62,736 nt of DNA from an uncultured Alphaproteobacteria bacterium (GTDB lineage: Bacteria > Pseudomonadota > Alphaproteobacteria > Rhodobacterales > Rhodobacteraceae), in NCBI GenBank assembly GCA_902596985.1, contig CACJWR010000005.1:1-62736 (forward strand), given 5' to 3'. Position 1 is the stretch's first letter; every line of letters begins with the position of its first letter. The position numbers were made by a program, and so were the translations under genes. Shown in pieces: positions 1-62,736 of the stretch. Below the pieces are notes generated by a model that searched no databases, was not told where the DNA came from, and worked only from the letters and a program-made list of their open reading frames with translations.

Positions 1-1
1 A

Positions 2-463
2 GCCGCAACAAAAATTCTTTCTAAGGAATTTCCTAGTGTTGTAACAAAGACTGGAGTTGATAAAAAGAAATTAAGAAACTTGATCCATAAAGACAATGCA
101 ATACTCAAAAAAATAGAACAAATAGTCCATCCTCTATTAGAGCATTCAAAGGTTGATTTTATACGAGCTAATAGAGATTTGCCTTTGATAGTTTTCGACA
201 TTCCCCTTTTGTTTGAAAAAAAACAGGAGAGAAACTTTGACGCTGTTCTAGTTGTAACCGCTTCGGAGTTGACACAGAAGAATAGAGTGCTGAGCAGAAA
301 GAATATAAAAGAGCAAGATTTTCAGCTTATAAAGCGCAACCAAATGAACGAACAAGAAAAAATAAAAAGAGCTGACTTTCTCATAAACACTGACAAGAGT
401 TTACTAGAAACAAAAAAGGATATTCTAGAAATATACCAAAAAATTAAAGGACTTTTAATATAA
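2..463 (+). CDS. coaE: Dephospho-CoA kinase, C-terminal part (5' end outside window)
   Basis: The frame is open from base 2, so the gene starts before the window; about 153 residues are visible. CoaE phosphorylates the 3'-OH of dephospho-CoA, the last step of coenzyme A synthesis, in the cytoplasm. Family signs are the PLLFEK segment, followed by VLVVTAS with a basic stretch, and the ADFLINTD segment near the end, which matches the usual ADFxIxN/D region. The P-loop would lie upstream and cannot be checked. dnaQ starts one base after the stop codon, so the two are surely cotranscribed; this coaE-dnaQ pairing is common in alphaproteobacteria. Confidence 0.88.
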   Translation, partial: AATKILSKEFPSVVTKTGVDKKKLRNLIHKDNAILKKIEQIVHPLLEHSKVDFIRANRDLPLIVFDIPLLFEKKQERNFDAVLVVTASELTQKNRVLSRKNIKEQDFQLIKRNQMNEQEKIKRADFLINTDKSLLETKKDILEIYQKIKGLLI

Positions 464-464
464 A

Positions 465-1190
465 ATGAGGGAAGTCGTGTTAGACACAGAAACCACAGGT
501 CTGAACCCCGATAAAGGAGATCGAATAGTTGAGATAGGAGCCATAGAGCTTGTAAACCACGTTCCGACAGGGAATACATTCCATAGCTATTTGAATCCTT
601 TATTGGAGAGAGAAATGCCAATTGAGTCTTTTAAAGTTCATGGTCTAACGGTAGATTTTTTATCAGACAAACCCTTGTTTTCTGAGATAATAGAAAATTT
701 AATTATGTTCATTGGTGACTCAAAACTAATAATCCATAACGCAAAGTTTGATATAGGATTTATAAACCATGAAATACTGAGACTCGAGGATAGCAATATT
801 GATGTGTATGAGAAATTACCCTTTAAAGAAATACCAAGTGAAAACATAATTGACACCTTAGAGGTCGCAAAACAAATATACCCTGGGAAATCAGTTTCTT
901 TGGATTCCCTGTGTATTAAGTTTGGTATAGACAACAAAAGAAAAGGTAAACATGGAGCGCTTATCGATAGCGAAATACTGTCAGAGGTCTATTTAGAGTT
1001 GGCAGGAGGAAAACAACCCGGTTTCGAATTTTCAGAGGTAGGCTATAGGACTGATGATAGAAATAAAAAAACAATAGAAAAAAGGAATTTTATTAGAAAA
1101 CATCCATTGGCTGAAAGCAGAGTGTCCCAAGAAGAAATGGAGCTGCACATGGAATTTATTGCTAAGATGAAGAAAAACTTTTGGTACTAG
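465..1190 (+). CDS. dnaQ: DNA polymerase III epsilon subunit (3'-5' proofreading exonuclease)
   Basis: This 241-residue protein is the proofreading exonuclease of the replicative polymerase. All three exonuclease motifs of the DEDDh class are visible: ExoI as LDTETTGL near residues 6-13 (catalytic D and E), ExoII as HNAKFDIGF near residue 92, and ExoIII as HGALIDSEIL near residue 165 with the catalytic His and Asp. Length and order match the family. The gene begins one base after coaE. Its stop codon overlaps the end of the convergent secB by four bases. Confidence 0.93.
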   Translation: MREVVLDTETTGLNPDKGDRIVEIGAIELVNHVPTGNTFHSYLNPLLEREMPIESFKVHGLTVDFLSDKPLFSEIIENLIMFIGDSKLIIHNAKFDIGFINHEILRLEDSNIDVYEKLPFKEIPSENIIDTLEVAKQIYPGKSVSLDSLCIKFGIDNKRKGKHGALIDSEILSEVYLELAGGKQPGFEFSEVGYRTDDRNKKTIEKRNFIRKHPLAESRVSQEEMELHMEFIAKMKKNFWY

Positions 1191-1666
1191 TTTTTATGTT
1201 TAGTCTTATATAGATCGAAAAAGTTAATATTTTTAATGTCGACGTTCGGCATACCACTCTCAATCATTATTTGAGATATTAATCTTCTTATATATGGGAA
1301 AAGCATCTTTGGACACTCAACCTTTATTTGCTTTTCTAGTAAGTTTTCGGTTACATTCGGAAACTTGAATAAACCACAATACGTCATTTCTAATATGAAA
1401 GCTGTTTTTTGGTTAATTTTAGCTTCCAAATTAACAATTAAAGAAACCAATATTTGATTTTCATCTCTTGGTTTATTTTCAATATCTATATTGAGTGAAA
1501 AATCTGTCTTCCCTTTAAAATCATCTTCTGTAAAGTAGGCAAAAGCCTCCTTTTTTTCAAAAGACATATCTCTAACGAACTGCGATAAAAGCTCTATGTC
1601 ATGATTGAATAGTAAATTTTCAACATAGTAACTATATTCATCTGAAGCTATTTGTTTAGAAGACAT
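1187..1666 (-). CDS. secB: Protein-export chaperone SecB
   Basis: This 159-residue protein matches the SecB family in length and in the Y(I/V)xDxSFE-type segment near residue 34 (FVRDMSFEKKEAF). It also has the CPKMLFPYIRRLISQ stretch that normally reads CPxxLFPYxRxxI. SecB tetramers hold preproteins unfolded and hand them to SecA. The C-terminal part is diverged from the usual LPPLLIDPIDF tail and reads NINFFDLYKTK. It is convergent with dnaQ and divergent from the Tim44-domain gene, itself a candidate membrane/export factor. Confidence 0.85.
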   Translation of the reverse strand: MSSKQIASDEYSYYVENLLFNHDIELLSQFVRDMSFEKKEAFAYFTEDDFKGKTDFSLNIDIENKPRDENQILVSLIVNLEAKINQKTAFILEMTYCGLFKFPNVTENLLEKQIKVECPKMLFPYIRRLISQIMIESGMPNVDIKNINFFDLYKTKHKN

Positions 1667-1806
1667 ATAATTTTTAACTTTTATTTATTGTAAGGAACTA
1701 TATACTCCATCTTACAGGTGGACACAATAAAATTAAATCTTATATATCTACTTTAGTAATTTATTTCCTTCTTGAAGGGATAGAAATAAGAATCGGAACA
1801 TAGAGA

Positions 1807-2460
1807 ATGTTACAAATATTTATACTAGCAGCTGTAGCTATATTTCTTTTTTGGCGATTGAGAGCAGTACTCGGTTCTAGAGATGGTTTTGAAAAGACCA
1901 TTAAGGAGATTAAAAAATCAAGCGATGTAATCAGTAACCCGAAGGTTACAGATGAAACCAAAAACGATAGTCCTGACGATGATATTTTCGATTACGTTGA
2001 GGAAAACAGTAAAAATGCCCAGGTGTTCAAACAGATGAAGGAGTTTGACAGCGACTTTAGTGTGAACAAATTTGTTTCTGGTGCAAAGATGGCATATGAG
2101 ATAATTCTGATGGCCTTCGAAAGAGGCGACACTGAAAAACTAAAAACTCTTTTAGAAAAGAAAGTATTAACAAGTTTCAAGTCAGTTATAGATAGAAGAA
2201 AAAAAGATGGGTTTATTGTTGATGCAAAATTTATAGGAATGAGAGACATAAGAATAATCAATGCCTCATTCAGTCAAAAAACAAAAATTGCTGACGTCAC
2301 GTTATCATTTAAATCCGAAATAACAACTGTTGTAAAGGACAGTAAGGGAGATATAATTGAAGGCCATCCAGATGAGATAAAGAAACAAAAGGACACTTGG
2401 ATTTTCACCAAAAATCTATCTGATAAAAGCCCTGTATGGTTTTTAAAATCCACTTTATGA
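1807..2460 (+). CDS. Tim44-domain membrane-anchored protein (TimA type)
   Basis: This 217-residue protein has an N-terminal transmembrane helix (residues 2-17), a short acidic linker and a Tim44-like domain from about residue 70 to the end. The domain shows the FVSGAKMAYEIILMAFERGDTE segment, broken here at about 20 residues in the usual position, followed by a variable hydrolase-like fold. Bacterial members are bacterial relatives of mitochondrial Tim44 and are found next to secB and smr in Rhodobacterales. It is probably anchored in the inner membrane facing the cytoplasm or intermembrane space. Substrate and partner are unknown. The lytic transglycosylase gene mltA that often follows is absent here. 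Confidence 0.78.
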   Translation: MLQIFILAAVAIFLFWRLRAVLGSRDGFEKTIKEIKKSSDVISNPKVTDETKNDSPDDDIFDYVEENSKNAQVFKQMKEFDSDFSVNKFVSGAKMAYEIILMAFERGDTEKLKTLLEKKVLTSFKSVIDRRKKDGFIVDAKFIGMRDIRIINASFSQKTKIADVTLSFKSEITTVVKDSKGDIIEGHPDEIKKQKDTWIFTKNLSDKSPVWFLKSTL

Positions 2461-2474
2461 AAAAAGAAAAAATC

Positions 2475-3040
2475 ATGCAAAAAACTAAAGACCAGCTTTT
2501 ATGGGAAGATTTTGTTGTAAAGAACAATATAAAAAAAAAATTTCGAGTGACAGTAGAACTAATTCAAGTAGCTTAAATTACAAAAAAACTTTCTCGAAGA
2601 AGGACCCTGTTTCTCATTCAGATAAAAGGTTAAGTACATTTGTAAACGCGAAGCTTCTTTCTGAAATGAGTTCTCCAAAAATCAATTTAAATATAGAAAA
2701 AAATAAGCTTAAACGAATAAAAAGTGGAAGAATTAATATTGAAGGGACCATAGATCTCCATGGATCCTCTCTAAAAGAAGCGAAAGCGCGTTTACAACTA
2801 TTTATTGGTGAAAGTTTCCAACGCAATAAGCGTCTTTTGTTGATCATCACTGGAAAGGGTAGAAATTCAAAGCCTAACATCCATGGAAAAAAGCAAACAA
2901 TAAAAAGTGAAATTAATAAATGGCTTTCAGAAGATTTTTATAGGGATAAAGTACAGTATATATCGAAGGCTTTAGATAAGCATGGAGGTGAAGGTGCTTA
3001 CTACTTTTTTCTTGTAAAATCAAAGAACATATTTTCTTAA
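2475..3040 (+). CDS. Smr (MutS2 C-terminal type) domain protein, frame broken at an A10 run
   Basis: The Smr domain is clear in the downstream frame: DLHGSSLKEAKARLQLFI, LLIITGKG and YYFFLVKSK are the conserved blocks of this nucleic-acid endonuclease or binding domain. The normal N-terminus of this family (xxEDxxLWxxV) lies in a different frame: ATG at 2475 gives MQKTKDQLLWEDFVVKNNIK. The two frames join at the ten-A run at 2531-2540. One extra A, or two fewer, would restore a single 188-residue protein. The only ATG of the downstream frame (2501) has no convincing ribosome site. It overlaps the convergent hslU end by 21 bases. Confidence 0.7.
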
Positions 3041-4331
3041 GTCAGCAGTTTTGGATAGACTTCCAACGTGCTTTTCAACAAGTTTTGAATCGATCACTAC
3101 TGTTTTCCCCTTTAAGTCAGGTGCATTGAAGCTAACGTTTTCAAGCACTTTCTCTAAAATTGTATGTAGCCTTCTCGCCCCAATATTTTCTATATTAAAA
3201 TTTACTTCTTCCGCCAATGAACATATCTTTTCAATACCGTCGTCTCCAAAAATCAGCTCGACACCTTCGGTCTTGATCAATTCAATATACTGTTTTGTAA
3301 GACTGTTATCAGTATCAGTTAAAATTCTTTTAAAATGCTCTTTTTTTAATGGGCTTAGCTGTACTCTTATAGGAAGACGCCCTTGTAATTCTGGGAGAAG
3401 ATCAGATGGTTTCGAAAGATGGAAAGCACCCGAGCAAATAAAAAGAATTTGATCTGTTTTAATGGGCCCGTATTTGGTGGATACTATCGTACCTTCAATT
3501 AGCGGGAGTAAATCGCGCTGAACCCCTTCTCGACTCACTTCTGCAGATTTCGATGTGGAGTTAGTACATACTTTATCTATTTCATCTATGAAGACAATAC
3601 CACTTTGTTCTACTCTAGTCTTGGCGTCTTTCTGTATAACTTCGTCATCCAAAAGCTTTTCCATTTCTTGATCAATAAGTATTTTGTGACTTTCCCTGAC
3701 CTTTAATTTTTTCTTTTTTTTGAGTGAACCAAAATTTTTCCCAAAAATATCGCTTAGGTTCATTACGCCCATGGAACCACTTTGAGATCCAGGTAAGTCT
3801 ACCATAGGAAGGGAATTACTTTTTTCAAAGACTTCTATTTCTACTTCCTTTTCATCTAAAAGGCCGTCTCTCAATTTTTTTCTAAATGACTCTAGGGTTG
3901 ACTCTCTTGCTTCTTCCCCAGCGATATATTTCAACACAACATTCTCTGCTTCGCCTTTTGCTTTTTCATAAAGAGACTTACTCATTTCTTGTTTAACTAA
4001 AATGATAGCATTTTCTAAGAGATCTCGAATTATTTGATCAACATCTCTTCCAACGTATCCTACCTCTGTAAATTTTGTAGCTTCGACTTTTAAAAAAAGG
4101 TGCTTTTGCTAATTTGGACAAGCGGCGAGATATTTCAGTCTTGCCAACACCCGTGGGGCCGATCATAAGTAAGTTTTTAGGGTATATTTCATCTTTTATA
4201 TCATCTGTTAACTGTTGGTGCCTCCACCGATTTCTGAGTGCAATCGCAACAGATTTTTTCGCTTCTTCTTGACCTATTATGAAGCGATCTAATTCTTTTA
4301 CTATTTGTCTAGGGGTTAAATTGTTCAACAT
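3020..4331 (-). CDS. hslU: HslU ATPase subunit of the HslUV protease, frameshifted
   Basis: HslU is the AAA+ unfoldase that feeds HslV. The N-terminal part (4331 down to about 4098) carries [17 protein letters not shown] and Walker [10 protein letters not shown]. The rest (from about 4090 down) carries Walker B IVFIDEID, the sensor region and the C-terminal DLRKYVL tail that inserts into HslV. The two lie in different frames. The junction is a run of seven T and four A on the coding strand (plus-strand 4088-4098): skipping one base turns a nonsense tail into [16 protein letters not shown], the canonical continuation. No other damage is visible, so this is either a recent or technical indel or a slippage site. 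The start is two bases after hslV. Confidence 0.85.
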
Positions 4332-4332
4332 A

Positions 4333-4869
4333 TTAGCTCGAATTCAAAGTTAAGTGTATTATCTTATCGTTAGTGTAAACACATATTTCTGAAGCAATGT
4401 TAATAGCTTTTATAGCAATTTCTTCTGAACTGTCTTTCTCCTCGTAAAGCGCTCTTGCAGCAGCCAAGGCGAAATTTCCACCAGAACCTACAGATGCTAT
4501 ATTGTTTTCTGGCTCTAAAACATCACCTGCACCAGTTATTATTAATAGTTCCGCCCCGTCGGAAACTATCATCATGGCTTCTAAATTTCTTAAATACTTG
4601 TCAGTTCTCCAATCCTTAGCAAGCTCTACTGATGCTTTCGATAATTGACCTGGGTATTTTTCAAGTTTCCCTTCTAATCTTTCTATAAGTGTAAAGGCAT
4701 CAGCAGTTGAACCCGCAAAACCAGCTATGATTTCATAGCCTTCATTTTTGATAGATCTAATTTTCTGTGCTGTGCCTTTTATTATTGTGTTACCTAAACT
4801 TACTTGACCGTCACCTGCAATTGTTACACTTCCGTTTTTTCTAACACCAACTATAGTCGTTCCATGCAT
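4333..4869 (-). CDS. hslV: HslV peptidase subunit of the HslUV protease
   Basis: HslV is the proteasome-like threonine peptidase that forms the core of HslUV. The mature catalytic N-terminus is visible as MHG followed by [10 protein letters not shown], and the [15 protein letters not shown] and [17 protein letters not shown] blocks are typical. I chose the ATG directly before HGTTIV (178 residues); a GTG three codons upstream is possible. It starts only a few bases after infB ends and is followed at once by hslU, so hslVU probably rides on the infB transcript. Confidence 0.92.
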
Positions 4870-4885
4870 ATTATTCACATTAAGG

Positions 4886-7285
4886 TCAGTTTAAAGTTCT
4901 TGCCACTTCCTGGGTCGTAAAAATTTCTATAACATCATCCTTTCTTATATCCTCATATGCTTCAAATGCCATTCCACACTCTTGGCCAGACTGTACCTCT
5001 TTAACTTCATCTTTAAATCTTTTTAGCGTTTTTAATTTTCCTGTATGTATAACTACATCTTCCCTTAAGAGACGAACACCAACATCTCTTTTAGCGTGCC
5101 CTTCTGTAACTATGCAACCAGCTATCTTCCCAACCCCAGTTATTTTGAACACCTCTTGTATTTTTGCATAACCTATAAATGTTTCTCTTATTTCTGGAGA
5201 CAGGAGTCCCTCCGCCGCTTTTGTTATGTCGTCTACAAGATCATATATTATAGAGTAATATCTTATATCAATTTTTTTCTGACTGGCGCTTTCTCTCGCA
5301 GCTGTGTTAGCCCTCACGTTAAACCCTATAATTATAGAATTTGATGACAATGCCAGAGTAATGTCACTTTCAGTTATAGCTCCTACGCCTGAATGAACAA
5401 CTCTAACCTCGACTTCCTCACTTTTTATTTTTTCCATCGCTTGGACAATAGCCTCACCGGATCCCCTAACATCACTTTTAACTATGATTGGAAGAAAAGA
5501 TAATTTCTCGTCTTCCTTAGCTTTAGCCAACAATTGATCAAGTGAAGAACCCATGCCTACAGTATTTTTTTTGTTTTTTATATTTTGTTCTCTGTAAAGA
5601 GAAATTTCTCTGGCCTTTGCCTCAGTTGGCAAAACATTTAGAATATCGCCAGCTTCTGGGGTGCCATTTAAGCCTAATACTTCTACTGGCGTTGAAGGTA
5701 GAGCTAAGTCAATTTTTTCTTTTTTATCGTTAAAAAGCGCTCTTACTTTACCCCATTGTTGACCTACTACGAAGATATCACCCTTCTTTAAAGTACCTTT
5801 TTGAACTAAAACCGTAGCTACGGGACCTCTCCCCATATCCAGTTTTGCTTCAACTACTGTTCCTTCTGCTGGTCTTTTTTCGTTGGTTCTAAGCTCTAAT
5901 AGTTCAGCTTGTAAGGTTATGTTTTCAAGCAATTTTTCCAAACCAGTACCATTTGCCGCTGATATTTCTGCCTCCAGAACATCGCCTGACATACTCTCAA
6001 CAATAATCCCCTGCTGTAATAGCTCTGTTCTTACTTTGTTTGGATCAGAGCCTTGTTTGTCTATTTTATTTATCGCTACAATCATTGGAACTTTTGCTTC
6101 CTTGGCATGATTGATTGCTTCAATTGTTTGTGGCTTTACACTGTCATCTGCTGCAACAACTAATACTACAATATCAGTGATAGTTGCACCCCTAGATCTC
6201 ATATTGCTAAATGCTTCATGTCCAGGCGTATCAAGGAACGTTAGCTTTTGATTTTTATTGACGGTAATTTGATATGCTCCTATGTGCTGGGTTATACCTC
6301 CGGCTTCACTAGAAACAATATTTGTTTTTCTGAGAGAGTCTAGCAGTGTAGTCTTCCCATGATCTACATGGCCCATTATTGTAACAACAGGTGGCCTTGG
6401 GGATTTAGCGTCTTCATTTTTATCATCAATGTTAATTATTACATCTTCTACATCAGCATCCGAAACTCTGATAGCGTGGTGACCAAATTCTTCAACTAAT
6501 AAAGTAGCCGTATCTATATCAATAGCTTGGTTTTTTGTAACCATTATACCATTTGTCATTAGTTTTTTTACTAAATCAGCAGATCGTTCTGCCATTCTGT
6601 TGGCAAGCTCTTGTACAGTGAGAGGAGTGTCTGGGATTTGAACGTCTCGAATAATCTTTTCTCTTTCCATAGAGGTCTCTAGCATTTGCCGTTTTTCTTT
6701 TTCTTGTCTTCTTCTTAGAGAAGCAATAGAACGTTGGCGGCCTCCATCATCTCCTAAAGCCTGTGTTATGGTAATCTTGCCAGATCTTCTCTTGTTTTCA
6801 ATTAACTTTGTAGATTTAAAATTTGACTTTTCACCATTATCTCTTGTTTTACTTTCATAAGATGTTTTTTGATTGCTTTCGGTTTTTGTTCTCTTTTTTG
6901 ATCCAGTTACATCGGGTGTTTCTAAATTTATAGAGTCAGGAATTTTATTTTGATCTTTTACCTCTGTTGGCTTAGGTTCTTTATCTAAAGATTTTTTTTC
7001 TTGTTTGTTTTGCTCCAGTAATTTTTTTTCCTCCGCTCTAGAAGCTTCTATGGCTTTTTTTCGTCTCAATATCTCTTCATTTTCATTAGTCTCTATCTCG
7101 GCAACCACATTTTTATTGTTTTCTTCAATTACAGGACCCTTTTTCGAAATCAGCAGCTTTTTCTTTTTTGTTTCTACTACAACGGATTTGGATCTACCAT
7201 GCGAGAAGCTTTGTCGAACTGTATTGGTTCCACTTTTAAGCCCCAAGACCTTGGGTTTGTTGTCTCTGTTTTCACTATCAGTCAT
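4886..7285 (-). CDS. infB: Translation initiation factor IF-2
   Basis: IF-2 is the GTPase that brings initiator tRNA to the 30S subunit. The protein (about 799 residues) has a long charged Lys/Glu-rich N-terminal region, and then the GTPase with [11 protein letters not shown] (G1), DTPGHEAF (G3) and NKIDK (G4), followed by domains II-IV. ATG at 7285 is used; a GTG three codons upstream is the alternative, and neither has a strong ribosome site. It follows ylxR, in the usual nusA-ylxR-infB order. The usual downstream rbfA/truB are absent and hslVU follows instead. Confidence 0.95.
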
Positions 7286-7300
7286 CGCAATCACTATTAA

Positions 7301-7870
7301 TTAATGGTTATCTATAAAACCTTTTAGTTTATTTAAGTCCACTTGAATAGTTTTTTTAAAATTTTTGGAAAAAATACCAACATATTTGACATTAATCTTA
7401 CCAGTGCTTTTTTCTAAATCTTTTTGTTCAAGCAAGCTTTCAAAAATTGAAACATTTTCAGAGGCAAAAAAAGATTTGTCAGCCAAGCTCTTTGCACCCA
7501 TAGCTACAATTATTAAACAGTGTCTATTTTTTACTAATCGCGTTTTTATCGCGTCCAAACCTATAGCCAAAACACCAGATTTTTTTGTCATAGAAATGCT
7601 GCTCTGAATTTTCTTCCTGATAATCATTTCAATTATAGAGACCAGGTCTGGTGAGAAAATTTTTGAGACACCGAAATAGGTTTTTAAATCTTCTTTTCTT
7701 AAAATATCAACTATAAGGGCTTTATCGGCGGGTAGCCAAACCGATTTTCCGGGGAGCTTATCGCACAAATCTGGAATCAATTTATTATCTGGGCTTAGAC
7801 AAATCTTTATGAAATCATCTTTGTTAATACTGGAGCTATTCAAGAAGACCTTTTTATTCAAAACCACCAA
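7301..7870 (-). CDS. ylxR: YlxR (DUF448) family RNA-binding protein with L7Ae-like C-terminal part, diverged
   Basis: Position between nusA and infB and the segment LIPDLCDKLPGKSVWLPADKALI identify the family, which usually reads PDLxxKLPGRGxWV. The usual N-terminal RxCxVTxE motif is absent, so this copy is diverged. The second half, with KKSGVLAIGLDAIK and LIIVAMGAKSLADK, resembles the ribosomal L7Ae-like part found fused to YlxR in alphaproteobacteria. Members bind RNA; a precise role here is unknown. Length is 189 residues. Confidence 0.75.
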   Translation of the reverse strand: MVVLNKKVFLNSSSINKDDFIKICLSPDNKLIPDLCDKLPGKSVWLPADKALIVDILRKEDLKTYFGVSKIFSPDLVSIIEMIIRKKIQSSISMTKKSGVLAIGLDAIKTRLVKNRHCLIIVAMGAKSLADKSFFASENVSIFESLLEQKDLEKSTGKINVKYVGIFSKNFKKTIQVDLNKLKGFIDNH

Positions 7871-7879
7871 TCTCTTTTC

Positions 7880-9466
7880 TTATTTTACAAGAGATTTAAT
7901 TATCTCTTCGGACTCTTCTTTTGTAACCCATCCTAGCATTTCCCTTGCCTTCATGATAAGTTGCTGAGCCTCAGAAAGTGAAAGCTCAAAATGTTCGAGG
8001 AGACCCTCATCTCTCACCCTTTTTCCGTCAACAGTTGTATAGCCACCAGCTAATTCCCAATCTGCACAGGTAGCGAACTCCTTAAGAGATTTTATCCCAT
8101 CTTTAACTAATACTTCCAGCATTTGTGGGTTTAACCCCTCGAAGTTTAACAAATCATCCTCAATCCCATTTGACTTTGCAAAATCCAAAGATTTTTTATT
8201 AAGGTTCTCGAGATAATCTTTCGCTCTCTCTTGCAATTCTGTTGCAGTTTCTTCGTCGAAACCATCTATCGAGCTGATCTCACTTGATTCGACATAAGCA
8301 ACCTCTTCCATAGTAGAAAAACCTTCGGATACAAGAAGCTGAGCAACCATCTCATCAACATTTAGATGCTCCATGAAAAGATTTGATCTTTCGTTGAATT
8401 CTTCTTGTCGTCTTTGCGACTCATCTTCTTCAGTCAAGATGTCAATGTCATATTCAGTTAACTGACTTGCAAGCCTCACATTTTGTCCTCTACGGCCAAT
8501 CGCTAAAGATAGTTGATCATTTGGGACCACAACCTCTATTCTCTTTGCATCCTCATCGAGAACGACTTTACTCACCTCAGCCGGTTGAAGCGCGTTAACA
8601 AGAAAAGTAGGTGCATCATCATTCCAGGGAATAATATCGATTTTTTCTCCCTGGAGTTCATTTACCACTGCTTGAACTCTGCTACCTCGCATCCCGACGC
8701 ATGCGCCAACAGGGTCTATGGAGCTATCATGAGATAAAACACCAATTTTTGCTCGACTACCAGGATCACGACAAACTGTCTTAATGTCAATTATACCGTC
8801 ATAAATTTCAGGAACCTCCATTTTAAATAATTCCACTAGAAACTCAGAATTAGTTCTAGATAGAAATATCTGTGGCCCTCTTGTGTCTTCTTTAACTTCT
8901 TTTATGTAAGCTCTAACTCTATCACCAACTCGCAGAACCTCTCTTCTAATCAACTGATCTCTTTTCAATACTGCTTCGGCTCTTCCTAAGTCCACTATCA
9001 CGTTACCGTATTCAACTCTCTTGACCTGACCGTTTATAATTTGCCCAACCTTGTCTTTATATTCCTCATACTGCCTTGCACGGTCAGCCTCTCGTACTTT
9101 TTGAACAATTATTTGTTTTGCTGCTTGTGCAGCTATTCTACCAAAATCCATCGGAGGCAACTGCTCTTCTATAAAACCATCGAGAGTCACTTGAGGGTCA
9201 ATTTTTTTTGCATCAGCTTCGTTAATTTCTGTGAAATGGTTTTCGACTTTCTCAACAACCTTTCGCCATCTCGACATTGATACCGTTCCTGATCTTGAGT
9301 CAATTTCAGCTCTTATGTCATACTCCTGACCGTATTTGGATTTCGCAGCTTTAGCTAGGCTCTCTTCCATTGCATCGATTACTAGCTTTGGGTCAATTAA
9401 TTTTTCTTTAGCTACAGCATCAGCTATTTGAATAAGCTCACTACCACTTCCTGATGAAATATTCAT
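7880..9466 (-). CDS. nusA: Transcription termination/antitermination factor NusA
   Basis: NusA binds RNA polymerase and controls pausing, termination and antitermination. The 528-residue protein shows the N-terminal polymerase-binding domain (ELIQIADAVAKEKLI), the S1 domain around residues 135-200 (GQIINGQVKRVEYGNVIVDLG), and two KH domains with DPVGACVGMRGSRV and LSLAIGRRGQNVRLAS. The acidic C-terminal helix-hairpin repeats follow, ending near residue 528. The start overlaps the rimP stop by four bases. Confidence 0.95.
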   Translation of the reverse strand: MNISSGSGSELIQIADAVAKEKLIDPKLVIDAMEESLAKAAKSKYGQEYDIRAEIDSRSGTVSMSRWRKVVEKVENHFTEINEADAKKIDPQVTLDGFIEEQLPPMDFGRIAAQAAKQIIVQKVREADRARQYEEYKDKVGQIINGQVKRVEYGNVIVDLGRAEAVLKRDQLIRREVLRVGDRVRAYIKEVKEDTRGPQIFLSRTNSEFLVELFKMEVPEIYDGIIDIKTVCRDPGSRAKIGVLSHDSSIDPVGACVGMRGSRVQAVVNELQGEKIDIIPWNDDAPTFLVNALQPAEVSKVVLDEDAKRIEVVVPNDQLSLAIGRRGQNVRLASQLTEYDIDILTEEDESQRRQEEFNERSNLFMEHLNVDEMVAQLLVSEGFSTMEEVAYVESSEISSIDGFDEETATELQERAKDYLENLNKKSLDFAKSNGIEDDLLNFEGLNPQMLEVLVKDGIKSLKEFATCADWELAGGYTTVDGKRVRDEGLLEHFELSLSEAQQLIMKAREMLGWVTKEESEEIIKSLVK

Positions 9467-9957
9467 TTAAACTCCATTTCTTTTATACTGTTTATAGACA
9501 TCCCTTCTAAATCTATTTTAATATCTAAAACGCGAGATAAGTCTAAGCATGTCTCTCCATTATTATTCAATAAGGTCAATGAATTTTGGCTATGGGCAAT
9601 TAATTTTCCTCTTCCTGAGTAGGTTTCACTTTTTACCTTTACGTTGTGATTTTTATATTTTGTAAAATCATCCAACGAGGAAAGGTATCTATCTATTCCA
9701 GCAGAAGACACCTCGAGCCTAAAGGGATCTTTTATTATGTTTTCAATATCCAAAAGAGAATTTATTTCCACTGAAATGTCTGCGCATTCATCTATTGTAA
9801 CTCTACGATCTGTCCTATCTAGAAAAACCAACAATTTTAACTCTTTACCTTTCCGAAACTGTATCTTAACTATCCTAAATCCCTTATCTAAAATAAGAGG
9901 CTCTAAAGCCTTATATATTTTTTTCTCAGTAGAGGTGTTTGCAATTAAATTTAACAA
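9463..9957 (-). CDS. rimP: Ribosome maturation factor RimP
   Basis: RimP assists 30S subunit maturation. The segments LEPLILDKGFRIVKIQFRKG and PFRLEVSSAGIDRYLSSLDDF are typical. The longest frame would begin at 9993, but its first nine codons translate a Rho-independent terminator (GGGC stem and nine T). I therefore start at the TTG at 9955-9957, which has a GGAG ribosome site seven bases ahead, giving about 164 residues. It is first in the rimP-nusA-ylxR-infB block. Confidence 0.82.
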   Translation of the reverse strand: MLNLIANTSTEKKIYKALEPLILDKGFRIVKIQFRKGKELKLLVFLDRTDRRVTIDECADISVEINSLLDIENIIKDPFRLEVSSAGIDRYLSSLDDFTKYKNHNVKVKSETYSGRGKLIAHSQNSLTLLNNNGETCLDLSRVLDIKIDLEGMSINSIKEMEFK

Positions 9958-9968
9958 TAAAGGGCTCC

Positions 9969-9991
9969 AAAAAAAAAGGGCCTCAAAGCCC
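9969..9991 (-). terminator. Rho-independent terminator between the SDHAF4-type gene and rimP
   Basis: On the minus strand a GGGC/GCCC stem (9988-9991 with 9978-9981) is followed by nine T (9977-9969). It lies downstream of the small gene at 10064-10243 and just before rimP, and fits termination of the former. Confidence 0.7.
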
Positions 9992-10063
9992 AAAAATCTA
10001 AAACCAAATGATTGGCTGACTTATACAAGGTTTTTGGATTTAATACAATAGTAAATTGATATT

Positions 10064-10243
10064 TTAAAAGTCAGAGGCAATACCTTTGACTTCCCAGTCA
10101 CCGTATCTTGTTGGTTCTAGTCCACCACGTCCTTTTTTTTCAGCTGGCATTTTTTTATGGTTAGTCACTTTATCAGCATGTCTCTTTTTAGCTTCGTCCA
10201 GAGCTCGCTTAGCTTGCTTTAATTCTTTCTCTGAGTTAGTCAT
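10064..10243 (-). CDS. DUF1674 protein, succinate dehydrogenase assembly factor 4 type
   Basis: This 59-residue protein has a helical Lys/Ala-rich N-terminus and the hallmark C-terminal block GRGGLEPTRYGDWEVKGIAS followed by DF. That block defines DUF1674, the family of mitochondrial SDHAF4/Sdh8. SDHAF4 binds flavinylated SdhA and helps complete complex II. ATG at 10243 (MTNSEKELKQ) is chosen rather than an upstream ATG that would add an unrelated hydrophobic leader. It is divergent from rsmB and is followed by a terminator. Confidence 0.85.
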   Translation of the reverse strand: MTNSEKELKQAKRALDEAKKRHADKVTNHKKMPAEKKGRGGLEPTRYGDWEVKGIASDF

Positions 10244-10324
10244 TGTTGTTTTTTTTAAAATAAAAAAATGAGAATTTACGTATATAATATAGTGCAACAA
10301 AAAAATACAAAAAAATTTGCTGAA

Positions 10325-11644
10325 ATGGAAAAAAAATTAAATAAAAAAACATATGACAAAATTTTGACCACAGCCTATTTTATTGTGCTAAATGTTTTCA
10401 AAAAAAATATTTCTACCAGACAATCGATGGCCTCAAAGACTGTAAAATATTCAAGTCTTTCAATTTCTGATAAAGCAAAATGTAATGATTTGGTCCAAAA
10501 AGTATTGAGATTTACTGTTTTTTTAGATCCTTGGATTAACAGAAACAAAAAGGGAAGGTTAAGGATAGAGATTTTATGTCTCGTGCGACTTGCTCTAGTA
10601 GATATTTTGTTGAGAAATGTAAGGCAGAAAACTGTATTGAAAAAGTATTCAGAACTGGCGTCCTCTTTTGAAAGGACAAAGCACAGCAAAGACCAATTGA
10701 GATACTTTATACATCTTGGATACTCTGTGTTGAAAAAAAAATCTCTTGAGCCATCATTTTTATTTGAGAGTAAAATACGTAAAGTACTATTAAGTCAATA
10801 TAATTTAGAAAATATAGAAAGAGTGGAAAAAATTTTTTCTGATTCATCTCCCTTAGACCTTTCTATAAAAAGCAATGCGTCAGAGGAAAGTTATTTTAAA
10901 CAACTCAAAGGAACTTCTGTTAACCAATCACACTTCAGGCTATCTCAAAACACCAGCTTAATCAAAACGAAAGGTTACTACGCCGGGGACTGGTGGGTAC
11001 AGAGTTTAGCTGCATCTTTGCCTGTTAAAATAGCTCCAATGGATTTAAAAGAAAAAATTGTTTTAGACGTTTGTTGTGCCCCCGGAGGAAAGTCTTTTCA
11101 ATTGGCCGACAAGGGAGCAATTTTGACTTCAATTGATAAGTCTAAGAAAAGACTCAATCTCATGAAGGAAAATTTAGATAGATTGAACTACGATTTGGAT
11201 CTAATTTGTAATGATGTTTTTGAATATCAACCAAAAAATCTTTTTGATATTATCCTTCTAGATCCTCCATGCACTGCTACTGGAACTATTGGAAAAAACC
11301 CGGACCTTCAATTTCTTAACCCTCTTGATAAATTAAAGCAGTTATCAGATATACAGCGAAAAATGTTAAAACGTTGCGCCGGTTGGCTCCAGGATGATGG
11401 CTATATAATTTATTCTGTTTGCTCCCTTCTAAAAGAGGAGGGAGAAGATCAAATAAGTAGATTTTTAAAAAAAAATAAAGAATTTTCCTTAGTATATCCC
11501 AAAAAACAAGGTTACTTAGATCAAGAAGGTTACAAGACCAACAAAGAGAGCGGAATAAGAATCATGCCATTTTTTGAGGAAGGCATAGGGGGAACTGAAG
11601 GTTTTTTCATTGCATACTTACATCTAAAAGGAAAAAGTAATTAA
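10325..11644 (+). CDS. rsmB: RsmB-family 16S rRNA (cytosine-C5) methyltransferase
   Basis: The N-terminal helical NusB-like region is followed by a class I methyltransferase with the SAM motif VLDVCCAPGGKS and the two catalytic cysteine motifs LLDPPCTATGTIG and YSVCSLL. The enzyme makes 5-methylcytosine in 16S rRNA. An ATG at 10268 is in frame, but TATAAT lies just inside that extension (10283-10288), so ATG at 10325 (MEKKLNKKTYD) is preferred, giving 439 residues. The C-terminal IRIMPF and GTEGFFIAYL blocks agree with the family. The heparinase-family gene follows directly. Confidence 0.87.
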   Translation: MEKKLNKKTYDKILTTAYFIVLNVFKKNISTRQSMASKTVKYSSLSISDKAKCNDLVQKVLRFTVFLDPWINRNKKGRLRIEILCLVRLALVDILLRNVRQKTVLKKYSELASSFERTKHSKDQLRYFIHLGYSVLKKKSLEPSFLFESKIRKVLLSQYNLENIERVEKIFSDSSPLDLSIKSNASEESYFKQLKGTSVNQSHFRLSQNTSLIKTKGYYAGDWWVQSLAASLPVKIAPMDLKEKIVLDVCCAPGGKSFQLADKGAILTSIDKSKKRLNLMKENLDRLNYDLDLICNDVFEYQPKNLFDIILLDPPCTATGTIGKNPDLQFLNPLDKLKQLSDIQRKMLKRCAGWLQDDGYIIYSVCSLLKEEGEDQISRFLKKNKEFSLVYPKKQGYLDQEGYKTNKESGIRIMPFFEEGIGGTEGFFIAYLHLKGKSN

Positions 11645-13309
11645 ATGTTGTTTTTAATTAAAGAGTTAATTTTTGTTGCCATCGAAAAATTTTTTCTAAA
11701 TACATCAAGACAGTTTGCTCGGGTATTTTCGGATCAAAAAAGATTTTCGGTTTTAAAAACACTACCGTGCGCAAGCATAGGCAATGAAGAGATAGGTCAG
11801 CAACTTTTAAAAAAGATTAATGTTTTCGGGAATGTTATCCTAGATGTCAAGGCTGATAATCCATGGCGCATTTTACCTTTTTCTGATGAGGTTGAAGTCG
11901 GGATCGATGGTTTTCTTTGGCTAAATGACCTTTCAATTGTAAATAACCAAAGCTCCAGGGATTTGTCGCAAGCATGGATAGAAACGTTTCCCTTGAACCG
12001 ATTAAACAAAAATGTGCAATCAAGCTCTTCAAGATTAGGGGCAATTCTTAGAAATTATACGTATTTAGAAAATTGTAGTAAAAGTGAACAATTAAAAAAA
12101 ATAAATAAGATGTTAAAGAACGACTATCTTTTCTTAAACTTCTATAAGAATTTTTCATTTAATATTTTGGAGCGGCTTTGCATTTGTCACAGTTTAGTTT
12201 TGTCTGGATATGCATTTAACTTTACGAAAAAAAAGCAGAAAAAAGTTATCAAATATATGATAAAATTATTTGTTTTTTACAAAAATAAATTGAAAAAAGG
12301 CCAAATAAGAAGTCCTGAAGAGTTGTCAAAAGTATTTTTTTTGCTGCTCGAAACAATTGAAATAGTGGCAAAGCTTGAGAGTAACAAGCCGTCCTCTGAG
12401 GAAAAAAAATTGAGAAAAATCTCATATTTTTTTGGTTCCCCTTTAAGGTATTTGCAGTTTGATGATGGAAGCTTAGTTAGCGCCCATGGCGGGAGTTTGG
12501 GAGATTACGATAGATATGTAAGGCTTTTAGGAGAAATTAAAAACTATAAAGAAGGTGATGAAGTAAGTGACTTAGGTTTCAAACGGCTTAATGGAGCTAG
12601 ATTGTCAATGATTATTGATGCTAGTGCCCCTCTTTACCGAAAAAGAAATGGGATTGCGCATGCAGGATTTTCATCTTTCGAGTTGTACTATGGAACCAAG
12701 GCTATTTTTGTAAACTGTGGGGGTGGTAGCAGGTTTGGGCATCAATACAGGAAATATTGTCAAAGCTCTAAGGCACACAACGTTTTGTTATTAAATGAAA
12801 AGTCACAATGTTCTTTTGGTAAAATGAGTTTCTCAAAAAGAGACTCTTTTTATTATTTAAAGGATGGGCCTAAGAACACTAAGATAAGTTGTGAAAATTC
12901 CCTCACTGAAAAAACTGTAGAGTTGTCTCATGACGCATACAAAAAAGACTATAACATATCCGTTAATAGGAAACTTTCAATGGATCTTGTAAAAAACTGT
13001 GTGATTGGACAGGATACAGTATTTCCTGAAAGTAATTTAAAAAAAAATTTAATTGATGCCTCTTTTACTCTCTATTTTCATTTGCACCCTTCAATTTCTT
13101 GCAAAAAGAGGAGTAATGGAGTCATGCTCGAAATTCCAGGTAATAAAAAAATGTTATTTTCATATAAAGGAGGAATTTTACGCCTTGAAAAGTCAACATA
13201 CACCGGTAATTTTAATGAACCGCAGGAAATAACAATGATGGTTATTGAAAATAGTGTCAAACAAAGTGAAGGAAAAATAAATTGGAAATTAGAGGAGTTC
13301 GTTGATTGA
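11645..13309 (+). CDS. Heparinase II/III family protein
   Basis: This 554-residue protein belongs to the alphaproteobacterial heparinase II/III-like family found between rsmB and purH. Visible blocks are WIETFPL, then the helical toroid-like first half, and the C-terminal half with SMIIDASAPL, FSSFELYYGTKAIFVNCGG and a beta-rich end. The family acts on acidic polysaccharides by elimination, but the substrate of this chromosomal member is not known and a cell-envelope role is only an inference. It begins at the rsmB stop and overlaps purH by four bases. Confidence 0.78.
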   Translation: MLFLIKELIFVAIEKFFLNTSRQFARVFSDQKRFSVLKTLPCASIGNEEIGQQLLKKINVFGNVILDVKADNPWRILPFSDEVEVGIDGFLWLNDLSIVNNQSSRDLSQAWIETFPLNRLNKNVQSSSSRLGAILRNYTYLENCSKSEQLKKINKMLKNDYLFLNFYKNFSFNILERLCICHSLVLSGYAFNFTKKKQKKVIKYMIKLFVFYKNKLKKGQIRSPEELSKVFFLLLETIEIVAKLESNKPSSEEKKLRKISYFFGSPLRYLQFDDGSLVSAHGGSLGDYDRYVRLLGEIKNYKEGDEVSDLGFKRLNGARLSMIIDASAPLYRKRNGIAHAGFSSFELYYGTKAIFVNCGGGSRFGHQYRKYCQSSKAHNVLLLNEKSQCSFGKMSFSKRDSFYYLKDGPKNTKISCENSLTEKTVELSHDAYKKDYNISVNRKLSMDLVKNCVIGQDTVFPESNLKKNLIDASFTLYFHLHPSISCKKRSNGVMLEIPGNKKMLFSYKGGILRLEKSTYTGNFNEPQEITMMVIENSVKQSEGKINWKLEEFVD

Positions 13310-14895
13310 AAGCAGGAACAACACCAATCCGCAGGGCATTAATAAGTGTTAGTGACAAGACTAATCTGGAGGATTTAGGAAAATTTCTAGAAGGATTGGG
13401 TGTAGAGCTCGTCTCTACAGGAGGAACTGCTCGATATTTAAAAAAAGTGGGCTTAAAAGTTAAAGAGGTGAGCGATATAACAGGATTTCCTGAGATTTTG
13501 AATGGTCGGGTCAAAACACTCCATCCAAAAGTTCATGCTCCGATACTATTTGATAGGGATGATAGGGGTAGTATTAAAGAGTTAAGAAAAATGGGCTCAA
13601 ATGCTATAGACCTAGTAGTTATTAATCTTTATCCTTTTGAAACTATTTCAAAAAGTAAAGCCCCCAGAAAAGACATAATCGATAATATCGACATAGGAGG
13701 GGTAGCTCTTATGAGGGCAGCAGCCAAGAACTTTGATCATGTAATGGTTATTTCTGATCCAACAGATTATATCCCATTAAAGAAAGAGCTAACAAATTTT
13801 CAAGGGTGTACGCGACAAAAAACGAGGAAATTTTTTGCGGGAAAAGCGTTTTCCCAAACATCTTATTACGATCACTTAATAACGGGATGGTTTTTATCGA
13901 AAAAGCAGCTTAAAGATACTAAAAGCCGTCTGTTTGGTGGACCATCAAGGGAGGTTTTGAAGTATGGAGAGAATCCTCACCAAGAGGCATCCTATCTCAA
14001 TAGTCCTGATTTAGAAAGAAAAGCAAAAAATCTTGTAAAAATTTTACATGGAGCTTTATCTTACAATAACCTCGCTGATACGACGGCAGCCTACAAAATA
14101 TTATGTGAGCTTGAAGATTACAACAAATCATCCTGTGTAATTATAAAGCATGGAAATCCGTGCGGAGTAGCAATTGATAACAAAATTTTAGGTGCTTATA
14201 AAAAAAGTTTTGAAACAGACCCTATATCTGCTTTCGGAGGAATTGTTGCTGTAAATCAGAAAGTTGATGAGAAACTAGCAAAGAGAATATTAAGCGTATT
14301 TACAGAGGTGATAATCGCAAAAAGCTTTTCACCAGAGGCTTTTAAAATGCTGAGTTTTAAAAAGAATATCAAGATAGTTGAAATAAAGAGCTTTGATAGA
14401 ACATTATTACATACAGAGGAGGTTAGGTCAGTCATAGGAGGATATCTTGTACAGGAAACGTCTTTAAGTAAACCAAATGAAGAGGAATTTAAAGTAGTAA
14501 CGAAAAGAAGACCGAGCAAAAAAGAATTTGATAACTTAGTTTTTCTATGGAAGATAGTTAAACACGTAAAATCAAACGCTATCGTTGTTGGAAAAAACCT
14601 GTGCATAACTGGAATTGGAGCTGGACAGACCAACAGGGTAGGGAGTGTGAAAATAGCAATAGAAAATTCGAGAAGGTTAGAAAAAAATTATACAAATAAC
14701 ACGAAAACCATATCCAATGGTATGGCTTCAGATGCTTTTTTTCCATTTCCTGACTCAATTAAAATGGCTTCTCGAAAAGGAATTTCTTGTATAATTCAGC
14801 CTGGGGGATCAATAAACGATTTGGACGTTATTAAGGCAGCCGATAAGCTAAATATCTCAATGGTTTTTACAAAAAGGAGGCTTTTCAGTCATTAA
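13306..14895 (+). CDS. purH: Bifunctional AICAR formyltransferase / IMP cyclohydrolase
   Basis: PurH carries out the last two steps of IMP synthesis. The N-terminal cyclohydrolase half shows RRALISVSDKTNLEDLG, STGGTARYL and GRVKTLHPKVHA. The C-terminal transformylase half shows the GENPHQEA, KHGNPCGVA and SDAFFPFPDS blocks. Length (529) is normal. The start is TTG at 13306, overlapping the upstream stop in TTGA, with a GAGGAG ribosome site at 13292-13297 that fixes the choice. The 3' end overlaps the convergent Trm112-like gene. Confidence 0.96.
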   Translation: MKAGTTPIRRALISVSDKTNLEDLGKFLEGLGVELVSTGGTARYLKKVGLKVKEVSDITGFPEILNGRVKTLHPKVHAPILFDRDDRGSIKELRKMGSNAIDLVVINLYPFETISKSKAPRKDIIDNIDIGGVALMRAAAKNFDHVMVISDPTDYIPLKKELTNFQGCTRQKTRKFFAGKAFSQTSYYDHLITGWFLSKKQLKDTKSRLFGGPSREVLKYGENPHQEASYLNSPDLERKAKNLVKILHGALSYNNLADTTAAYKILCELEDYNKSSCVIIKHGNPCGVAIDNKILGAYKKSFETDPISAFGGIVAVNQKVDEKLAKRILSVFTEVIIAKSFSPEAFKMLSFKKNIKIVEIKSFDRTLLHTEEVRSVIGGYLVQETSLSKPNEEEFKVVTKRRPSKKEFDNLVFLWKIVKHVKSNAIVVGKNLCITGIGAGQTNRVGSVKIAIENSRRLEKNYTNNTKTISNGMASDAFFPFPDSIKMASRKGISCIIQPGGSINDLDVIKAADKLNISMVFTKRRLFSH

Positions 14896-15079
14896 ATATT
14901 GGCTTGGACTCTGATGCTAAAAGTATTGGTACGCCGTCTCGCACCGGAAACTTTATTTTAGCAACTTTAGATATCAGATAATTTTCATTTTTATCATAAT
15001 ACAGCGCTCCACCACTAATGGGACACACCAACAATCTCGTAAGATAAGTATTGAACTCATTTTTTTTCTTATTGGACAT
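14885..15079 (-). CDS. Trm112-like small protein
   Basis: The 64-residue protein has LLVCPISGGALYY, the reduced single-Cys form of the CPxCxGxL metal-site motif, and FPVRDGVPILL near the end, as in the bacterial Trm112/YcaR family. These proteins activate methyltransferases in eukaryotes and archaea; the bacterial role is unclear. It overlaps the Lon-domain gene upstream by 11 bases and the end of purH by 11. Confidence 0.8.
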   Translation of the reverse strand: MSNKKKNEFNTYLTRLLVCPISGGALYYDKNENYLISKVAKIKFPVRDGVPILLASESKPIFND

Positions 15080-15716
15080 ATCGACTTTCTAGGTCATTTT
15101 CCGATGATAGCTTCATCAATGTTACTAAAACGTCTAACCTCTTGACTATCGTTTCCGCCTCTAAAAGAACCTGCTTTTCCTCAGGCTCAAACGGACAAAG
15201 CATAGATAAAGAGTTCACAAGAACTTCTTCTCTAGCTTTTTTGAGCACGTCCCAGTCGGATGCAATTTGTGCGCTATCTAAATACTTTTTCAAAATTTCT
15301 AAAAAACCGTTTCTGTCAAAACTGTTTATACCTTCGAAGGGAACAAGGTCATTACTGTAAAAATCCCAATCTATTTCAGACAATATATAAGGCTTTTGAT
15401 CCTCCATTTCTTTTCTAAAATTAAATCTCGATACGCCTTCTAAGGTAATAAGGTATCTTCCGTCTTCAGTTTCAGTAAATGAAACAATTCTGCCCGCACA
15501 CCCTACTTTTTGAAACTTATTTGTTCCAGTCAGATTGTTTCTTTTATCTATTTTAATAGGCTGAATCATTCCAATCAGTCTATGTTTTGTGGCAAGTGTG
15601 TCTTCAACCATTCTTATGTACCTTGGCTCAAATATATTGAGCGGAAGTCTGCTATTAGGAAGTAACAATGCACCTGGCAGAGGAAAAAGAGGTATATTTT
15701 TAGGTAATTTTTCCAT
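15069..15716 (-). CDS. Lon protease N-terminal-type (LON substrate-binding) domain protein
   Basis: The 215-residue protein shows the opening of a stand-alone Lon N-domain: LPKNIPLFPLPGALLLPNS, LNIFEPRYIRMVEDTL, IGMIQP and GCAGRIVSFTETEDGRYLI. It lacks the ATPase and peptidase parts of Lon. The thioredoxin-TPR, Lon-N and Trm112-like genes form a conserved alphaproteobacterial cluster. The function is not established; peptide or protein binding is the family inference. Confidence 0.85.
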   Translation of the reverse strand: MEKLPKNIPLFPLPGALLLPNSRLPLNIFEPRYIRMVEDTLATKHRLIGMIQPIKIDKRNNLTGTNKFQKVGCAGRIVSFTETEDGRYLITLEGVSRFNFRKEMEDQKPYILSEIDWDFYSNDLVPFEGINSFDRNGFLEILKKYLDSAQIASDWDVLKKAREEVLVNSLSMLCPFEPEEKQVLLEAETIVKRLDVLVTLMKLSSENDLESRYVQ

Positions 15717-15723
15717 ACGTTAT

Positions 15724-16593
15724 TCAAACAAAAATCAGGGATGTAAGCGCTCTTCGCCCTTTTTTGGAGAGCTCGTTCTCAGAACCGAGATGATCAAAAA
15801 TTAACAGTAGCTGTTTTTTTGCATAACCATCCTTCCATTCCTTGTCTTTTCTAAACATCTCTAAAAGAACGTCTATACACTCGGAGAAATTATTCTCCTT
15901 AAAGAGTATTTTAGAATAATTCATCTTGCAATCTAGGTCGGCGGGGTTTTTCCGCATTCTATCTAAAATTTCTTTCTTGCTATCTTCGACATCATTACTC
16001 TTCATAAGCTCATAAGATGAAATAGCACCTTTGACCGCATTATCTTTAAGTATTTCAGGTGACAAATTTTCTATTAGTTTCTCGACACTGTCAAAGTCGC
16101 CTAATCCAATATTTGACCTTATTAATAGAGAATAATTCTCTGGGGATGGACTGGACTTAATTAGCTCTTCGGATGCTAGTTTTACCTCCTCAAACCTTCC
16201 TTCTGAAAGTAATATTTCAAACTCTTCAGATATATTCGAATTATTTTTTGAAAATTTTTTTATGAGTGTGTCTAAAAATTTTTCAACTTCGGGTTCGGTT
16301 TTGGCGCCCATAAATCCATCAACTGGTTGACCGTCTGAAAAAGCGAAGACTGCGGGGATAGACTGTACTCTAAGTTGAGAGGCAATACTTTGATTTTCGT
16401 CTACATTAACTTTAACTACCTCAAGATGTTCCTTCTTTTTCGTTGCTTGATTTTCCAGAATGGGAGTTAAGGCTTTGCATGGGCCACACCATGGAGCCCA
16501 AAAATCAACTATTACTATTTTTTCTTTGGATTTTTCAATAACCTCGGGGACAAATGTATTTTCACTTACATCCTTTATAGAATCTGCTAGCAT
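15724..16593 (-). CDS. Thioredoxin-TPR protein (YbbN/CnoX type)
   Basis: The 289-residue protein has an N-terminal thioredoxin fold with the redox-active WAPWCGPCK near residue 33, and then a helical tetratricopeptide-like half (residues 120-285). This is the layout of YbbN/CnoX, a chaperone-like thioredoxin that protects clients from oxidation and hands them to GroEL. Unlike E. coli CnoX, the CGPC pair is intact. It precedes the Lon-N gene by seven bases. Confidence 0.85.
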   Translation of the reverse strand: MLADSIKDVSENTFVPEVIEKSKEKIVIVDFWAPWCGPCKALTPILENQATKKKEHLEVVKVNVDENQSIASQLRVQSIPAVFAFSDGQPVDGFMGAKTEPEVEKFLDTLIKKFSKNNSNISEEFEILLSEGRFEEVKLASEELIKSSPSPENYSLLIRSNIGLGDFDSVEKLIENLSPEILKDNAVKGAISSYELMKSNDVEDSKKEILDRMRKNPADLDCKMNYSKILFKENNFSECIDVLLEMFRKDKEWKDGYAKKQLLLIFDHLGSENELSKKGRRALTSLIFV

Positions 16594-16619
16594 TTTAGAA
16601 ACATCCTTTCCCCTTGAAG

Positions 16620-17201
16620 TTAATATAAGTCATTAAATCTATTAACAAACTTTTTTCTTATAAAAAATGGTGGCTGTGGTAATAAACTGTTCTCATATCC
16701 TTTAATTTCTTCATGTTTTCCAAATATTCTGTCAGCCTCCTGTTTTGAAAACCCTGCAAGATGTATAGCTTCCAACCAAGCAGCCTTTTTGTCTGCTAAC
16801 TTGACGCGTCTTTTTATTATTTTAATTTTTTTTGTTGGAATATTGAACCTTATACAAATTGCTCTTGTTAACTTTTCATCCAATTCTTCATAAGTGTTAC
16901 CCAAATGAGATTTTAGAGGAGAGATCATATCTCCTATCACATATTCAGCAGAGTCGTGGAGTAAAGCAAATAACTTCGAAGGATTATCCATTTGCGGGAA
17001 TTGCTTTGCAAAAATATTTTCAACTAAAAGACTGTGCTGTGCTACTGAAAAAGGGTATTCTCCGATAGTTTGACCATTCCATCTGGCTAAAAACGATAGG
17101 CCATGCGCTATATCTTCTATTTCTATATCAAGAGGGCTTGGGTCTAATAGCTCAAGCCTTCTACCTGAAAGCATCCTTTGCCATTCCCTTTTTATTTTCA
17201 T
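16620..17201 (-). CDS. HD-domain phosphohydrolase (YfbR-like)
   Basis: The 193-residue protein shows [28 protein letters not shown] (metal His), [19 protein letters not shown] (the HD pair) and a later [10 protein letters not shown]. This is the pattern of the HD family that includes the 5'-deoxynucleotidase YfbR. Substrate is probably a nucleotide, but this is by family only. It is divergent from ahcY across about 63 bases. Confidence 0.78.
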
Positions 17202-17264
17202 TTTGAAGTTGCAAAAATTATTATAACTCCTATTAGTTATATAGGTTTTTGTAAGGAAAATAAA

Positions 17265-18659
17265 ATGAGTAAAGATTTTATCGTGAAAGATATCAGTTTG
17301 GCTTTATTCGGAAGAAAAGAGATAGCTATTGCTGAAACAGAAATGCCAGGATTGATGGCCATAAGAAAAGAGTTTGAAGGAAAAAAGCCACTTAAAGGGG
17401 CAAGAATTGCAGGAAGCCTCCATATGACAATTCAAACAGCTGTCTTAATAGAGACACTGGTCGATTTGGGCGCAGATGTTCGTTGGGCAAGTTGTAATAT
17501 CTTTTCTACACAAGATCACGCTGCAGCAGCTATAGCGGAAAGTGGTGTTCCTGTTTTTGCTTATAAAGGTGAAACCCTCGATGAATACTGGGAATATGCT
17601 GATAAAATATTTCTTTTTAAGGAAGAAACAGCGAACCTAATCCTAGATGACGGCGGTGATGCAACTATGTATGTTCTATTAGGATCGCGCGCAGAGAGTG
17701 GAGACACGGAATTTTTGGAAAAACCATCTTCAGAGGAAGAGGAAGCGCTTTTTAAACAAATTAAAAAGAGATTACAATCAAGTAAAGGCTGGTTTACGAA
17801 ACAAAAGGAGTCAATTCTTGGAGTTTCAGAGGAGACAACTACAGGTGTAAACCGGTTGTATCAGTTAGAGCGGGAAGGTAAGCTACCTTTTCCTGCAATT
17901 AACGTAAATGATAGCGTTACAAAGTCTAAATTTGATAACAAATATGGCTGTAAAGAATCGTTAGTAGATGGAATAAGAAGAGCAACAGATACTATGATGG
18001 CAGGTAAAGTTGCAGTCGTTTGTGGTTACGGTGACGTGGGAAAAGGATCAGCAGCATCATTACGAGGAGCCGGAGCCCGCGTAAAGGTTACGGAAGTAGA
18101 TCCTATTTGCGCACTGCAAGCCGCGATGGATGGTTTCGAAGTGGTAACATTAGAAGACACAGTCGAAACAGCAGATGTATTTATAACAGCTACAGGAAAC
18201 AAAGATGTTATAAAGCTAGACCATATGAGGAATATGAAAAATATGGCTATCGTTGGAAACATTGGTCATTTTGACAACGAAATCGAAGTCGCTGCTCTCA
18301 AAAATCAAAAATGGACAAAAATAAAAGACCAGGTTGATATGGTGGAAATGGCTTCAGGAAGAAATATAATTCTATTGTCTGAAGGTAGATTACTTAATCT
18401 TGGAAATGCAACTGGTCATCCATCTTTTGTAATGTCTGCAAGCTTTAGTAATCAAGTCCTAGCCCAAATCGAGCTGTGGAAAAATGGTAAGAATTATTCC
18501 AATAGCGTATACACGCTGCCAAAACATCTGGATGAAAAAGTTGCGAGGTTGCACTTAGAGAAAATAGGAGTGAAACTTACAAAATTAGAGAAAGATCAGG
18601 CTGATTACATTGGAGTAAATGAAGCCGGACCATTTAAAAGCGACAGCTATCGTTATTAA
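17265..18659 (+). CDS. ahcY: Adenosylhomocysteinase
   Basis: AhcY splits S-adenosylhomocysteine to adenosine and homocysteine and so relieves methyltransferase inhibition. Seen are the substrate region ([30 protein letters not shown]), the NAD site [19 protein letters not shown] and the C-terminal tail ending KSDSYRY. ATG at 17265 with AAGGAA ahead is used (464 residues); an upstream in-frame ATG falls inside the divergent gene. A small CCTAT/ATAGG hairpin followed by five T (17229-17250) lies in the leader. I do not recognise it as a known SAH or SAM riboswitch. Confidence 0.95.
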
Positions 18660-19769
18660 TTAAACTTTTCGTCCCCGCTTTCCAAAGCCTAGAGAATGTT
18701 GATTATCTATGTCTATAGGCCACCTCGGTCTTGGGGACAAATCCATATCATCAACTTGTCCTCCTAAATACATTTGTGTTCCCGCATACGCGATCATTAA
18801 GCCGTTGTCTGTACACAGATCTAGTGGCGGTGCAGAGAACCGGACCTCGAGATCATCACATAGTCCTCTCAGTGAAGTTCTTATTTCCTTATTTGCAGCA
18901 ACACCACCTGCTAATGAAAAGGACAGACTTTTCACAGAAGAAATCTTGGAGAATAGTTCTATGGCTCTTTTTGTTTTCTGCTCAAAAATTAGTTTCATAG
19001 ATTTTTGAAACGATGCGCAAATATCTCTTTGATCACGCACATATAGGCCAGACTGTTTTTCAACTAGATAATCTACTTGTCTTCTTACGGACGATTTAAG
19101 GCCAGAAAAGGAAAGGTCACAGTCATTTTTATTGATTAGTGGCAATGGAAATGAAAACCGACTTTTATCACCTTTTTCCGCCCACTTTTCCACTTCTGAT
19201 CCTGAAAATATAGGAAGGCTCAACATTTTTGCTACTTTATCAAAAACCTCACCTGGAGCATCATCTAAAGTTGTTCCAAGTCTCTTTATTTTATTCGCTC
19301 CCAAAACGGCTAAATACTGACAATGACCACCTGAAGCTAAAAGCAGTAGATAAGGATAGCTTAGATCATTTGTCATTTGAGGTGTGAGTGCATGACCAAC
19401 GAGGTGATTAACACCAATCAGTGGTTTTCCTGTTGAAAAAGCCAATCCCTTCGCAAAATTTATACCTGAGATAAGACCTCCAATTAATCCTGGCCCCTTT
19501 GTCACACAAATAATATCAATATCATCAAGTGTAATGCTATTTTCTTTGAGAATTTTTTTAAAGCATGTATCCACCCTTTCTGAGTGTGCACGCGCCGCAA
19601 TTTCCGGCACGACACCGCCGTAGCCTTTATGGAGTTTTTCTTGAGATAGTGTTAAAAGCCCTAGTTTTTCTGAAACCAGTATATTATCTCTACGAGTTAC
19701 TTTGATAACGCCTATTGAAGTGTCATCGCAGCTACTTTCGATTCCTAGTGCTATGATAGACTTGTGCAT
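18660..19769 (-). CDS. tsaD: tRNA N6-adenosine threonylcarbamoyltransferase TsaD
   Basis: TsaD transfers the threonylcarbamoyl group to A37 of ANN-decoding tRNAs. The ASKHA-fold blocks GIESSCDDTSIGVI, VVPEIAARAHSER (metal His), GPGLIGGLISGINFAKGLA, GVNHLVGHALTP and LLLASGGHCQY are present, as is the late GGVAANKEIR. The length (369) is standard. It ends at the ahcY stop (convergent) and is divergent from hemC, as usual in alphaproteobacteria. Confidence 0.95.
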   Translation of the reverse strand: MHKSIIALGIESSCDDTSIGVIKVTRRDNILVSEKLGLLTLSQEKLHKGYGGVVPEIAARAHSERVDTCFKKILKENSITLDDIDIICVTKGPGLIGGLISGINFAKGLAFSTGKPLIGVNHLVGHALTPQMTNDLSYPYLLLLASGGHCQYLAVLGANKIKRLGTTLDDAPGEVFDKVAKMLSLPIFSGSEVEKWAEKGDKSRFSFPLPLINKNDCDLSFSGLKSSVRRQVDYLVEKQSGLYVRDQRDICASFQKSMKLIFEQKTKRAIELFSKISSVKSLSFSLAGGVAANKEIRTSLRGLCDDLEVRFSAPPLDLCTDNGLMIAYAGTQMYLGGQVDDMDLSPRPRWPIDIDNQHSLGFGKRGRKV

Positions 19770-19817
19770 AGTTATATATTACATTAATTGAAAAATTATT
19801 AATTAGAAAATCAGAGA

Positions 19818-20744
19818 ATGAGTAAAGGTAGTTATCCAGAAAAATTAATTATTGGCACAAGAGGCTCTCCTTTGGCCTTAGCACAAGCCAATGAAGTAAG
19901 AAATAAATTATTATCATTAAATCAAATAGTTCCTGAACAGGTAAAAATAGAAATCATAAAAACGAGTGGCGACAAGTTTTTGAATACGTCACTATCAAAA
20001 ATCGGGGGAAAAGGCTTGTTTACGAAGGAAATTCAACAAGCTCTAATCGATAAACGAATAGACATCGCTGTTCATTCTATGAAAGATGTTGAAACGGACC
20101 TTCCAGAAAAATTGGTTATCTCAACTATTTTAAAGCGCGAAGATGTAAGAGACTCTTTCATATCAAGAAGATACTCCTCCATCGCAGATTTGCCCTTGGG
20201 GTCTGTTGTTGGAACATCATCTCTTCGAAGAAAGGCACAGTTACTAAACAAGCGAAAGGATTTAAAGGTGGTTGAGTTTAGAGGAAATGTTCAAAAAAGA
20301 CTTGAAAAGCTTGATAACAACGTGGCTGTTGCAACCTTTTTAGCTACTGCAGGATTAAATAGACTTGGGTTAGTTGAACTGATTAACCCTATATCAACAG
20401 AGGAAATGTTGCCTGCTGTTGCTCAGGGAGCTGTAGGAATTGAGCATTTACGTAACGAAAAAATGGAAGAATTTTTGGCACCTCTCAACGACAGTGTATC
20501 AAAGAAGAGAGTAGAGGCTGAAAGAGCATTCTTAAGGGAGTTAGACGGATCCTGTAGAACGCCTATTGGCGGATTGGCGCAAAAAAACAATGAAGAATTT
20601 AAATTTATGGGAGAAATTATAAGTGCTAATGGCGAGGTAAAGATACATGATGTTTGGCAAGGGGACTGGGCCATGGCGGTAGAAATTGGGCGCGAGGCAG
20701 GAAGAGAGATAAAGTCAAAAGGAGGAAAAAATTTCTTCCAATAA
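19818..20744 (+). CDS. hemC: Porphobilinogen deaminase (hydroxymethylbilane synthase)
   Basis: HemC polymerises four porphobilinogens to hydroxymethylbilane. Visible are GTRGSPLALAQA, TSGDKF, GGKGLFTKEIQQAL, HSMKDVETDLPE, VGTSSLRRKAQL and, most tellingly, LDGSCRTPIGGLA with the cysteine that carries the dipyrromethane cofactor. The 308 residues are full length. It heads hemC-hemD-mic60-hemY. Confidence 0.96.
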   Translation: MSKGSYPEKLIIGTRGSPLALAQANEVRNKLLSLNQIVPEQVKIEIIKTSGDKFLNTSLSKIGGKGLFTKEIQQALIDKRIDIAVHSMKDVETDLPEKLVISTILKREDVRDSFISRRYSSIADLPLGSVVGTSSLRRKAQLLNKRKDLKVVEFRGNVQKRLEKLDNNVAVATFLATAGLNRLGLVELINPISTEEMLPAVAQGAVGIEHLRNEKMEEFLAPLNDSVSKKRVEAERAFLRELDGSCRTPIGGLAQKNNEEFKFMGEIISANGEVKIHDVWQGDWAMAVEIGREAGREIKSKGGKNFFQ

Positions 20745-21450
20745 AGAAATTCTTTTAACGCGGACTTTTAAAGACAGCTACCGTTTCAAAGAAATGTTAC
20801 AAAAAGAAAAGTTCAACGGTAGGGTTTTGATTTTTCCTCTTTTGGAAATAGAGTTCCAAAATATAAGTGTAAACCTAGAGAGAGCGGATATTTTAGTCTT
20901 TACATCCGTTTATGCTGTAGAAAAATTAAATATAGAATTGAAGAACTCGGAAACACCTATTTTTGCTGTTGGGCAAAGATGTGATGAATTTCTTAGAGAA
21001 ATAGGAGCAAAGGAGACATTTATTTTTGCAAATGTAAAGCAGTTGCTTGATAGCTTAAAAGACTACTGTGATACCAAAAGACCAACTATATTTTATTTGC
21101 GAGGTGACGAAATATCTTTCGACTTAAAGGCGGATCTTTCAAAGTATAACTTTAATTGTGAAGAGTATGTGGTTTATAAGCAGAAAAGGCCTGTTCAGCA
21201 AAGAGAACTAGACAATGTCTTAGCCAGAAAACAGTTGGAGGGCATCGCTCTATTCTCAGAAAAATCCGTGGACAGTTTGACAAAGGGCACTTCAGAAAAC
21301 AATCTCAATAAAATATTTTTCTGTTTTAGCAAAAAAATTGAAAATAGATTAAGATCGGTCTTAGATAAAGATATTAGATGTAAAACAATTCAAGAGCCTC
21401 TGATCTCTGAAATGGTCAAGATGATAGTTAAAGAGTATGCACGTTATTAA
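20731..21450 (+). CDS. hemD: Uroporphyrinogen-III synthase, apparent ATT start
   Basis: HemD closes hydroxymethylbilane to uroporphyrinogen III. The family is weakly conserved. Position after hemC, the N-terminal ILLTRTFKDSYRFKEM, LVFTSVYAVEKL and LRGDEIS fit. The conserved ILLTR start lies upstream of the first ATG (20794), so that ATG cannot be the true start. Between the preceding stop (20710) and ILLTR no ATG, GTG or TTG is in frame. ATT at 20731 sits five bases after AGGAGG (20720-20725), overlapping the end of hemC, and is the best start; ATT at 20749 is second. Confidence 0.78.
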   Translation: MSSNKEILLTRTFKDSYRFKEMLQKEKFNGRVLIFPLLEIEFQNISVNLERADILVFTSVYAVEKLNIELKNSETPIFAVGQRCDEFLREIGAKETFIFANVKQLLDSLKDYCDTKRPTIFYLRGDEISFDLKADLSKYNFNCEEYVVYKQKRPVQQRELDNVLARKQLEGIALFSEKSVDSLTKGTSENNLNKIFFCFSKKIENRLRSVLDKDIRCKTIQEPLISEMVKMIVKEYARY

Positions 21451-21473
21451 GACTAAAATTAAAAAGCTTAAAA

Positions 21474-22397
21474 GTGACAGAATCGAATACTAAGAAGAGT
21501 TTGAAAAAAAACAGTGATGGACCAAAAACATTGGGTTTTCACTTCAACTATGCCCTTATGTTGGCCGTAGTTAGTTTAGCATTATCAACAATAGCTTTAG
21601 GCTCTTTATATTTTATTTTTTTTGTTGAAATTAAAGATTTAAAATCTGAATTAAATTCTAAGTTGAACAAAAACACATTTTTCTCGGAAAGAGAGAAAAT
21701 CATCAGTTCTAGTATCGAAGAGTTACAATCAGAAAAAGAATTTTTGCTATCAAGAATTAATATGGTCAACGACTTGGTTAAAAAGAATGCGAAAGATATA
21801 GAGTCAAAAATAAGCGCTGCTATTTCTGAAAATGTGAAATACAAAACCGAAGATGAGATCCAACACCAAAGTGATATTAAAAATGAGGGATTGTTAAAAA
21901 ACCAAATAGATAAGCTAGAAAATTTTCGACAAGCATATGAAAGCGATTTAGATGTATTGCAGAAACGAATATCACAGAACCAAGAGCTTATTGAAAATAA
22001 CAAAAAGAGTTTATTAGTACTAAGAAGTTCCTATCAGAATATAGAGAAAAAACAGTCCTTAGAAATGAGTCGAGAGCTTTTGGTTTTAATAGAAGAATTC
22101 ACCGAGATTTCTTATCGTGCTTTGAAAAACGAAATAAACTCGCTTGAGAAACAAGACTGGACAGACTGGTTAACAGGTTATTTCAACACGATTTTAATAT
22201 CTAGGTCTACTGAGCCTATTGAGGGTGATCACACAGACGCAATACTATCCAGAATTGATGATTCATTAAAAAGCGGAAAGTTAGAAAACGCAAAAATTGA
22301 GATTAGTAAATTATCGTCAGAGACTAGAGCCTTAATGAAAGATTGGATTGGAAAGCTGGATAAGCTTATTGAAATGGAAGATCAGATAAATCAGTGA
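21474..22397 (+). CDS. Mic60/mitofilin-like inner membrane protein
   Basis: The 307-residue protein has a GTG start, a single transmembrane helix near residues 27-50, a long Lys/Glu-rich coiled coil (about 55-200) and a C-terminal helical domain. In alphaproteobacteria this arrangement next to hemC-hemD and before hemY marks the mitofilin relative, which shapes intracytoplasmic membranes in some species. Sequence conservation is low, so the call rests on layout and context. It overlaps hemY by four bases. Confidence 0.78.
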   Translation: MTESNTKKSLKKNSDGPKTLGFHFNYALMLAVVSLALSTIALGSLYFIFFVEIKDLKSELNSKLNKNTFFSEREKIISSSIEELQSEKEFLLSRINMVNDLVKKNAKDIESKISAAISENVKYKTEDEIQHQSDIKNEGLLKNQIDKLENFRQAYESDLDVLQKRISQNQELIENNKKSLLVLRSSYQNIEKKQSLEMSRELLVLIEEFTEISYRALKNEINSLEKQDWTDWLTGYFNTILISRSTEPIEGDHTDAILSRIDDSLKSGKLENAKIEISKLSSETRALMKDWIGKLDKLIEMEDQINQ

Positions 22398-23827
22398 TTT
22401 GGGTATTTATAAAGGCAATATTTTTTTTCAGCATTGCTATAGCACTAGCTGTTACATTTAATTTTGTAAAAGATACCGATGGGACATTAACGATTGACTT
22501 TCTTAATCGAGAATACCAGTTAAGTTTCATATCGTTTTTTGCCCTCATCTTAGCGCTCCTCTGTGTCGCTTTAATGATAAATATAGTCCTAAAGTTTTTA
22601 TGGTCTTTGATCGGATTTTTGAGAGGAGATGATACAGCTCTAAAGAGGTTCTTTGAAAAAAGGTCAGAAAGAAAAGGACAAAGTATTTTACTCAGCGCAT
22701 ATACTGCTAGCTTTGAGGGAGATCATGAAAGAGCTTTATCAGAAATAAAGCGAAGCAAGAAATATCTCAAATCAAAATCTTTGCCGAACATATTATCTCT
22801 TAGCTCATATGACGCCAAAGGAAACGTGGCAAAACAAGAAGAGATTTTTCAAGAATTAATTAAAGACAAAACGACACGGAGCATGGGGTTGTTTGGTCTT
22901 ATAAAGATGAAACTAACTGAAGGGAATACAAGCCTAGCACTCAAACTGACAGAGCGGTTAATCAAGTTGAAACCCCGAAACCTATCATTTAATAAAACTT
23001 TTTTTAATCTCCAACTCACAGAGGGTGATTGGGATGGAGCCTTAATGAGTTATAAAAATATTAATAAGATTAAAAGAATAGATAAAGAAACGTATAGCAA
23101 AGGAGAAAGTATTCTTTTATTTCAGAAAGCTAAGGAACTTAGATCAGATGGAAAGACGCTGGATGCCTTGAAGATGTCCAGGCAGGCATTAAAAAAATAC
23201 GCGGGCCTCGTTCCAAATTCGATCTTTTTGTCAGAGCTAGAGGTTCTTGAAGGACAAAAAAAGAAAGCAGAAACAGCATTGTTAAGTACATGGAAAGTTA
23301 TTCCTCACCCAGATGTAGCAAAAAAATTTGCAGAGATCGAGGCCAATGAAAGCGTTGATGATCGTATAGAACGTTTCAAAAAGATTTTAAATGTTAAGAA
23401 GAGTGATGTGGAAACAAAAACCTTAAAAGCCGAATTAAATATTCTTTCTGAAAATTTTCCTGAAGCGAGACGGGCTATAAGTGATCTAATCGAAACTGAT
23501 CAAGCAAACGCTAAGGTCTATACCCTAATGGCTGCCATTGAAAAGGGAGTTGGATCATCAGATGCTGCTGTAAAGGGCTGGCTTGCAAAAGCCGTTACAG
23601 CTAAGCGATCAAAAAGGTGGATTTGCTCTAACTGTGAGAGTCAAAGCGAATGGGAACCCGTTTGTAAAAAATGCGGAGAGTTCTCAACGCTCGAATGGAG
23701 AGAAGAAAGATATGAAAACTTAGGAGGAAATGATCAAAGTGAAATACTTCCCTTGATAATTGGAGAGAATAATTACAGCCCTGATATACAAGTAGACAAA
23801 GTTGAAATAGATGGTAATAAAGTTTGA
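22394..23827 (+). CDS. hemY: HemY-like TPR membrane protein
   Basis: The 477-residue protein has two N-terminal transmembrane helices (about 2-22 and 41-68), and then tetratricopeptide-like helices. The C-terminal segment has two CxxC pairs, WICSNCESQSEWEPVCKKCG, which look like a zinc ribbon. It matches the HemY_N family that follows hemD in proteobacteria; its exact role in haem synthesis is unproven. It starts at GTG 22394 within the mic60 stop overlap. Confidence 0.84.
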   Translation: MIWVFIKAIFFFSIAIALAVTFNFVKDTDGTLTIDFLNREYQLSFISFFALILALLCVALMINIVLKFLWSLIGFLRGDDTALKRFFEKRSERKGQSILLSAYTASFEGDHERALSEIKRSKKYLKSKSLPNILSLSSYDAKGNVAKQEEIFQELIKDKTTRSMGLFGLIKMKLTEGNTSLALKLTERLIKLKPRNLSFNKTFFNLQLTEGDWDGALMSYKNINKIKRIDKETYSKGESILLFQKAKELRSDGKTLDALKMSRQALKKYAGLVPNSIFLSELEVLEGQKKKAETALLSTWKVIPHPDVAKKFAEIEANESVDDRIERFKKILNVKKSDVETKTLKAELNILSENFPEARRAISDLIETDQANAKVYTLMAAIEKGVGSSDAAVKGWLAKAVTAKRSKRWICSNCESQSEWEPVCKKCGEFSTLEWREERYENLGGNDQSEILPLIIGENNYSPDIQVDKVEIDGNKV

Positions 23828-23863
23828 GGCATCTTTGGATGTAATTAACAAATAGGTTGTATA

Positions 23864-24361
23864 TTGTTTATAAAAGTCTTCTGCACAACTGTCATAGCTC
23901 TCTTCATATCACTAAAAGCATTATTTTCGCAGATGAATGCTTTAAATTATGAAATAAGTAGTCTAGTTCGTCCCAACTGGGAATATGAATCTTTTTGGGC
24001 AATTCCACGAATTGGCGAAACCAAACCAATAGTTGCGATCAGCCTATTAGCTGGAAAAGATAAAGTAAATGTTCGGTGCTTAGACCTTGAATATTTAGAA
24101 ATAGAGAAAACCTTCAAACCTAAAACAAAATTAGAGAGAGAATTTCTCCACAAAATTATGTGTAAATCTATTAATAGAGCTGTAGAGAGTACAAATGGTC
24201 TTGACCAAATAATTCTAAAAACCGGTATGGATGAAGTTGGCCTGCGGTTTGACTTTTTAAACGGCTGGATTGAAATTGTACAAATTCCTGAACCGCCACA
24301 ACCAGATGAAGAAATGTATGAGACGGGTAGTGGCTTGGACCTTCATCAACAAAACACCTAG
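23864..24361 (+). CDS. Predicted secreted protein of unknown function
   Basis: I do not recognise this 165-residue protein. A TTG start gives a convincing signal peptide (FCTTVIALFISLKALFS), followed by a mixed alpha/beta domain with three cysteines and a Pro/Glu-rich tail (PEPPQPDEEMYE). The only ATG choice (near 23933) would remove the signal peptide. It follows hemY on the same strand and overlaps the end of a convergent MFS gene by four bases. Confidence 0.55.
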   Translation: MFIKVFCTTVIALFISLKALFSQMNALNYEISSLVRPNWEYESFWAIPRIGETKPIVAISLLAGKDKVNVRCLDLEYLEIEKTFKPKTKLEREFLHKIMCKSINRAVESTNGLDQIILKTGMDEVGLRFDFLNGWIEIVQIPEPPQPDEEMYETGSGLDLHQQNT

Positions 24362-25563
24362 ACACGTAAAACACTCTCGTTACCTTTAGACGGAAATCTT
24401 GGAATTAATATCGCCACAATCAATGAAATAAATGACAATATGGCAGCTAGGTAAAAAACTGCACTATTATTATGAATCCAAATATAGCCTAATAGGACTG
24501 GAAGAAATACAGCAGAGATATGGTTTATTGTAAAAGCCACAGCAGCGGTTGGAGCAAAATCCTCGCTATCGGCAATTTTTTGAAAATATGTTTTCATTGC
24601 AAAAGCCAACCCAAAAAACATATGGTCTGCAACAAATAGAATAGACGCGACAATGTAAGACCAATTGAAATAATAGAGACCGGCATAAAGAAGAAAAATA
24701 ACCATGAGACCGAAGTACTCAACAATCAACGAAAGTCTTTCACCAAACTTTTCTATGAATCGCCCAATTAACGGTGCCATAAATATATTAATTAAGAAAT
24801 TTGTTAGAAGAAGAAACGTGATTTGGTGAACATCAAAACCATATTTTTCAACCATCATAAAGCTTGCGAAAACAACAAATATCTGTCGCCTGGCTCCTGA
24901 AAAAAACTGTAAGGTATAATAGACCCAATATCTCCGCTTTAGCACAATAGCTAACCGCTGTTTTTTCCCAATTTGAAATTGTGGATAATAAAAAAAGCAA
25001 AAGATAACAATTAATAGGCACAATAAGCCTGCAAAGAAATAGATGAAAAAATAATTAAAATTAAGATTGAGCCAAAGAATAATTATGGCGATATAAACAA
25101 AAAAAGCTGAACCTGATCCAGCTGCTACAATCCATCCGATTGATGAAGGTGCTGTTTCTTTCTTTAGCCATTGCAATTGAAGTGATTGATTGACTGTCTC
25201 ATAGTAATGAAAACCAATTGAACTGATTAATGTTGTAATAATTAATCCTTTAAACTCAGGGAAAAGAGCAGTAACAGCAACCGCCAACGCCAGAAGAGCT
25301 AGCGATATGTATGCAAGTCTTTGTTCGCTTAAGAAAAACAAAATAAAAATAACACAGACAGCAAGAAATCCTGGTATCTCTCTTACACTTTGAAGCCAAC
25401 CTATCTCGACGCCAGAAAAACCGGATACTTCTATTACAAAATTATTAAGCAAAGCAACCCAAGTTGAAAACGCTATGGGCATTGCTATAGCGAGTAGGAT
25501 AAGTAATCCGAAAGGCTCTTTTGAAAAAACTGTTTTTTTTAATATATTTACGATATTAGGCAT
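24358..25563 (-). CDS. Major facilitator superfamily transporter
   Basis: The 401-residue protein has about twelve hydrophobic helices and a short cytoplasmic loop in the middle (KKQRLAIVLKRRYW), the MFS layout. No substrate-specific motif was recognised. Its ATG lies two bases from the ATG of the divergent flavin-oxidase-like gene. Confidence 0.75.
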   Translation of the reverse strand: MPNIVNILKKTVFSKEPFGLLILLAIAMPIAFSTWVALLNNFVIEVSGFSGVEIGWLQSVREIPGFLAVCVIFILFFLSEQRLAYISLALLALAVAVTALFPEFKGLIITTLISSIGFHYYETVNQSLQLQWLKKETAPSSIGWIVAAGSGSAFFVYIAIIILWLNLNFNYFFIYFFAGLLCLLIVIFCFFYYPQFQIGKKQRLAIVLKRRYWVYYTLQFFSGARRQIFVVFASFMMVEKYGFDVHQITFLLLTNFLINIFMAPLIGRFIEKFGERLSLIVEYFGLMVIFLLYAGLYYFNWSYIVASILFVADHMFFGLAFAMKTYFQKIADSEDFAPTAAVAFTINHISAVFLPVLLGYIWIHNNSAVFYLAAILSFISLIVAILIPRFPSKGNESVLRV

Positions 25564-25565
25564 TA

Positions 25566-26156
25566 ATGGAATTGGAAATGAATAACGATATTTTTATAAA
25601 AGTCAGTAAGCTATTGGAAAACGGTGCGAAAGAGAGGGATCATGATTTCCACATTATGACTTTTTGTACCATTGGAAAGGAGGGAGTGGAAGCAAGAAGT
25701 GTTGTTTTAAGAAATTTTGATAAAGAGACAAATATTATACGTTTTCACACCGATTACAGAAGTCCAAAGCTTAGTGATATAAAGAAAAACCCAAACACAG
25801 TCTGCTTGGTATATAGTTATAAGCTGAAAACGCAATTAAGGATAAAGACAATCTCTAGTATTCATTACGACAATGCTATATGGAATGAATCATGGGATAA
25901 GACAGGGCTCTCATCAAGAAAATGTTATTTAACAAAATATCATCCTTCAAGCAATATTGAAGAAAAGGATGATGGTTTACCTTTGGAGTTAAAGGGAAAG
26001 ACCCCAACATCGGAACAGAGTGAAGAAGGAAAAAAGAATTTTTGTGTTGTCGACAATAAGATAACCGAAATAGATTATCTTTATTTAAAATCATCGGGCC
26101 ACGAGAGAATGGTATTAGATTTTAATAATAATAAATCTTGCTGGATTGCACCTTAG
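25566..26156 (+). CDS. Pyridoxamine 5'-phosphate oxidase-like FMN-binding protein
   Basis: The 196-residue protein shows FCTIGKEGVEARSVVLRNFD, FHTDYRSPKLSDIKKNPNTVCLVY, LRIKTISSIH and a C-terminal HERMVLDF. These are features of the split-barrel FMN-binding family related to PdxH. The PdxH PLP-site residues cannot be assigned with confidence, so the substrate is open. ATG at 25566 or 25578 is possible; the second leaves more room for a ribosome site. It ends overlapping panE by four bases. Confidence 0.72.
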   Translation: MELEMNNDIFIKVSKLLENGAKERDHDFHIMTFCTIGKEGVEARSVVLRNFDKETNIIRFHTDYRSPKLSDIKKNPNTVCLVYSYKLKTQLRIKTISSIHYDNAIWNESWDKTGLSSRKCYLTKYHPSSNIEEKDDGLPLELKGKTPTSEQSEEGKKNFCVVDNKITEIDYLYLKSSGHERMVLDFNNNKSCWIAP

Positions 26157-27067
26157 ACTAGAGACCGCATATATATTGCACCATTTATCATTACGGTTTT
26201 TAATGAGGGACATTGAACGTTGTTTTTTTCTGCTATATTAATAAGATTTGAAAATATATGCGCACTCTCAATTTTTGATTCATTTACCATGTCTCTTCGC
26301 ATAGACGAGTTCCATGTAGATTTTTTGTCAGAAAGAAAGCGTCTTTGTTGCGCTAAATCATCGTCACGCACCTGAATTTTTTCTGACTTTGCTATATTTA
26401 TACATTCATCATGAAGATCCGTAATAAATGCTATTCCATGCTCAGTGGACGCAATTTCTCCTATGGTTGCATTAAATAAAGTAGTGGCCCCCGCGACGGT
26501 GGTTATAAGTACCCACTTGTGCCAAAGGTCTACAATGATGTTATCCGAGTACTTAATTGAGAAGTTTGCAGAACTACATGCATCAAAAAATCTTCTCCCA
26601 TCCGTTTCATCCACTTCACTTAAGTGACCAAAAGTTAGTGAGTGAATATCATTGAAATGGTGAATTTCACCCTCATCGTTTAATGTAGAAAAGATATGCG
26701 CAATACCCCCAAATAAACGCGCATTTGGAAACTTATTTCTTAATTGTTCCATATGTGCATAGCCATTAAGTAATGGGATAATTATCGACCCATCCTTCAC
26801 TGGAAAAGGAGATTGCAAAATCTCGTCTAAATCATAGGCTTTATTAGTAAATAGGATGACATCATAGATACTGTCCACGTTATCTATAGTCACAAGGTTG
26901 GGGCTAGTGGCGAAATCACCTTTTGGACTCTTAATTATTAAACCCGATTTTTCTAATTTTTTTTGTCTCTTTTCTCTTACTAAAAAAGTGACATCCATTC
27001 CCGTCTCAGCCATTCGTCCCCCAAAATAACCTCCTACGGCACCAGCACCTAAAACGAGTATTTTCAT
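26153..27067 (-). CDS. panE: Ketopantoate reductase family protein
   Basis: The 304-residue protein has the NADPH-binding GAGAVGGYFGGRMAETG at the N-terminus, FTNKAYDL, LLNGYAH, and a C-terminal helical domain with LWHKWVLITTVAGATTLFNATIGEI. That Lys is the expected catalytic residue. PanE reduces 2-dehydropantoate on the way to pantothenate; some relatives act on other 2-oxo acids. It is divergent from plcP across 302 bases. Confidence 0.8.
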   Translation of the reverse strand: MKILVLGAGAVGGYFGGRMAETGMDVTFLVREKRQKKLEKSGLIIKSPKGDFATSPNLVTIDNVDSIYDVILFTNKAYDLDEILQSPFPVKDGSIIIPLLNGYAHMEQLRNKFPNARLFGGIAHIFSTLNDEGEIHHFNDIHSLTFGHLSEVDETDGRRFFDACSSANFSIKYSDNIIVDLWHKWVLITTVAGATTLFNATIGEIASTEHGIAFITDLHDECINIAKSEKIQVRDDDLAQQRRFLSDKKSTWNSSMRRDMVNESKIESAHIFSNLINIAEKNNVQCPSLKTVMINGAIYMRSLV

Positions 27068-27199
27068 TTAGTTATTAACCTTCGCATATGTTGTATTTTC
27101 TTTATTATAGAATTTTTATTCCACTTATGAACCAGAATTAAAATAAAGCTATGAAGGGCTTCTATCTTCCAAAATTTAAATTTTGAACCTACCCTCGAA

Positions 27200-27230
27200 A
27201 ATAATAAAAAAGGGGAGCTTTTTTATTATT
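27200..27230. repeat. Perfect 12-bp A/T inverted repeat in the panE/plcP divergent region
   Basis: AATAATAAAAAA (27200-27211) is repeated inverted as TTTTTTATTATT (27219-27230) around GGGGAGC. It can form a hairpin followed by more T. Its right arm merges with the proposed Pho box of plcP. Of the rest of the 302-base gap, about 27267-27369 would be the plcP leader, with a small CCGA/TCGG hairpin near 27291-27308; nothing else was recognised. Confidence 0.6.
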
Positions 27231-27240
27231 TTTCTTTCAA
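27223..27240 (+). promoter_or_regulatory. Candidate Pho box for plcP-agt
   Basis: TTATTAT-TTTT-CTTTCAA is two 7-base half-sites in the 11-base phase used by PhoB. It is close to the phnC box CTGTTAT-TTTT-CTTTCAC. A TAATAT -10-like hexamer follows near 27255. The first half-site is degenerate, so confidence is moderate. Confidence 0.45.
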
Positions 27241-27369
27241 AAGGAGTATTTAAATAATATGGTATGGCACTATATTAAGGTGGGAATGAAGCCGAATTAA
27301 GACTCGGAAAAAAGACAACAGTTAATCTCTACAAGCCATTTTAATCAACAAGCGTTTTTGGAATAAATA

Positions 27370-28158
27370 ATGAATGATCTTAGTTACACAGCAAAGGTTT
27401 TTAAAACGGTATGGGTTTCTGACGTTCACTTGGGTACCAAAGGGTCGAGGGCTAAGGAGTTTTTAGAATTTCTGAAAACTATAGAATGTGAAAAAATTTT
27501 TCTGGTAGGAGATATAGTAGATGGATGGCAACTGTCTAAACGATGGTACTGGCCTCAGACGCATAATGATGTTGTGCAGAAGATTTTGGAAAAAGCAAAG
27601 AGAGGTACAGAAATTATTTTTATTCCAGGCAATCATGACGAAGTGGCCAGGGACTTTATAGGTCTAACCATGGGGGGAATAAAAGTTAAGGACGACGATA
27701 TACATTTTACGGCTGATGGCAAAAAATTCTGGGTGGTCCATGGCGATTTATTCGACAATGTAATCCAGCACGCAAGATGGCTTGCCTATATTGGTGACTG
27801 GGCGTATGTATTCCTGTTGAAAATAAACGCTGTTTTTAATGCAATTCGGCGTCTCTTTAAACTCCCGTATTGGTCGCTCTCTCAATACTTAAAATCAAAA
27901 GTGAAGCTAGCTGTCTCTTTCATGTCTGCCTTTGAAAAGTCTATAGTGACGGAGACAAGGCGAAGAGGTTGTGACGGTGTAATTTGTGGTCACATTCATA
28001 AGGCTGAGATGAAAATGGTTGAAGATATAATCTACGCCAATGATGGAGACTGGGTAGAGTCAATGACTGCCTTAGTTGAGAATTTTGACGGAAAACTTGA
28101 AATAATCGAATGGTCGAAAACAAAAGGTAAATTGACACCCGTTGAAGGTGTTAAGTAG
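27370..28158 (+). CDS. plcP: PlcP-type metallophosphoesterase (phospholipase C of phosphate starvation)
   Basis: The 262-residue protein has all binuclear metal-site blocks of the calcineurin-like family: SDVHLG, GDIVDGW, GNHDE, VHGDLFD and CGHIHKAEM. It lacks a signal peptide. LpxH-like proteins of this kind paired with a glycosyltransferase are PlcP, which cuts phosphatidylglycerol or phosphatidylethanolamine to diacylglycerol under phosphate starvation. Here the agt gene overlaps its end by 17 bases, and phoB is immediately beyond in convergent orientation. Together with the candidate Pho box this favours PlcP over lipid A enzyme LpxH. Confidence 0.85.
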   Translation: MNDLSYTAKVFKTVWVSDVHLGTKGSRAKEFLEFLKTIECEKIFLVGDIVDGWQLSKRWYWPQTHNDVVQKILEKAKRGTEIIFIPGNHDEVARDFIGLTMGGIKVKDDDIHFTADGKKFWVVHGDLFDNVIQHARWLAYIGDWAYVFLLKINAVFNAIRRLFKLPYWSLSQYLKSKVKLAVSFMSAFEKSIVTETRRRGCDGVICGHIHKAEMKMVEDIIYANDGDWVESMTALVENFDGKLEIIEWSKTKGKLTPVEGVK

Positions 28159-29158
28159 AGCCGATTTGTCAAAAATAGTTATTATAACCGATGCGTGGAC
28201 ACCTCAAGTTAATGGGGTTGTCGTTTGTATACAGCAAACTGTTAAACACCTTAGAAAGATGGGACACGATGTTTTTGTTATCGGACCTGACCGCTTTAAA
28301 AATATTCCCTGCCCAACCTATCCGGAAATAAGATTGGCCCTCTTCGCAAGAAAGAAGGTTTTTGCTATCCTTGATGATTTAAAACCGGACGCACTCCATG
28401 TTAATACAGAAGGTCCTCTCGGAATAGCAGCTCGATCGTACGCTCAGAAAAATAAAATGCGTTATACAACCGCTTTTCAAACACGTTTTCCAGAGTACAT
28501 AAAAGCGCGAACAGCAATCCCATTGTCCTGGACATACGCTTTTCTGAGATGGTTCCATAAAAACTCTGAGAGAGTGCTTGTTCCTTCCAAAACAGTTCAA
28601 GAAGATCTCATCAAATGGAATGTGGGAAAACCTGAGGTATGGTCCTTGGGAGTCGATCTTTCAACATTTCAACCAAAGAAAAGAACTTCTAGAAAGAAAA
28701 AAGTATATGTGTGCACAAGTCGACTAGCTATAGAGAAAAATTTAGATGCGTTCCTAGGTCTGAAACTCGATGGGGAAAAATGGATGATAGGCAGTGGCCC
28801 AGAAGAAAAAAGGCTCAGAGAAAAATATCCAGACGTCAAATTTCTTGGAAATAAAAGTCATGAGGAAATAGCAAATATTTATCAAGAGTGTGATTATTTC
28901 GTCTTTCCATCAAAAACCGATACTTTTGGATTGGTGTTGCTCGAAGCAATGGCATGTGGGCTCCCTGTTGCTGCATATAATGTTTCCGGTCCGAAAGATA
29001 TTATCGGCAAATCGAAAGCAGGAATCCTAAGAGAAGATTTGGCTGAAGCAGCACGAGGATTAGAATCGCTTAGTGCATCGACTGCTATAAAACATGCAAA
29101 GAAGTTTTCGTGGGAAAAAGCATCAGAGAATTTTTTTTCTTATCTACATATAGGATGA
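28142..29158 (+). CDS. agt: Glycosyltransferase of PlcP-linked glycolipid synthesis (Agt type)
   Basis: The 338-residue GT4-type glycosyltransferase opens with IVIITDAWTPQVNGVV and ends with the donor-site block ECDYFVFPSKTDTFGLVLLEAMACGLPVAA (two parts, with EAMACGLPV typical). Paired with plcP it is expected to move sugar from UDP-sugar onto diacylglycerol, making the glycolipids that replace phospholipids. Starts at TTG 28142 or GTG 28148 are both possible inside the plcP end. Only seven bases separate its stop from the phoB stop. Confidence 0.82.
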   Translation: MKVLSRADLSKIVIITDAWTPQVNGVVVCIQQTVKHLRKMGHDVFVIGPDRFKNIPCPTYPEIRLALFARKKVFAILDDLKPDALHVNTEGPLGIAARSYAQKNKMRYTTAFQTRFPEYIKARTAIPLSWTYAFLRWFHKNSERVLVPSKTVQEDLIKWNVGKPEVWSLGVDLSTFQPKKRTSRKKKVYVCTSRLAIEKNLDAFLGLKLDGEKWMIGSGPEEKRLREKYPDVKFLGNKSHEEIANIYQECDYFVFPSKTDTFGLVLLEAMACGLPVAAYNVSGPKDIIGKSKAGILREDLAEAARGLESLSASTAIKHAKKFSWEKASENFFSYLHIG

Positions 29159-29165
29159 GAAGTCG

Positions 29166-29861
29166 CTAACTATAGTTTTCATTAAGTGAATAACCTGCAC
29201 TTCTTACAGTTCGTATAGGATCCTTTTTCACTTTACCCCTATTGAGCGCTCTTCGTAAACGCCCCACATGGACATCAACAGTTCGTTCCTCAACGTAGAT
29301 CTGATTGCCCCAGACTTTATCTAACAATTGCTCCCTGTTAAATACTTGTCCTGGCCTCATTAGAAAAACTTCAAGTAACTTAAATTCCACAGGCCCTAAT
29401 TTTATTTCCTTTTTACCTCTAAATACTCTTTTGTTATCACGGTTTAATTCAATGTCATGAAAATTTAAAGTGTCTGTAAAACTGTCTTCACTCACGCGTC
29501 TAAGAAGAGCTTTCGTTCGGGCAATTAATTCAGAGTTTGAAAAGGGCTTGGTTATATAGTCATCAGCTCCGGTGTCGAAAGCTCTCAATTTATCACTTTC
29601 TTCAGTTCGCGCTGTGAGCATTATGACAGGTATTTTTTTTAATTTCTTGGATGAACGTATTTGCCTTAATATTTCCGAACCAGATAGATTTGGAAGCATC
29701 CAATCCAAAATGACAAGGTCCGGTGTCTCATGCCTAACTAAGTCAATAGCGCTTTCACCATCAGAGCATTTAGTTACCTCGTAGCCTTCCTTAGAAAAAT
29801 TGTATTCTATAATTTCTTGAATGTCCTTATCATCTTCAACAAGCAAAATTTTATGTTTCAT
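29166..29861 (-). CDS. phoB: Phosphate regulon response regulator PhoB
   Basis: The 231-residue OmpR-class regulator has the receiver with LVILDWMLPNLSG (phospho-acceptor Asp), MLTAR, and KPFS with the conserved Lys. The C-terminal winged helix has GPVEFKLLEVFLMRPGQVFNREQLLDKVWG and VDVHVGRLRRAL. It binds Pho boxes of the type listed across this window. It is the last gene of phoR-pstSCAB-phoU-phoB. Confidence 0.96.
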   Translation of the reverse strand: MKHKILLVEDDKDIQEIIEYNFSKEGYEVTKCSDGESAIDLVRHETPDLVILDWMLPNLSGSEILRQIRSSKKLKKIPVIMLTARTEESDKLRAFDTGADDYITKPFSNSELIARTKALLRRVSEDSFTDTLNFHDIELNRDNKRVFRGKKEIKLGPVEFKLLEVFLMRPGQVFNREQLLDKVWGNQIYVEERTVDVHVGRLRRALNRGKVKKDPIRTVRSAGYSLNENYS

Positions 29862-29875
29862 TATTAAAAAAACCT

Positions 29876-30559
29876 CTATACAGGCAGGTTAACTTTTGGT
29901 CTTATTGCCACTAAATTCTCACCTGTTATTGCAAAGTGTGTCATTTCTCCAATATGAGTGGTATGATCTCCGATGCGCTCATAATTTTTTGCTATAATCA
30001 TGAGGTGGGAACCAGAGGCCACTCGTTTTTTCTTTTTTAAATATACGAGAAGATTTTCAAAGAGATCAGTATACATTTGATCAATTTTATAATCATTTTT
30101 CCATACTTTTGTAGCTAACTTAATATCTTGATTGGTATATGAATTGATAGATCGAGTAAGCTGTTTTTTTACTTTTTCACCTAGCTCGAATATTTCTCTT
30201 CTTATGTCTATCTGGTATTCATCGCTTAGAAGTTGGGTGCGCTTTGCTATGTTTTTGCAAAGATCACCGACCCTTTCAAAGGCTCCAGAAATCTTGATAG
30301 CCGAAAATAAAACCCGTAAATCATCGGCAACAGGTTGTCTCAAAGCAATTGCTTTTATCACGGACTCGTTGATTTCGTTTTCTAGAAAATCAAGTTTCTC
30401 GTCTAAAAGAACAGCCTTTTCAGCAAGTTGAACGTTATTATCCCTTATCGACAGATTCGTGTTATTTATTATCTGCTCACACAAGCCACCCATCTCCACG
30501 ATTTTACTGTTAATATAAATGAGGTCTTCGTTATATGCTGATGAAATATGTAAAGTCAT
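29876..30559 (-). CDS. phoU: Phosphate signalling protein PhoU
   Basis: The 227-residue all-helical protein has two PhoU repeats with the metal-binding blocks FERVGDLCKNIAKR and YERIGDHTTHIGE. PhoU links the Pst transporter to PhoR and keeps the regulon off when phosphate is plentiful. It sits between pstB and phoB with gaps of 12 and 14 bases. Confidence 0.95.
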   Translation of the reverse strand: MTLHISSAYNEDLIYINSKIVEMGGLCEQIINNTNLSIRDNNVQLAEKAVLLDEKLDFLENEINESVIKAIALRQPVADDLRVLFSAIKISGAFERVGDLCKNIAKRTQLLSDEYQIDIRREIFELGEKVKKQLTRSINSYTNQDIKLATKVWKNDYKIDQMYTDLFENLLVYLKKKKRVASGSHLMIIAKNYERIGDHTTHIGEMTHFAITGENLVAIRPKVNLPV

Positions 30560-30571
30560 CCTATTTCCTTA

Positions 30572-31330
30572 TCATCCAAATCGCCCGGTAATGTAGTCCT
30601 GTGTTTTTTGATTCTCGGGTTGAGTAAAAATTTTATCTGTGTCGTTATATTCAATTAAGTCTCCTAAATGAAAAAAGGCCGTTTTCTTTGATACACGTGC
30701 CGCTTGCTGCATTGAATGGGTTACAATAATTATGGTATAAGACTGACATAGTTCATTCATAAGTTCTTCGATTTTTGCAGTGGCGATCGGATCAAGTGCA
30801 GAACAGGGTTCATCCATGAGAATAACTTCAGGGCTAACGGCAATGGCTCTGGCAATACATATTCTCTGTTGCTGACCCCCTGAAAGCCCTGTTGCTTGAT
30901 CATTTAACCGATCTTTGACTTCATCCATAAGTCCTGCTTTTTCCAAACTATTGTGGACTATATCTTTCAACTCGCTGTCATTACTAGCCAAGCCATGAAT
31001 TCTTGGGCCATAGGCAATGTTGTCAAAAATAGATTTCGGAAACGGATTTGCCTTCTGAAAAACCATTCCAACGCGTGCTCTGAGTTCGACAGGATCTATG
31101 TCTGGCCCATAAATATCTTGTTCATCAAGATGTATACTCCCTTTTATTGAGCAATTCTCTATGACATCATTCATTCTATTTAGACAACGCAAAAAAGTTG
31201 ATTTTCCACACCCAGAGGGACCAATTAGCGCCGTAATTATATTTTTTTCTATATCAAGGCTTATATCTCTTATCGCTTTTTTGTCGCCGTAAGATACCTC
31301 AACTTTTTTTGTTCTAAATTTGCTAGTCAT
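30572..31330 (-). CDS. pstB: Phosphate ABC transporter ATPase PstB
   Basis: The 252-residue ATPase has Walker [10 protein letters not shown], the signature [14 protein letters not shown], Walker [14 protein letters not shown], and the switch His in [31 protein letters not shown] is typical of PstB. It energises phosphate import and takes part in PhoR sensing. Confidence 0.96.
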
Positions 31331-31334
31331 TATT

Positions 31335-32600
31335 TCACCATTTCTTCTCGAATTTTTTCCTCAATACAACGGCTAAGAGATTCATTGAGATTAAAAACGC
31401 CACTAAGAATAGTATAGCTAAAGAACTCCTTTCATAAAACGCTCTTTCTGCGCTGTCAGACCACATATATATTTGAACTGGCATGGCTGTGGCACTAGAG
31501 GTAAAGGTTGTTGGAATATCAATTATAAAGGCCACCATCCCAATCATTAAAAGAGGTGCTGTCTCGCCCAATGCTTGAGCCATACCTATAATTGTGCCCG
31601 TTAAAATGCCAGGGGTTGCTAGGGGTAATACATGATGTAGTGCTGCCTGCATTTTTGAAGCGCCCAGCCCCAAAGCTGCCTCTCGTATAGATGGAGGAAT
31701 AGAGCGTATAGATGCTCTTGAGGCTATAATTATCGTAGGTAGCGTCATCAAACCTAACACAAGTCCACCGACAAGAGGTGCTGATCTAGGAAGACCAAAC
31801 GTAGATAGAAAAACTGATAAACCAAGCAATCCAAATACTATAGATGGGACTGCCGCTAAGTTGTTAACATTTACTTCAATAAAGTCTGTTATCTTTCCAG
31901 GTTTTGCAAAATACTCGAGGTATATCGCGGCCATAACAGCCAGTGGAAGTGCAAACATTATCGTGACGAAAAGGGTTAAAGCTGAACCAATAACCGATCC
32001 GAGAATTCCAGCGCTCTCAGGCTCTCTGGAGTCAGCAGATGTGAAAAATGTTTTGTTAAATTTAAGTTTTGCAATATCCCTCTCCACCAAGCTATTTACC
32101 CATGCTATTTGCTTATTATTAATCCTTCTATCTTCCTCTGGAATATCAATGCTTAATCTACCTTTTAAATACTGATCTGCGTCGTCAGATAAATGAAGCC
32201 AAACTGACAAAGTATGAGAGCCACTACCAAGGGCTTTCTTTTTAATAATTTCCTTTAGATCATAGCCAGCATTAGCAGAGATAATTGCAAACAATTCTTT
32301 TTTTTCATCTCTATCTTTTACCTCTGGAAAAAATTCTCTTAATGCGCTTTGCACTAAACCATCCCAGTTAAAAAGATTCATCTTATTGTTGTCAGGAGCC
32401 CCACTGTCATCAACGAACTTTTCCGTGTTTACAGATATATCTAGCTTAAAGTAGGCTTGCTGAAGTGCGCTATACCCATTAAGCCCTATCGATATAAGTA
32501 GCGTTGCAAGCATAATAAGAGCAAAACAAATGGAGGTAATACCATAGATCTTTAATCTGGTTTCACGGGCTCTTCTTGATTGTATACTTTTTCTAATCAT
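31335..32600 (-). CDS. pstA: Phosphate ABC transporter permease PstA
   Basis: The 421-residue protein has an N-terminal helix, a periplasmic insertion (residues 55-185) and a permease core of five to six helices. It carries [15 protein letters not shown] and the ATPase-contact loop [20 protein letters not shown]. The long form with an insertion is usual in alphaproteobacteria. It overlaps pstC by eight bases. Confidence 0.93.
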
Positions 32601-33975
32601 ATCTTTCAGCTAACCTCCGCGATATAGAAAGAGCAAAAATATTGAGTAACAGGGTAAAGAAGAAAAGTGCTAGCCCTAGGCCAAAGGCTGACAAGGTTTT
32701 AATATCATCAAACTCTGTATCTCCAGTAAGGAGTGAAACAATTTGAACTGTGACGGTTGTTACGGACTCTAATGGATTGACTGTCAAATTTGCGCTTAAT
32801 CCCGCGGCCATTACAACAATCATTGTCTCTCCGATAGCACGACTAACGGCCAAGAGAACCGCGCCGACCAAACCAGGAATAGCAGCGGGCAGTATAACGA
32901 TGTAAATTGTTTCAGCTTTTGTGGCACCAAGTCCCATTGAACCGTCTCGCAAGCTTTGCGGAACAGCTCTAATAACGTCGTCGGATAAAGAGGAAATAAA
33001 CGGAATAATCATTATACCCATTACAGCACCAGCTGCTATAGCTGACTCAGATGAAACATCTAAACCCAGTGAAAAACCAATTTCCCGGAAAAATGGAGCG
33101 GCAGTCAAAGCAGCAAAATATCCATACACAACAGTTGGAATACCAGCTAAAATTTCCAAAGTTGGTTTTACGAAATCTCGAATTTTAGGCGTAGCAAACT
33201 CCGCAAGATATATTGCAGAGAAAAGGCCAATTGGGATAGCCACACACATTGCTATGAAAGAAATTAGTAATGTACCTAATAGCACAGGTATCATGCCAAA
33301 TGAACCTTCAGCAGCCACTTGATCTGTTCTTATAGCTACATTTGGAGCCCAATGAAGTCCGAATATAAAATCAAAAAAATTATATAAATTAAAAAATCTC
33401 AACGCTTCAAAAAATAGACTTAATATAATGGCTACCGTTGTAAAAATAGCAATAACTGCTGAAGCGAAGAAAATATTAACTATAAATTTTTCAACCTGTT
33501 CCCTTGCGTTTGAGCCAGGTTTCTGTCTATAGGAAATAATCATTCCCAATAACGCAGCGCATAAAATAACCACTAATCCACGAAAAAAGTGCAGTTGCTC
33601 GAAAGCTATTTTATAGTCCTTTGCGAGCATTATTATATTCTCTTCACCAGTGGAAATTTTTCCATTTGAGACATTAATAACTTTTGCCAAGATAAGACTT
33701 ACAAAAGATTCATTAAATGTGGGATTTAATTCTTGAATTTTATTATAGAAAATTTGATCTATATAGTTTGGCCCACCGATTGTTAGAACCAATAATATTA
33801 GGAAAGAGGGTATGAAAGCCCAGAGGAAGGATTGTTGTCCATAGTGAGACGGAAGTGCTTTTGTACGATCGCTAAGTAATGCAGCTTTTCTAACTATACC
33901 GCTTTTTGCGTGATAATAAAAATATACAGATAACCCCAGAAGCACAAAAAAAACGAAACTTAGAGGAAGGGTCAT
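32593..33975 (-). CDS. pstC: Phosphate ABC transporter permease PstC
   Basis: The 460-residue long-form PstC has two N-terminal helices with a connecting region, and then the permease domain with LAGIPTVVYGYFAALT and the EAA-like loop DGSMGLGATKAETIYIVILP. It forms the phosphate channel with PstA. A stable hairpin separates it from pstS. Confidence 0.93.
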   Translation of the reverse strand: MTLPLSFVFFVLLGLSVYFYYHAKSGIVRKAALLSDRTKALPSHYGQQSFLWAFIPSFLILLVLTIGGPNYIDQIFYNKIQELNPTFNESFVSLILAKVINVSNGKISTGEENIIMLAKDYKIAFEQLHFFRGLVVILCAALLGMIISYRQKPGSNAREQVEKFIVNIFFASAVIAIFTTVAIILSLFFEALRFFNLYNFFDFIFGLHWAPNVAIRTDQVAAEGSFGMIPVLLGTLLISFIAMCVAIPIGLFSAIYLAEFATPKIRDFVKPTLEILAGIPTVVYGYFAALTAAPFFREIGFSLGLDVSSESAIAAGAVMGIMIIPFISSLSDDVIRAVPQSLRDGSMGLGATKAETIYIVILPAAIPGLVGAVLLAVSRAIGETMIVVMAAGLSANLTVNPLESVTTVTVQIVSLLTGDTEFDDIKTLSAFGLGLALFFFTLLLNIFALSISRRLAERYD

Positions 33976-34007
33976 TGAAGTGAAAATCCTGTCTGGAGAT
34001 TAACGTG

Positions 34008-34039
34008 CCATAAAGCCGATATGTTATCCGGCTTTATGG
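34008..34039 (-). repeat. Long perfect hairpin in the pstS-pstC spacer
   Basis: CCATAAAGCC (34008-34017) pairs with GGCTTTATGG (34030-34039). The stem can extend by GATA/TATC across a bulged C. No T-run follows on the minus strand, so it is more likely an mRNA stabiliser or processing signal that keeps pstS transcript high than a terminator. Confidence 0.72.
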
Positions 34040-34060
34040 TCTAAGTAAATGGTTAAAAAA

Positions 34061-35026
34061 CTATGGCTTTGGAATAAGGCCAGCAGCTTCTAAGGGGCTA
34101 CCGCTCACCGCTAAGCTCATAAAATAGTCAGAAAACTCTTGAAGTCCTGGAACTACCCCAACGTGTTCTTTTTTAACATAAAAGAATAGTGGCCGAGAAA
34201 CTTTGTACGAACTATCAGCAATTGTACCCATTGATGGAGCTACACCGTTTATGACAGAACCCTGAACCTTATCTTTATTTTGGTCAAGAAATGAATATCC
34301 GAAAATACCAAATCGATCCTGATTTGCAGCAAGCTTTTCTATAATCAGGTTGTCATTTTCTCCTGCCTCGGTAACAGCACCGTCTTCTCTTAGTGCAGAA
34401 CAAAGGGCCTTGTACCCGTCATCACCTTTTTTAGGCATTTTATAAACCTTCTTGCAAGTATCGTGCATGACCAACTCTACGAAAGCATCTCGTGTGCCGG
34501 AAGATGGTGGAGGAGCCAAAACATCTATTTTAACACTCGGCAAGGACGGATTAATGTCGCTCCATCTCTTATAGCCATTGTCTACCATTTTCCCGTTAGA
34601 CATTATTTTAGCTGACACAGCTTTGAAAATCTCTTCCTTAGTTAAAGAATACTTCTGTGCTTTATTGCTGTTTGAGAAAGTTATTCCATCAAAGCCGATC
34701 ATATACTCAACCGGCGTTATACCGTTTGCAGTACAAGTCTCTTTTTCGCTTGATTTCATTGCCCTACTTGCATTGGTTACGTCTGGATGATCAAGACCGA
34801 TCCCTGCACAAAATAGTTTCGCGCCCCCACCGGTACCCGTTGATTCTATAACTGGGGCTTTAAAGTCAGTGTTTTTCGCAAAACGCTCTGCAACGATGGT
34901 TGAAAATGGGAATACAGTTGAGGATCCAACGATCGATATTTGATCGCCTTCCCTAGCCATCAGCGAGCCAGTGCTTAAGACTGCCCCTACAACTGCAGCA
35001 GTAAAAATTTTTAAAATATTGTTCAT
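34061..35026 (-). CDS. pstS: Periplasmic phosphate-binding protein PstS
   Basis: The 321-residue protein has a signal peptide (MNNILKIFTAAVVGAVLSTG, cut after SLMA). The phosphate-site blocks are IVGSSTVFPFSTIVAERF, ESTGTGGGAKLFC and SSGTRDAFVELV. ATG at 35026 is chosen because AAGGAG lies nine bases ahead; an in-frame TTG at 35035 directly abuts that site. It is the high-affinity binder that should be the most strongly expressed gene of the operon. Confidence 0.95.
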   Translation of the reverse strand: MNNILKIFTAAVVGAVLSTGSLMAREGDQISIVGSSTVFPFSTIVAERFAKNTDFKAPVIESTGTGGGAKLFCAGIGLDHPDVTNASRAMKSSEKETCTANGITPVEYMIGFDGITFSNSNKAQKYSLTKEEIFKAVSAKIMSNGKMVDNGYKRWSDINPSLPSVKIDVLAPPPSSGTRDAFVELVMHDTCKKVYKMPKKGDDGYKALCSALREDGAVTEAGENDNLIIEKLAANQDRFGIFGYSFLDQNKDKVQGSVINGVAPSMGTIADSSYKVSRPLFFYVKKEHVGVVPGLQEFSDYFMSLAVSGSPLEAAGLIPKP

Positions 35027-35096
35027 TATTGACAACTCCTTTGTTAACTCAAAAGTCTAATTACATCGAACAATGTCACTAGATCCTCACTTAATT

Positions 35097-35125
35097 GTGT
35101 CAAAAATATTAAAATTTTATGAATA
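35097..35125 (-). promoter_or_regulatory. Degenerate Pho-box-like repeats upstream of pstS
   Basis: On the minus strand the half-sites TATTCAT, TTTTAAT and TTGACAC are spaced by 11 bases. Each departs from TTGTCAT at two or more positions. I report it because a PhoB site is expected here; the sequence support alone is weak. Confidence 0.3.
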
Positions 35126-35161
35126 AATAAGATATTGAAAACATGAATTTTTTTTAAATTT

Positions 35162-36460
35162 TTAATTCATTTTATTTTTTTTTTGTTTACCCAAATTCCC
35201 TTTTGGTAGCCAAGCAGTAAATTGACTGCCTTTGTCAAGTTTGGAGTCAATCTGGAGTTTTCCGCGGTGTCTGATTAAAATATGCTTCACTATCGCCAAT
35301 CCTAAACCAGTACCCTCTTTTTCAGCTTCAGAATTTGTGTTAGCTCTATAAAATCTCTCCGTAAGTCTAGGTAAATGTTCCGCAGAAATTCCACGCCCGT
35401 TATCCTCAATCACTATTCCAACCATACCTTTGTGTTTTTCTTTGGACAGAAAAATTTTTACTTCACATTCAGATCCTGAGTATTTAATAGCATTCTCTAT
35501 TAAGTTTGAGAATAGTTGTCGCAATTGATCAACTTCCCCCATTATTGGCATCATTTTTTTAGAAATATTATTAACTAGTTTAACATTATTGTCTTGTGCG
35601 TATTGTTGTAAGCTCTGCGTTAAATCACTGATAAGTTCACTTAATGAGCAGACAGACGTAATAGGTTTAGTCTCTAGTATTTCCAATTTGGAAAGAGACA
35701 TCAAATCTTTAATTAAAAGTTCCATTTTACCAGCCTGTTTGGCCATAAGATTTAAGAAAAGATCCTTTGCCTTCGGATCATTTTTTGCTGGCCCTTGCAA
35801 TGTTTCGATAAAGCCTGTGATCGACGCTAATGGAGTTCTAAGCTCATGACTAGCGTTTGCAACAAAATCCGTCCGCATTTTTTCGGCTCTTATATGAGTT
35901 GAGTCATCTGTTAGTTGGATAAAAATGTCATTAAAATTGTTTGATATTTTATTTGATGATATGAAAAAAATATTTGCACTAAATTGACGAAATTGTGGGC
36001 TTTGAACTTCAAAAGACAGCTTTACCTGCTTATCTTTTTTTATTGCATTCTCAACAGCAGCTAAAAAAATAGGCGACCTGAAAACGTTCGAAATATGGGA
36101 GCCAGCATGAAAATCAGGGACTATTCCTTTAGCCTCTGAATTTATGAATGTTATTCTACCATTTCTGTCGATCAAAATATAGGGTGAAGGAAGAATGTTC
36201 AATAATCCTTTAATTACCCTGTAAGTGATCTTGGCATTATACGTATCTTGAATCTCTTCCTTGATAGCTTCCTGTTTCAATGCGTTAACATGGTGCTTTT
36301 CGCCTATTTTGCTAGACTTTAAATACATAAAAAATATTATCGAGCACATGAGAACCGTTGCAGGGAAAACCCAGATTGGATATCCTAAGCTCGCAAAAAC
36401 CATTGTTAAACCAATTAGAATAGTAGAAAAAATGATATAATCTTTACGATTGTCTTTCAT
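35162..36460 (-). CDS. phoR: Phosphate regulon sensor histidine kinase PhoR
   Basis: The 432-residue protein has two N-terminal transmembrane helices (about 8-48), a PAS domain (about 85-180), the phospho-acceptor His in FVANASHELRTPLASITGF, and the ATP-binding blocks NLIENAIKYSG, IEDNGRGIS and GTGLGLAIVKHI. This is the normal PhoR layout. It is upstream of pstS and downstream of arsJ by 60 bases on the same strand, so some readthrough from gap-arsJ is possible. Confidence 0.93.
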   Translation of the reverse strand: MKDNRKDYIIFSTILIGLTMVFASLGYPIWVFPATVLMCSIIFFMYLKSSKIGEKHHVNALKQEAIKEEIQDTYNAKITYRVIKGLLNILPSPYILIDRNGRITFINSEAKGIVPDFHAGSHISNVFRSPIFLAAVENAIKKDKQVKLSFEVQSPQFRQFSANIFFISSNKISNNFNDIFIQLTDDSTHIRAEKMRTDFVANASHELRTPLASITGFIETLQGPAKNDPKAKDLFLNLMAKQAGKMELLIKDLMSLSKLEILETKPITSVCSLSELISDLTQSLQQYAQDNNVKLVNNISKKMMPIMGEVDQLRQLFSNLIENAIKYSGSECEVKIFLSKEKHKGMVGIVIEDNGRGISAEHLPRLTERFYRANTNSEAEKEGTGLGLAIVKHILIRHRGKLQIDSKLDKGSQFTAWLPKGNLGKQKKNKMN

Positions 36461-36520
36461 CTTAAAACCAACTCAGAACGTAAATTGTAGCTTACAGTGA
36501 TTCATTTTTAAATCCAGATA

Positions 36521-37771
36521 TCAAGTTTTTTTTGCCAAAATTGCAATAAAATAACTGGAACAAACTAAAAAGACCGTCGTAAAGAATAAGCAAAGGCTAA
36601 GCCCGCCCAACTGATAGCTAACTCCAGATAATAGTGTTCCAAAAAAGCGACCCACTGCGTTAGCTGAATAGTAAAAACCAACATCTTCGGATGCATTTTT
36701 TTTACTTGTTAACTTTAATATCAAATAAGAATGGATGCTTGAATTAATTGCAAAAAAACCTCCAAATAGAAAAAGTAAAGTGATTATTATTACAATCAGC
36801 GTCACTGACAGAGTGTTATCAAAAACAAAAGTTAACAAAGTTAAAAATAAGGTAGGGAAAATTACAATAATGGACCAGCGAAAAGCACTAGATTCTATAT
36901 TTAAATCAGTTTTTCTTTGAATAATTGCTGGCACTTGAGATTGTACGAAGCCATAAAAAATGACCCATAGAGCCATGAAGCTGCCTACCAAAAGGAAAAC
37001 AACTTTACCGTTTGATCCCGTAACAAACATAGTTGAAAACACTTCCAATAAAAACAAAGGAATTCCAATTACGAACCAAATGTCTCGTGCACCAAACAAG
37101 AAAATTCTCGACAAAGAAAGATAATTTATACTGGAAATGTCAGAAAAAAACTTTCCTTCTGATTGTACTCTATTTGATTTTGTATTTAATTCAGGCGTTT
37201 TTAACACTGGGTTCAACGCAATCATTAGAGCTATAAACAAAATGAAGGCAAGAATATATAAAGAGATTGAGAAGGGATGAATGGTAATCAAAAAAGCACC
37301 AACAAAAAAACCTAACCCTTTAACAGTATTTTTGGATCCTGTGAGCCAACTGACGTTCCTAAAAAGCTTCCCTTTAATATTTTCATTGCTTAGAAACTTT
37401 ACGGCTGTCTTACTTCCTATTTTAGTCAAATCTTTAGCGACACCACAGAGACCTTGAAAAAAGATAAGGCAAAAAATCATAAACCATTCTGGGCTATTAA
37501 TCGAAAGAAGGCCAAGTGATGTTAGGCTTAATACCTGCAGGCTAGTACCAGCTATCAAGAGGGTGGATAATCCAAAGCGACGACCAAAAATGCCAGCCAT
37601 AAAATTTGTAATAACACCCATAAATTCGTAGAGTAGAAATATATAAGCGAGAGTAAAAGGAGAATAGCCTTTATCATGAAAATGCATTAGCACTAACATT
37701 CGTAAAGCACCATCGGTCAGCATCAAAAACCAATAAATAATCGATACATTTAAAAATGGATTGAATATCAA
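36521..37771 (-). CDS. arsJ: ArsJ-type organoarsenical efflux permease (MFS)
   Basis: This 416-residue MFS protein has twelve helices and follows a dedicated GAPDH gene by 12 bases. That pair is the known ArsJ system: the GAPDH makes unstable 1-arseno-3-phosphoglycerate from arsenate and glyceraldehyde-3-phosphate, and ArsJ expels it. LTDGALRMLVLMHFHDKGYSPF at the start (conserved core DGALRMLVLMHFHD) and LLYEFMGVITNFMAG are ArsJ-typical. No arsR or arsC is present; control appears to be by PhoB. Confidence 0.88.
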   Translation of the reverse strand: MIFNPFLNVSIIYWFLMLTDGALRMLVLMHFHDKGYSPFTLAYIFLLYEFMGVITNFMAGIFGRRFGLSTLLIAGTSLQVLSLTSLGLLSINSPEWFMIFCLIFFQGLCGVAKDLTKIGSKTAVKFLSNENIKGKLFRNVSWLTGSKNTVKGLGFFVGAFLITIHPFSISLYILAFILFIALMIALNPVLKTPELNTKSNRVQSEGKFFSDISSINYLSLSRIFLFGARDIWFVIGIPLFLLEVFSTMFVTGSNGKVVFLLVGSFMALWVIFYGFVQSQVPAIIQRKTDLNIESSAFRWSIIVIFPTLFLTLLTFVFDNTLSVTLIVIIITLLFLFGGFFAINSSIHSYLILKLTSKKNASEDVGFYYSANAVGRFFGTLLSGVSYQLGGLSLCLFFTTVFLVCSSYFIAILAKKT

Positions 37772-37783
37772 CAGGAGGAAAGC

Positions 37784-38788
37784 CTATTCTCGGATTAATT
37801 TAGATAAGATGTCAACCATTCTACAGGCGTATCCCCATTCATTATCATACCAGGCATATATCTTAAGCTGGGTTTTATTTACGACCATAGTTGAAAGAGA
37901 GTCGATAATTGCTGAGTGGGGATTATTAACATAATCAGATGACACCAAGGGTTTTTCTTCATAAGATAAGATATCTCTCAAATAGGTATTTGAAGCTTCG
38001 TTAAAAAGTTGATTAATCTTATCAACTTCTACATTCTGTTTCATCTCAAAAACACAATCAGTCAATGATGCGTTCAAGAGAGGAACTCTTACAGCATGAC
38101 CATTCAGCCTTCCTTTAAGCTCTGGATAAATTAATGAAATTGCCCTAGCTGAGCCCGTGGTCGTGGGGATTAATGAGTTAATTCCGGATCTCGATCGCCT
38201 TAAATTATTTTTTGGAGCATCAACAATAGTTTGAGAGTTTGTAATGTTATGGATAGTTGTAATTGACCCATGCTTTATTCCAATATTTTCTTCGAGAACT
38301 TTTACAATAGGCGCGAGGCAATTAGTGGTACAGCTTGCGGCTGTAAATATTTTATAAGCACTAGTGTCTATGGATTGATGATTTATTCCATAAACAATAT
38401 TCTGGACATTGGATGATTCTATAGGGGCAGAAATTAATACGTATGATGCCTTTCTTTCGAAGTATGGCTCAAGTAATTTTTCTGATTTATTCACGCCAGT
38501 GCAATCTACTACCAGAAACTTTTCAGATTTAGGAAAACTAATACTCTCTATAGACCCCTCTGTCATCACAGCTATAGAATGATCTTTGTAATTAAGACAA
38601 CCATTTTCAAAACAAAGGTCATCACCCCAAGTCCCATGAACGGTGTCATATCTTAAAAAATACTCTTGGTCAGAAGCAGACCCTGCTTTCTCATTCACCA
38701 TTAAAATATTTTTATGGAGGTTCTCATCGCATAGTCTTCTAAAGACAAGCTTCCCAATTCTTCCTAACCCGTTAATAATTATTTTCAT
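37784..38788 (-). CDS. ArsJ-associated glyceraldehyde-3-phosphate dehydrogenase
   Basis: The 334-residue protein has the NAD site INGLGRIGKLVFRRL, the catalytic Cys in AASCTTNCLAP, and the ITTIHNITNSQTIVDAP block. That block differs from housekeeping GAPDH (usually TTIHSYTxDQ) and is typical of the arsenic-linked branch. It would use arsenate in place of phosphate. It comes first in the two-gene operon and has a strong Pho box 32 bases upstream of its ATG. Confidence 0.88.
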   Translation of the reverse strand: MKIIINGLGRIGKLVFRRLCDENLHKNILMVNEKAGSASDQEYFLRYDTVHGTWGDDLCFENGCLNYKDHSIAVMTEGSIESISFPKSEKFLVVDCTGVNKSEKLLEPYFERKASYVLISAPIESSNVQNIVYGINHQSIDTSAYKIFTAASCTTNCLAPIVKVLEENIGIKHGSITTIHNITNSQTIVDAPKNNLRRSRSGINSLIPTTTGSARAISLIYPELKGRLNGHAVRVPLLNASLTDCVFEMKQNVEVDKINQLFNEASNTYLRDILSYEEKPLVSSDYVNNPHSAIIDSLSTMVVNKTQLKIYAWYDNEWGYACRMVDILSKLIRE

Positions 38789-38820
38789 AATAGACCTCGG
38801 ATAGACGTTACAAAAAAATT

Positions 38821-38838
38821 ATGACAAAAATATGTAAG
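38821..38838 (-). promoter_or_regulatory. Pho box for the gap-arsJ operon
   Basis: On the minus strand CTTACAT-ATTT-TTGTCAT is followed in phase by TTTTTGT. The second half-site is a near-perfect PhoB half-site. Its distance to the ATG (about 32 bases) leaves room for a -10 and a short leader with a CGAGG ribosome site. Confidence 0.75.
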
Positions 38839-38891
38839 AAAATACAATTAATTGTCTATAGTTGAGGATAGAAAAATCACGGATTAAAAAA

Positions 38892-40316
38892 ATGGAAAAG
38901 TTAAAAAAATTTTTTATTAATGGGACGTGGGTAAACCCAAGATCAGACGAAACAATGGCTGTGATAAGCCCATCGGATTTAAGACAAATCGGGACTGTGT
39001 CACTAGGAAATGAACAGGATGTCAATGATGCAGTTCAGTCGGCGAAAAAAGCATTTACAAGCTTTTCCAAAACGAAAAAGAAAGAAAGAATAGATCTCTT
39101 GAAGGATCTCAAGAGAATAACAGAGAGAAGGTTCGAAGATTTAGCCCAGGCCATGCGCGAAGAGATGGGTGCACCTATATCAATGGCACGATCTGCCCAA
39201 GCGGATGCAGCTGTAGGGCACTTGGAATCATTTATTGGTGCGCTGGCAGAGCTTAAGGAAAGAACACTTTTGGATAGTGGGGATATTCTTTTAAAAGAAC
39301 CGGTAGGGATTTGTGGACTGATAACACCTTGGAACTGGCCTGTAAATCAAATCGCACTGAAGGTTATACCAGCTTTAGCAACTGGCTGTACCTGTATCTT
39401 GAAACCGTCAGAGTACACACCCTTATCTGCGATGGTTTATACCGAAATCATTGAGGAGGCCGGCTACCCAGCCGGTGTTTTTAATTTGGTTAACGGTGTC
39501 GGAGATACGGTGGGAAGGGTAATGTCAAAGCATCCAGAAATAGATATGATGTCTTTCACTGGATCGACAAGAGCTGGAGTCATGGTAACCAAAGATTCTT
39601 CTGAGACCATTAAAAGAGTTACTTTGGAACTTGGTGGAAAATCACCTAACATTGTATTTTCGGATGCAAATCTAGAAAGGGATATAAAATATTCGATCAA
39701 TGAGTGCATGTTCAATACGGGTCAATCTTGTGATGCACCGACGAGGCTACTAGTTGAACACTCTTGTTACGAAGAGGTTTTAAAAATAGCAAAGAAGTCA
39801 GCAGAAGAAATTTTAATCGGAGATCCAACTAAAGAGGGAGATCACATAGGGCCCTTATTTGATAAAATACAATTCGATCGAGTTCAAAATATGATTGATT
39901 TGGGAATAAAAGAAGGAGCCTCCGTCTTAACGGGAGGTTTAGGTAAGCCTCACGGTTTAGAAAAGGGTTGGTTTGTTAAACCAACAATTTTTTATAATGT
40001 TAGAAATACTATGAGGATCGCTAGAGAAGAAATTTTCGGACCAGTTTTAGTTATAATGCCATTCAAGAATGAGCAGGAAGCGATATCTATAGCAAATGAC
40101 TCGCCCTATGGCTTAGCGGCCTATGTGCAAACGTCTGACATTAAAAAAGCAGAGCGTGTTAGTTCACAATTGAGAGTCGGGGCAGTTCACATAAATGGAG
40201 GTGGATACAATTATGGAACACCTTTTGGTGGATACAAACAATCCGGCAATGGCAGAGAGGGTGGTTTAATGGGTTTGGAGGATTATTTGGAAACTAAATC
40301 GTTACATGGGCTTTGA
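38892..40316 (+). CDS. NAD(P)-dependent aldehyde dehydrogenase
   Basis: The 474-residue enzyme has the cofactor-binding ITPWNWPVNQIALKVIPAL, the general-base Glu in TLELGGKSPNIVF, the catalytic Cys in NTGQSCDAPTRLLV, and the late EEIFGPVL. Start ATG 38892 is preferred; an upstream TTG (38862) is in frame. Substrate is not evident. It is divergent from gap-arsJ and precedes the EamA and alcohol dehydrogenase genes. An aldehyde formed from phosphonates or glycerol-type headgroups is possible but unproven. Confidence 0.82.
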   Translation: MEKLKKFFINGTWVNPRSDETMAVISPSDLRQIGTVSLGNEQDVNDAVQSAKKAFTSFSKTKKKERIDLLKDLKRITERRFEDLAQAMREEMGAPISMARSAQADAAVGHLESFIGALAELKERTLLDSGDILLKEPVGICGLITPWNWPVNQIALKVIPALATGCTCILKPSEYTPLSAMVYTEIIEEAGYPAGVFNLVNGVGDTVGRVMSKHPEIDMMSFTGSTRAGVMVTKDSSETIKRVTLELGGKSPNIVFSDANLERDIKYSINECMFNTGQSCDAPTRLLVEHSCYEEVLKIAKKSAEEILIGDPTKEGDHIGPLFDKIQFDRVQNMIDLGIKEGASVLTGGLGKPHGLEKGWFVKPTIFYNVRNTMRIAREEIFGPVLVIMPFKNEQEAISIANDSPYGLAAYVQTSDIKKAERVSSQLRVGAVHINGGGYNYGTPFGGYKQSGNGREGGLMGLEDYLETKSLHGL

Positions 40317-41228
40317 TATGTATTTTGTCGACTTGCTAAATAGTATCTCAATAAAGCCGGCTATAACAATTGCAAGTGCTCCAAGCCATTGAATTAAAGT
40401 CATTCTTTCCTCTGGAAGTAAAATACTAGCCGTAACAACAGCAACTATGATCTCTGACATAAGGAGAATAGCTACGCGTCCAGGAAACAAAGTCTGTGAG
40501 ACTTTAAAGACAACCATAAAGCTTGGCATAAATATAATTGTAGACCATAGAAAAACATAAGGGAAAAAATCAATTACAGTCTTTTTTGGTATTTCAGTCT
40601 GGCCGAAGAAAAAAAATACCAATGCTAATGCGCCTGCACTGGTGAATGCATAAACGAAGAACGTTAGAGGAAATATTTTTATTCTTGGCGAGCGCTTCAA
40701 CAATCCCGATCCAATAGCAAAAAGAAGGCCTGATAAAAAACCGAAAAAGTCACCTATCTTCAATGTAAAATTTGAAGTATCTTTATTTGATAGAAGCAAA
40801 AAAATCCCGAACAAAGCAAAAATAATTGCAATTGTCCGTCTGACGGTAAATCTCTCCGATAAAAAAATCGTGCCGAAAATAGTTCCCCAGATCGGGCTAA
40901 GATAAAACAAGAGGGTTGCCCTGACAACGGTAGTCTCTAAAATCGCGCCTGCGTAAAGCGTGAAAGCAAGTCCTATAGTAAGACCAGATAATAGAGTGGA
41001 CCAATCTGTAAATTTAAATTGATTGATCTTGAAAAGTGCCATTGGGGATAGAACTAGAAGTGGGCAAGCATTTATAAAAAAGATACTCCAATAGCTATCC
41101 AATCCTGCCAATGACAGTTCCCTTATTGGTATCCAATAAAGACCCCATAAGCCTCCGCTAATTAAAAGCGCTAAGCTTAAAGATGTATCTGAGTATTTTG
41201 GCTCTACAGTGATTCTTTCAAGTATCAT
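40302..41228 (-). CDS. EamA/DMT-family transporter
   Basis: The 308-residue protein has about ten hydrophobic helices arranged as two EamA repeats. ETTVVRATLLFYLSPIWGTIF and LSERFTVRRTIAIIFALFGIFLLL in the first repeat are typical. Substrate is unknown. It is convergent with the aldehyde dehydrogenase (15-base overlap) and divergent from the iron alcohol dehydrogenase. Confidence 0.8.
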   Translation of the reverse strand: MILERITVEPKYSDTSLSLALLISGGLWGLYWIPIRELSLAGLDSYWSIFFINACPLLVLSPMALFKINQFKFTDWSTLLSGLTIGLAFTLYAGAILETTVVRATLLFYLSPIWGTIFGTIFLSERFTVRRTIAIIFALFGIFLLLSNKDTSNFTLKIGDFFGFLSGLLFAIGSGLLKRSPRIKIFPLTFFVYAFTSAGALALVFFFFGQTEIPKKTVIDFFPYVFLWSTIIFMPSFMVVFKVSQTLFPGRVAILLMSEIIVAVVTASILLPEERMTLIQWLGALAIVIAGFIEILFSKSTKYISKPM

Positions 41229-41334
41229 TAACAGCTTCTCAATGTTTTAGTGTTCCACAACCACTTAAAAGTTTTTTACAAACCTTTCCTAAAACAATCT
41301 ATTCTGTAAAAAGAAAACAGTAAATTGAGAAAAA

Positions 41335-42510
41335 ATGTTTATAGAGGATGAAAAAATTTTAACACCACAGGATTGGGTATTCCCAATACCAATAGCTTAT
41401 GGACCTGGACGCATTTGGGAGGTAGGTGATTATTGCACAAAATATGGTATTTCAAATCCTTTAATTGTCACTGATAAAGGAAGCAAAAACCTATCATTTA
41501 TAGATATTTTAAAAAAGGCTTTGAAAAAGAAAAATGTTTCTTTTGGTTTTTACAGCGGTATAGCGCCTAACCCAAATGATAAAGATTTAGAAATGGGGTG
41601 CGACCAGTTCTCAAAAGACAAACATGATGGGATAATAGCAATTGGTGGAGGCAGCGCATTGGATGGAGGTAAAGCCATTGGCTTGACTGTTAATAGTGGT
41701 AAAGATCTCTGGAGATTTGACTACGAGAAAAATCCTCCCAAAATAGACAATAATAGTGTGTTCCCAAAGCTTATTACCATTCCGACAACAGCGGGTACTG
41801 GAGCGGAAACCGAAAGTACCGCGATGGTAACGCATTCAAAAAAACTAATGAAGTTCTGTGTTTGGCATCCGATGTACAAGCCCTGCCAAACAATATTAGA
41901 CCCAATGGTAACACTGGATCTCCCTTTTAATTTAACCGCATGGACTGGATTGGATGCTCTTACGCATGCAATTGAAGCGTATTTGGTTCCTGACTTTAAC
42001 CCTATCTATGATGCAATGGCATTGGAATCGTTACACCTCATATGGAAATATTTGCCAAGAGCATGTGATAATCTTAATGACTTGAACGCAAGATCGGGAA
42101 TGCTTATAGGGTCATGTATGGCCGGTGTGTCATTTTTAAAGGGTCTGGGGTTGGTTCATGCAATATCTCATATGATTGGCGCGGAGTTTAACACTCATCA
42201 CGGCTTGACCAATGCTATTATTTTGCCAACGGTCTTAGATTTTAACTTGGTGAATATGGGTGAAAAGACAAATAGAATAACCAAATCACTTGGTTTAAAG
42301 GAAGATACCCAGCATCATTTAATTTCATGTATTAAACAATTATTAACACAATTAGAAATCCCGGAGTCACTCTCAGAAATTGGAGTCCCTGATAGCTGTG
42401 CCAAAAGGATTGCAAAAAAAGCTATGTTTGACACAGCTACGTCAACAAATCCGGTTAAGGTGATCGTTACCGACATTGAAAAATTAATAAACGCGTCAAT
42501 TATTAGTTAA
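41335..42510 (+). CDS. Iron-containing alcohol dehydrogenase
   Basis: The 391-residue enzyme has the NAD(P) block IGGGSALDGGKAIG, IPTTAGTGAETESTAMV, and the metal-binding HAIEAY, HAISHMIGAEFNTHHG region with three His plus an upstream Asp. It belongs to the group III alcohol dehydrogenases. Directly upstream of the phnC Pho box, it may act on an aldehyde or alcohol linked to phosphonate use, as relatives do in phosphonate biosynthesis, but no residue proves this. Confidence 0.85.
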   Translation: MFIEDEKILTPQDWVFPIPIAYGPGRIWEVGDYCTKYGISNPLIVTDKGSKNLSFIDILKKALKKKNVSFGFYSGIAPNPNDKDLEMGCDQFSKDKHDGIIAIGGGSALDGGKAIGLTVNSGKDLWRFDYEKNPPKIDNNSVFPKLITIPTTAGTGAETESTAMVTHSKKLMKFCVWHPMYKPCQTILDPMVTLDLPFNLTAWTGLDALTHAIEAYLVPDFNPIYDAMALESLHLIWKYLPRACDNLNDLNARSGMLIGSCMAGVSFLKGLGLVHAISHMIGAEFNTHHGLTNAIILPTVLDFNLVNMGEKTNRITKSLGLKEDTQHHLISCIKQLLTQLEIPESLSEIGVPDSCAKRIAKKAMFDTATSTNPVKVIVTDIEKLINASIIS

Positions 42511-42528
42511 AGAATTCATATTTTTAAC

Positions 42529-42568
42529 CTGTTATTTTTCTTTCACAAATGTGAAATCATTCTGTCAC
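42529..42568 (+). promoter_or_regulatory. Pho box array for phnC
   Basis: Half-sites at an exact 11-base period: CTGTTAT (42529), CTTTCAC (42540), a poor GTGAAAT (42551) and CTGTCAC (42562). The array ends 36 bases before the chosen phnC ATG and covers the alternative GTG start, which argues against that GTG. Confidence 0.65.
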
Positions 42569-42604
42569 TTTGCTGATCTATTTATGTGTTCAGAAAGTGA
42601 AATC

Positions 42605-43411
42605 ATGCATCTACAAGTATCAAAACTTAAAAAAGAATTTGGTTCGACAGTCGCAATAGATAGTGTTTCTTTTGAATCTACTAAAAATGAGTTCATAGGT
42701 ATAATCGGTCGTTCTGGCGCAGGAAAGTCAACGCTCCTCCGGGTTTTAAATAGACTGACTACTGAAACTGAAGGGAAAGTGTTTGCCGGGAGCATAAATA
42801 TTCTGGAGCTCAAGGGTTCAGAGAAAAGGCAATGGCAATCTCAATGCGCAATGATTTTCCAGCAATTTAATTTAGTGCCTCGCTTGGACGTGATCACAAA
42901 CGTCATATTGGGTCGCTTGTTCTACCAGTCTACCTTGCGGTCAACACTCAGATTTTTTACTAAAGAAGAGCGTTCGGATGCCCTTGATTTGATGAATCGT
43001 TTCGGTGTCGCTCCTACAGCTTTGCAAAGAGCAGAAACTTTATCTGGAGGTCAGCAACAGAGGGTAGCGATCTGTAGAGCGATGATGCAAAATCCAAAAA
43101 TAATTTTAGCAGATGAGCCAATTGCATCCTTGGATCCATTAAACGCACGGCTAGTAATGGAAGCACTGCAATCAATTAATTCGAACGAAAAAATCAAAGT
43201 GATATGTAATTTGCACACTTTAGATACAGCAAGAACATATTGCGACAGGATTATTGGAATGCGGTCTGGAGAGATAGTATTTGACGGCAAGCCGAGTGAA
43301 TTGAGCGATGCGAAAGCGAGAGAAATTTACGGTGTTGAGACTGACGAGGCATTCGAAGCGTCAATAACCTCAACGTCCTTAAATAAATCCCACATAGGGA
43401 TTGCAAGTTAA
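42605..43411 (+). CDS. phnC: Phosphonate ABC transporter ATPase PhnC
   Basis: The 268-residue ATPase has Walker A GRSGAGKST, CAMIFQQFNLVPRLDVI, the signature [14 protein letters not shown] and Walker B IILADEPIASLDP. VITNVILGRL is typical of PhnC. ATG 42605 (MHLQVSKLKKEFG) is chosen because a GTG at 42551 lies within the Pho box array. phnD follows after 22 bases. Confidence 0.93.
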   Translation: MHLQVSKLKKEFGSTVAIDSVSFESTKNEFIGIIGRSGAGKSTLLRVLNRLTTETEGKVFAGSINILELKGSEKRQWQSQCAMIFQQFNLVPRLDVITNVILGRLFYQSTLRSTLRFFTKEERSDALDLMNRFGVAPTALQRAETLSGGQQQRVAICRAMMQNPKIILADEPIASLDPLNARLVMEALQSINSNEKIKVICNLHTLDTARTYCDRIIGMRSGEIVFDGKPSELSDAKAREIYGVETDEAFEASITSTSLNKSHIGIAS

Positions 43412-43433
43412 TATTTAAAATGAGGAGTTCAAG

Positions 43434-44387
43434 ATGTTAAAGAAGTTTATTTTAGTATCTACCTTGTTGCTATTTTTTGGAGCAACCTATGCTGAGCCTA
43501 ATCCAAACTATAAGGGCCCAACATACGATCTAAGTAAAATACAACCAGAGTTTAGAATTGGTTTTTTAGGGGATGAAGCCGCACAAGATATAATTGCAAG
43601 GAACCAGTGCTTGCCACCGTACTTTGAAGCTGCGTATGGAGTTCCAGCAAAAATGTTTACGTTTACTGACTACGCCGGAACGATGGAGTCAATGCTAGGT
43701 GGTAATATAGATTATGCATGGTTTGGTGCATCAGGCTATGCCGGAATGTACTTAGCAGATCCTGACGCAGCCGTCCCAGTGTTGACAAGAATGCAACCAA
43801 CTGGAGATACAGGCTATTATTCAATAATGGTAACCTTAAAGGATTCAGGGATAAACAATCTTGATGATATGAAAGGTAAAGTGCTAGGCTTCGCAGATCC
43901 GAATTCAACTTCAGGATATTTAATCCCATCAGTGGAATTACCTGACATTTACAATATAAATATGGATGAGTATTTTAAAGATACTCCATTCATGGGAGGG
44001 CACGAAAATGGAGTGCTCGGCGTGCTGAACGGTGACGTGGATGCCGCAGTAACTTGGGTGTCTGGCGTTGGTGAATGGGACGAGGGCTACTCTTCAGGTA
44101 ACTTAAGAAGAATGGTTGAAAAAGGTCTTCTTAATATGGACGATATAAAGCAAATATGGTCATCAAAGCTTATCCCGAACGGTCCAATGGTTATGCGAAA
44201 AGCTATACCAAAAGAAGCAAGAGACGTAATGGTTGGCATGAAGCAGTGGATTCACGAAAACGACCCGAAGTGCAGCGAAAATATTGCAAACGGTATAGTA
44301 AGAGCGTGGGTTCCTGTTGATCACTCCTTTTATGAGGTGGTTGTGAAGGCCAGAAAGGCTAAGCTCGAAGCTAAGAAGAAAAACTAA
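43434..44387 (+). CDS. phnD: Phosphonate-binding periplasmic protein PhnD
   Basis: The 317-residue protein has a signal peptide (MLKKFILVSTLLLFFGATYA) with a probable cut after AYA/EPN. It then has the binding fold with FRIGFLGDEAAQD, DYAWFGASGYAGMYL, LGFADPNSTSGYLIPS and DAAVTWVSG. Here DPNSTSGYL is the loop that holds the phosphonate group. An ethylphosphonate or methylphosphonate preference cannot be read from sequence. Confidence 0.94.
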   Translation: MLKKFILVSTLLLFFGATYAEPNPNYKGPTYDLSKIQPEFRIGFLGDEAAQDIIARNQCLPPYFEAAYGVPAKMFTFTDYAGTMESMLGGNIDYAWFGASGYAGMYLADPDAAVPVLTRMQPTGDTGYYSIMVTLKDSGINNLDDMKGKVLGFADPNSTSGYLIPSVELPDIYNINMDEYFKDTPFMGGHENGVLGVLNGDVDAAVTWVSGVGEWDEGYSSGNLRRMVEKGLLNMDDIKQIWSSKLIPNGPMVMRKAIPKEARDVMVGMKQWIHENDPKCSENIANGIVRAWVPVDHSFYEVVVKARKAKLEAKKKN

Positions 44388-44410
44388 GTACTTCATAGTA
44401 ATGGTTTTAT

Positions 44411-44437
44411 AATGTGCCCCAAAAAAAGGGGCACATT
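44411..44437 (+). repeat. Perfect 10-bp hairpin between phnD and phnE
   Basis: AATGTGCCCC (44411-44420), seven A, then GGGGCACATT (44428-44437). No T-run follows. It lies just after the binding-protein gene and before the permeases, as the pst hairpin does, and probably protects or limits the transcript there. Confidence 0.75.
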
Positions 44438-44462
44438 ACTCCTTTAAAAAAAGAATTATTTT

Positions 44463-45317
44463 ATGTCACAAAACGCAATAACAATCGAAAGTCTTGAAGA
44501 AAATCTAAAAGTTTTAGCAAGACAAAGAGCGATTTATTCGGTCCTCTTTATCGGTGCTATAATTTTTATAGTTGTGAGTGGTGTTGGTGTTGCCAATCAA
44601 TATAATGCTGGAAGTTTTACAAGAGGAGTCGAGAATTTTTTTGACTACCCGGCGGATCTTTTCAGTGATGCCTTTGAGGCTGGTTGGGGATGGTTTGGTA
44701 TAGTCTTAAGTTTTATCCCTGCTTTATTCGAGACTTTTTCCGCTGCAGTGTTTTCTACCGTAGTTGGTGCTTCGATCGCATTAATCCTATGTCCCTTGGC
44801 CACCATTAACCTTTCGCCAAATCAGGTTACCGTACAGATCGTAAGAAGGACCTTTGATATTCTCAGATCTTTTCCAGAGTTAGTTTTTGCGTTAATATTA
44901 TTATATCTCATGGGAAAATCGATCGTTCCCGCCATTATAGCGGTAACTCTTCATACAATTGGAGCGATGGGTAAACTTTTTTCGGAAGCTATAGAAAATA
45001 TTGATATGAAACCAGTAGATGGTCTCAAATCTGTGGGAGCTAGCTGGTACCAGATTATTTGCTTTGCTGTTTATCCACAGGTATTACCGTTGGTTCTCTC
45101 CTACTCTCTTTTAAGATTGGAGATAAATGTCAGGGCCTCTACTATTTTGGGTTTTGTAGGAGCTGGGGGAATTGGAGCATATTTAACAGCATCACTTCAA
45201 TGGAGATATGGAGACGAAGTGTTAGCAATTATGTTTCTACTCGTAGCAACAATAACTGCTTTGGATTATTTTTCATCATATGTTCGACATAAGCTCATTG
45301 GGAAGATTTCAGCATGA
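44463..45317 (+). CDS. phnE: Phosphonate ABC transporter permease PhnE (first)
   Basis: The 284-residue permease has an N-terminal helix, a periplasmic segment and a five-helix core. It includes RSFPELVFALILLYLMG and the ATPase-contact region EAIENIDMKPVDGLKSVGAS, and GFVGAGGIGAYL near the end. It overlaps the second phnE by four bases; the pair forms the import channel with PhnC. Confidence 0.92.
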   Translation: MSQNAITIESLEENLKVLARQRAIYSVLFIGAIIFIVVSGVGVANQYNAGSFTRGVENFFDYPADLFSDAFEAGWGWFGIVLSFIPALFETFSAAVFSTVVGASIALILCPLATINLSPNQVTVQIVRRTFDILRSFPELVFALILLYLMGKSIVPAIIAVTLHTIGAMGKLFSEAIENIDMKPVDGLKSVGASWYQIICFAVYPQVLPLVLSYSLLRLEINVRASTILGFVGAGGIGAYLTASLQWRYGDEVLAIMFLLVATITALDYFSSYVRHKLIGKISA

Positions 45318-46696
45318 GCATAGCGGTATATGATAGAGAGGTTTCTTTTCAAGAGATCTATCAAAGCGTTGAAAAAAAAGCATACTACCAGAAGCTAATT
45401 ACCCTGGTGTCCATAGGAGCGATTCTATTATATTTTGTGTTTTCGATTATTCAGTTTGATTTAGGCAGTATATCGAGAAAATGGAGTCCAGAGAGAGCAT
45501 CGCGATTATTTTTGGATACATACGCGCACAAAGACCATGTGGTAATGAACTGGAAGGACACTTCGAAAATATCTGTTAATTTTGAAGGAGATTATAGATA
45601 TCAGTACCCTAGTTTCCCTGAGTGGTTAGAACGCATAGGAGATGGGAAAGACATCGCTATCCTTACCTTTAACAGTGGTAGCAAGGCAATCTTTAGAGAC
45701 GATAAAATAATTTTCGAACAAAGTAAGAGTGAAGATAGAAAATTTATTTTTGGAATAGGTGACAACGGAAAGCCTTACGCAGAAGCTTATGATAACGATG
45801 GAAACGAAAAAGATCTTCCTAACTGGATAAGAGTTACTGAGTCAAAGGTAGAAGTAAGACCATCACTTTACGAGAGGATTCAAATTTATAAGAGAAAGGT
45901 GGAAGTACATAGATATGAATTCGGATGGAAGTATTTTTGGTTCGATTTTTTCAGCCCACTGAAAGATTATTCGCTTCCAGAGGCCTTATCGCTCATTTTT
46001 AGTAATGAAAGAATAGAACCTGACAAAACTAATTTTGAATTAGTTTTCTCTGAAATCAGTGATAACGAACAATGGATGCACGGTACAGTCCTGTTCTCGA
46101 TCTTGGAAACATTGCTTATGGCTGTTTTGGGCACGCTTTTGGCGTCTTTGCTCGGTTTGCCGCTCGCATTTCTGGCAGCATATAATATAACACCCTTCAA
46201 ATTTATTCGATTCTCGCTTCGTAGACTTTTTGATATGCTACGAGGAATAGACATGATCATTTGGTGCTTAATATTTGTAAGATCATTTGGCCCTGGTCTT
46301 TTCACAGGAATATTTGCGATAGCTTTCACCGATACAGGAACGTTGGGAAAGTTGATGTCGGAAGCAATAGAAAACGCTGATAATAAACAGCAGGAGGGTG
46401 TCAAATCTACTGGAGCATCAACTATACTCCAGCATAGATTTGGTATTATTCCCCAGATAATGCCTGTTTTTATATCTCAGTCACTGTACTATCTGGAATC
46501 CAACACAAGAGGAGCGGTTATATTGGGTGCTATGGGCGCTGGAGGTATAGGCCTTCAACTTCTTGGGGCTATAAGAACGGGTAATGATTTTGAAAACGTT
46601 GGTTATATGGCAGTGTTAATTGTGCTACTGGTAACAGTCATGGATCAAATGTCAGCATTTTTGAGACGTTTTTTAATTGGAATAGAAAAAAATTAA
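45314..46696 (+). CDS. phnE: Phosphonate ABC transporter permease PhnE (second, long form)
   Basis: The 460-residue protein has an N-terminal helix (about 27-47), a large soluble insertion of about 200 residues, and the permease core with FDMLRGIDMIIWCLIFVRSFG, EAIENADNKQQEGVKSTGAS and GAMGAGGIGLQLL. The long form is typical of the second PhnE in Rhodobacterales. It overlaps the first phnE and is followed 12 bases later by a small secreted-protein gene. Confidence 0.9.
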   Translation: MSIAVYDREVSFQEIYQSVEKKAYYQKLITLVSIGAILLYFVFSIIQFDLGSISRKWSPERASRLFLDTYAHKDHVVMNWKDTSKISVNFEGDYRYQYPSFPEWLERIGDGKDIAILTFNSGSKAIFRDDKIIFEQSKSEDRKFIFGIGDNGKPYAEAYDNDGNEKDLPNWIRVTESKVEVRPSLYERIQIYKRKVEVHRYEFGWKYFWFDFFSPLKDYSLPEALSLIFSNERIEPDKTNFELVFSEISDNEQWMHGTVLFSILETLLMAVLGTLLASLLGLPLAFLAAYNITPFKFIRFSLRRLFDMLRGIDMIIWCLIFVRSFGPGLFTGIFAIAFTDTGTLGKLMSEAIENADNKQQEGVKSTGASTILQHRFGIIPQIMPVFISQSLYYLESNTRGAVILGAMGAGGIGLQLLGAIRTGNDFENVGYMAVLIVLLVTVMDQMSAFLRRFLIGIEKN

Positions 46697-46708
46697 AAGG
46701 AGGTTTGG

Positions 46709-47131
46709 ATGAAGGTTTTACTGACATTTTTTGTGTTATTTTGTAGTGTCGCTCTCGGTTTCGGTCAGGAACAGAAGGCTGGCAATGAGGCCAGTAGAAA
46801 TACAGAGGAAACGTTTCAAAAGATAATAGACCAATGTGATAATACAGAGATTTTAGTTCTTAGAGCAAAAATTAGACTTGAAATCAGTAGAGCTACTGAA
46901 TCCGCTGGGAAACACGCAATGGGAATGTTAGAAAGTGCATACAAAGTTTGTGGTGAAGGACAAGTTGAAAAAGCTGTTGAAATGGCAAAAAATGCTTATG
47001 AAATTGCTCGACAAGGAGTTACGGATAAATTTGGTCAGGTGGGAGATAATGCGGTGACTGAAGTTCAAAAAAACAGTGAGGATAAAAAAGTTAATAAGGA
47101 AGAACAAAAACCTTGGTGGAAGTTTTGGTGA
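46709..47131 (+). CDS. Small predicted periplasmic helical protein in the phn operon
   Basis: I do not recognise this 140-residue protein. It has a clear signal peptide (MKVLLTFFVLFCSVALGFG), a predicted helical body (residues 25-115) with two cysteines, then a Lys/Glu-rich tail ending PWWKFW. An AGGAGG ribosome site lies six bases before the ATG. Its tight place between phnE and the hexapeptide acyltransferase suggests a role with the phosphonate importer, for example as a periplasmic accessory. Confidence 0.7.
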   Translation: MKVLLTFFVLFCSVALGFGQEQKAGNEASRNTEETFQKIIDQCDNTEILVLRAKIRLEISRATESAGKHAMGMLESAYKVCGEGQVEKAVEMAKNAYEIARQGVTDKFGQVGDNAVTEVQKNSEDKKVNKEEQKPWWKFW

Positions 47132-47153
47132 ATAAGAATTTCAAGACCAAAGC

Positions 47154-47771
47154 ATGACCCAAAATCTCTCAATCGAAAAACCGCTTATACACCAAGAGTG
47201 CAGCATAAAGAATAGCAACTTTGGACGCTTTGTAGAGATTGGAATGGGTACGCATCTTCTAAATGCTTTTGTCGGTGATTACTCTTACTGTGCAAGATAT
47301 TGTGATTTTGCGAATGTTGAGATAGGGAAATTCTCTAATATAGCAAGCTTTGTTAGGATCGGTCCAACAGACCATCCTATGGATAAAGCATCTTTGCACC
47401 ATTTTCTTTACCGCTCTAATGATTACTGGAAGGACCAGAAAGAGGATCACGAATTTTTTGCTGCCCGAGAAGCAAGAATGGCTAATGTTGGCCATGACAC
47501 CTGGTTAGGTCATGGCTCAATTATTAAACCAGAAGTAATTATTGGACATGGCTCAATTATTGGAGCAGGAAGTGTTGTTACAAAAAATATTAAACCATAT
47601 TCAATAGTGGCAGGAAATCCTGCAAGGCTTATAAGAATGCGATTTAACGATAAAGTTGTTGATCAACTTATGGAAATGTCTTGGTGGGATTGGGATCATG
47701 ATACGATAGGTCAACGGTTAAAGGATTTTAGAGAACTTTCAGTAGAGAGCTTCATAGAGAAGTTTTCTTAA
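47154..47771 (+). CDS. Left-handed beta-helix acyltransferase of phosphonate clusters
   Basis: The 205-residue protein has hexapeptide-repeat turns through most of its length and the acetyltransferase end block IGAGSVVTKNIKPYSIVAGNPARLIRMRF (core VVTKNI, SIVAGNPA). SNIASFVRIGPTDHPMDKASLHHF matches the subfamily seen in phn operons, related to chloramphenicol/virginiamycin acetyltransferases. It may acetylate aminophosphonates, a job done by PhnO elsewhere. It overlaps the end of the convergent phnM copy by four bases. Confidence 0.82.
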   Translation: MTQNLSIEKPLIHQECSIKNSNFGRFVEIGMGTHLLNAFVGDYSYCARYCDFANVEIGKFSNIASFVRIGPTDHPMDKASLHHFLYRSNDYWKDQKEDHEFFAAREARMANVGHDTWLGHGSIIKPEVIIGHGSIIGAGSVVTKNIKPYSIVAGNPARLIRMRFNDKVVDQLMEMSWWDWDHDTIGQRLKDFRELSVESFIEKFS

Positions 47772-48940
47772 GCAGCGCTTAAACTACCCACGAGCTCATC
47801 AGACACAAAAAAAGGAATTCCCCTACAGAAGACAGCGACAATTTTTCTATTATCGGGGTTTAATATCAGTAAGTCAGCTCGGGCATTATCTACTAACTCT
47901 CCTCTATCAGCTAAATTTAAAAGCCTAGCTGGATTAGTCGAGATCATCTTATACGAGTTCTCAAATGACTTAACCTTCATATCAGCCATCTTCCATACCG
48001 ACTCTAAGAGCGCTGGGTAGTAGTAATCAGAAACCAAGCAGTCAACTAGATCACTTTTAACTAATTTTATTGCATCTATGTTTCCAGCTTGTGATCCTCC
48101 TCTCATGATATTTGGTGCTCCCATTATGACACCGTTGTTATTTTTCTTTGCTGCCTCAGCCGCTTGCAAAGTTGTTGGAAATTCGCAGATGTAAGCCCCG
48201 AGTGAATTATAATACTCTCTGTCTGAAGGGCTATCGTCATCATGTGATCCAAGGGTAATGTTTCTTCTTTTCAGTTCTCCTGAGAGTTCTTCAAGAAACC
48301 CCTTAACTCTCACATTATTCTTCAAGTAACCCTTTACAATGTTTATATGTTGCTCGCCAGTTCTACCTGTTTGACCAGCCCAAGCCTCGATCCTCGGTTT
48401 ATCGTTTTCCCACTTTTTAATTGCCTCAGGCAAATGGTTGTTAAAGACTAAGTAATCAATATTAAATTGATCTATAAGATCAATAAGATATTTTTTCTCG
48501 TCAATCAGGTGTGTTTCAAATCTTATTTGAAGCCGTAGATCGGGCAAAAAGTCATTTTTTAGTATTTTTAAAGACGTTAGCAATTCAGTAGTAAACTCAG
48601 GACTTCTGTATCCACCTTCCCAAGAATAGCATTGAGCTAAATAGGCAGTGGTAATTCCATTATATATTAATTCGTTACTTAAATTTTTGAGGGCTATTGT
48701 ATGTTTTACCGGAGCGGAAGGTCTTGGGAATAAGTGGCGTTCGAAGCCATCCCCATGAAGATCTATTATTCCGGGAAGAACGTAGAAATTCCCCATGTTA
48801 TAATGCCTGTATGGGCTACTTTCCCTATCTAATTGAATTTTACCTTGTTCAATGGTTAAGCTTCCCTTTTGAAGTTTGCCATCAATTAAAACGTTAGAGC
48901 TAGAGAAAGAAAAATCTGCAAACATAGTGTCGGTGTACAT
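47768..48940 (-). CDS. phnM: PhnM-family metal-dependent hydrolase (first copy)
   Basis: The 390-residue amidohydrolase-fold protein keeps the metal-site blocks IIDLHGDGFERHLFPRP, LGSHDDDSP and VSDYYYPALLES. PhnM splits pyrophosphate from alpha-D-ribose 1-methylphosphonate 5-triphosphate. This copy is diverged from the second one (57046-58212) and sits on the opposite strand, away from phnGHIJKL. Start ATG 48940 or 48925: the Pho box lies so close that a transcript would begin near 48925, favouring the second, nearly leaderless start. Confidence 0.83.
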   Translation of the reverse strand: MYTDTMFADFSFSSSNVLIDGKLQKGSLTIEQGKIQLDRESSPYRHYNMGNFYVLPGIIDLHGDGFERHLFPRPSAPVKHTIALKNLSNELIYNGITTAYLAQCYSWEGGYRSPEFTTELLTSLKILKNDFLPDLRLQIRFETHLIDEKKYLIDLIDQFNIDYLVFNNHLPEAIKKWENDKPRIEAWAGQTGRTGEQHINIVKGYLKNNVRVKGFLEELSGELKRRNITLGSHDDDSPSDREYYNSLGAYICEFPTTLQAAEAAKKNNNGVIMGAPNIMRGGSQAGNIDAIKLVKSDLVDCLVSDYYYPALLESVWKMADMKVKSFENSYKMISTNPARLLNLADRGELVDNARADLLILNPDNRKIVAVFCRGIPFFVSDELVGSLSAA

Positions 48941-48947
48941 TTAAATT

Positions 48948-48976
48948 ATGACAAGAATGTTACAAAAAGTTTACAA
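48948..48976 (-). promoter_or_regulatory. Pho box array for the first phnM
   Basis: On the minus strand three half-sites lie at an exact 11-base period: TTGTAAA, TTGTAAC and TTGTCAT. The array ends eight bases before the annotated-looking ATG at 48940. Confidence 0.7.
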
Positions 48977-49029
48977 AAATTTCTCAATTTTTAAGGTTAC
49001 TTTCCTAATACTACTGATATCGTCATAGG

Positions 49030-50250
49030 ATGACTTTGTGGAAGATTTTCATTACATTTCTTTCTTTAGGCTTTACATCCTTTGGAGGACCTACCGCCCA
49101 TATAGGTTTTTTTAGAGAAAAGTTTGTAGAGCGGATGAAGATTATCGATGATATGAGATTCACGCATTTACTATCGATAACACAAGCATTGCCAGGACCA
49201 ACTTCGAGTCAATTAGCATTAGCTATTGGGTTGCAGCAAGGAGGGATTATTAGTGGTCACCTAGCCTTATTAGCATTCAGCCTACCATCAACTTTTATAA
49301 TGATTGCTTTTGCTCTATTTATATCCAACGATTTGGTGGTTTTAAGTTCCTTAACTATTGTTGGATTATCGTCCATCTCTATTCCTATCGTGGGGAAGGC
49401 GGTCTATTCAATGTTTAAGATGTTTTGTAATGATAACTTGGACAAAATAGGGTTTATAATTTTTTCCGGTATTTTAATTTTTACTAACTTATTACTATAC
49501 CCTATCGCGATTCTTCTTATTGGCTGGATATATGGTGTGCTTTCAACCAATGACACTGTTAAAGGACCAAACTTTTCTAACCAGTTGAAAATAGGGAACA
49601 GTATACATTCTATTCTCTGTCTTTTTATTCTTGTGATTTTATTAATTTTTTCGAATGTTATCAGTTTAGAAGGCGTTCCTGCAATATGCCGGGACTTTTT
49701 CAATATGAGTTTTTTGGTTTTTGGAGGTGGTCACGTTGTGCTCCCGTTGTTAGAGGGTGTAGTTGTCCAGAATGGCTTTATATCTTCGGAAGATTTTATG
49801 CTTGGCTATGGAATGGCCCAAGCTATTCCTGGACCACTATTTTCTTTTGCTGCGTATCTTGGTGCTCTATTAGGCGACGTGTCAGATCAGAAAAAGCTCT
49901 TGTACTCATTAATTCTACTAATTTCTCTTTATGGCTCCACCTTACTTCTCGTAGCTCCTGCAATAAACTTTTGGAATGTTCTTCAAAGACATAGAATTTT
50001 TCTGCGGGGAATAAGGGGAGTAAATGTAGCTGTAACCTCAATTCTATTTGTAAGTTTTTTGGCTTTTGTTATACCATCGATAGCAACATCAGAAACATCG
50101 ATTATTTTAATTCTAATTTCCTTCATCCTGATTTTTTATCTACGGATGTCACCTTGGCTATCTCTTATTTTTTTAGGCCTTATGGGCGCTTGCTTCACTC
50201 AACTTAAACATTACGGATTGGATTTAAATACATTGACGAATATTATTTAA
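49030..50250 (+). CDS. chrA: ChrA-family chromate transporter
   Basis: The 406-residue membrane protein has two homologous halves. Each opens with the family signature: FLSLGFTSFGGPTAHIGFFR with LPGPTSSQLA in the first, and FLVFGGGHVVLPLLEG with AIPGPLFSFAAYLGAL in the second. ChrA proteins export chromate and may move other oxyanions. Its place between phnM and a Pho-controlled Sel1 gene is unusual. I see no PhoB site oriented toward it. A terminator follows. Confidence 0.9.
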   Translation: MTLWKIFITFLSLGFTSFGGPTAHIGFFREKFVERMKIIDDMRFTHLLSITQALPGPTSSQLALAIGLQQGGIISGHLALLAFSLPSTFIMIAFALFISNDLVVLSSLTIVGLSSISIPIVGKAVYSMFKMFCNDNLDKIGFIIFSGILIFTNLLLYPIAILLIGWIYGVLSTNDTVKGPNFSNQLKIGNSIHSILCLFILVILLIFSNVISLEGVPAICRDFFNMSFLVFGGGHVVLPLLEGVVVQNGFISSEDFMLGYGMAQAIPGPLFSFAAYLGALLGDVSDQKKLLYSLILLISLYGSTLLLVAPAINFWNVLQRHRIFLRGIRGVNVAVTSILFVSFLAFVIPSIATSETSIILILISFILIFYLRMSPWLSLIFLGLMGACFTQLKHYGLDLNTLTNII

Positions 50251-50287
50251 ACCCAGATCTATTGACGTGAACCGTGTTAGATATAAG

Positions 50288-50318
50288 AAGGCCTTGCCTG
50301 ATTTTCTCGGCCTTTTTT
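50288..50318 (+). terminator. Rho-independent terminator after chrA
   Basis: AAGGCC (50288-50293) pairs with GGCCTT (50309-50314), followed by a run of T to 50318. It fits the end of chrA. The rest of the 262-base gap to 50512 holds a weak TAAGCT/AGCTTA hairpin (50334-50351) and the Pho box array before the Sel1 gene. Confidence 0.8.
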
Positions 50319-50479
50319 ACTTTTCCTAAAGCGTAAGCTTTCAATAGCTTAGTTTGCTTTTTTCTGAAAAAATTCTCTGATTTTACTGTTCGAAACCTCA
50401 TTTTTCCCCTCAATCTGACTTTTTTTACAAATTACGATACATATAAATATAAAAAAATCAACAATAATAATGCTTTACT

Positions 50480-50508
50480 TAGTCATATTTTTGTCATATA
50501 AATGTCAT
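50480..50508 (+). promoter_or_regulatory. Triple Pho box before the Sel1-repeat gene
   Basis: TAGTCAT, TTGTCAT and ATGTCAT lie at an exact 11-base period. A TATTAT -10-like hexamer follows at 50516-50521. It is one of the cleanest PhoB-type arrays here. Confidence 0.8.
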
Positions 50509-50512
50509 CATA

Positions 50513-51280
50513 ATGTATTATTCAAAAAAATACGCTAAGAAATCCCCATACATTTTAGTATTTATAGCATTTGTCTCGCTTTTAGTGATCGATTTAACTG
50601 GTAAAAAAAAAGAGAAAGATGATATTAGTTTCACGGAGCTCAGCTTCAATAAGGTAATGGCCTATTCGGGCCATCCGGAATATCAATACAAATTAGGAAG
50701 GGCGTATGATAAAGGGCTGTTGGTGTTACAAAATAATGAAGTGGCTATAAAATGGTATAAAAAAGCAGCAAAAAAAAAGCACCCTAAAGCTATGACTAAC
50801 TTGGCATATTTTTATGATCAAGGATTAGTGCTAGAAAAAAACAAAGATAGAGCTCTTGACCTTTATTTGGATGCTGCAAGGTTAGGTAATTCGGTGGCTC
50901 AATACAATGTGGCTCTCATGTACGAGAGTGGAGAAGGCTCTCCAGTAAATATTACAAGAGCAAAATATTGGTACCTTTTGGCTGCCGAGGGTGGAGATTA
51001 TCATGCACAATATAACTTGGCGCTATTACTTGAAAAAGGTAAATGCATCAAGCAAGACCTCAAGAGAGCTCTTTATTGGTATGAAAAAGCTGCCTCATCA
51101 GGCTTAGTAGAGGCACAATTTAATTTAGGCTACATGCATCATATGGGAATCGGCACGAAGCAAAGCTTTTCCGAGGCAATGAAGTGGTATTTGTCGGCTG
51201 CTGATAATGGTGATAATGATGCAAAGTTCAATTTGGAGCAAATAAGGATTTTTCTTAAAGAAAAAGCTCATAGAACTTAA
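50513..51280 (+). CDS. Membrane-anchored Sel1-repeat protein under a Pho box
   Basis: The 255-residue protein has a short basic start, a signal-anchor helix (residues 12-28, YILVFIAFVSLLVIDL), and then about five Sel1 repeats of 36 residues with the usual AxxxLGxxYxxGxGVxxDxxxAxxWYxxAA pattern. Examples are ALDLYLDAARLGNSVAQYNV and ALYWYEKAASSGLVEAQFNL. Sel1 proteins are scaffolds. The client is unknown. ATG 50513 lies before the transcription start expected from the Pho box, so a start further in, such as ATG 50657, cannot be excluded. phnG follows after its own promoter. Confidence 0.78.
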   Translation: MYYSKKYAKKSPYILVFIAFVSLLVIDLTGKKKEKDDISFTELSFNKVMAYSGHPEYQYKLGRAYDKGLLVLQNNEVAIKWYKKAAKKKHPKAMTNLAYFYDQGLVLEKNKDRALDLYLDAARLGNSVAQYNVALMYESGEGSPVNITRAKYWYLLAAEGGDYHAQYNLALLLEKGKCIKQDLKRALYWYEKAASSGLVEAQFNLGYMHHMGIGTKQSFSEAMKWYLSAADNGDNDAKFNLEQIRIFLKEKAHRT

Positions 51281-51281
51281 T

Positions 51282-51299
51282 CTGTCATGTTCTTGTCAT
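51282..51299 (+). promoter_or_regulatory. Pho box for phnGHIJKLN
   Basis: CTGTCAT-GTTC-TTGTCAT, two near-consensus PhoB half-sites at an 11-base period, lies 70 bases ahead of phnG. It is the best Pho box in the window. Confidence 0.85.
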
Positions 51300-51368
51300 A
51301 ATTTTCAAATAAATATCCAATTATAGGTTAGTTTGAAACCGATTTAATTATAAACCGTATGGGTAAGC

Positions 51369-51815
51369 ATGTCACTAGTCAGGTCTAAATGGTTGAGCTA
51401 TTTAGCAAAATCATCTGAATCCGATCTCGTTGGGTTGTATGAGTCTACTGGGTTAGATCCGAGCTATACTTATCTGAGAAAACCGGAAATAGGCACAATT
51501 ATGGCGACAGCGAGGATTGGAAACACTGGGCAAAAATTTAATGCAGGCGAAATTTCCGTTACGCGATGCTCTATTCAATTAGAAGACGGTAAGTTAGTTG
51601 GTCATGGATATGTGCAAGGTAGAAGTAAAAAGAAGTCGACAGTTGCTGCGCTATGTGACGCTTTAATGCAAAGCGATAAAAGGACCTTAATTGAAAGTAA
51701 GATAGTAATAAAACTAAAAGAAATTGAGAAAAAAAGACATGACTTAATTAAAAGAAAAGCAGAAAAAACAAAGGTGGATTTTTTTACTCTTGTGCGTGGA
51801 GAAGACGAAAAATGA
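51369..51815 (+). CDS. phnG: C-P lyase subunit PhnG
   Basis: The 148-residue protein matches PhnG: RSKWLSYLAKS, EIGTIMATARIGNTGQKFNAGE, SVTRCSIQLEDG and GHGYVQGRSKKKS. With PhnH, PhnI and PhnJ it forms the core C-P lyase complex; PhnG, H, I and L together attach ribose triphosphate to the phosphonate. It overlaps phnH by four bases. Confidence 0.95.
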   Translation: MSLVRSKWLSYLAKSSESDLVGLYESTGLDPSYTYLRKPEIGTIMATARIGNTGQKFNAGEISVTRCSIQLEDGKLVGHGYVQGRSKKKSTVAALCDALMQSDKRTLIESKIVIKLKEIEKKRHDLIKRKAEKTKVDFFTLVRGEDEK

Positions 51816-52375
51816 CAAATCCGCTTCCCTTCTTCCAAGACCAGTCCAAGGATGCTGCTAGAGCTTTTAGGATAGCGTTGAAAGCGATGGCAATGCCAGG
51901 AAAAATTCAGAATTTTCAGGTCATTGATGGACTTCCCACCCCTCTATCTATCGCTGGTGCAACGCTTATATTAGTTTTTTGTGATTTTAATACTAAGATT
52001 TTTTTAGGAGAGACCTTTCGAAATAAAAATGTCGAGGATTGGATAAATTTTTATACCGGTGCAAAAATTTCTGGCGATAAAAATGTTGATTTCGCAGTGG
52101 GGCATATAGAGGAACTACTACCTTTTCACGAATTTCCTATTGGTACGGACGAGTATCCCGACAGGTCGGCCAATATTGTGATTGAAAATGCAAGCAAAGA
52201 TGTAAAAAGTTTTTCTCTAAATGGACCAGGGATTAAAGAGACGCTTCATGTAGAGCTCCCGGAAAAGATTATTGAAAGAGAAAGTGCTATCAGTTTTCCT
52301 TTAGGAGTTGATATTTTTTTGGCAAAAGAAAATTTTGTTATGGGACTGCCTAGAACAACAATGGTAGAGACATAA
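51812..52375 (+). CDS. phnH: C-P lyase subunit PhnH
   Basis: The 187-residue protein has the PhnH blocks AFRIALKAMAMPGKIQNF, ATLILVFCDFNT and LNGPGIKETLHVEL, with FPLGVDIFLA near the end. It is a structural member of the core complex. The spacing to phnI is one base. Confidence 0.94.
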   Translation: MTNPLPFFQDQSKDAARAFRIALKAMAMPGKIQNFQVIDGLPTPLSIAGATLILVFCDFNTKIFLGETFRNKNVEDWINFYTGAKISGDKNVDFAVGHIEELLPFHEFPIGTDEYPDRSANIVIENASKDVKSFSLNGPGIKETLHVELPEKIIERESAISFPLGVDIFLAKENFVMGLPRTTMVET

Positions 52376-52376
52376 T

Positions 52377-53459
52377 ATGTATGTAGCTGTAAAAGGAGGC
52401 GAAAGAGCGATTGATAATGCACATAGGTGGCTGGAGGATGAACGTCGAGGAGACAGAAAAGTCACAGATCTGAGTGTCGATCAAATAAAGACTCAATTAT
52501 CTTTATCAATAGCAAAAGTGATGGCTGAAGGTTCGCTATTTGATCCTGAGCTTGCTTCTTTAGCAATAAAGCAAGCTAGAGGAGATTTAATCGAAGCGAT
52601 TTTTTTAATAAGAGCATACCGAACAACCTTACCGAGATTTGGAGTTGGGCAGCCTATAAATACGGACAAAATGATTGCTAAAAGAAGAATATCCGCGACG
52701 TTTAAGGACATTCCAGGAGGCCAGCTTCTTGGACCGACTTTTGATTACACTCATCGACTTTTAGATTTCAAACTATTAGCAGATGGCAGCATCGATGAAT
52801 TTGAGCCTGGAAAAGATACTGAACAAATGTTCCAACACGTCACTCAGTTCCTAAATAATGAAGGAATTATTGAGACAGAAGAGACATCATCTAGTGAAGC
52901 GGAGTCGCCAGATCTCACTCGACAGCCTTTGGAAATTCCTGCTAATAGAGCATTGAGGCTACAGGCTCTTACTCGAAGCGATGAAGGGTTTTTATTAGGT
53001 ATGGCATACTCAACCCAAAGGGGGTTCGGAAGAAATCATCCATTCGTTGGTGAGCTAAGAATAGGACTTATATCTGTTGAATTTGAAATCCCAGAGATAG
53101 GGTTTAATATAGAGATAGCTGAGATAGAGATTTCAGAATGCGAGACGGTTAATCAATTTCTGGGCTCAAAGACCCACCCCCCTAAATTTACTAGAGGCTA
53201 TGGTTTTGTTTTTGGTCAATCGGAGAGGAAAGCGATATCGATGGCTTTAGTTGATCGCGCTCTACGTTGGAAAGAATTGGGAGAGGTTAGCGATGGTGCT
53301 CCCGCTCAAGATGAAGAGTTTGTTCTGTACCATGGAGATAATATTCAAGCGACTGGTTTTGTAGAGCATATTAAGCTTCCTCATTATGTCGATTTTCAGG
53401 CAGAACTGGAGCTAATTAGAAAGATAAGAAAAACAGCTTTTGAGGCAAAAAAAGGATGA
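52377..53459 (+). CDS. phnI: C-P lyase subunit PhnI
   Basis: The 360-residue protein opens with MYVAVKGGERAIDNAHRWL, the standard start of PhnI, and has LIRAYRTTLPRFG, IKLPHYVDFQAELELIRKI and full length. PhnI is a purine nucleosidase-like enzyme that, with its partners, transfers the ribose triphosphate of ATP to the phosphonate. It overlaps phnJ by four bases. Confidence 0.96.
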   Translation: MYVAVKGGERAIDNAHRWLEDERRGDRKVTDLSVDQIKTQLSLSIAKVMAEGSLFDPELASLAIKQARGDLIEAIFLIRAYRTTLPRFGVGQPINTDKMIAKRRISATFKDIPGGQLLGPTFDYTHRLLDFKLLADGSIDEFEPGKDTEQMFQHVTQFLNNEGIIETEETSSSEAESPDLTRQPLEIPANRALRLQALTRSDEGFLLGMAYSTQRGFGRNHPFVGELRIGLISVEFEIPEIGFNIEIAEIEISECETVNQFLGSKTHPPKFTRGYGFVFGQSERKAISMALVDRALRWKELGEVSDGAPAQDEEFVLYHGDNIQATGFVEHIKLPHYVDFQAELELIRKIRKTAFEAKKG

Positions 53460-54292
53460 GTAACTCCGAAGAGGATTTCAATTTTGCTTACCTTGATGAG
53501 CAAACCAAGAGAATGATCAGAAGGGCTCTAATAAAAGCGATATGCATTCCAGGATATCAGGTTCCCTTTGCAAGTAGGGAAATGCCAATGCCTTATGGTT
53601 GGGGTACTGGCGGCGTTCAGGTCACAGCAGCATGCTTGCAAGAAACGGATGTATTGAAGGTCATAGATCAGGGTTCAGATGACACAACCAACGCAGTCTC
53701 TATAAGAAAATTTTTTGAAAGGGTAGCTGGTGTAAAAACCACTGAAAACACTGGAAAAGCATCTGTAATTCAAACCAGACACCGCATTCCCGAACAAGTT
53801 TTATCAGAAGACCAAATACTCGTTTATCAAGTCCCAATACCAGAGCCCTTAAGATTTTTAGAGCCTAGAGAGACCGAAACAAGGGTTATGCACGCATTAG
53901 AAGAATATGGCTTGATGCATGTTAAATTATATGAAGACATATCTATTAACGGGGAGATTTCCACAGCATACGCTTATCCAGTAAAAGTTAACGATCGTTA
54001 TATAATGGATCCATCACCTACACCAAAATTTGATAACCCAAAAATGAATTTTTGCCCGGCAATTCAGCTTTTTGGAGCTGGGAGAGAACAAAGGATTTAC
54101 GCAGTTCCTCCATATACTAAGGTTATAAGTCTTGATTTTGAAGATTATCCATTTGAAGCCTCAAGAGCCGAGAAGACTTGTGAAATATGTGGTGCCACCA
54201 ATACATATCTCGATGAAGTGGTTATTGATGATAAGGGAACTAGAATGTTTTCATGTTCAGATAGTGATTACTGCAATAGTCAAAAAAGTTAA
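53456..54292 (+). CDS. phnJ: C-P lyase radical SAM subunit PhnJ
   Basis: PhnJ breaks the C-P bond of ribose 1-phosphonate 5-phosphate by radical chemistry. All key residues are present: the glycyl-radical region IPGYQVPFASREMPMPYGWG (Gly near residue 33) and the non-standard iron-sulfur motif C-x2-C-x21-C-x5-C at C242, C245, C267 and C273. The enzyme therefore looks functional. Length is 278. Confidence 0.97.
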   Translation: MSNSEEDFNFAYLDEQTKRMIRRALIKAICIPGYQVPFASREMPMPYGWGTGGVQVTAACLQETDVLKVIDQGSDDTTNAVSIRKFFERVAGVKTTENTGKASVIQTRHRIPEQVLSEDQILVYQVPIPEPLRFLEPRETETRVMHALEEYGLMHVKLYEDISINGEISTAYAYPVKVNDRYIMDPSPTPKFDNPKMNFCPAIQLFGAGREQRIYAVPPYTKVISLDFEDYPFEASRAEKTCEICGATNTYLDEVVIDDKGTRMFSCSDSDYCNSQKS

Positions 54293-54295
54293 ACA

Positions 54296-55066
54296 ATGGA
54301 ACAGATTTTAAAAGCGAAGGCTATAAATAAGAAATTTGGCGATGTGTATGCTTGCAACAACTTAAGTATAGAGCTTTACACTGGTGAGGTCGTTGGAATT
54401 GTTGGAGAGTCTGGCTCTGGCAAATCAACTCTTCTAAATTGCTTGTCTGGAAGCTTGGTACCAGATGGTGGTAATATAACATATTTGGATAGAGATAATA
54501 ATTGGTTGGATCTATTGTCTTTGCCGGAACCCAGAAAAAGAAACCTACTGAGAACCGAGTGGGCCTTTGTCCATCAAAATCCTCGAGATGGTCTTAGAAT
54601 GGCAGTGAGTGCTGGAGGGAACATTGGCGAAAGACTAATGGCAATAGGGTATAGAAATTACTCCCAAATTAGGGCTGAAGCCACCGAATGGATCGAAAAG
54701 GTTGAAATAGATGCAATCAGACTGGATGACAAACCGAGTATTTTTTCTGGTGGAATGCAACAAAGACTTCAGATTGCTAAAAATCTTATAACGAAACCTA
54801 GGCTAATATTTATGGATGAACCTACGGGTGGGCTTGATGTATCTGTCCAAGCAAGATTACTTGATCTTATAAGATCTTTGGTTAGAGAATTAGGATTGTC
54901 AGTAATAATCGTAACGCATGATCTCGCAGTTGCGAGGTTCATGGCGAATAGATTGATTGTTATGAAAAATGGCAAAATTGTTGAAACTGGATTAACCGAC
55001 CAAGTTTTGGATGATCCACAGCATTCCTACACGCAATTACTGGTCTCCTCAATACTAAAGGTGTAA
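54296..55066 (+). CDS. phnK: C-P lyase ATPase subunit PhnK
   Basis: The 256-residue ABC-type ATPase has Walker A GESGSGKST, the VHQNPRDGLRMAVSAGGNIGE block typical of PhnK, the signature FSGGMQQRLQIAKNL and Walker B LIFMDEPTGGLDV. PhnK docks on the core complex and is not a transporter part. Confidence 0.95.
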   Translation: MEQILKAKAINKKFGDVYACNNLSIELYTGEVVGIVGESGSGKSTLLNCLSGSLVPDGGNITYLDRDNNWLDLLSLPEPRKRNLLRTEWAFVHQNPRDGLRMAVSAGGNIGERLMAIGYRNYSQIRAEATEWIEKVEIDAIRLDDKPSIFSGGMQQRLQIAKNLITKPRLIFMDEPTGGLDVSVQARLLDLIRSLVRELGLSVIIVTHDLAVARFMANRLIVMKNGKIVETGLTDQVLDDPQHSYTQLLVSSILKV

Positions 55067-55068
55067 AA

Positions 55069-55743
55069 ATGTTGGAAGTAAAAAATGTTGCAAAATCCTT
55101 CAATCTAAAGAACTTAGACAAAGGGAAATTTTCAGTTATTAGAGATGCTTGCTTCAATGTTAATTCGGGGGAATGTGTTGCATTGATAGGTAACTCTGGT
55201 TGTGGCAAATCAACTTTAATGAGAATGATTTACGGTAATTATGTATGTGCAGAAGGAGAGATTTATATAGATAAGGAAAATATCCTTGATTTAAAAGCCA
55301 TTGAAATGTCGATATTAAGAAAACAAAAAATGGGGTATGTAAGTCAATTTTTAAGAGTTTTACCGAGAGTAAGCACCATAGATTTGGTTATGGAACCTCT
55401 TCTTGATCAATTTGAAAGTCGCGCCAGAGCGAAGGATATCGCTGAGACATTATTGTCTAGGCTAAATTTAAGCTCTCAGTTATGGCACCTCTCCCCACTG
55501 ACTTTTTCAGGAGGGGAACAACAAAGGGTAAATATCGCTATTGGCTTTTCTAAAGACTACAAGTTGCTTCTTTTGGATGAGCCGACGGCGAGCCTCGATC
55601 GTGAAAACAAAAAAATTGTTATGGATATGATTTCAGAAAAAAAAGAAAAAGGGTCAGCAATACTCGGTATCTTTCATGACAAAGAAGTAAGGGATAAAGT
55701 GTGTGATCGAGAAATAGATGTAAGCAACTTTTCAGCAAGCTGA
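55069..55743 (+). CDS. phnL: C-P lyase ATPase subunit PhnL
   Basis: The 224-residue ATPase has Walker A GNSGCGKST, YVSQFLRVLPRVSTIDLVMEP (PhnL core LRVLPRVS), the signature FSGGEQQRVNIAIGF and Walker B LLLLDEPTASLD. It works with PhnGHI in the first coupling step. It follows phnK by two bases. Confidence 0.94.
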   Translation: MLEVKNVAKSFNLKNLDKGKFSVIRDACFNVNSGECVALIGNSGCGKSTLMRMIYGNYVCAEGEIYIDKENILDLKAIEMSILRKQKMGYVSQFLRVLPRVSTIDLVMEPLLDQFESRARAKDIAETLLSRLNLSSQLWHLSPLTFSGGEQQRVNIAIGFSKDYKLLLLDEPTASLDRENKKIVMDMISEKKEKGSAILGIFHDKEVRDKVCDREIDVSNFSAS

Positions 55744-55755
55744 GAAAAATCTATT

Positions 55756-56280
55756 ATGCGTAAAGGAACATTATTTACAGTGGTAGGCCCTTCTGGAGTG
55801 GGGAAAGATTCAATTCTTAATGCTGCTAAGAATAAAGTCGATGCATATTTCCCTAAAAGATATATTTCTAGGAATGCTGAGGTCGACAACGAAGACTTTA
55901 TTAAAGTGGATCAGTCTCAAATAGATATTTTATTAAAAGAAAAAAGAGTCGCTATTCATTGGTATGCGCATAATAACTTTTATGGGATACCTATTGATAT
56001 TATATATCACCTTAATAAGGGAACAAACGTAATTTTCAATGGATCTAGACATGCTATTAAGGAATATAAGCAGCAATTTCCAGATTTAAAAATAATTTAC
56101 ATTGATGCTAAAGAAGAAATCGTTCTCGAAAGATTGAAAAAAAGAGCTAGAGAAAATGCAAAGGATATTCAACTAAGGTTAAAAAGGGCGAAATTTGATA
56201 TTCCAACGGGCTCAATCATTATAAACAATGAGCATGATCTAGATAAAGCAGTTATTCAATTATTATCTGTAATGCATTAA
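55756..56280 (+). CDS. phnN: Ribose 1,5-bisphosphate phosphokinase PhnN
   Basis: The 174-residue kinase has the P-loop VVGPSGVGKDSILN and the guanylate-kinase-like HWYAHNNFYGIPIDI block. PhnN turns ribose 1,5-bisphosphate into PRPP, the final step that returns the carbon to metabolism. It is last in phnGHIJKLN and overlaps the convergent DUF1045 gene by four bases. Confidence 0.93.
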   Translation: MRKGTLFTVVGPSGVGKDSILNAAKNKVDAYFPKRYISRNAEVDNEDFIKVDQSQIDILLKEKRVAIHWYAHNNFYGIPIDIIYHLNKGTNVIFNGSRHAIKEYKQQFPDLKIIYIDAKEEIVLERLKKRARENAKDIQLRLKRAKFDIPTGSIIINNEHDLDKAVIQLLSVMH

Positions 56281-56969
56281 AGCAGAGAAAATCTTTTCAG
56301 TTCACAAAAGTAGCTATCATCCCTTTGCCCAAAAAGACAGATATCTAAAAAAGGTAAGGGATATCCGATAACTTTTTGAAAATTTAATTCTATTGTTTCT
56401 CGAATATTTTTCTCTTCACCCAATCTTATTTCTCCAGTTAATGTAATATGAAATTTATATTTATTGAACACATATGGATAACCCCACTTCTTTAAATTTA
56501 CCTCCTCCTGAAAATCAAGTCCATTAGATCTTCTTTTTTCTAGTTCTGTAGATGAAGGAGGTTTTCTAAACTTATCTAGAGATGAAACGCAATCATCTGC
56601 TAAAGATTTTAGCGCCTTAGTGCTTCTTTCAGGAACTAAAGCATAAAAGCTGCCAAGCTTTTTTAAGACTAGATTTCGGATTATAAACTTACGATGTCGC
56701 TTTGAAATTAATTCTACATCGCTTATTAGATCTTTGTATGAATATTTTTCTTTTAGTACAAATGGTGCTTTGAGTGTGCCATGTAAGCCATATATCCTTG
56801 CTTTTTCCGTGATAGACTTTAAGTTAACAAATTTCGGATTTTTTATTTTCTTGTGGTTGGTAATCTTTCCTTTCTTTGGATTCCAGCCTAACCATCGAGA
56901 CCCAACTTTATCGAGAAATGTATCTGGATAGGGAGAAAAATAAATTGCGTATCTGGAATAATTTGTCAT
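56277..56969 (-). CDS. DUF1045 2H-phosphoesterase of phosphonate clusters
   Basis: The 230-residue protein opens with RYAIYFSPYPDTFL and has two HxT motifs, HGTL at residue 63 and HITL at residue 174, the two-histidine site of the 2H phosphoesterase superfamily. DUF1045 proteins recur in alphaproteobacterial phn clusters. No PhnP gene, which opens the cyclic ribose phosphate made by PhnJ, is seen in this window. A role in that step is a reasonable inference. A weak left-facing pair (GTTTCAT and ATATTTC at 57003-57020) may be its PhoB site. Confidence 0.85.
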   Translation of the reverse strand: MTNYSRYAIYFSPYPDTFLDKVGSRWLGWNPKKGKITNHKKIKNPKFVNLKSITEKARIYGLHGTLKAPFVLKEKYSYKDLISDVELISKRHRKFIIRNLVLKKLGSFYALVPERSTKALKSLADDCVSSLDKFRKPPSSTELEKRRSNGLDFQEEVNLKKWGYPYVFNKYKFHITLTGEIRLGEEKNIRETIELNFQKVIGYPLPFLDICLFGQRDDSYFCELKRFSLL

Positions 56970-56980
56970 AAAAATGTCCT
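56963..56980 (+). promoter_or_regulatory. Pho box for the second phnM
   Basis: TTGTCAT-AAAA-ATGTCCT, with a TACAAA -10-like hexamer near 56991 and the phnM ATG at 57046. The box overlaps the start codon of the divergent DUF1045 gene, so PhoB bound here could affect both. Confidence 0.65.
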
Positions 56981-57045
56981 AATTACAGAGTACAAAAAAT
57001 TTGAAATATTTATATGAAACTTTTAAGTCAAACGTGTGAATTTAT

Positions 57046-58212
57046 ATGCATGAATTTATTTTAAGCAATGCTCGTCTAGTTCTGGAGAACGAAGTAGTAA
57101 ACGGAAGCATCAGGGTAGAAGATGGGGTCATTAAAGAGGTTAACTCCGGAAAAGGATTTATACGCGGTTCTATCGATTGTAATGGAAATTATTTATCACC
57201 AGGCCTGGTTGAACTACACACAGACAATTTGGAAAGACATATGCAACCAAGAGCAAATGTTAAATGGCCAATAAGAGCTGCGATTTTATCACATGATAGA
57301 GAACTAGAAAGTGCTGGTATTACGACTGTTTTTGACGCATTGCGGGTTGGTTCGATAGTGTCAGATAAACGGGGTAACTATCTAAAATATGCCAGGCAAG
57401 TTACGGACAGCATTAAGGAGCTGAGAGCAGAGAAAAGCCTGAAAATAAGTCATTTTACGCATCTTAGAGCAGAAGTTTGTTCTGAAACTTTGGAAATTGA
57501 ATTGGAAGAGTTTACCCCAGAAGATAGAGTTGGAATAGTTAGTTTAATGGATCATACTCCTGGCCAAAAGCAATTTAGAGACTTAGATAAAATGGCAGAG
57601 TATTTAAAGGGAAAATACTCTATGAGTCCAAAAGATTTGGAAGATCATTTTGAACGTCTTTATAAAATAAAAAAGGCTTGGGGAGATAGAAACCATGCCG
57701 CAACTTTAAGTGCGAATAAAAGACTTGGCGCTATTCTCGCAAGTCATGACGACACGACAGAGAATGATGCAATTACATCAATTGAAAATGGATGTAAAAT
57801 TGCCGAGTTTCCAACAACTGTTGAAGCTTCAAAGGTATTAAATCGATCATCAATCAATATTATCATGGGAGGACCAAACATTCTGAGAGGGGAGTCCCAC
57901 TCGGGAAATGTCGCCGCTAAGGACCTTGTTTCCATGGGTTGCTGTAATATTCTTTCATCGGATTATATGCCTTCTTCACTGCTAATGGGAGCGGTAAAAC
58001 TTGGAGATATTTTGGGAGATTTTGCAAAGGGAATAAAGGCGGTTACTGAGACACCAGCAAAAGCAGCTAATCTCAATGATCGCGGTTTGATTAAGGTTGG
58101 TATGCGAGCTGATTTACTTCTTTTTGATGTAAAAAATAATTTTCCTATAATTCAAAGGGTTTGGACTCCTAATTCTCCCCAAAGTCCACATATCTTTCAT
58201 GAAGGCCAGTGA
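57046..58212 (+). CDS. phnM: PhnM, ribose 1-methylphosphonate 5-triphosphate diphosphatase (second copy)
   Basis: The 388-residue protein is the canonical PhnM: SPGLVELHTDNLERHMQPR, HFTHLRAEV, MDHTPGQKQF, ASHDDTTEN, FPTTVEASK and IMGGPNILRGESHSGN are all seen. It removes pyrophosphate before PhnJ acts. It is placed with the C-P lyase genes, which makes it the likelier pathway enzyme of the two copies. Confidence 0.94.
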   Translation: MHEFILSNARLVLENEVVNGSIRVEDGVIKEVNSGKGFIRGSIDCNGNYLSPGLVELHTDNLERHMQPRANVKWPIRAAILSHDRELESAGITTVFDALRVGSIVSDKRGNYLKYARQVTDSIKELRAEKSLKISHFTHLRAEVCSETLEIELEEFTPEDRVGIVSLMDHTPGQKQFRDLDKMAEYLKGKYSMSPKDLEDHFERLYKIKKAWGDRNHAATLSANKRLGAILASHDDTTENDAITSIENGCKIAEFPTTVEASKVLNRSSINIIMGGPNILRGESHSGNVAAKDLVSMGCCNILSSDYMPSSLLMGAVKLGDILGDFAKGIKAVTETPAKAANLNDRGLIKVGMRADLLLFDVKNNFPIIQRVWTPNSPQSPHIFHEGQ

Positions 58213-58400
58213 AAAGGGATTTTAGTCTCTGAGTTATACAATAGGTTATTTTTAGCATCATATATGGTCACATATTCGAATTATATCACTATCGGGTTTC
58301 ATTTGACAGTAGATATCCATTAATTCAAATTTCCGACTTCTTCAAAAGGGTATAGACAATAAACTTAGCTGCAGACTAAATCGTAGACCAATGAATCTAT

Positions 58401-58427
58401 CTTTTGTAAAATGCAACTTTACAAGAG
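58401..58427 (+). repeat. Inverted repeat in the phnM2-phosphoesterase gap
   Basis: CTTTTGTAAA (58401-58410) pairs with TTTACAAGAG (58418-58427) with one G-U pair. It may be a hairpin or an operator. The 278-base gap (58213-58490) otherwise shows no clear Pho box or gene. Confidence 0.45.
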
Positions 58428-58490
58428 CTATAGAGTCACGTCGCGGGGTGGGGCAGACATTTAGACCAATAAAGTTTTCGAGAGCTAAAA

Positions 58491-59264
58491 ATGAAAAAAA
58501 TCATAGTCTTTTCAGATATTCACTTAAACTCTGCTGATGAACCAAGTTTAAAAAAATCATCTCAAAAACTTGAGAAAGCTATACTGCACTTGCAAGGCAA
58601 TCATAATGATTTTGATACGCTAGTCTTTACAGGCGACTTAGCGGATAGTGGTAAAATTGAAGAATATAGTGCCTTAAGAAATTTGGTCTCGGTAATAAAT
58701 AGACCCATAAAATTTATGCTTGGAAATCACGATAACCGAAAGAACTTCCTCGATGTATTTCCATACTACCAACCAGATCATAATGGATTCTTACAGAGTA
58801 GTGAGGCTTATGAAAATCTTGATTTTATATTCTTAGATACGCTTAAAGATCCTCACGATGACATACCCAAAAGCTGTGGTTACTTGTGTAAAAAAAGACT
58901 CGACTGGTTGAGTCAAAAACTTAAAGAAGCGGATCATAAAAAAGTAATTTTGTTTATGCACCATCCCGCTTTTACAACGGGAATGCAGGCTATGGACAAA
59001 CTAAAACTAAAAAATTCCCACGATTTTTTTTCAACTATAAAAAATTTCAATAATGTAAACCATCTAATATCTGGTCACATACATAGAAGTATATGTGGTC
59101 TTTACGAAGGATATAATTTCTCCACGTTCAAAAGCATAAATCAGCAAATGGTCTTAAAGTTCAAAGCCGATAGAGTAGAATATGCCAAAGGTGAGAATTC
59201 GGGATATGGCATTATCCTACTGGATGGTGAGAATTATACTATCCATAACGAAGAGGTAAATTAA
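58491..59264 (+). CDS. Class III metallophosphoesterase (CpdA/GpdQ type)
   Basis: The 257-residue protein has the full calcineurin-type metal set: FSDIHLN, FTGDLADSG, MLGNHDNR, FMHHPAF and SGHIHRS. This combination is that of the cyclic-nucleotide or glycerophosphodiester phosphodiesterases CpdA and GpdQ. Next to a C-P lyase cluster, release of phosphate monoesters from diester substrates is the plausible role. It has no signal peptide. Confidence 0.82.
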   Translation: MKKIIVFSDIHLNSADEPSLKKSSQKLEKAILHLQGNHNDFDTLVFTGDLADSGKIEEYSALRNLVSVINRPIKFMLGNHDNRKNFLDVFPYYQPDHNGFLQSSEAYENLDFIFLDTLKDPHDDIPKSCGYLCKKRLDWLSQKLKEADHKKVILFMHHPAFTTGMQAMDKLKLKNSHDFFSTIKNFNNVNHLISGHIHRSICGLYEGYNFSTFKSINQQMVLKFKADRVEYAKGENSGYGIILLDGENYTIHNEEVN

Positions 59265-59296
59265 TCCTTTTAAAAACCTTTTTTGCGATACTAATT

Positions 59297-59314
59297 CTAT
59301 TTTTTTAAAAATAG
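59297..59314. repeat. A/T inverted repeat between convergent genes
   Basis: CTATTTTT (59297-59304), TT, AAAAATAG (59307-59314). It lies between two gene ends and could act as a weak two-way terminator. Confidence 0.35.
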
Positions 59315-59326
59315 CAATAGGAGTAT

Positions 59327-59749
59327 TTATCTTGAAAGAAGCAGATACAAGTCGGGATTGTCTATCAACAGCATGGCAACTGCAGTACCACATATCGCGG
59401 ATCCAATCATTAGTGCTCTGTCGCTCCATTGCATGCCGACATATATCCATCCGATGGCACTAAAGAAATAACACAATTGCCCGAAAATATACATTTTTCC
59501 TGATGTAAGAAATACTCCTAATACACACAATATCATGGCTCCCCATTTAACATACCAATCTCTTGTACCAGTAGGCGTAAGAGGTTTAATGTCATCGTAC
59601 TCGCCTTGTAATTCCTCTAGCTCTTGAGCAAGCCTCTTTTTTTCAGACGCTAACTCCATTGCTAGTCTTCCTGCTTTAGTAGTTATATTATGTAATTTGC
59701 CGTCTTCGCCTAATTCAGTGATGGTATCAGCGTCTCTTTCCTTCGACAT
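59327..59749 (-). CDS. Conserved-looking membrane protein of unknown function
   Basis: Not recognised. The 140-residue protein starts with a charged segment (MSKERDADTITELGEDGKLH), a predicted coiled coil (residues 23-52), and then three hydrophobic helices (about 69-85, 88-105 and 110-135). ATG 59749 is chosen because AGGAAG precedes it; the longer frame from 59815 would cover its promoter. Confidence 0.6.
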   Translation of the reverse strand: MSKERDADTITELGEDGKLHNITTKAGRLAMELASEKKRLAQELEELQGEYDDIKPLTPTGTRDWYVKWGAMILCVLGVFLTSGKMYIFGQLCYFFSAIGWIYVGMQWSDRALMIGSAICGTAVAMLLIDNPDLYLLLSR

Positions 59750-59787
59750 TTTACTTCCTTTTGAAGATTTAAATTTAATCGCGCCAA

Positions 59788-59815
59788 AATTTAGCAATAA
59801 AAATAATTCAGTCAA
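59788..59815 (-). promoter_or_regulatory. Sigma-70-type promoter for the 59327-59749 gene
   Basis: On the minus strand TTGACT (59815-59810) and TAAATT (59793-59788) are separated by 16 bases, about 40 bases before the chosen ATG. Confidence 0.5.
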
Positions 59816-59893
59816 ATAAAAATTAAAAATAGTCTTACAATACGCTTCTAAAGTCCAATTTTAGAAATTGACTAGCTGCTACATCAATGTATC

Positions 59894-59966
59894 AAAAAGA
59901 AAAGGGCCGCCTGCTTACAACGGCCCAGTTGGGAGGGAAATACATACGTGTATTTGAACATCATCT
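59894..59966 (-). ncRNA. Candidate PhoB-controlled small RNA
   Basis: No gene covers this stretch. Reading the minus strand from a start expected near 59966, there is a perfect 7-bp hairpin (AAATACA, CGTA, TGTATTT; 59955-59938), an unpaired C-rich stretch CCCTCCCAACT (59937-59927), then a terminator. The terminator has GGGCCG (59926-59921) and CGGCCC (59909-59904) around an 11-base loop, followed by TTTTCTTTTT (59903-59894). A Pho box points into it from 59989-60006. Length would be about 70 bases. A C-rich single-stranded patch can pair with purine-rich ribosome sites, as seen in several alphaproteobacterial small RNAs. The exact start is an inference. Confidence 0.62.
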
Positions 59967-59988
59967 ATCTTTTAAATGTTAAAGATTG

Positions 59989-60006
59989 ATGACAATTTGA
60001 TGAAAA
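59989..60006 (-). promoter_or_regulatory. Pho box pointing into the candidate small RNA
   Basis: On the minus strand TTTTCAT-CAAA-TTGTCAT, with a third, weaker half-site CTTTAAC in phase. It points away from the acyltransferase gene on the plus strand, and no protein gene starts nearby on the minus strand; the nearest one has its own promoter beyond a terminator. Confidence 0.68.
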
Positions 60007-60096
60007 TTTGAAACCATCATTTAAGTTAATAATTATATTGTTCAATCTAATTTGATTGAAAAAGTACAATCAAAACTTGAGAACTTACTCACGTGG

Positions 60097-60114
60097 ATGT
60101 CATTAATTTTTCAT
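60097..60114 (+). promoter_or_regulatory. Pho box for the acyltransferase gene
   Basis: ATGTCAT-TAAT-TTTTCAT, 55 bases before the ATG at 60169, which is itself preceded by a GAGGCAGG ribosome site. Confidence 0.65.
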
Positions 60115-60168
60115 AAATTCATTAATTATTTGTTACATCATTTAACTATCCCTGAGGCAGGAATTTAG

Positions 60169-60998
60169 ATGTTGCAAAATAGAAGTCAGACACACCCTGT
60201 GTTTTCATTCGCCGATGGAGAAATGGGTGTAATTTCCAACAAAATAATCCGCTACTTAGAAAAATTAACGGGTCAACCGCGTATAGAAAAACTATATTTT
60301 GACTATGTAAATGATAATCTAAATCCAGAATATTTTTGGTCAGATGCGCTTGACCGACTGCGTATCGAACTAGACATCCGTCGAGAAGTTTCAAATGGAA
60401 TAATGGCATCCATACCGTCTACTGGACGGGTCGTGACCATCGCTATTCATCTGGAGTCATAGATGGACTTGCCTTATGCTCAATTATGGCCGAAGTGCGG
60501 CAGGACTATAAAATCATTACCCACAGGGTATTGAGACAGGCGCCAGCGGTAATGGACAAAATCCTGCCAATAGATTTTGCAGAGACGAAAATTGCGCTTA
60601 AAACAAATATGGAGTCTCGCCGTGGAGCTTTGGAACACCTCAGAAATGGTGGTGCACTTATAATCTTCCCAGCAGGCGCCATATCATTAGCGCCAAATAT
60701 ATTTGGAACTGCAAGTGATGCGCCGTGGAAAACATTTGTTGCGAAATTAGCGTTGCAGCCTGACACAACTACTATTCCGTTCTACTTTGAGGGACGTAAT
60801 TCAGCGTTATTTCAAATTGTGAGAAAAATAAGCTTTACGCTTGGTTATTCACTTATGTTTAGGGAAATTTGTAGAAGAATGGGGACAAATTTAACTGTCA
60901 CGATGCGTCCTTCTATACACAGTTCCAAACTAGCTGAAATGGAAAACCGGAATGTGATCACAGAATATCTCAGGCGCCAAACCTATGATTGGTCTTAG
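60169..60998 (+). pseudogene. Lysophospholipid/ornithine-lipid acyltransferase family gene, frameshifted at the active-site motif
   Basis: Two frames together make one member of the PlsC-like acyltransferase family. The first (60169-60462) has LTGQPRIEKLYFDYVN and IPSTGRVVTIAIH. The second carries SGVIDGLALCSIMAEVR, ITHRVLRQAPAVMDKILPID, GGALIIFPAGAIS, FYFEGRNSALFQI and ends YLRRQTYDWS. They meet at about 60446-60452, where the catalytic NHPxGVxDG motif should be; what remains reads AIH, then SGVIDG. About four bases seem lost. OlsA-like lipid enzymes of this family are induced by phosphate lack in some relatives, and a Pho box is present, so it was probably part of lipid replacement. A sequencing error cannot be excluded. 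Confidence 0.75.
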
Positions 60999-61244
60999 GC
61001 TATAAATCAGAGCTGGGTCAATACAGCGCCAAACAATCAGTAGGTTACCAACATTAGCTAAAGAAAACGAAACTAAAAGGTAGATTTATCTAACCCGAAT
61101 TAGAGATGGTTATTTTCTCCTTTGGCCTTTTCCCAATAAAACCAAGCGCTCTGAGAAACTTGGACTTTAGATTGAATGAGTAAATTAGGGCGCCTTTTTA
61201 TAGTATACAAACATAAGAGATCCGCCTAATTCAACCGCATAACA

Positions 61245-61901
61245 TCATTTCCTACCATTTTCAATTAGGTTACAAACAGCAAGTGCAGAAACTCCACCTA
61301 ATATTTGAAATAATATAAAAAAGGGAAGATCAGAGGAATTAATGCCTGAAAATGTATCCGTCAAGGTCCTAGCGAATGTTACTGCTGGGTTAGCAAAACT
61401 GGTAGAAGAGGTGAACCAATAAGCACCTGTTATATATAAGCCTACTAATGCGGGTACCTTTCTGGGACTATATCTTGATCCTAGCAATATAGTAAAAATT
61501 AGGCCAAAAGTCGCAACGAACTCGGCAATATAAATTGGTGAGCCCGTTCTTATCTTTGACGAAAATTGTATGATGCTTACATCAAACATAAAATGAGCAA
61601 CCCAGGTTCCAAAAACTGATCCCGCTATTTGGGAAAGTAAGTATGTAGAAAGCTCAACATTATTAAGATTCCCTCTTAAACGCATAACTAGTGATACAGC
61701 TGGATTGAAGTGAGCGCCCGAAACTGGAGCTAGAATTGTGATCATAACAAATAAAATCGCCCCTGTAGCTATGGTATTTCCTAATAAAGCCAAAGACTCA
61801 ATTCCTGCTGAAAGCCTTTCACTCATTATGCCTGAGCCGACTATCGTCCCTAATAAAAAAGAGGTACCTATAAACTCTGCTATGTTTTTTTTATATGTCA
61901 T
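61245..61901 (-). CDS. Aquaporin-family (MIP) channel of the arsenic-linked type
   Basis: The 218-residue protein has six helices and both channel signatures, GAHFNPAVS and FANPAVTFAR. The TSSTSFANPAVTFARTLTDTF region resembles the MIP branch that occurs in bacterial arsenic operons, such as AqpS of Sinorhizobium, which lets arsenite out. No arsR or arsC is adjacent, so glycerol or water remain possible. The 246-base gap on its downstream side (60999-61244) holds no gene I recognise. Confidence 0.8.
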   Translation of the reverse strand: MTYKKNIAEFIGTSFLLGTIVGSGIMSERLSAGIESLALLGNTIATGAILFVMITILAPVSGAHFNPAVSLVMRLRGNLNNVELSTYLLSQIAGSVFGTWVAHFMFDVSIIQFSSKIRTGSPIYIAEFVATFGLIFTILLGSRYSPRKVPALVGLYITGAYWFTSSTSFANPAVTFARTLTDTFSGINSSDLPFFILFQILGGVSALAVCNLIENGRK

Positions 61902-62071
61902 TCAAATCCGCCGTCACTTTTTGCTCTTTTACTTTTCAAGTCTTTAAACATGATATCAGATTATTAAACCTTATCTTCTTTTAAGCTTACTTATTAATAA
62001 TTTTTATTTTACAAAAGAGCATGGCAAAGTCCCAATCTACAATTTTTAAATGTCGGACATAAGTAGCATCA

Positions 62072-62736
62072 ATGGATTTAGAAAATATAGTTGTATCACT
62101 GGCAAAAAATAAGAGTGAAGATGTCCAAGGAAACTTAATAAAGATGGTTGGTGGCCACTCTAATCATGTTTGGAGGTATAAAGGAGCGCAGGAGATTGTG
62201 TTGAAAAAATATCTCAAGGTTCCTCAAGGATCTTTGTTTGAAAATTCATTACAGGAAGAAGAAAAGGCACTTAAAACTGTTAAGAAAATAAATATTGCAC
62301 CTAAATTTGTGAAATCATGGCCTGATCTTTCTATTATTGCCTACAGATATGTTGAGGGTATTCCTTGGCAAAATGACATCAAGGCAGTGGCAGAGCTTAT
62401 TTTGGAAAAAGAGAGGATCAATCCAGAAAAATTTAAGGAGGTCAGTTGTGAACCAGAGGAACTTTTGAAACAGGGAGATGTGTTTCTGGCAAAGTGCCAA
62501 AAATTGCCTAAAGTGAAAAGACCGCACCCGGAGCAGATCCCACCACTTAAAAAATTTTCACTCTTACATAGAGATATAAGGCAGAATTTGATAAGTGAAT
62601 TTAGAGGAGGCATAAAGTTAATTGATTGGCAAACACCAGCAAAAGGGGACATCTGTGAGGATATATTTTCATTTATTTCACCAGGTTTCCAGATACTCGC
62701 TAACGGAACACCTTTCTCCGCAAAAGACTTTAATAG
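62072..62736 (+). CDS. Aminoglycoside-phosphotransferase/choline-kinase-like protein, 3' end outside window
   Basis: The frame is open from ATG 62072 to the window end (221 codons). It shows a kinase-like N-lobe with GGHSNHVWRYKG and IVLKKYLK (ATP-site Lys), RYVEGIPW, the catalytic loop SLLHRDIRQNLI with its Asp, and the metal-site KLIDWQ. This is the APH family, which phosphorylates small alcohols or antibiotics. The substrate is unknown. It is divergent from the aquaporin gene. Confidence 0.72.
   Translation, partial: MDLENIVVSLAKNKSEDVQGNLIKMVGGHSNHVWRYKGAQEIVLKKYLKVPQGSLFENSLQEEEKALKTVKKINIAPKFVKSWPDLSIIAYRYVEGIPWQNDIKAVAELILEKERINPEKFKEVSCEPEELLKQGDVFLAKCQKLPKVKRPHPEQIPPLKKFSLLHRDIRQNLISEFRGGIKLIDWQTPAKGDICEDIFSFISPGFQILANGTPFSAKDFN

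Follow-up and report, generated by a model that had tools for sequence, protein, structure and literature searches.

The locus and the predicted RNA element

The DNA analyzed here (the window) is a stretch of 62,736 nucleotides from an uncultured member of the Rhodobacteraceae, whose assembly (1.83 Mb in 94 contigs, 75% complete, with a G+C content of 35-39% for almost every 5-kb step) is referred to as the source genome. Two divergent genes flank an intergenic region of 419 nt: an acyltransferase gene at 60169..60998 (+) and, at 59327..59749 (-), a gene of the DUF6552 family (PF20189; 40.7 bits, cut-off 27). The acyltransferase reading frame is broken into two in the window, which may reflect either recent pseudogene formation or a mistake in the assembly; its ortholog in the relative L031 is one intact frame and matches Pfam Acyltransf_2 and, at scores far under the respective cut-offs, the acyltransferases OlsF and GlsA. 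The resemblance to OlsF/GlsA would suit, rather than prove, a role in phosphorus-free lipids.

Between these genes, at 60006-59894 of the minus strand, lies an element in which a Pho box, a leader, a hairpin, a C-rich linker and a terminator follow each other in this order. The initial annotation had listed the box, the 7-bp hairpin, the 11-base C-rich stretch and the terminator, and all of them were confirmed. The Pho box, TTTTCAT CAAA TTGTCAT, occupies 59989..60006 (-) and consists of two repeats in 11-bp phase, TTTTCAT at 60006-60000 and TTGTCAT at 59995-59989. A putative -10 element, TAACAT, is located at 59976..59981 (-); the stretch that contains it, TTAACATT, is present in all 15 copies of the element that reach that far, the 16th ending at a contig edge. 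The spacing between box and putative -10 is shorter than in Pho promoters of E. coli.

To describe the variation of each part, we designate the candidate's own copy type as A and the paralogous types as B, C, D and E. A DNA search of 100 relatives and the source genome retrieved near full-length copies in seven congeners (91-98% identity), giving eight aligned copies with the candidate; the close named relatives derive from single cells or metagenomes and are labeled Alphaproteobacteria or Rhodobacteraceae. Lack of conservation in close relatives had been named at the outset as grounds for abandoning the element, and it was indeed found that the unit is kept in all seven. The leader at 59956..59967 (-), near which the RNA probably starts, varies in 8 of 12 columns. 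Hairpin 1 (AAATACA-CGTA-TGTATTT, 59938..59955, minus strand) has seven perfect pairs and one variable column of 18, and 97.6% of its cells are paired in the A, C, D and E copies. It is followed by the αR8-like core UUUCCCUCCC with the linker AACU at 59927..59940 (-), in which CCCUCCCAACU is unpaired and which was aligned to the αR8 core by the model R1 described below; the core and linker segment CCCTCCCAACT (59937-59927) is invariant in all 11 columns. The intrinsic terminator with its T-rich tail spans 59894..59926 (-), with 4 of 33 columns variable, and its stem-loop (59926-59904; eight pairs, six of them G-C) is followed by TTTTCTTTTT. Both hairpins are present in the minimum-energy structure of 59975-59890, the overall stability of which is unremarkable (z -1.52; 13 of 200 shuffles at least as stable).

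Only two minus-strand frames of at least 20 amino acids overlap 59880-60020, and the one over the RNA body (59884-59964) is 26 residues long, its ATG, as judged by eye, missing in five of the eight aligned copies. Neither the frame list nor the eight-copy alignment revealed a conserved protein frame over the RNA body, in agreement with the earlier claim that the element is non-coding.

Relationship to the αR8 RNAs

RNAs of the αR8 group (suhB/MmgR, RF00519) are widespread in Alphaproteobacteria. At gathering thresholds, Rfam returned no match in the whole window; a relaxed scan aligned RF00519 to the candidate in full length and on the correct strand, at 20.1 bits versus a gathering score of 41. 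Two other places in the source genome scored slightly higher (20.9 and 20.4 bits), and the candidate was sixth of 12 when that genome was searched at loose thresholds. It is to be noted that RF00519 is unspecific at E up to 1: 93 of 101 genomes gave a match, and so did 10 of 14 controls. With E limited to 1e-6, a match was obtained for 16 of 149 family genomes, and the source genome was not one of these. The αR8 siblings of the genus mostly fall below the gathering score as well (C54, 32.7; C29, 27.0 bits), with one, G005:C51, passing at 42.1. Several other families appeared in the relaxed searches and were set aside: IS128, which ranked over suhB (25.3 bits, gathering 80), and nine weaker families below suhB, all far under their cut-offs. 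For 6 of the 11 loci from relatives, an S15 leader was matched over the DUF6552 start (21.6-23.9 bits, gathering 39.5), and this was treated as chance.

A covariance model, R1, was built from 19 canonical αR8 RNAs, chosen from 21 distinct stretches (13 of the members from the genus, six from other genera of the family), with the candidate's type excluded. In its alignment, 95.6% of the cells of the two helices are paired, and 5 of 12 pairs are changed on both sides. On the window, the candidate was the sole significant match (33.0 bits, E 1.1e-5), the next reaching 11.3 bits (E 2), and on the whole source genome it had an E of 3.2e-4; these E-values, from a self-built model, are rough. The seven orthologs scored 32.1-33.6 bits, and the paralogs D, E and C 42.1, 38 and 24.8, respectively. 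These scores support homology to other αR8 RNAs, with D and E as bridging paralogs. Higher scores in the source genome belong to the loci C54 (77 bits), C29 (72.2) and C21 (53.6).

The individual features of the group are reproduced in part. The weak hairpin just 5' of the αR8 core has its counterpart in the 7-bp hairpin that ends in the core; the terminator follows directly, with the ACUGGGCC junction common to the siblings of the genus; and the hexamer CCUCCC of the αR8 core is retained. The single-stranded 10-mer UUUCCUCCCU is not: the candidate has UUUCCCUCCC, with one C inserted and the UUU paired, and its 5' hairpin differs, not being alignable to the canonical GUCC/GGAC stem. By sequence and predicted fold, the candidate is a divergent relative of αR8, an αR8-like variant rather than a formal member, since the 10-mer is altered by the extra C; the pairing of the UUU and the differing 5' hairpin likewise speak against plain membership.

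Two further observations concern the canonical siblings. Weak second αR8-like matches (14.6-18.7 bits) occur in L037 (324-391), L035 (5014-5084) and L038 (2197-2267), about 40-50 nt downstream of canonical siblings and on the same strand, and look like degenerate tandem copies. The canonical siblings of the genus, for example those in L142, L143, L066, L067 and L068, also have, by eye, a common upstream stretch resembling ACGTTAACGTCACGTTAT, apparently a shared promoter element distinct from the Pho box.

Pho boxes in the window and upstream of αR8 loci

Pho boxes were scored by the number of letters matching two CTGTCAT words 11 bp apart (maximum 14), with a cut at 11. The RNA's box scores 11, and so does a second box in the same region, ATGTCAT TAAT TTTTCAT at 60097..60114 (+), which lies 90 bp away on the opposite strand, precedes the divergent acyltransferase gene and varies in one of 18 columns. 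Since 18 sites of at least 11 occur across the window, coding sequence included, the score alone is not decisive. Eleven of these lie in or overlap coding sequence; the other seven are within the window's 27 intergenic regions, where 300 dinucleotide shuffles gave a mean of 0.21. For the RNA's 419-nt region, the shuffles gave a P of 0.024 for one or more sites and 0.0012 for the two or more observed. The seven intergenic sites precede genes for GAPDH, phnC, a Sel1-repeat protein (two sites), phnG, the RNA and the acyltransferase, and a site at 56963 that overlaps a gene end precedes phnM; phnG, PhoB and GAPDH were named by curated models, and the names phnC, phnM and Sel1 are those that we presume. 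The gene of the presumed activator, phoB, is itself in the window at 29166..29861 (-) (TIGR02154; 311.9 bits, cut-off 296.2).

A Pho-type box at 38838 (-) stands before the GAPDH gene (37784-38788), which passes the model for ArsJ-associated GAPDH (NF033735; 470.8 bits, cut-off 450) and is followed by an MFS gene at 36521-37771, an arrangement that possibly links arsenate handling to phosphate starvation. Three TGTCAT-like repeats in 11-bp phase at 50480-50513 (+) directly precede the Sel1-type repeat protein gene. At 27370-29158 (+), a metallophosphoesterase gene adjoins one for a family-4 glycosyltransferase, which we take to resemble the PlcP-Agt lipid-remodeling pair.

The RNA's box is unchanged in all 18 columns of the eight copies, which is mild evidence, because variation is low throughout the region between the two genes, at 60 of 419 columns. 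In the seven relatives' loci (7.5-9 kb each), the only sites of at least 11 were the RNA box (7/7), the phnM box (7/7) and the acyltransferase box (6/7). Among 33 other αR8 loci, comprising 30 from the RF00519 genome search and three siblings from the source genome, none had an equally good box upstream, the best scoring 10. The best score was likewise 10 for 9 placeable loci out of 11 further ones of the family, and 9 for the 26 placeable of 31 sibling loci in the genus (eight of the 26 also being within the 33, and one false core match having been set aside).

With two 11-bp-phased repeats upstream, the RNA has the arrangement by which Pho regulon members are recognized, and it seems unlikely from these figures that its predicted box arose by chance. 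We nonetheless considered it possible, though improbable, that an αR8-like RNA is made but not by PhoB, in which case the Pho signal would serve only the acyltransferase or the repeats would be part of an ordinary promoter. In favor of a promoter of a non-Pho kind, paralogs B, C and D retain the promoter region with poorer repeats; in addition, the putative -10 is close to the second repeat, and the candidate is the exception among the αR8 loci examined in having so good a box. Against this reading, the acyltransferase has a box of its own on the other strand, two sites in one region are improbable by chance at the P of 0.0012 given above, and the RNA's box is invariant in the eight copies.

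Conservation, paralogs and gene order

The order of divergent acyltransferase, RNA and DUF6552 is kept in all eight copies. The 19-mer TTTCCCTCCCAACTGGGCC was found exactly in 8 of the 22 genomes of the genus and, with up to three mismatches, 26 times in 14 genomes (reversed control, 3); since the genomes are partly incomplete, absence from the others is not proof of loss. In the named collection, 11 DUF6552 loci had at least 91% identity: seven with the full element, three ending at a nearby contig edge, and one, L077, without the element before a 91% identical gene. At more distant DUF6552 loci, nhmmer found no element. Among the paralogs, B occurs in five genomes and its terminator hairpin lacks the loop and the 3' arm; C is found in genome G020 before a BioY-family gene (bioY), E in G004 before a gene that by eye is near-identical to the former, and D in G005. 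In the alignment of A, C, D and E, 98.9% of the cells are paired and one pair is changed on both sides, although this covariation is weak, since shuffles often reach the same level.

These data also bear on whether the element is functional and separate. That it is a decaying, functionless duplicate of an αR8 gene is quite improbable: while the B copies have lost part of the terminator hairpin and the cores of C, D and E drift, the hairpin, core and terminator of the A copies form a near-invariant body directly beside the fast-changing leader, which disfavors decay. Least probable of all is that the element is merely the 5' leader of DUF6552 with the terminator as an attenuator, as the shared strand, a DUF6552 start about 145 nt past the terminator and the constant gene order might suggest, since it is absent before the 91% homolog of L077 as well as at distant loci and paralogous copies stand before other genes, bioY among them, and since αR8 RNAs are known as stand-alone in the parts consulted of PMC1273637 and PMC12559287. 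Overall, the conserved unit, the covariance-model match, the paralogs elsewhere and the absence before L077 bear out the initial annotation in its proposal that a small RNA is encoded here by a stand-alone gene preceded by a Pho box; it had overlooked the αR8 grouping and the acyltransferase's own box.

Proposed function and target searches

The reading that we prefer, and consider reasonably probable, is a stand-alone, trans-acting αR8-type small RNA gene, duplicated and diverged within a marine Rhodobacteraceae genus, with a predicted PhoB-binding promoter. On this analysis, PhoB would most likely control an anti-Shine-Dalgarno RNA that acts with the assistance of Hfq. When phosphate falls, PhoB would bind 60006-59989, and a transcript of about 65-75 nt would be produced, with its end at the terminator; Hfq would then promote annealing of its single-stranded core, CCCUCCC, with Shine-Dalgarno regions rich in purines, and this pairing would lower the translation of some mRNAs, by the precedent of SisA those with GGGAGG-type leaders. 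The analysis establishes the anatomy of the element, its conservation and its αR8 kinship, together with a phoB gene in the window and Hfq genes in the genus, whereas we infer that the RNA is transcribed, controlled by PhoB, assisted by Hfq and repressive, as well as every target. Hfq is encoded in 15 of 22 genomes of the genus, including both of those that are at least 90% complete, and was not found in the 75%-complete source genome.

The earlier proposal that the CCCTCCC patch masks ribosome sites is plausible because anti-Shine-Dalgarno action is a published mode of αR8 RNAs (PMC12559287, in the parts consulted), but the target prediction suggested along with it gave nothing above control: in the source genome, 102 sites were within one mismatch of GGGAGGGAAA versus 112 for the reversed control. 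The single exact GGGAGGGAAA site besides the element itself is inside a coding sequence, presumably plsX; it is kept in 6 of the 15 genus genomes that have the stretch and in only two of the four of these with copy A, and was therefore dropped as a target. Start codon proximity was checked, with no control, for 30 of the 102 sites, L216, L217 and L236 being the best placed. Duplex energies for the 63 genes of the window, calculated with no shuffled control, had a median of -9.9 kcal/mol, the best (-18.5 kcal/mol) being at the start of the gene at 465-1190. The points that weigh against the preferred PhoB-wired αR8-type reading are an Rfam score of half the gathering value, with two places in the source genome scoring slightly higher, the altered 10-mer, the ordinary fold energy, the general conservation of the intergenic region, the 11 of 18 Pho-type sites in or overlapping coding sequence, the failure to find Hfq in the source genome and the missing target signal.

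More tentatively, it may be speculated that, in a marine lineage, the Pho regulon recruited a duplicated αR8 RNA and the insertion of a single base re-tuned its core, giving a phosphate-starvation arm that lowers the translation of targets distinct from those of its siblings, and that the acyltransferase, perhaps for phosphorus-free lipids, is co-switched on from the same intergenic region. A sibling under PhoB control in this uncultured ocean lineage, with phosphonate and lipid genes next to it, would mean that αR8 paralogs are split by nutrient signal. It would also provide cells living in phosphorus-poor water with an RNA through which the Pho response can repress.

Comparison with known systems

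In the open-licence literature, we found no report of a PhoB-wired αR8 RNA and no match to the phrase PhoB-dependent sRNA, and in the accessible parts of open-licence papers on both, MmgR was not tied to PhoB. Many small RNAs of Sinorhizobium meliloti are changed by phosphate stress, and the word mmgR is absent from the available portion of that text (PMC8829014). The AbcR RNAs (αr15) share CU-rich anti-Shine-Dalgarno motifs with the candidate and have partial homology to suhB (PMC7143759, in part); they differ in being 114-120 nt long with three stem-loops and two motifs, against two hairpins and one motif in the candidate.

Within αR8, SisA-D of Caulobacter crescentus are like the source genome in comprising several siblings with unrelated promoters. 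According to the sections consulted of PMC12559287, SisA uses its anti-Shine-Dalgarno core, together with Hfq, to repress mRNAs, and the 10-mer UUUCCUCCCU is a single-stranded feature of the group; the same sections mention no Pho control of SisA-D and leave open whether the siblings of a genome are redundant or work independently of each other. The sponge CrfA pairs with SisA-D. The suhB RNA dates from a 2005 description, in which it is a small RNA present in multiple copies and not linked to particular neighbors (PMC1273637, in part). Like the candidate, suhB/MmgR (RF00519) of S. meliloti and others have a 5' hairpin, an unpaired C-rich anti-Shine-Dalgarno core and a terminator with a GGGCC stem, and are multi-copy and intergenic; the candidate differs in its core (UUUCCCUCCC, not UUUCCUCCCU), in the UUU inside the hairpin and in scoring under the Rfam gathering value. 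A further difference lies in the input, which for MmgR is reported as NtrC and AniA/PhaR, not PhoB, in the parts seen of PMC7143759 and PMC12542648. PhoB is thus plausibly a new input to a known kind of RNA.
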